IMG/VR virus record: IMGVR_UViG_3300007722_001182
Location: 1 to 21,970 of that record
Reading direction: 5' to 3' (one strand)
DNA from: a virus
Length of the DNA stretch: 21,970 nt
Shown: piece by piece, positions 1 to 21,970 of the stretch
Position numbering within the stretch: the first letter of the stretch is position 1
How the letters are laid out: the number at the start of each line of letters is the position of its first letter
Made by a program: the position numbers and the translations under genes
The notes under the pieces: generated by a model
Database searches by the model: none
Seen by the model: the letters and a program-made list of their open reading frames with translations, nothing else
What the model was told of the DNA's origin: nothing

Positions 1-2
1 TC

Positions 3-905
3 ACAACTAGCGCACTGTCGGCATCTGGCGCGAATTTAACATCCGCTGACATAACGGGTGTGGTCACTACAGGCAACATCACGGCTACAGGTGGTACAAT
101 AGGCGGATGGAATTTAAGTACTACTACACTAACGAGTAATAACGTTGAGATAAGCAATGCGGGTAAAATCCGAATGGGCCCAAGTGGCGGGCCAACAAGC
201 AGTGCAGTTGGTCAAGAATTAGCTGGTGTTTATATGGACGGAACTGGAGCCTTCTTTGTTTCAGATGGTGGCATTGGATCTGCCGAAGGATATATGAAAT
301 TTGATGCGTCATCTAGTACATTTGAATTACAGACGGCTACGGGTGCGCTTACATTTAAGTCCGACGGAACAGTTGCTTCACCAGATTACCTAATTGAAAG
401 AAGCAGATTGTTTGGCTCTGGCACAGATGGGGACGCAACATTAACTACGGGTACAAACCAAAGTACAATTGCGTCAACCTATGATTCACACAATAGCACC
501 GCAAACTTATGGTTATTGATTAGAGACGCATATACTGACGATTTAACAATCAACAGTAGTGTAACTCTCGATACAAATGGATATAGACTATTTGTAAAAG
601 GAACCCTAACCAACAACGGAACAATTAGAAATAACGGTTCCTCTGGTGGCAACGGGTCAGGCAGAGCGACAGTAGGGTCAGCTGGTGCTGGTGGAACTGG
701 ATCTACACTAAATGCCGGAACCTCAGGAGTTGTGGGTGGAGCAGGTGGATTCGGTAATGACGGAGACGGCGCAGCAGGTGGAGGTTCTGGTGGTAGTGGT
801 GGAATAATACTTATTTCAGCTAGAATTATAGTTAATAATGGTACTATTGAATCAACCGGAGGTGCTGGTGGTAATGGCGCGAATGGCGTAACGTCTGGAG
901 CATAA
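3..905 (+). CDS. Tail fibre protein with glycine-rich distal tip (5' end outside window)
   Basis: The frame is open to the left edge, so the protein starts outside the window; the GTG at 60 is just the first start-like codon and is not a credible N-terminus. The visible part begins with Ser/Thr/Ala/Gly-rich fibre sequence (TSALSASGANLTSADITG), then a GGWNLS...ISNAGKIRMG segment typical of phage fibre shafts. After RDAYTDDLTINSSVTLD comes a beta-helix-like stretch of GTLTNNGTIRNNG type, then about 90 residues rich in GG, GAGG and GGSGG. Glycine-rich tips of this kind occur in receptor-binding phage adhesins and can pack as polyglycine-II helices. The gene ends at TAA 903-905, only 15 nt before the next gene in the same frame. 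Fibre is well supported; receptor recognition by the tip is inferred from the family style. Confidence 0.8.
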   Translation, partial: TTSALSASGANLTSADITGVVTTGNITATGGTIGGWNLSTTTLTSNNVEISNAGKIRMGPSGGPTSSAVGQELAGVYMDGTGAFFVSDGGIGSAEGYMKFDASSSTFELQTATGALTFKSDGTVASPDYLIERSRLFGSGTDGDATLTTGTNQSTIASTYDSHNSTANLWLLIRDAYTDDLTINSSVTLDTNGYRLFVKGTLTNNGTIRNNGSSGGNGSGRATVGSAGAGGTGSTLNAGTSGVVGGAGGFGNDGDGAAGGGSGGSGGIILISARIIVNNGTIESTGGAGGNGANGVTSGA

Positions 906-908
906 AAC

Positions 909-913
909 AGGAG
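909..913 (+). promoter_or_regulatory. Shine-Dalgarno (AGGAG) of the second glycine-rich gene
   Basis: AGGAG lies 7 nt upstream of ATG 921. It is the clearest Shine-Dalgarno match seen before any start in the window. It favours separate translation of the downstream gene over simple readthrough of the upstream fibre stop. Confidence 0.65.
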
Positions 914-920
914 AATAAAA

Positions 921-1439
921 ATGGCATTTTTAGCAGGCGCAGCAGGTGGATTGGGAGCAGCAGGTAGTACTGGAGTAGCTGTTTCACGATTAGATGTGAT
1001 AGATCCTCACATAGTAATTATGATGAGGGATGTAATGGACGGGTCTGAATCAGCAGTCAAACTAAAGGTATCGGGCGCGGCTGGATCAGGTGGTGGTGGT
1101 GGTGGAATATCCCTCGACGGAAGTGGAGATTCAGCCCCCGGATCTACTCCAGCAGCAGGAGCTACGGTTAATTCTTGTATAGTTACCAACTCTGCCGTTG
1201 CTGGCGGACAGGGAGCAGCTGGCGATGGGACAGGTGTATCGGCATCCAGCGGTGCTGGTGGAGGCGGCTCAGGTGGAAACGGTGGAGCGATTGTTATTAT
1301 AACCACAAGTACTAGTGTGGGTACTACTAATGTAACTGGAGGATCGCTTGGAAGCAGGGGGAGTATGGGGTCATTTACAAATAGTGCCTCCAACGGAAGT
1401 GCAGGGAATTCTGGCACGGTCATACACATCCAAATATAA
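921..1439 (+). CDS. Glycine-rich adhesin-like protein
   Basis: This 172-residue protein has a short hydrophobic/Gly-Ala start (MAFLAGAAGGLGAAGSTG), a folded-looking segment (SRLDVIDPHIVIMMRDVMDG), then a long glycine-rich part with a (G)6 run and GGGGSGGNGG, closing with beta-strand-like sequence GTVIHIQI. The GGNGGAIVIITT segment parallels GGSGGIILISA in the upstream fibre, so the two proteins share a module type. It lies 15 nt after the fibre stop, in the same frame, with its own Shine-Dalgarno. Position and composition recall the T2/T6 arrangement of fibre gp37 followed by a glycine-rich adhesin gp38, but I see no convincing sequence match to gp38. It may instead be the split-off end of the upstream fibre. 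Role in receptor binding is inferred. Confidence 0.65.
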   Translation: MAFLAGAAGGLGAAGSTGVAVSRLDVIDPHIVIMMRDVMDGSESAVKLKVSGAAGSGGGGGGISLDGSGDSAPGSTPAAGATVNSCIVTNSAVAGGQGAAGDGTGVSASSGAGGGGSGGNGGAIVIITTSTSVGTTNVTGGSLGSRGSMGSFTNSASNGSAGNSGTVIHIQI

Positions 1440-1731
1440 TCTATCAAGGAGCCGTATCGAACACGATCACCTGTACTAACCTATTCGTTGACGCTAGAGC
1501 CAAATCAGCGTAACAGGATCAATACGCTTAACGGGTTCAGGCAACAAGTCACGCATTAGACACGGTTTTTTCTCTCCACAGGTTATGGTTCGTTCGAGTC
1601 TACCGACCCGTATCCGGCGATTAGGATAGTTATTGCTAATAGGTATTTTTCCGTTTCCGTCCTTCTTATTGGTTGAGAACGTAATCTACTGTATGTAGTA
1701 AGATAAATGCAAACTAAATCCACAGTACCCA
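1440..1731 (+). other. Gap in fibre region without an intact gene; possible decayed fibre sequence
   Basis: No intact gene, tRNA or clear hairpin terminator is seen. Short protein-like stretches occur in different forward frames one after another: YQGAVSNTITCTNLFVDAR near 1442-1514, SVTGSIRLTGSGNKSRIR near 1508-1565, and GYGSFESTDPYPAIRIVIAN near 1581-1640. Each is ended by a stop. Base composition matches the G+C-richer fibre genes around it rather than the AT-rich spacers elsewhere. A frameshifted remnant of a fibre gene would explain this; random open stretches are the alternative. Confidence 0.35.
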
Positions 1732-2466
1732 ATGGCTGACATAAGAAAACGTGTAGCAGAGAAAACGGCACAGGCTATAACTATTACGCCAAACGTTTCT
1801 ACGCTCGGCAAGACTATAAACGCATACGCTGTCAGCAGGGGCGAAACGGCGAACGGTACTGTTTCAGGTTCAATTCAAGTAGACCACGACGCAACTACAA
1901 ACTTTGTATCTGGAGAGCATTTCACTCAAGCTAACATCACAACCGTTGGAACGGTAACAGCAGGAAGCGTAGCAGCAATTCTCCCAGCGGACATCCTTTC
2001 GGGTTCTATAAATAACAATAATTGGAGTGGAGTTGATCTATCAGTGGTCAATGGTGGAACGGGATTATCTTCTGTGACATCTAATGCCATTCTTAAAGGA
2101 AATGCGACAGGCGCTCTAGTAGTTTCAGGTGTAACAATTGATGCCAGTAATCAAATAACAGCCGCTGATTTTATTCTATCATCCGATATTAAATTGAAAC
2201 GAAATGTTGAACCATTGAATAATTCATTGATTCATATTCAGCGATTAAATGGCATTCGTTATAATTTAAAAGGTGAGCCTAATTCTAGAAAACGCTTGGG
2301 TGTAATTGCTCAGGATGTTGAAGCGGTATATCCAGAAGCGGTAATATTAAAAGAAGATGGTTTCAAAGGAGTCTCATATAATCAATTGGTTCCTGTATTG
2401 CTTGAAGCAATTAAAGAACTGAATGTTAGGGTTGAATATTTAGAGGGTAAATTAGATGCCAGGTAA
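1732..2466 (+). CDS. Short tail fibre with C-terminal S74 intramolecular chaperone
   Basis: The 244-residue protein has phage fibre sequence at residues 40-140 (VDHDATTNFVSGEHF, VVNGGTGLSSVTSNAILKGN). A peptidase S74 / endosialidase-type chaperone domain covers about 148-240. The domain shows the SDIKLK start with Ser151 and Lys156 spaced as the Ser-Lys dyad of known members, then LGVIAQDVEAVYPEAV and the coiled-coil end LLEAIKELNVRVEYLEGKL. In this family the domain trimerises, folds the fibre and cuts itself off just before the Ser. The mature fibre would then be only about 150 residues, short for a fibre, so this may be a fragment of a longer ancestral gene or a small accessory fibre. No Shine-Dalgarno precedes ATG 1732, and a TAA at 1699 blocks an upstream extension. 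The 3' end overlaps the next gene by 11 nt. Confidence 0.85.
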   Translation: MADIRKRVAEKTAQAITITPNVSTLGKTINAYAVSRGETANGTVSGSIQVDHDATTNFVSGEHFTQANITTVGTVTAGSVAAILPADILSGSINNNNWSGVDLSVVNGGTGLSSVTSNAILKGNATGALVVSGVTIDASNQITAADFILSSDIKLKRNVEPLNNSLIHIQRLNGIRYNLKGEPNSRKRLGVIAQDVEAVYPEAVILKEDGFKGVSYNQLVPVLLEAIKELNVRVEYLEGKLDAR

Positions 2467-2974
2467 ATTATCGGAATTAATGATAGAAACAGGATTCCCA
2501 TTGGCAACTAGCTTTAATTTATTAGTCGTCGATTTAGGATTCACGGGTGGATCGATGTCTGATTTTAAATTCACAGGAATAGAATTTGCATCCACCGCGA
2601 TCGGTATTCTGAAAATATTGTCTCCACAGTTAGCACCATCCGGATCAACTGATTTGTCTAGAACCGGCGCTGGTAGCAAGGCGTATACATGTGATACGAA
2701 TGTATTAACCATTAATAAACAAAAAACATCAGGAACGGAAGATAATTTACGAATAGATGTCAACGGAACCACTATATTAACTCATATTGAATATGTCGAT
2801 ACGACTACATTGATTGGTACGGCTGACACTTATAAATTTGTGGGCGTTAATATTGGCGGTACAGGAACCGTTGATTATTCGGTAAGTTGTTCATATGCAG
2901 GAGACTTCAATGGAACTATAAATGGAAATACAACCACAATGACTGTTGATGACAGCGATGCAGGTGGAATTTAA
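2456..2974 (+). CDS. Small beta-rich protein, probable fibre- or virion-associated
   Basis: I do not recognise a family. The 172-residue protein is rich in Gly, Thr, Ser and hydrophobic residues in alternating patterns (FKFTGIEFASTAIGILKIL, TADTYKFVGVNIGGTGTVDYS, NGTINGNTTTMTVDDSDAGGI), which suggests a beta-sandwich. There is no signal peptide or membrane segment. Its start overlaps the end of the S74 fibre gene by 11 nt, so the two are translationally coupled, which points to a structural or fibre-accessory job. A weak GAGGG about 10 nt upstream may serve as ribosome binding site. It is the last gene of the fibre block; an AT-rich spacer follows. Confidence 0.6.
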   Translation: MPGKLSELMIETGFPLATSFNLLVVDLGFTGGSMSDFKFTGIEFASTAIGILKILSPQLAPSGSTDLSRTGAGSKAYTCDTNVLTINKQKTSGTEDNLRIDVNGTTILTHIEYVDTTTLIGTADTYKFVGVNIGGTGTVDYSVSCSYAGDFNGTINGNTTTMTVDDSDAGGI

Positions 2975-3041
2975 TATAAGTTAATTTATTAATGAATTAT
3001 TCAATAATATAAATTCATATTCGAATTATACGATTAAAATC

Positions 3042-3061
3042 TATATTTATATATATTTATA
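3042..3061 (+). promoter_or_regulatory. Tandem TATTTATA motif upstream of glycan operon (candidate late promoter)
   Basis: Two copies of TATTTATA at 3044-3051 and 3054-3061 are spaced exactly 10 bp apart, 30-48 nt before ATG 3092. They lie in the 117-nt AT-rich spacer 2975-3091, which holds no gene. The same octamer (last base A or G) precedes four other units in this window. It is the reverse complement of the T4 late box TATAAATA, but lies ahead of + strand genes. Promoter function is inferred from recurrence. Confidence 0.45.
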
Positions 3062-3091
3062 ATTAAAGTAAATAATACACGGTTATATTGA

Positions 3092-4087
3092 ATGAAAAAT
3101 AATTTGGTTTTAGATTGTATCCGAGATGGTGGGGCGATAAAACCCTTGCTGGTGAACAGTGATAGGACGAATGGACTTGGGTTGATGAATCCATCAATTT
3201 ATATTGACAATGGAAAAATAATAGGGATCCTCAGACAAACTAACTATACATTCTACCATTCAGAACGGAAGTTATTCCAGCACCCGTCCGGTCCGTTGTC
3301 GTATATTCACCCAGAAAATGATTTAAAATTAAGGACGTGGAACTGGTACTTTGAACTAGATTCTGAACTTAATATGACCAAATGTGTTCAAATAGATACG
3401 TCCAAATTTGATACGTATGAACCTCTTTGGGATTTTGTTGGCTTAGAAGATGCTCGTATTTTCAGATGGGGCGGGAAATTATATCACTCTGGAGTAAGAA
3501 GAGACACTACTCCCATCGGGCAGGGTAGGATGGAAATTTCTGAACTTAAAATATCTGGGCCAGCAGTATTTGAAATATCTAGAGTTCGTATAGAAACCCC
3601 AAATGATCCAGATTCATATTGTGAAAAAAACTGGATGCCTGTCATTGACAAGCCGAATCACTATATCAAATGGACGAACCCAACCGAATTAGTTAAAGTT
3701 GATATTTTAACTGGAAAATCTGAAACAATAGCAATAACAAATAAAGTTGATTTGCCTAGAGATTTACGAGGTGGTTCTCAGGTAATCCCATATAATGATG
3801 GGTATATTGCGATCACACATGAAGTTGATTTATTCAATAGTAGAGAAGGAAGAAAAGATGCGGTATACTATCATCGATTTATAATATGGGATGCGGAATG
3901 GAATATAATAAAATGTTCTGATGCGTTTCACCTTATGGATGCCGACGTTGAATTTTGTATCGGAATGGCTGAACTAGGAGATTCGTTTTTATTTACCTTC
4001 GGATTTCAGGATAACGCGGCGTTTGTACTAAAGGCTAAAAAGTCAACAATAGAAAATTTCATATTTAATACAGAAAACGATGGATAG
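3092..4087 (+). CDS. GH130/GH43-like five-bladed beta-propeller, predicted glycan-active enzyme
   Basis: The 331-residue protein has the spaced motifs of the GH130/GH43/DUF377-like propeller class: MNPSIYIDNGKIIGILR (32-48), GLEDARIF (117-124, like the EDxR motif of mannoside phosphorylases), EKNWMPV (178-184), RGGSQVI (226-232), ITHEVD (241-246) and FCIGMAE (288-294). Members of this superfamily hydrolyse or phosphorolyse glycosidic bonds, with acidic residues at the blade centres. I cannot assign the substrate or confirm all catalytic residues. No signal peptide is seen, so it is cytoplasmic or virion-bound. It heads a three-gene overlapping set with a methyltransferase fusion and a glycosyltransferase, so it probably belongs to a sugar-modification pathway. 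No Shine-Dalgarno is present; ATG 3092 follows ACGGTTATATTGA. The 3' end overlaps the next gene by 8 nt. Confidence 0.65.
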   Translation: MKNNLVLDCIRDGGAIKPLLVNSDRTNGLGLMNPSIYIDNGKIIGILRQTNYTFYHSERKLFQHPSGPLSYIHPENDLKLRTWNWYFELDSELNMTKCVQIDTSKFDTYEPLWDFVGLEDARIFRWGGKLYHSGVRRDTTPIGQGRMEISELKISGPAVFEISRVRIETPNDPDSYCEKNWMPVIDKPNHYIKWTNPTELVKVDILTGKSETIAITNKVDLPRDLRGGSQVIPYNDGYIAITHEVDLFNSREGRKDAVYYHRFIIWDAEWNIIKCSDAFHLMDADVEFCIGMAELGDSFLFTFGFQDNAAFVLKAKKSTIENFIFNTENDG

Positions 4088-5960
4088 AGCTTATATTATA
4101 AATTACTTACGTTCTAAAATAAATGCTAACGATTATCTAGAAATTGGATACGGCGATGGTGTATGTTTCAGCACGATAGAATGTAAAAACAAAACGGCGG
4201 TGGATCCATTTGTAACTGATACACTTGATGTGGTGACGTTAGAATCGGACGCTTTCTTTTTGAAAAATAAAAATACGTTTGATTTGATTTTTATCGATGG
4301 ATTGCACCACTCAGACCAATTATATCGTGATATATCAAATTCATTAGATATATTAAACAAAGGTGGTTGGATAGCTATACATAATACGCTACCGTATACA
4401 AATCAGATGCAAGAAGTCCCATATCAAGGCGGGTTATGGACTGGTGATTGTTTGAAGGCGGTCGTTAGTGCCAGACAAACTATTCCTAATATAGATGTTT
4501 TTACAATAGACATTGATTACGGATTAACAATAATCAGAAAATCAGAAAATGATACTGATCTATTGGAACCAATTCTAGATATGAGTTATGACTCATTTTT
4601 GAAAAATAAGATCAAATGGTTAAACGTAATAAATATATTCGACTTTTATAGCATGTTTGCTGGTTCTAACCACACTCAGTTATTAGATCACTACATACAT
4701 TACCCTCAATGCGATTTAATCAATTTCAACATGGGGGTATTTTATGAAAGCATTGGTCAGACCGCCGCGGCTATCTCATTTTATGTGCGATGTTCCGAGC
4801 GAACGAATGATGTTTTGTTACAATACGAATCAATGCTCAGAGCCGGGCTGTGTTTCGAAAAACAAGGAATACGAGACACTTCAGTTATAGGATTGTATCA
4901 GCACGCAGTTTCGTTACTACCGTGGAGACCCGAGGGGTATTTCCTATTAAGTAGATTCTATGAACATTCAACACGATGGTTTGACGGATATACTATGGCA
5001 TCTATTGCCGAAAAGATGGTTAATTTTAATTCACATCCGCTTAGGACAAATGTGGAATATCCAGGACCATACGGAATATTGTTTGAAAAGGCGGTAGTAT
5101 CATGGTGGTGCGGTCTATGCGCAGAATCTATAGACCTGTTTAAACATCTACTATTGAATTATAATCTATCTACAATACATCGTGAGTCGTGTATCACTAA
5201 TTTACTTAGATTGGATGGTTCTTCGCTAACTAATGGATTTAAATTCGACGGTGTTAATCATGAGATATTAGAATCATACAAGCATTTGAATTTATATTAT
5301 GATAGTTCACATGAAAACTTGAAAATAAAATTCGATGGATCCGATTTGATTAAACGAAACCACTCAGAAGCGTTTCAGGACATGTTTGTATTAACTGCGT
5401 TAGGTGGTAAGATGAATGGTAGTTATTTGGAAATAGGTGCTGGTTGTCCTGTTTTTGGAAACAATACGTATCTCCTTGAATCTGAATTTGATTGGAGTGG
5501 TATCTCGATTGATATTGTGCCGGATACAGTTGATACCTTTAATTTGAATAGAAAAAATAAGGCAATATTGGCCGATGCGTTGGAAGTTAATTATGAAGAA
5601 CTATTAAATAAAAATAACTTACCGAATTCAATAGATTATTTACAACTGGATTGCGACACACCTGAAGTCACATATAATATTTTATTGAGAATCCCATTTG
5701 ATGTATATAAATTTGGTGTAATAACATTTGAACACGACAGCTATGCCGATCCATCCAGTCCATTCAAACGAAAATCAAGAAAGTATTTAAAGAAACTTGG
5801 ATATGTTTTGGTTGTATCAAATGTGTCTCCCCGAGGTGATAATCCATTTGAAGATTGGTGGATACATCCTGATATCGTGGATGTTGATGTTTTAAAGAAG
5901 CTCGGTGATCTAACAAATGATAAAACAAAAGAATCCAATACTATATTTTTAAATAAATGA
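4080..5960 (+). CDS. Three-part fusion: SAM methyltransferase - TPR-like region - FkbM-type methyltransferase
   Basis: The 626-residue protein has three parts. Residues 10-150 look like a class I SAM methyltransferase: DYLEIGYGDG (18-27) as the SAM-binding motif, FDLIFIDGLHH (67-77), then GGWIAIHNTLP. Residues about 200-380 are helical, with TPR-like spacing (INFNMGVFYESIGQTAAAI, RAGLCFEKQG, PEGYFLLSRFYEHS), similar to the helical parts of some glycosyltransferase proteins. Residues 425-600 look like an FkbM-family methyltransferase: SEAFQDMFVL, YLEIGAGCPVFGNNTYLLE (449-467), GISIDIVPD, YLQLDCDTP (520-528). FkbM enzymes commonly O-methylate sugars or natural products. Two methyltransferases joined by a TPR-like arm would suit a glycan-modifying enzyme with two sites. 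The start overlaps the upstream gene by 8 nt, and the stop shares ATGA with the next. Substrate unknown. Confidence 0.72.
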   Translation: MDRAYIINYLRSKINANDYLEIGYGDGVCFSTIECKNKTAVDPFVTDTLDVVTLESDAFFLKNKNTFDLIFIDGLHHSDQLYRDISNSLDILNKGGWIAIHNTLPYTNQMQEVPYQGGLWTGDCLKAVVSARQTIPNIDVFTIDIDYGLTIIRKSENDTDLLEPILDMSYDSFLKNKIKWLNVINIFDFYSMFAGSNHTQLLDHYIHYPQCDLINFNMGVFYESIGQTAAAISFYVRCSERTNDVLLQYESMLRAGLCFEKQGIRDTSVIGLYQHAVSLLPWRPEGYFLLSRFYEHSTRWFDGYTMASIAEKMVNFNSHPLRTNVEYPGPYGILFEKAVVSWWCGLCAESIDLFKHLLLNYNLSTIHRESCITNLLRLDGSSLTNGFKFDGVNHEILESYKHLNLYYDSSHENLKIKFDGSDLIKRNHSEAFQDMFVLTALGGKMNGSYLEIGAGCPVFGNNTYLLESEFDWSGISIDIVPDTVDTFNLNRKNKAILADALEVNYEELLNKNNLPNSIDYLQLDCDTPEVTYNILLRIPFDVYKFGVITFEHDSYADPSSPFKRKSRKYLKKLGYVLVVSNVSPRGDNPFEDWWIHPDIVDVDVLKKLGDLTNDKTKESNTIFLNK

Positions 5961-6730
5961 TACCAACGATAGGAACTGCTATAATTAAAAATCCTCAATG
6001 GGTAACTCGATTGTATTACAGTATAGATTATCCAGTGGAAAACTTTATAATAATAAATAATAACCCAACAGGTGAACTATATCAACCGCTAGAGGATTTA
6101 AAGAAAATAAATCATTCATATGTTAAAAACTTACACATAGTACATCTTCCTGGTAATATTGGAGTTGGGGGTGCATGGAATCTTATTATAAAATCAAATC
6201 TAATGTCACCATATTGGATTATAACGAATGATGATATTGCGTTTTCTCCTGGGATGCTATCAACAATTGTCGAAAAAGCGAAAGATGATACCATTGGTAT
6301 GATACACGGCAACGGTGGTGATTTTGGAATTGGTGGATATGATTTGTTTTTAATAAAAGATTGGGTTATTAAACAAGTAGGTATTTTTGATGAGAATCTG
6401 TACCCGGCATATTGTGAAGATGCTGATTATATTATGCGTACATATTTAGAAAAAATCAAGGTGGGGATTCTTGATGTGAAATATCCACACGGAACAGGAT
6501 TTTCGGATGAATACTATCTACACGGGAGTCAAACTGGGAAAACATCAAAGAGCATTGGAGATCAATTGGATGCTATCAATTTGATAAATTTCGAATATAT
6601 GACTGATAAGTGGGGCGCCGGGTGGAGAACAGTTTCGCCTTCTCTACATCCATTTAATAATCCTACGCTTCCTGTAACTCATACAACATTTGATATAGAG
6701 TATGCAAGAAGAAAATTTCTGAAAATATGA
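5957..6730 (+). CDS. GT2-like glycosyltransferase (GT-A fold)
   Basis: The 257-residue protein starts with MIPTIGTAIIKNPQWVTRL and shows the GT2-type order: IIINNNPTGE (31-40), LPGNIGVGGAWN (64-75), WIITNDDIAF (87-96) with NDDI as the DXD-like metal/nucleotide-sugar site, and FDENLYPAYCEDADYIMR (144-161), where the acidic EDAD would include the catalytic base region. These enzymes move a sugar from a nucleotide-sugar onto an acceptor in the cytoplasm. It overlaps the methyltransferase fusion by 4 nt (ATGA) and is the last gene before a hairpin terminator, so the three genes form one unit. The target could be a host surface glycan, a virion protein or modified DNA; the sequence does not say which. 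Confidence 0.78.
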   Translation: MIPTIGTAIIKNPQWVTRLYYSIDYPVENFIIINNNPTGELYQPLEDLKKINHSYVKNLHIVHLPGNIGVGGAWNLIIKSNLMSPYWIITNDDIAFSPGMLSTIVEKAKDDTIGMIHGNGGDFGIGGYDLFLIKDWVIKQVGIFDENLYPAYCEDADYIMRTYLEKIKVGILDVKYPHGTGFSDEYYLHGSQTGKTSKSIGDQLDAINLINFEYMTDKWGAGWRTVSPSLHPFNNPTLPVTHTTFDIEYARRKFLKI

Positions 6731-6774
6731 TTGATCAATTAATAGCGACTGTTAATTGATCAAGTTCTTTTTTT
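6731..6774 (+). terminator. Rho-independent terminator after the glycan operon
   Basis: The inverted repeat TTGATCAATTAA (6731-6742) / TTAATTGATCAA (6752-6763) is perfect over 12 bp. It can extend inward by U-G, A-T and G-C pairs to a tight CGA loop, and is followed by TTC and seven Ts (6768-6774). It begins right after the TGA stop 6728-6730. It separates the glycan genes from the polyprotein gene. The rest of the spacer (6775-6939) is AT-rich, holds no gene, and has TATTTATT at 6815 and TATAAT at 6831. Confidence 0.85.
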
Positions 6775-6903
6775 AAGTCTTGTCTGGTAGTCTAGTAGTC
6801 GTCTTGCGAATACATATTTATTAAATTTGTTATAATCACATAATTATTACGAATCATTGGAATATTCACAGTAATGCGGAAAATCACTATTTGTTAGTAA
6901 TGA

Positions 6904-6913
6904 TATATTTATG
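6904..6913 (+). promoter_or_regulatory. TATATTTATG motif upstream of polyprotein gene (candidate late promoter)
   Basis: ATATTTATG, matching the shared ATATTTAT(A/G) element, ends 26 nt before ATG 6940. It is the last recognisable motif in the 209-nt spacer that follows the terminator. Function is inferred from its recurrence before other units. Confidence 0.4.
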
Positions 6914-6939
6914 ATTATACCAAAAGAAATAAATTTCAT

Positions 6940-9900
6940 ATGAATAATTTTATCAGCGACATTACGCAAGGTGTGTCAAATTTAGTTGAATCTGTGATAA
7001 CAGCCACAGAAAAGGCAACCGATTATATTGTAATTTATTCCGGGCGATTTCAGCCGTTTCATAAATCACATTATGAAACATATAAAAAACTAACAGCCAA
7101 ATTCGGTAAGGATAAAGTTTTCATTGGTACGTCGAATAAAACAGATGCAAATTCGTCTCCATTTTCATTCAATGAAAAGAAGCGCATTATGACAAAAATG
7201 TTCGGTATAAGTGCAAAGTATATCGTCCAGTTGAAAAACCCATATAGACCCGATGAAATCACTAGTAAATTCAATGATAAGACTACAGCCTATATAGCAG
7301 TCGTTGGAGAAAAAGATGCGGCAAGATTGACTGGCAAGTTTTTCAAAGTATATAAAGACGGCATGCAATTGAATCCAATGGTGGATAATGGATATGTTTA
7401 TATTGCTCCTCATATCACTAACGTATTCGCACTCCCAGGTGGAAAAAAAGATGTGACTGGAACAGTCGTTAGAAACGCTATTCGCACTGGAACGGAAGAT
7501 GAACAAATAGCGGTATTGAAAATGCTATATCCAAAAATAGACAAATCCATTTTCGATTTAATCATCAAAGGAATAGCAGAGTGCATCACAGATGATGATA
7601 TTGTACATTTTCTAGAATCAGTTGATATTGGTGAATTGCTTAAAGAATCAACGTCATCGGATTCCGCTGGAGCGACCCAATCCGTTGATGATGGACCTAG
7701 ATATCATTATCCATCACATACAACATATCAACGCGTCACTTCAAGAAGAGCCGCTAAGATAGGGTATACGGTATTAGATTATATCATCAAGGGAGCAGGA
7801 CCTCAAGGTGAAATGGCTCCTGATTATCCAGATGGGCCTGTGGATGCTATATCCTACTTACCAGCAGGAGTCGCGGGATTAAAAACACCAATGAATCAAC
7901 AGGATTTGATTGGGTCGGAAGGCTGGAGTAAATGGTTCGACCATGTTACTAGATCGGCATCTCTTGTTGGGTATGAATTAGTAAAGACGAAGGAGGAAAG
8001 GCTTCGACAGGACAAAGAGCATAAACAATCCGCTATACAATCAAAGGCTGATAATAATAAACGATTCAATACAAACACAATGCCAGAGTCCACATTGGTT
8101 TTAATAAAAGCGGCATTAAACGAATATCAAGCAAAATCAGATATTTTAGAAATTGCATATGATATAAGTGATGAGCATAGAAACATAGTTGAACATCTAA
8201 TCGATTTTACCTTTGAAGTATTAGGAATTACTCAATATCCAAATATTAGGCTAACAACGGAAAGGGAAGATATATCGACCACCGCGTATTATAATATCGA
8301 ATCACATGATATAAAAATATACACAAAAAATAGAGCGTTGGCAGATGTACTACGCTCTATTGTACATGAAATTGTACACCACCAGCAAAATCTAGAAGGT
8401 AGGTTAGTTAGAAACGAAGATTCAAAATGGGCAATTGGAGAAACTGATCCATGGGAAACAGAAGCTCATGCAATGGCTGGGCATATTATAACCAAATTCA
8501 AACATATATCTGAAAAGAATATCTACTTGAATGAAGCAAGGACAAAGCAAGCAGTCGCTGGTGGGAAGGTTCAACGGTTTATAACTGGTCTTAATATTAC
8601 ACTCTTTGGAAAGAAATATAATGTAGTTGAGTTTGAACGACTATCCATCGATAATGGACAAAGGCTTGTTAGATTCAGAATCGATTCCCCAAGAGAAATA
8701 GCGGGTAAGGAAATATATGTATCATTCCAAGAGTTGCGGAGAGGTCGATTTATGGCAACTCCTATACCAAATGCGTTAGAAGAATTTACAAAAAGTGGGA
8801 CAGTTAAAAGTACAGAATCTGGCAACAAAACATTACATCAATTAAATGAAAACACCAACGGCAATTATGATTACTCATGCTTAATGGTGGTTCACAAGCA
8901 TATTCCAGCAACCGCACTACCTGTATTGGATCCTGCTGATATTTACGACGAAGTTGGATATGGAATAGAAGATGATCCACATATTACAGTTTTATATGGA
9001 ATACATCAAGAAATATCATTTGAACAAGTATTAGCGGCAATAGAACCAGTCGGTGAAATTAATGTGAAATTCACAGGTATTAGTATTTTTGAAAATGAAA
9101 AATACGATGTGCTGAAATATGATATAGAAAGCGAAGCGTTGCATACAATGAACGCAAAGCTAAGAAATTCAATACCATTTACGAATTCATATGATGAATA
9201 TCAACCACATTCAACCATAGCATATTTGAAACCAGGAACGGGTAAAAAATACATCAGATTACTCGATGAGCCAATATCAACAATAGTAGATACATTATAT
9301 TTCAGCACACCAGCTGGAAATAAATCGTTTCATCAATTAAATGAAAATCCAGATACAATCCATGCAGGGGGCTCAAATACTGCTGATATTGGCAGCCGAG
9401 ATGCTAGGGCATTTGGTATGTTTAATGGTAAGGTATACATTGGCCAGCATCAATGGGAATATCATGATGATTTAGCTTTGTCATATCTTGGCAGAAAGTT
9501 AATCACTCAAGCACAATATGATAAATTACCAAAAAATAGATATATCTGGACATATCCTGGAAGATTATGGATTAATAAAAAACTAATTTCATTTTGGAAA
9601 TACCCGAAAACAAAAGCGGAATTCTTGATACTTTTGAAAAAAATAGAAAAGGCAGCCAAAATTAAAATAATTGGCTCTGGTTGGAAGGTTGAAGTATATC
9701 CAGGATCTGATGAAGTAAACAACTTGACGAATGGCGCTAAATTAATCAGTACGGATACATATAGGGGAAGTAAAGACGCTGCTGGAATTAATACAGACCA
9801 TGCCAAATCACCAATTGACAAGACAAAGAAAACTGTACCAAATAACATGGGCGCAAATAAATCTATTCCCGGAGCAAGAAAAGGCGAAACACCTGCCCAG

Positions 9901-11757
9901 ACACGATATAGATTGAAATTGAATGAAAATCCAGATACAATATACGATCCAGATAGTCGCTATCAAAAACTAGCGACTGCTGGTAGTCGAGGGTCACACG
10001 CTTTCGGTGTATTCAAAAATAAAATATACGTAAGCAGGCAGTATGAGTATCATGGTGATATAAATGGCAATTACAGGGATAAACCAAAATATGATAATAA
10101 GATCCCAATGTCCCGCGGCGATTTCAAAAATCCAGGTAGAATATGGACTGTTGAAAAAATAATATCCTTTTACATGTATCCAGATACCTTATCTGAATTG
10201 AAGAAAATTGTAAAGGGAATTGAAACAGAACTCAATATAAAAATCGCTGGTGCGAAATGGAGGCTTGAAATTAATAATGAAAAACCACATTCATATGAAA
10301 AATCATCATCAATAATACCAATAGATAATTATAAGAAGAAAAGTAAGGACGCTGATAATAAACACATTGACCATGCAGTTTCTCCAATGAATAAAAAGAA
10401 AAAAGTTGTACCGTCGAACATGGGGTCAAACAAACCAATTCCAGGAGCAAAAAAAGGTGAAACTCCTGCTCAGACACGGTATAGATCGAAACTGAACGAA
10501 AATATATTATCTTCTAAGAATTCTCTAGAACGTAGAATATTATTAACATGTGGAGGAGCTGCTGGACACATGACCCACCCATTTCATGATATGGCGCTTA
10601 CATTTGGTGACTTAAAAGTATTGATAGTTAACGCACTTCAAGGCAAGCTAGAAACTGTATCTGAAAAGTTGGACGGTCAAAATATAATGGTTAGTTGGAA
10701 GAATGGCAAACTTATATTCGCTCGTAATAAATCACACGTTAAGAATTTCGGTACCGGTGCTCTTGATATTAATGGAATAAAATCCAAATTCGCGGGAAGA
10801 GGTACAGTATCAGATGCTTTTTCATTAGCGGCAGATGATCTAAATGCGGCAATACAAAAGCTTTCCGAAAAACAAAGAGAACTTGTATTTGGTGATGGTA
10901 GATTTTTTATGAATTTGGAAATTATATTTGTAAAAAACTTAAATACAATACCATATGATTCCAATATATTAATATTTCACGGAACAGTTGAATACAACGA
11001 AGCCGGCGAACCAATTGGTAATGTAGAGAATTCAGGAATGATGCTCGCTGATATGATTAAAAAAATAAACCAAAACGTCCAACAAACCTTCAACATATCA
11101 GGCCCAATTGTTTCTAAATTACCAAAATCGAAGGATTTTTCAAAATCACAACCAATATATCTAAACAGACTTGCAAAATTACAAAGTAAATTTAGATTGA
11201 AAGATACAGATATGGTAGCCAAATATCATCAATTGTGGTGGGAAGATTTTATTGATACGACAGCATCTAAGATGAAATTTTCAATTACCAACAAGGAAAA
11301 AATGGGGTTAGTGAGCAGATGGGCATTCGGCAACAAATCATTCAGATTGAACAAATCATTTATATCAGATGAAGGAGCCATTGGGTGGGCTGTTAAATTT
11401 GATAAGAATAATCAAGATGAAGTACAAAGAGCAAACATATTACCATTCGAATTATTGTTTCTTGAATTGGGCGCAGAGGTAATGTCAAACTATCATTCTC
11501 CACTTATAATTGATAAGGATAAGGCTACAGTTGAACTTAAAAAGGAATTGGCAGCGGCTGCAATGGAATTGAGAAAAACGAAAGATGTAAATAAATTAAA
11601 ACAATTCAAACGAGCACTTGAAAAGATCAGGTCGATTGGTGGAATGAAAGCAGTAGTTCCGACTGAAGGGCTTGTTTTTTCATTTAGAGGGAAAATTTAC
11701 AAATTAACAGGAAGTTTCGCAAACACCAATACCATATTGGGCTTATTGAAATATTAA
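6940..11757 (+). CDS. Giant multi-enzyme protein, candidate capsid-packaged polyprotein
   Basis: This 1605-residue protein carries, in order: (1) 28-210, nucleotidyltransferase like NMNAT, with GRFQPFHKSH (HxxH, 41-44) and DVTGTVVR (171-178); (2) 236-395, unknown, with DDGPRYHYPSHTTY and SYLPAGVAG; (3) 396-532, zinc metallopeptidase, HEIVHH (476-481) and later WETEAHA; (4) 533-637, unknown; (5) 638-802, 2H phosphoesterase (LigT/2'-5' ligase superfamily), HITV (681) and HSTI (757); (6) and (7), two copies of an unknown domain; (8) 1188-1605, ligase-like nucleotidyltransferase with EKLDG (Lys1243), ARNKSH, NLEIIF, TEGLVF and KIYKLTG. LNE tripeptides at 393, 530, 635, 800, 994 and 1185 fall at module borders and fit the T4 prohead protease rule (L/I)-x-E. 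The likely reading is a precursor cut in the procapsid, but a single large virion enzyme is possible. No Shine-Dalgarno. Confidence 0.8.
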   Translation: MNNFISDITQGVSNLVESVITATEKATDYIVIYSGRFQPFHKSHYETYKKLTAKFGKDKVFIGTSNKTDANSSPFSFNEKKRIMTKMFGISAKYIVQLKNPYRPDEITSKFNDKTTAYIAVVGEKDAARLTGKFFKVYKDGMQLNPMVDNGYVYIAPHITNVFALPGGKKDVTGTVVRNAIRTGTEDEQIAVLKMLYPKIDKSIFDLIIKGIAECITDDDIVHFLESVDIGELLKESTSSDSAGATQSVDDGPRYHYPSHTTYQRVTSRRAAKIGYTVLDYIIKGAGPQGEMAPDYPDGPVDAISYLPAGVAGLKTPMNQQDLIGSEGWSKWFDHVTRSASLVGYELVKTKEERLRQDKEHKQSAIQSKADNNKRFNTNTMPESTLVLIKAALNEYQAKSDILEIAYDISDEHRNIVEHLIDFTFEVLGITQYPNIRLTTEREDISTTAYYNIESHDIKIYTKNRALADVLRSIVHEIVHHQQNLEGRLVRNEDSKWAIGETDPWETEAHAMAGHIITKFKHISEKNIYLNEARTKQAVAGGKVQRFITGLNITLFGKKYNVVEFERLSIDNGQRLVRFRIDSPREIAGKEIYVSFQELRRGRFMATPIPNALEEFTKSGTVKSTESGNKTLHQLNENTNGNYDYSCLMVVHKHIPATALPVLDPADIYDEVGYGIEDDPHITVLYGIHQEISFEQVLAAIEPVGEINVKFTGISIFENEKYDVLKYDIESEALHTMNAKLRNSIPFTNSYDEYQPHSTIAYLKPGTGKKYIRLLDEPISTIVDTLYFSTPAGNKSFHQLNENPDTIHAGGSNTADIGSRDARAFGMFNGKVYIGQHQWEYHDDLALSYLGRKLITQAQYDKLPKNRYIWTYPGRLWINKKLISFWKYPKTKAEFLILLKKIEKAAKIKIIGSGWKVEVYPGSDEVNNLTNGAKLISTDTYRGSKDAAGINTDHAKSPIDKTKKTVPNNMGANKSIPGARKGETPAQTRYRLKLNENPDTIYDPDSRYQKLATAGSRGSHAFGVFKNKIYVSRQYEYHGDINGNYRDKPKYDNKIPMSRGDFKNPGRIWTVEKIISFYMYPDTLSELKKIVKGIETELNIKIAGAKWRLEINNEKPHSYEKSSSIIPIDNYKKKSKDADNKHIDHAVSPMNKKKKVVPSNMGSNKPIPGAKKGETPAQTRYRSKLNENILSSKNSLERRILLTCGGAAGHMTHPFHDMALTFGDLKVLIVNALQGKLETVSEKLDGQNIMVSWKNGKLIFARNKSHVKNFGTGALDINGIKSKFAGRGTVSDAFSLAADDLNAAIQKLSEKQRELVFGDGRFFMNLEIIFVKNLNTIPYDSNILIFHGTVEYNEAGEPIGNVENSGMMLADMIKKINQNVQQTFNISGPIVSKLPKSKDFSKSQPIYLNRLAKLQSKFRLKDTDMVAKYHQLWWEDFIDTTASKMKFSITNKEKMGLVSRWAFGNKSFRLNKSFISDEGAIGWAVKFDKNNQDEVQRANILPFELLFLELGAEVMSNYHSPLIIDKDKATVELKKELAAAAMELRKTKDVNKLKQFKRALEKIRSIGGMKAVVPTEGLVFSFRGKIYKLTGSFANTNTILGLLKY
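9346..9927 (+). repeat. Tandem protein domain repeat, copy A, inside the giant protein
   Basis: Residues 803-996. Shared landmarks with copy B are NPDTI at the start, ARAFGMFNGKVYIG (B: SHAFGVFKNKIYVS), WEYHDD (B: YEYHGD), PGRLWINKKLISFWKYP (B: PGRIWTVEKIISFYMYP), VPNNMGANKSIPGARKGE (B: VPSNMGSNKPIPGAKKGE) and PAQTRYRLKLNEN. The domain is unrecognised; the order of conserved Trp, Tyr and Gly suggests a small alpha/beta fold with a disordered basic tail ending in the LNE site. Confidence 0.85.
9928..10500 (+). repeat. Tandem protein domain repeat, copy B, inside the giant protein
   Basis: Residues 997-1187, directly after copy A and bounded by the same LNE motifs. Copies match clearly in protein but have diverged. 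At the DNA level the identity is mainly local: a 20-nt identical stretch at 9340-9359 and 9922-9941 encodes the junction and the NPDT start of each copy. The duplication includes the linker PAQTRYR-K-LNEN, so module and junction were copied as one unit. Confidence 0.85.
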
Positions 11758-11772
11758 AAATTCAAATCATTC

Positions 11773-11781
11773 ATATTTATA
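11773..11781 (+). promoter_or_regulatory. ATATTTATA motif upstream of the Zn-ribbon/terminase operon (candidate late promoter)
   Basis: ATATTTATA ends 22 nt before ATG 11804 in a 46-nt spacer. It is followed by ACGGTTATA at 11793-11801, a nonamer also present just ahead of ATG 3092. Function inferred from recurrence. Confidence 0.45.
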
Positions 11782-11803
11782 GATATACAAAAACGGTTAT
11801 ACT

Positions 11804-12484
11804 ATGACACTAATTAGAGTTAAAGGCGGCACAGTTAATGAATCATTACGTAAACGACAGATGCATAAATCTAGACGTAAGATTATTGATGTTCTGAATA
11901 ACGAATACAGAAAGGATACATTTGGAACGCATGTTGTTACTCGTGATGAACGAGAAGCTAAAGAATTAGAAGCAAAGAACCTTAAAGAAGAAAAATCAGA
12001 AATATTTAGGGTTAGTCACACGTGTCCAAAGTGTAATAGATTTTTCGGCAACAGATTAGATAAGAAGTTTTATTATAAAACTAACCATTGTTTTGATTGC
12101 CAAGTTAAGTTTGAAACATCATTAAAGAGTAACGGAATATTTCTTCAATGGGAAAGAATGAAACTTCTGCAAAATGAATTATCGATATTTGTCGATCATA
12201 AACAAAAATTTGAAGATGCCCTGCGAGAAATCAAACCATATTCAGAACTTATTACCGACGCCGGGTACATTAATAAATTTGAAATAAGTCTAGAACAATT
12301 CCAACAAATCAAATCGGACATCCAAGCGGATCTTGATTTTATAGAGGAAACCGTACCGATCATGGTAGACAAATTAGCGGAAATAATTGAATCATTATTA
12401 GATAATCCTGTTTCTGGGTTGATTGCCGAGTATGATGTTATTTTTAGTAAATTATTTATTGGAATGGAAATGTCTGATGCTTAA
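11804..12484 (+). CDS. Zn-ribbon phage protein of unknown function upstream of terminase
   Basis: The 226-residue protein has a basic N-terminus (ESLRKRQMHKSRRKIIDVL), a CPKC (74-77) and CFDC (96-99) pair 18 residues apart that would bind one zinc, and a helical, acidic C-terminal half with coiled-coil character (LQNELSIFVDHKQKFEDALREI, then FIEETVPIMVDKLAEIIESL). Its layout is like unnamed proteins of marine T4-like phages, with the same order of basic start, zinc ribbon and helices; that likeness is from memory and unverified. It starts the operon leading to the large terminase, where T4 keeps the small terminase gp16. A DNA-binding ribbon plus helical oligomerisation region would suit a packaging or small-terminase-like role, but no homology to gp16 is visible. 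The stop overlaps the next gene by 8 nt. Confidence 0.7.
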   Translation: MTLIRVKGGTVNESLRKRQMHKSRRKIIDVLNNEYRKDTFGTHVVTRDEREAKELEAKNLKEEKSEIFRVSHTCPKCNRFFGNRLDKKFYYKTNHCFDCQVKFETSLKSNGIFLQWERMKLLQNELSIFVDHKQKFEDALREIKPYSELITDAGYINKFEISLEQFQQIKSDIQADLDFIEETVPIMVDKLAEIIESLLDNPVSGLIAEYDVIFSKLFIGMEMSDA

Positions 12485-13070
12485 AAATATACGTGAAATA
12501 TTAATACTGGTTCTGGTTGTCATTATAGCATATCAATTTATATTCCCATCCAAAGAAATAATAGAAAAGCCCGTAACAGAGACAGTAATACAAACAGATA
12601 CTACGTATGTGGAAGTAACTACAACCGAAACTGTATATTTACCTCGGTATATTACTAAAAATGACACGATTAGAATTCCAACCGTTGTCGATACACTTTC
12701 AATAATTCGTGACTACTTCACCGAATATACATACAACGATACATTAAAGGTTGAAACGTTCGGATATGGGTATTTGAAAGATACTATATTTATGAATAGA
12801 ATAAAGTCAAGAACGGTATCGTGGGATTATAAAATTCCAGTTATTACAACTACAATAGAAACAACTATCACTTTACCACCCAGACGGGAATTTCAATTTT
12901 ACGTAGGGGCTACCATCGGCGGAGACAAAACAACTATAAATTACTTTGGACCATCCATTGGATTCAAAACAAAATCAGACAAATTCTTTACAATCGGCGC
13001 CGGTATAGTTGGGACGGATAACATAGGAATGACTTTCTCCGCATATTATAGATTCAGACCCTTTAGATAA
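12477..13070 (+). CDS. N-terminally membrane-anchored, beta-rich envelope protein
   Basis: I place the start at ATG 12477 rather than the TTG at 12423, because it gives a clean N-terminus and an 8-nt overlap with the upstream stop. The 197-residue product has one membrane segment near residues 6-24 (REILILVLVVIIAYQFIF). Then comes a Thr/Val/Tyr-rich stretch of repeated short strands (TVIQTDTTYVEVTTTETVYL) and a C-terminal part (FYVGATIGGD, FGPSIGFKTK, FTIGAGIVG, MTFSAYYRF) that reads like outer-membrane beta-strands. Similar anchored proteins with barrel-like ends occur in Bacteroidota phages. Next to packaging genes, a lysis role such as a spanin that bridges both membranes is possible but unproven. 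The stop shares its last A with the terminase ATG. Confidence 0.65.
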   Translation: MLKNIREILILVLVVIIAYQFIFPSKEIIEKPVTETVIQTDTTYVEVTTTETVYLPRYITKNDTIRIPTVVDTLSIIRDYFTEYTYNDTLKVETFGYGYLKDTIFMNRIKSRTVSWDYKIPVITTTIETTITLPPRREFQFYVGATIGGDKTTINYFGPSIGFKTKSDKFFTIGAGIVGTDNIGMTFSAYYRFRPFR

Positions 13071-14683
13071 TGGCAAAACAAGTAACTCAGGCTGAATTAA
13101 TAAAAGAACGTATCACAGAAGAATATGTGAAGTGTAAGAAAAGTTGTTCGTACTTTCTTAACAAATATTGCTATATTCAACATCCGAAGCGTGGCAAAGT
13201 TAAATTCGATTTATACCCATTTCAAGAAAATTCACTTGATGCGATACAGAATAGCCCAAATGCAATTATTCTAAAATGCCGACAGATGGGAATTTCAACT
13301 CTCATTGCAGGATACGCCCTATGGTTGATGCTATTCCATAATGATAAATCAATTCTTGTCCTTGCTATTAAACAAGAAACGGCAAAGAATATCATTAAAA
13401 AGGTTCGGTACATGAATTCATCTCTTCCGTCGTGGTTGAAGATGGCTACTCCGGAAGATAACAAATTATCATTAGCGTTTAGTAATGGTTCATCGATTAA
13501 AGCAACGACATCAAGCGGGGAAGCGGGTCGTTCGGAAGCACTTTCATTATTAATATTTGATGAAGCAGCGTTTATTGATGATATCGAATCGATATGGGTA
13601 GCAGCTCTACCTACACTAGCACATGGTGGGCAATGCGTGGCGATTTCAACTCCAAACGGCGTCGGTAATTGGTTCCATAAGAAATATATGCAAGCCGAAT
13701 CCGGAGAAGATACAAAATGGCTGTTTATGAAGCTCCACTGGACTCTTCATCCTGAATATAACCAGGAATGGAGAGATGGTATGGATAGGGAACTGGGAGC
13801 CAAGGAAGCGGCCCAGGAGTGTGATTGTCAATTTTCTAGTTCCGGAAATAGTGTAATTGAAATGGACTTGATCCAATTTTATAAAGACACATATGTTAAG
13901 GAGCCGTTGGAAAAACGCGGTCTGGGCGGAAATGAATGGTTATGGGAATATCCTCCACTAGGACAAGGAAATCGAACGTATATTATATCGGCAGATGTTG
14001 CTCGTGGAGATGGAGCGGATTTTTCAACGTATCATGTTATTGATATAGAATCATGTGTTCAGGTCGCGGAATATCGAGGACAAGTTGACACCACTTCATT
14101 TGGTACAATGTTGGTACTTGCCGCGAAATCATGGAATAATGCTCTTCTTGTAGTTGAACGTGAAAATCAAGGATGGGCGGTGATACAGGTTATAATTGAC
14201 CATCAATATCCGAATTTATTTTATATATCAAATGATTTAAAATATGTAGAAACTGAACGGATGATGACTAATAAGTACAACGCGCAGGATAGGGGTATGG
14301 TTCCAGGCTTTAGTACAAACTCAAAAACAAGACCATTAATTATTTCCAAATTAGACCTTTATATGAGAGAAAATTCTATAGAAATTCGTTCAAGTAGAAC
14401 AATTGATGAATTGTTTACATTTGTATGGACGGCTGGTAGGGCCCAGGCAATGCGAAGTTATAATGATGATTTGATTATGGCTCTTTCAATCGCGCTATGG
14501 ATTCGAGATACTGCGCTTAGATTACGACAAGAAGGAATAGATCTAACAAAGAAGATTTTAGATGGTATGTCACTTGGTGGAAATAGCCACAATGCAATTT
14601 ATTCAAATAATACATTGGCTAGCGACCCATACAAAATGCAAACCGGAACAGGCGAAGAAGAAGATCTTCGATGGTTATTATAA
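13070..14683 (+). CDS. Large terminase subunit (packaging ATPase/nuclease, T4 gp17-like)
   Basis: The 537-residue protein is close in length to other T4-type large terminases. The ATPase half shows ILKCRQMGIST (67-77), a deviant Walker A with Lys69 ahead of the loop; LLIFDEAAF (160-168), Walker B with the catalytic Glu; and AISTPNG (191-197), the coupling motif. The nuclease half shows IISADVARGDGADFS (305-319) with Asp309, VVERENQGWA (361-370) with Glu363, and YNDDLIMALSIA (464-475) with Asp466/467, the usual acidic metal-binding triad. It drives DNA into the procapsid through the portal and cuts the concatemer. ATG 13070 overlaps the upstream TAA by one base and no Shine-Dalgarno is seen, so translation is probably coupled. 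The portal gene follows after a 63-nt spacer. Confidence 0.96.
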   Translation: MAKQVTQAELIKERITEEYVKCKKSCSYFLNKYCYIQHPKRGKVKFDLYPFQENSLDAIQNSPNAIILKCRQMGISTLIAGYALWLMLFHNDKSILVLAIKQETAKNIIKKVRYMNSSLPSWLKMATPEDNKLSLAFSNGSSIKATTSSGEAGRSEALSLLIFDEAAFIDDIESIWVAALPTLAHGGQCVAISTPNGVGNWFHKKYMQAESGEDTKWLFMKLHWTLHPEYNQEWRDGMDRELGAKEAAQECDCQFSSSGNSVIEMDLIQFYKDTYVKEPLEKRGLGGNEWLWEYPPLGQGNRTYIISADVARGDGADFSTYHVIDIESCVQVAEYRGQVDTTSFGTMLVLAAKSWNNALLVVERENQGWAVIQVIIDHQYPNLFYISNDLKYVETERMMTNKYNAQDRGMVPGFSTNSKTRPLIISKLDLYMRENSIEIRSSRTIDELFTFVWTAGRAQAMRSYNDDLIMALSIALWIRDTALRLRQEGIDLTKKILDGMSLGGNSHNAIYSNNTLASDPYKMQTGTGEEEDLRWLL

Positions 14684-14688
14684 TGGCT

Positions 14689-14698
14689 TATATTTATA
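14689..14698 (+). promoter_or_regulatory. TATATTTATA motif upstream of portal gene (candidate late promoter)
   Basis: Lies in the 63-nt spacer between terminase and portal and ends 48 nt before ATG 14747. It is the fourth unit in the window with the shared ATATTTAT(A/G) element. The rest of the leader is AT-rich, with no Shine-Dalgarno. Confidence 0.42.
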
Positions 14699-14746
14699 TA
14701 ATAGAATCAACTATCCATTCCAAATTTAATATCATAATATAATAAT

Positions 14747-17700
14747 ATGGCAAATACAGACTTCAGAACAAGAATTAAGCGCATTTTCGCATCGGGCACA
14801 ATAGTCCGGGTTCTTGGTAAGAATAAGATAAGGGTTATGGATACAGATGAACGTCAATCGTATCCAAAGAATAAGTATAGAAACCGACATGGGTATGGTA
14901 ATCTCCAACGTGGAGCAGCATCAAATCAGAAAACTCAAAATTTAGCATATTTAACGAATAGGCGAGATTTGTTTAGAGATTACGAATGTATGGCGGGAGA
15001 AACAATAATTCCTCTTCCAGATGGAAATAACAAAACCATAAAGGAATTAGCAGAATTATATCCAACACCTGCAGACAAGTTTTATGTGTATTCATATGAC
15101 CACAAAAATGATAATATTCAACTAGGAATTGCGCATTCAGTCCGAAAAACAAAAACGGCCCAAACGTATAAAATAACATTTGATGATGGATCTCATCTCA
15201 TTGCGACGGACAACCATCCATTTTTAATGAGAAATGGAGAATATAAAAAAGTAAAGGATTTACTACCAGATGAATCGGTAATGCCATTTTATCAAAAACG
15301 CTTTTTCAACCAACGATATAGATTTGTTTACGGATTTTCCGATAAATGGATATCTGAACATCGTTTAGTTGCGACCCAATTTGATAGACAATTGAATGAT
15401 AATGAAATAGTGCATCATTGTGATTTTAATAAGGAGAACAATCTTCCATCTAATTTAGAAATAATGGATGATTCGGAACACCGGGCATATCATATGATGA
15501 TAAATAATAAATACATTTGGTCTCCTGAAAACTATGACAAACAATGTAAAGCAATTTCCGTTGGTCTAAAAGCGGCAAATTTATCTTGGAATGGTAAACG
15601 GAAAGGGAAAAACAATCCGTTTTATGGTAAGACACATTCTAGTAATTCAAATCAAAAGCGATCTCGTTCATTGCTCGAATTTCATAGTGATATTAATAAT
15701 AAATCAAAATGGATAGGAAACAATAACGGACGATATAGAGAAGATATTACATTTGATTCACTTGAAGAACTTTCATATGAATTATATAAAAATAATAGTA
15801 AATTAACAAAATATGAATTAATTGAAGCCGCTGGTTGCAACGGCCGGTTGATGATGGCAAGAATAAGTGATGCCGGATACGATGATTGGTATTCATATAA
15901 AACATATATTGAAAATTCAATAAATCATAAGATAGTATCAATTGAATTACATGAAATTTTAGATGTATATGACATGACAGTTGATAAATATCATAATTTC
16001 GCGACAACCGTTTGTTTTGTACATAACTCAATGGACAACGACGCCATAATAGCATCGGCGCTCGATATATACGCGGATGAGTGCCTTGCGGCTGAAACTA
16101 GAATTCCATTATTAAATGGAAATATAAAAACCATAAAAGAATTGTTTGATGAAAATGTCAGTAATTTTTGGGTGTATGGATTAAATGAAGATGGAAACAT
16201 GGAGCCTGCACAGGCTCAATGTGTTATATATAAGGGAAAATCGCAGGTATATAAAATAATACTGGAAGATGGAACCGAAATTAAAGCAACAGGAACACAT
16301 AAATGGGTTGATGGTGAGGATAGAACGCTTAAGAAAACATCAGAACTTAAAATAGGCGATGGAATTTACACACTGAATACAAAAATCAGCGATCGTAAAT
16401 TGAAAGGATATGCTATGATAAAGCATAATGGAAAATTTGAATTCGTTCATAGAATTGTTTCTTGGGCAACTAAATCATTAGTTGAAAGTAGAAAAGAAAA
16501 ATCACGAAAAGCAGTTATTCACCACGCGTCTTTTAATAAATTAAATAATGATCCAACTCAACTCGAGTGGTTAAACCCGAATGAGCACTGGAAAGTTCAT
16601 GCCAATTTCAATAAAAAAATATGGGCGAATGAAGAATTAAATCACATATATAAGGAAAAAACAAGAGCAGGTCATAAAAAATATTGGACACCTGAAATTA
16701 GGAATAAAAAAGCGAAACAACAGCGAGAATTTATGTATGGATTCTCCGCTAATATGTCACATGATGAACGCCGCGATAAATATGGAAACGCTGGGAGTCT
16801 AAATGGCATGTTTGGAAATGGAAAAAAACTAATAGGAAATAAAAATGGAAGATGGTTAGCTGATATTGATAGATTCGATTCAATCAACATTGATACTATT
16901 ATTGATATATTAGTAAAGTCTGAGTATACGTTGGGCGCGCAGTTGACCATGGCCGAAATATTAGAAAAAGCAGGATATACATTTAATAGAACGGAACATC
17001 AGAAAATATCAAACGCAATATGTCAAATATATAATGTGAACAAAGTGTCACAATTTCCAAGAAAACATTATGGAATTAATAGTAAGAATCTCCTACCAAA
17101 GCTGAAAAATGAAATATTAACATTTGATAAAAATCCAAAGAGAAATTATAAAACATTATGTGATCAAGTTGGGACAACGATTCCTATAATGGATTCTGTT
17201 TTAAAAGAAGCAACATATAGAAACTTTTCAGATTTTGTTGATTCGACAAACCATCGGATAGTATCAATTGAAAAAATGAATGAATCAATTGATGTGTATG
17301 ATATACTTAACGCTGGAGAAAGCCACGTATACGCGATCGAAACAAACGATGGTAGTAAATTATTTACTCACAATTGCACTAAAAAGAATGAATTTGGTGA
17401 TATACTAAATATAACATCGTCCGATTCGGAAATTCAAGAAATACTACATAACTTATTCTATGATATTCTAAACATTGAATTTAATCTTTGGCCTTGGGTT
17501 CGTAGCGTCTGTAAATATGGTGATCTATTTTTAGGAATTCAAATAAAAGAAAAGGAAGGCATTCAGAACATTGTTCCACTATCGGCATATGAAATAATCA
17601 GAGAGGAAGGATTTGATCCAGAACGTCCAGCCGAAGTTAGATTTGAATATGATGGTATTTATGGCAAACGTACATTTGATAATTATGAGGTAGCACATTT

Positions 17701-18859
17701 TAGACTTCTCAGCGATTCAAACTTCGTGCCATATGGCAAAAGTGTGATTGAAAACGCAAGAAGAACTTGGAAACAGGCAACACTGCTTGAAGATGCAATG
17801 TTGATCCATAGAATAATGAGGGCACCTGAGCGTAGAGTATTCAAATTGGATGTTGGTAATATTAATCCCGCAGATGTAGAAAGCTTTATAAAGAAACAAC
17901 AAGCCACTCTTAAAAAGATACCATATATCAATCCGGCAACAGGAGATTATAATCTAAAATATAATATCCAGAATCTAACAGAAGATTTTTTCCTACCAGT
18001 TCGTGGTAGTGACAGTGGTACTTCAATTGAAAATCTTCCAGGACTTGAATACCAAGCAATAGATGATTTGGAATTTGTACAAAAACGACTATTTGCCGCG
18101 TTGAAAATACCAAGGGCATATCTTGGATATGAAGAGGACACCAGTGGCAAAGCAGTATTAGCACAAGAAGATTTCAGATTCGCTGGGACAATTGGAAGAA
18201 TTCAATCTATGATAGCATCCGAACTATATAAGATTGCGGCTATTCATTTATATACAATTGGAAAGACCGATGAATCACTTCTTGATTTTACGTTAACATT
18301 GGCAACGGCATCCACAGTATACGAACAGGAAAAAATCAGAATTTGGCAGGAAAAAATCCGAACTGCACAAGATGCTAAAGATAATAAAATGGTGTCCGAA
18401 GATTGGATTTATGATAAAATCTACGGACTATCAGAAGATGAAATCAAAGAACAACGGGAAAAAGTCGCTGAAGATCGTATGAGGCAATTTAGATATACCC
18501 AAATCGAAGAAGAGGGAAATGATCCAGTCGATTCGGGACAAAACGTTCAAGGTGGGCAAGTTGTCGATCCGTTTGCCGACCAATCAGGATTCAAAGGAGA
18601 AGATACATCGGGCGCTGATGATTCAGATAATCCATCTTTAAAGAAAGGTGGAAGACCCAGAGAAAACCAAACGAAATACGGCACAGATAAGCATTCACTT
18701 GGTAGAGATCCAACCGGAAATAAAGAAAACAGCCCATCCACATCTGCAAATGAAATGCTTCGAATGATACAGAATATGAAATCTAAACGTGGGATGTTAG
18801 TTGAAAAGGAAGCATCTCGGCCCGCATCTATGATGGATGAGGAAAACATAATCGAATAA
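14747..18859 (+). CDS. Portal protein (T4 gp20-like) interrupted by two inteins
   Basis: The 1370-codon gene encodes a 592-residue portal once two inteins are removed. The exteins join as FRDYE-SMDNDAIIASALDIYADE-CTKKNEFGD, matching the conserved early region of gp20-type portals (YExMDxDPIIASALDIYADE). Further portal hallmarks are HFRLLSDSNFVPYGKSVIENARRTW, MRAPERRVFKLDVGN, LPGLEYQAIDDLEFVQKRLFAALKIP and GKAVLAQEDFRFAGTI. The portal forms the dodecameric ring at the head vertex for DNA entry, terminase docking and neck assembly. The C-terminus is charged and probably disordered (GGRPRENQTKYGTDKHSLGR). Unspliced product could not form a normal portal, so splicing is presumably essential. It follows the terminase, as gp17 and gp20 lie in the same late cluster of T4. 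Start ATG 14747 has no Shine-Dalgarno. Confidence 0.95.
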   Translation: MANTDFRTRIKRIFASGTIVRVLGKNKIRVMDTDERQSYPKNKYRNRHGYGNLQRGAASNQKTQNLAYLTNRRDLFRDYECMAGETIIPLPDGNNKTIKELAELYPTPADKFYVYSYDHKNDNIQLGIAHSVRKTKTAQTYKITFDDGSHLIATDNHPFLMRNGEYKKVKDLLPDESVMPFYQKRFFNQRYRFVYGFSDKWISEHRLVATQFDRQLNDNEIVHHCDFNKENNLPSNLEIMDDSEHRAYHMMINNKYIWSPENYDKQCKAISVGLKAANLSWNGKRKGKNNPFYGKTHSSNSNQKRSRSLLEFHSDINNKSKWIGNNNGRYREDITFDSLEELSYELYKNNSKLTKYELIEAAGCNGRLMMARISDAGYDDWYSYKTYIENSINHKIVSIELHEILDVYDMTVDKYHNFATTVCFVHNSMDNDAIIASALDIYADECLAAETRIPLLNGNIKTIKELFDENVSNFWVYGLNEDGNMEPAQAQCVIYKGKSQVYKIILEDGTEIKATGTHKWVDGEDRTLKKTSELKIGDGIYTLNTKISDRKLKGYAMIKHNGKFEFVHRIVSWATKSLVESRKEKSRKAVIHHASFNKLNNDPTQLEWLNPNEHWKVHANFNKKIWANEELNHIYKEKTRAGHKKYWTPEIRNKKAKQQREFMYGFSANMSHDERRDKYGNAGSLNGMFGNGKKLIGNKNGRWLADIDRFDSINIDTIIDILVKSEYTLGAQLTMAEILEKAGYTFNRTEHQKISNAICQIYNVNKVSQFPRKHYGINSKNLLPKLKNEILTFDKNPKRNYKTLCDQVGTTIPIMDSVLKEATYRNFSDFVDSTNHRIVSIEKMNESIDVYDILNAGESHVYAIETNDGSKLFTHNCTKKNEFGDILNITSSDSEIQEILHNLFYDILNIEFNLWPWVRSVCKYGDLFLGIQIKEKEGIQNIVPLSAYEIIREEGFDPERPAEVRFEYDGIYGKRTFDNYEVAHFRLLSDSNFVPYGKSVIENARRTWKQATLLEDAMLIHRIMRAPERRVFKLDVGNINPADVESFIKKQQATLKKIPYINPATGDYNLKYNIQNLTEDFFLPVRGSDSGTSIENLPGLEYQAIDDLEFVQKRLFAALKIPRAYLGYEEDTSGKAVLAQEDFRFAGTIGRIQSMIASELYKIAAIHLYTIGKTDESLLDFTLTLATASTVYEQEKIRIWQEKIRTAQDAKDNKMVSEDWIYDKIYGLSEDEIKEQREKVAEDRMRQFRYTQIEEEGNDPVDSGQNVQGGQVVDPFADQSGFKGEDTSGADDSDNPSLKKGGRPRENQTKYGTDKHSLGRDPTGNKENSPSTSANEMLRMIQNMKSKRGMLVEKEASRPASMMDEENIIE
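14987..16027 (+). mobile_element. Intein 1 in portal gene, with HNH/NUMOD-like homing endonuclease
   Basis: Residues 81-427 of the precursor (347 aa). It begins with Cys (CMAGETIIPL, block A), has ATDNHPFL (153-160, block B with Thr and His), and ends DVYDMTVDKYHNFA...CFVHN with the terminal His-Asn, followed by Ser+1. The insert has HHCDFNKENNLPSNLE...EHRAYH (223-249), an HNH nuclease signature, and GKNNPFYGKTHS (287-298), a NUMOD3-like DNA-binding motif. All residues expected for splicing are visible, so it is probably active. The nuclease would cut portal alleles lacking the intein, letting the element spread. Confidence 0.93.
16082..17374 (+). mobile_element. Intein 2 in portal gene, with HNH/NUMOD-like homing endonuclease
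   Basis: Residues 446-876 of the precursor (431 aa). It starts CLAAETRIPL, has IKATGTHKW (block B) and ends IDVYDILNAGESHVYAIETN...LFTHN, followed by Cys+1. The insert shows HHASFNKLNNDPTQLEW...EHWKVH (592-618), an HNH-like signature in which the second His position reads Ala-Ser where intein 1 has Cys-Asp, then GSLNGMFGNGKKLIGNKNGRW (NUMOD3-like). Blocks A and C-terminal blocks resemble those of intein 1 (ETxIPL, KTIKEL, DVYD), which suggests common ancestry. Extra helical sequence about 705-850 may be DNA-binding. Confidence 0.92.
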
Positions 18860-18872
18860 ATAAAAATAAGAT

Positions 18873-18882
18873 TATATTTATA
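18873..18882 (+). promoter_or_regulatory. TATATTTATA motif upstream of the gene after portal (candidate late promoter)
   Basis: Ends 31 nt before ATG 18914 in the 54-nt spacer after the portal stop. Same ATATTTAT(A/G) element as before the other four units. The octamer TATTTATA is at 18875-18882. Confidence 0.45.
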
Positions 18883-18913
18883 GAAGATTTAGTGTACTTT
18901 ATATTAATTTATT

Positions 18914-19783
18914 ATGAAAAAATTACGGCATTCGAAATTTAAAAATACAGGCTTTTTGTTTGAGATTTTGGTAAGGCAGATCACATCTGATATCATGGCT
19001 GGAAAACAAAAATCAGTATCGGAGCGATTATTAGCCAAGTATTTTAACAAAAATACAGAAATCGGCAAAGAGAATGCCTTATATCAAATTCTTGTCAAGG
19101 AACGCACCACAGATGTCCGCAGGGCTGATAGTGTATTAGATGCGGTAATCGATGCAAGAAAAAAGATAAAAGAAGCAAAGCTCCGGGTTGAAAAGTTTGA
19201 ACTAATAAAGGAAATCAAAGAACATTTTAATGTAGATGATTTATTTAGTTCAAAGTGTCCAACATATAAAACATTGGCATCTGTATATAAGGTATTTGAA
19301 AATGCCACATCCGATGAATTATATAATCCATCCAACGTATCAGAATCAAAGACAACCATCATTGAATCTATATTGAACATACCGAACAGCCCATTAAGCG
19401 CTGAAGATTCAGTATTGGAATATTTCAAAAAACAAGATGTTCGAACTAGAACTCTTTCATATAAAATATTACTTGAAAACTTCAATAAAAAATATGCGGG
19501 ATTAACAAAAGAACAAAAGGAATTATTAAAAGAATATATTATAAACGTAGCAAATACTAATTCTCTACGAGAAACTACTAATAAATTTGCAGATATCGCA
19601 ACCACAAAGCTAAACGCATTTCTTTACGATATAGATGATTCAGTTACTAGAATAAAATTAAAAGAAACAATTAAGCAGCTGGATAAAGTGAAATCCGGTA
19701 GACTTGTCAAAGAATCGCAATTAAGCGCTTTGATGCTCACATTTGAACTTATATCAGAGATAGAAAATGTCACAAAGCTATAA
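18914..19783 (+). CDS. Helical protein of unknown function next to portal, possible head-assembly protein
   Basis: The 289-residue protein opens MKKLRHSKFKNTGFLFEILVRQIT, a start I associate with unnamed proteins conserved in marine T4-like phages beside the portal; that recollection is unverified. The rest is charged and strongly helical (DARKKIKEAKLRVEKFELIKEIKEHF, LKETIKQLDKVKSGRLVKESQLSALMLTF), with no membrane segment, zinc motif or enzyme motif. In T4 the genes just after portal encode prohead core proteins (gp67, gp68) and the protease gp21. Position and helicity therefore favour a role in prohead assembly, but no sequence similarity to gp67 or gp68 is visible. It overlaps the next gene by 17 nt, so the two are probably coupled. 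Confidence 0.7.
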   Translation: MKKLRHSKFKNTGFLFEILVRQITSDIMAGKQKSVSERLLAKYFNKNTEIGKENALYQILVKERTTDVRRADSVLDAVIDARKKIKEAKLRVEKFELIKEIKEHFNVDDLFSSKCPTYKTLASVYKVFENATSDELYNPSNVSESKTTIIESILNIPNSPLSAEDSVLEYFKKQDVRTRTLSYKILLENFNKKYAGLTKEQKELLKEYIINVANTNSLRETTNKFADIATTKLNAFLYDIDDSVTRIKLKETIKQLDKVKSGRLVKESQLSALMLTFELISEIENVTKL

Positions 19784-21968
19784 AAATGAAGCACTTCGCT
19801 CAGTTGAAGTCACATATGATAATGGTACGAAAATCAAAACATCAATGGCGGCTGGATTATCTGATGCTGAAATAAAAGATTATTTCAAAGTCGGCAAGCA
19901 ATTCAATATAGGGTCAGGTAGCAAAGACAAACTAGTTAAAGTAAAATCAGTTAAAATATTATCAGAAGATAGTATCAATGAAAAAATAACAGCCGATGGC
20001 AGGGAACTTGGGCTGTTTATCGACAATGATTCACAATTATATAATTCACGATTCATGCCGATCATAAAGAATTTATCTAGAAAAATGAAAAGCGGCAAGT
20101 TTGACATTAAACTAGCGGCAAAGGGATTCAAATATCTAGTGGATGATGGCGCAAAGAAATACGCGAAAGAATTCGGCAATGAAAAAGAGTGGATCACGAT
20201 GTTTAGCAAAGAAGATAGATTGACGTTGGCTATCCAATACGCTGAAGAATTTAAAGACATGTATGATAATCAAGAATATGATTTTATGAAGCATGAATCG
20301 GTCCAATCCGTTAGAAATTTAATCAATGAAAAAGAAAACGGCATGATTGGTGTTTTTGACGCAATTGATACAAAGGTGGACAATCCTACAACTCAGAATG
20401 TTGCTAAATTCTTAGAAAGAGTTGGGTGTAAAAATAATTACGCTAAACGTTTGGCAGATGGGTACATGAAGTACAAAGATGGGGTAATGTCAAAGGAAAG
20501 AGCCGCTTCAACGTTGATGGAAACTATTAATGAAGCATCTGAAACGTATCGTTTATTTTTAATGGGAACCGGTTGGTGGGTCATTGGACAGGGTCCAGCC
20601 GCATTGAATAAAAAGGTACTCAAATCTGGTAAAGAACTTGCCCTGTTTCTACGGGATAAGGGAATTGGTGATAAAATCACAAATCTAAATACGTTAGATA
20701 AGAAGTTTCATAATTTGGCATTGGGTAAATCAATTGATGATATTGTTAGATATTTGAAAAAAACAATTCCTGCATATAAATTGGCAGAAGGCATGACTTT
20801 AGATCAAATTAAAAAGGCAGTTGATTCTGGAAAAAAAGTGCACTGGGCGAACAAAGGGTATACCATCATAAAGGATACAAAGGGGCAATATTTAATTACA
20901 CACGATAGAGGAAACACAATCGGGTTAACTTGGAGGGATGGTAAAACATTGAACGGGGAGCCTAAAGAATTCTTCTTAGCAGAATCAATCACAGAAGAAA
21001 GAAAAGGGACTGGCTATAAAAAACTATTCGTATCTATGATGAAGAAAGCAGGTATAGCATCACCAGGTGATTTTAAATCAGATGAAGAAAAGAAGAATTT
21101 CTTTGATAAGGTAGACGCTGCATGGGACGCTGGTGATAATGAAGGTGACGTTGATGAAACGACAACCAACGCTAATGTAGCCGGATATAATACCCCAGGT
21201 GCATTTAGTAAGGACAACAAATCAGCAAAAAAAAAAGAAAGTAAATTAACGGCAATAGCACATGGGACGTTCGCTAAATCAATTAATGAAAACATATACG
21301 CATTAAGTACAGTAGAAGATTGGGCAGACGAAATAAAGAAAGGACTTAAGTTACCTTGGATTGGTGTTACAATTAGTACACTTGGTGGAGCAAAAAGAGC
21401 ATCCATTATATTTAAAGTAAGTCTTGATAAAAAAGAAGATTGGGCAAATAAGATTTGGCAAAACTCTAGATACGGAATGTTCACTGCATCATATGACGGT
21501 ACACTTGAAATGTATTCACATGATAGACAACATACAGCAAGATTCAGAAAAACAAAAATCAAAACAGCAAAGGATGTTATTACCAAAATTAATAAATGGG
21601 CATCTGAAAGTGAAACTATGAATGAAACGAAAAAAAGCTGTTCATGTGGTTGCGGCGGGTGCGATGAATCAAAGAAATTGAACGAAGCACTGGCAGTCGG
21701 TGCGGAGATATTCAAAGCTAAAGATAGTATGTGGTATGTGGAATTTCCTATGGACGACCCACAGTATGAGATGGGAAGCAACCCAATCCCACACGGACCA
21801 TTCGATTCTCAATCCGCCGCTTCAAGTTATGCATCGAAAAAGAAACCAACTTATTACAGAATTGATAAAAGTGGAAGAGAATCAGCACCTAAAAATCCAG
21901 TGAATCCTAAAGATGGTAAATTGAAATCAGCATCGACATCTGCTATATATCGCAGGGGTCTTAAATAA
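19767..21968 (+). CDS. Multi-module protein with (I/L)-N-E junctions, candidate prohead core or cargo protein
   Basis: This 733-residue protein looks like a chain of modules split by (I/L)-N-E tripeptides at residues 70, 186, 254, 506 and 638, plus ITE at 408. Modules: 1-72 (VTYDNGTKIKTSMAAGLSD...DYFKVGKQFNIGSG); 73-188, helical (MPIIKNLSRKMKSGKFDIKL, YLVDDGAKKYAKEFG); 189-256, helical; 257-410, with a compact beta part (GKKVHWANKGYTIIKD, GLTWRDGKTLNGEP); 411-508, with acidic and Ala/Lys linkers; 509-640 (IIFKVSLDKKEDWANKI, SRYGMFTASYDGTLEMYS); and a 93-residue tail. CSCGCGGC lies at 625-632. Several modules look like ones seen in other marine T4-like phages, a recollection I cannot verify. 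Junctions match T4 prohead protease specificity, and the gene lies where core proteins are expected. No function for any module is recognised. The gene is complete, ending 2 nt before the window edge. Confidence 0.75.
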   Translation: MSQSYKNEALRSVEVTYDNGTKIKTSMAAGLSDAEIKDYFKVGKQFNIGSGSKDKLVKVKSVKILSEDSINEKITADGRELGLFIDNDSQLYNSRFMPIIKNLSRKMKSGKFDIKLAAKGFKYLVDDGAKKYAKEFGNEKEWITMFSKEDRLTLAIQYAEEFKDMYDNQEYDFMKHESVQSVRNLINEKENGMIGVFDAIDTKVDNPTTQNVAKFLERVGCKNNYAKRLADGYMKYKDGVMSKERAASTLMETINEASETYRLFLMGTGWWVIGQGPAALNKKVLKSGKELALFLRDKGIGDKITNLNTLDKKFHNLALGKSIDDIVRYLKKTIPAYKLAEGMTLDQIKKAVDSGKKVHWANKGYTIIKDTKGQYLITHDRGNTIGLTWRDGKTLNGEPKEFFLAESITEERKGTGYKKLFVSMMKKAGIASPGDFKSDEEKKNFFDKVDAAWDAGDNEGDVDETTTNANVAGYNTPGAFSKDNKSAKKKESKLTAIAHGTFAKSINENIYALSTVEDWADEIKKGLKLPWIGVTISTLGGAKRASIIFKVSLDKKEDWANKIWQNSRYGMFTASYDGTLEMYSHDRQHTARFRKTKIKTAKDVITKINKWASESETMNETKKSCSCGCGGCDESKKLNEALAVGAEIFKAKDSMWYVEFPMDDPQYEMGSNPIPHGPFDSQSAASSYASKKKPTYYRIDKSGRESAPKNPVNPKDGKLKSASTSAIYRRGLK

Positions 21969-21970
21969 GA

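Follow-up and report, generated by a model that had tools for sequence, protein, structure and literature searches.

The window analysed here is a 21,970-base IMG/VR record that carries a polyprotein gene, open from its ATG, adjoining the genes for the large terminase and the portal (Table 1). In Mel-JY01 and LR756508, the corresponding gene likewise lies close upstream of the terminase. The encoded chain appears to fold into seven or eight modules, and the active-site motifs of an enzyme are intact in at least four of them: an NMNAT-like nucleotidyltransferase, a HExxH metallopeptidase, a 2H phosphoesterase and an RNA-ligase-like nucleotidyltransferase.

Table 1. Features of the window, with predicted cut positions marked by a slash
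Feature	Position	Strand	Remarks
Candidate late-promoter element TATTTATG	6906..6913	+	34 bases before polyprotein start codon
Polyprotein gene, 1605 aa	6940..11757	+	
N-terminal leader MNNFISDITQGVSNLVE, predicted gp21-type site LVE/S (residues 15-17)	6940..6990	+	sister chain RLVE/T; relatives
M0, NMNAT/cytidylyltransferase-like, ~residues 18-236	6991..7647	+	PF01467, phrog_395, PDB NMNAT/PPAT
M0b, residues 237-395, ends at LNE 393-395	7648..8124	+	conserved in L176 and other chains
LNE site 1 (ALNE/Y)	8116..8124	+	
M1, HExxH metallopeptidase-like, residues 396-532	8125..8535	+	phrog_16532
LNE site 2 (YLNE/A)	8527..8535	+	
M2, residues 533-637	8536..8850	+	at least 3 different neighbour contexts
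LNE site 3 (HQLNE/N)	8842..8850	+	
M3, 2H phosphoesterase / 2'-5' RNA ligase superfamily, residues 638-802	8851..9345	+	PF13563
LNE site 4 (HQLNE/N)	9337..9345	+	
M4, residues 803-996, first tandem-duplication copy	9346..9927	+	
LNE site 5 (KLNE/N)	9919..9927	+	
M5, residues 997-1187, second copy of M4	9928..10500	+	
LNE site 6 (KLNE/N), in pLDDT <50 stretch before ligase fold	10492..10500	+	
M6, RNA-ligase-like nucleotidyltransferase, residues 1188-1605	10501..11754	+	AlphaFold model, motifs
Large terminase gp17	13070..14683	+	
T4-like portal gp20 with two inteins	14747..18859	+	
Second polyprotein-like gene, 733 aa, six [LIM]NE	19767..21968	+	0.39 expected, P 3.5e-6

M0 matches PF01467 (7e-5), phrog_395 (5e-11) and NMNAT/PPAT structures in the PDB (3e-5), with the motifs GRFQPFHKSH (residues 35-44) and TGTVVR (173-178). 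M1 keeps its HExxH as HEIVHH at residues 476-481 and matches phrog_16532 (4e-4); a standalone M1 in cyanophage B23 starts MNYKQFLRE/ST. M3 matches PF13563 (1.5e-8) and retains both HxT motifs (680-685 and 756-761). The tandem modules M4 and M5 are 49% identical, and both copies (9346-10500) carry the nearly invariant tail GETPAQTRYRxKLNEN. A search for their relatives gave no match among phage records and, among viral contigs, only L176 (a single copy) besides the near-identical contig described below. A model spanning M0-M0b-M1 was poor (pLDDT 61), and fold matches from it were not used.

M6 carries the motifs KLDG (1243-1246), NLEII, EGLVF and YKLTG. A profile search against PDB sequences returned nothing useful, so the assignment of M6 stands on these motifs and on its fold. 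Against solved structures, the AlphaFold model (pLDDT 83) matches T4 RNA ligase 1 first, and its remaining top hits are likewise RNA ligases, at a Foldseek E of only ~1e-3 and a VIA Z of ~7. Residues 1176-1194, which include the LNE at 1185, have a pLDDT below 50, and the fold starts after them.

Several further features of the window were recorded. The second polyprotein-like gene lies in the head-gene cluster and, from its sequence, appears to carry the same site signature as the first; pieces of its product match separate leader-bearing ORFs, such as one in L266 (MNQFKHYLDKVRNRVNE/S), and ORFs in L267 and L268. The two portal inteins (~340 and ~430 aa), recognised by Intein_splicing in two stretches and by HNH and NUMOD3 motifs, are separated by ~20 extein residues. 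Directly before the terminase gene, 12423-13070 encodes a small protein that has a hydrophobic stretch at its N-terminus and weakly resembles outer-membrane beta-barrels (Pfam 5e-4, below cut-off). The motif TATTTATA occurs on the + strand at 3044, 3054, 6906 (as TATTTATG), 11774, 14691 and 18875. Its five exact copies are all intergenic, in a window of which intergenic DNA makes up 3.6%, and most stand 30-56 bases before a start codon; a similar spacing of ~40 is seen before structural genes in Mel-JY01. TATTTATA is a candidate late-promoter element differing from the T4 late promoter TATAAATA, which shows no over-representation in the window.

Glutamate sites at the module borders

The sequence-only reading of this DNA had placed LNE tripeptides at residues 393, 530, 635, 800, 994 and 1185, and all six are present. 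It had also held that fewer than one would be expected, in agreement with the 0.43 predicted from composition (Poisson P ~6e-6). None lies inside a domain core, again as claimed, with core limits drawn by us from homology. Its further proposal, that LNE marks every major border, holds in part: all six stand in linkers, but the border near residue 236 reads LLKE/S. This probable extra site at the end of M0 (residues 234-236) has counterparts in a sister chain (LLKE/S) and in LR756508 (LLQE/A), and a further cut after Glu236 is predicted. The LVE at residues 15-17, suggested earlier as a possible leader site, is supported by the RLVE of the sister chain and by the [LIV]xE that most N-terminal relatives carry in their leaders.

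The LNE count is weaker than it appears, since the motif was picked post hoc; the broader class [LIM]NE occurs six times against 1.05 expected (P 8e-4). Nor are the six independent, because residues 803-996 and 997-1187 form a tandem duplication; with one copy removed, five [LIM]NE remain against 0.93 (P 0.003). For (L/I)xE, the gp21 class as a whole, the total shows no excess, with 19 occurrences against 15 expected. Thirteen of the 19 fall outside the domain cores, in 22% of the length (P 1e-5, an indicative value given that the cores were set by us from homology), and the six inside would have to be shielded by folding if the protease cuts. For these reasons, the argument has to be built on what the relatives show.

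One such relative is the sister chain in L176, of 1127 aa and 64% identical over its first part. Its alignment runs along residues 1-532 as far as IYLNE; the residues that follow, LNENPD, match those at 800 and 994. It lacks M2, M3 and one of the two M4/M5 copies, and the joint falls exactly at LNE, while LVE 15-17, LLKE 234-236 and the LNE at 393 and 530 are all kept.

The sequence-only reading had proposed asking of homologues whether the site is kept while neighbouring residues vary, and this is what the relatives display. In 66 of 78 non-redundant chains, the border preceding the ligase module has [LIM]xE at one fixed distance, 8 residues ahead of the H in HMxHPF. The forms include LLTE, LIME, LLVE, LLKE, LLFE and INE before GGAYGHM, with P3 and P1 fixed and P2 free, and the standalone ligase of LR756500 starts MKFLKSYEEFLNENLILE/GGSYGHL. 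Of the remaining 12 chains, ten, including that of the window, show Cys or Met where the others have Glu (LLLC, LLLM, LLTC). In most of these ten, [LIM]xE stands ~20-40 residues farther upstream; in two its place is taken by VNE or FRE, and L248 has no site of these types within 45 residues upstream. As read from the alignments, this pattern is the trace that would be expected of a protease site with gp21 specificity.

Other borders behave similarly. Nearly all internal nucleotidyltransferase modules, like the N-terminal ones, have [LIVMF]xE 14-18 residues before GRFQPF. M2 follows LNE/A here and VNE/A, LSE/A, MKE/A, ITE/A or LQE/V in other contexts. In Mel-JY01 (Microcystis elabens), the nearest isolate with such a chain, the 639-aa protein carries LLSE and IIAE/GG sites. 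Across 37 non-redundant polyproteins, with module borders taken as the ends of local alignments, (L/I)xE was found near borders 107 times against 63 at random positions for starts, and 124 against 60 for ends. The corresponding z-values (6 and 9) overstate certainty, because the alignments depend on one another, and more weight belongs to the controls: (L/I)xD, (L/I)xK, (L/I)xQ and [DEKR]xE showed no border excess in the same set. [AGST]xE was weakly raised, and the sites depart from the S/A-x-E of S80 proteases in having Leu, Ile or Val at P3.

Protease, leaders and a family member in virions

The sequence-only reading had proposed looking for a gp21-like protease downstream of the window, and one was found in a near-identical 41-kb contig (IMGVR_UViG_3300027976_000079) that extends beyond the window end and encodes a prohead protease, a scaffold-like protein and the gp23 capsid protein. 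The protease (L013:2070-2684, outside the window) matches Pfam Peptidase_S77 at 8e-30, far better than S80, and the T4 gp21 structure 5jbl at 2.6e-17. It keeps the catalytic His (in GELDHP) and Ser (in GISSRG); at each of the two aligned positions, the 5jbl chain reads Ala. T4 gp21 cleaves after Glu in L/I-x-E (PMC9026906), and the capsid protein has a conserved site of this kind, QLIDE/A in this phage, QLISE/A in Mel-JY01 and QIVSE/A in immuto, shortly upstream of a conserved E-W-A-G-V-A-L-P-L-V-R region. Downstream of the capsid gene, L013:5977-8688 contains homing-endonuclease-like ORFs and a 277-aa ORF that by eye resembles a terminase ATPase fragment.

The 2H module provides a view of the same site outside the chain. 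A scan with this module returned 80 viral loci, mostly single ORFs of ~180 aa with a short leader, such as MIKLVDLLKE/NSDSKYKYGC, MKIKSYIQFINE/SINGYKYGC and MKTIKDFITE/KKSNYDFSC. The ends of these leaders align to NKTLHQLNE/NTNGNYDYSC in the chain. Among 44 non-redundant standalone cases, (L/I)xE is present in 42, against 9.2 expected from domain bodies, and [LIVMF]xE in all 44. Glu lies 5-10 residues from the anchor, in most cases 8, as in the window chain. A T4-type leader, short, N-terminal and placed before the site, is thus found in this group, including the standalone relative MKFLKSYEEFLNE. In T4, the leaders of internal proteins are targeting sequences that are removed by gp21. The leaders here could be targeting signals only, with the motif retained for targeting.

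The 2H fold itself does not require a leader, because leaderless phage copies exist in Molly (MSDSKNNRRFGC), in Count and as the second copy in LR756508 (MASEDNRKFEYGC). Molly does not serve as a protease-free control, because it has a weak S77 match. The control from bacterial genomes was small, at five loci. One of them (L275, MIKTFTQFLTGLFE) has a clear leader, and an S77 protease is encoded on the same contig. Neither leader nor S77 accompanies the two portal-like fusions or the single ORF that starts like a signal peptide, and the fifth locus is ambiguous. Across the Mel-JY01 proteome, (L/I)xE at residues 8-13 occurs at 0.017 per position against ~0.012; this test was dropped as support because the excess is weak, and the leader signal is accordingly specific to some proteins. 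A separate arrangement is seen in a 635-kb phage (L259:2953-4269), in which a leader-bearing 2H module is followed by ESINE and an apparent DnaQ-like exonuclease, forming a two-cassette chain.

The nucleotidyltransferase family of M0 has a relative among virion proteins. In the sections of PMC3037559 covered here, the putative cytidylyltransferase T4-GC190 is reported from purified S-SM1 virions. S-SM1 GC190 belongs to phrog_395 (6e-129), the family of M0, and relatives match phrog_395 at 4e-16 and 2e-14. The S-SM1 protein starts MKKFSAFLNE/AERSF, and the versions of S-SM2 and S-SRM01 start MKSFFQFLSE/AQSQ and MKNFHQFITE/ATSA. As far as those sections go, GC190 is a family member with an LNE/A leader in virions, a protein identification and not a cutting result. 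In S-SM1, GC71 (a KWDG ligase-like protein) and GC190 are encoded by adjacent genes (L270:27296-29420), and fused forms of the two probably exist, since phrog_455 spans both.

Proposed processing of the chain and its place among known systems

The protease gene, the conservation of the sites and the breakpoints of the sister chain lend good support to the earlier proposal that the chain is a prohead-protease substrate. We consider it to be a modular capsid-cargo polyprotein of packaged enzymes that enters the prohead as one chain and is divided there by gp21, with a probability of roughly 0.8. One chain would be synthesised late in infection and would enter the prohead core by means of its N-terminal leader, which resembles those of T4 internal proteins. 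A gp21-type protease would then act on the exposed linkers between modules, cleaving after the Glu of (L/I/V)xE. The released small enzymes would stay in the head and reach the next host with the DNA. It is also at the module borders that whole cassettes have been added, dropped or copied. Late expression, cleavage, packaging, injection and a role against host defence or in NAD/RNA repair are the steps that we infer. Cutting of the sites by the S77 protease is very probable, and retention of the pieces in the mature head followed by their injection is reasonably likely. The domain identities raise the tentative possibility, which may well prove wrong, that the cargo counters defence through NAD and RNA repair.

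The sites may instead be relics of fused leader-bearing genes, with LxE acting as a linker or recombination point in a chain that works uncut as a polyvalent protein and is injected whole. The breakpoints of cassette exchange do coincide with LNE, some polyvalent proteins are packaged unprocessed according to the sections of PMC5512222 covered here, and the N4 virion RNA polymerase is reported to be packaged and injected whole. Yet P1 and P3 stay constant although P2 and the remainder of the former leader have drifted, most ligase borders that have lost Glu have (L/I)xE upstream, and an active S77 protease in the prohead would encounter exposed sites regardless, which together make an uncut chain unlikely. 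The chain might also be cut from within by M1, which keeps its HExxH, as the same sections propose for DdrB of phage P1. Most relatives that share the sites have no detectable M1, however, the standalone 2H proteins bear the same leader without any peptidase, and the motif fits both gp21 and the capsid protein's own site; self-processing is thus highly improbable. Finally, the LNE repeats would be functionless products of composition in a Leu/Asn/Glu-rich, partly duplicated protein if the post hoc choice of motif and the duplicate pair of modules accounted for the count. Conservation of the sites over tens of divergent relatives, together with control motifs that are not enriched, leaves this explanation scarcely credible.

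Leader-targeted, gp21-cut head proteins in T4 and polyvalent proteins are both known already. Like T4 IPI-III and Alt, the proteins described here combine a short leader ending in (L/I)xE, a head-gene context, a gp21-type protease and diverse cargo. In contrast, T4 cargo is encoded by separate genes and cut near an end (at both ends in Alt), whereas here one chain holds several enzymes, with almost all of its borders marked by a site. Polyvalent proteins (Iyer et al. 2017, PMC5512222) also unite unrelated domains, including a metallopeptidase and 2H, in one polypeptide and are thought to be packaged and injected, as the sections covered here describe them. The window chain joins at least two biochemically unrelated domains; by Pfam it has no ArdC-N hub domain, and it does have a HExxH module. 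In the same sections of PMC5512222, the metallopeptidase within the chain is given as the processing enzyme of polyvalent proteins, no mention is made of prohead-protease sites separating modules, and 2H domains had never been seen together with RNA ligases, whereas the window chain has both a 2H and an RNA-ligase-like module. In phiKZ and SPN3US, which use S80 proteases, many head and ejection proteins are likewise cut C-terminal to Glu, some of them multiply. Those sites are S/A-x-E or A-x-E, unlike the Leu, Ile or Val at P3 here, and several lie in propeptides rather than between enzymes. Cyanophage T4-GC190 (phrog_395) and phrog_455 share M0's nucleotidyltransferase family, the LNE/A leader and a ligase-like neighbour (GC71), but in S-SM1 these are two neighbouring genes and not a multi-cassette chain. 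Our literature search, which covered mainly open-access papers, found no account of an enzyme chain with a prohead-protease site at nearly every border, or of cassette exchange at such sites.

If our reading is right, the sites amount to a sequence rule for reading from DNA what uncultured phages carry in their virions, with NAD and RNA repair enzymes indicated as delivered cargo. It would also account for the abundance of very large multi-domain 'cytidyltransferase' proteins in aquatic phage contigs; in two scans, at least 549 of 599 and at least 568 of 599 stretches were confirmed as relatives. We lean slightly towards a cargo code that is widespread in aquatic T4-like phages, in which a chain loaded into the capsid can accept any (L/I)xE-bounded cassette between its nucleotidyltransferase module and its terminal RNA-ligase module. 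Should such a code exist, every phage would have an individual, exchangeable stock of ready-made enzymes that are separated in the prohead and delivered as infection begins, perhaps against host defence.
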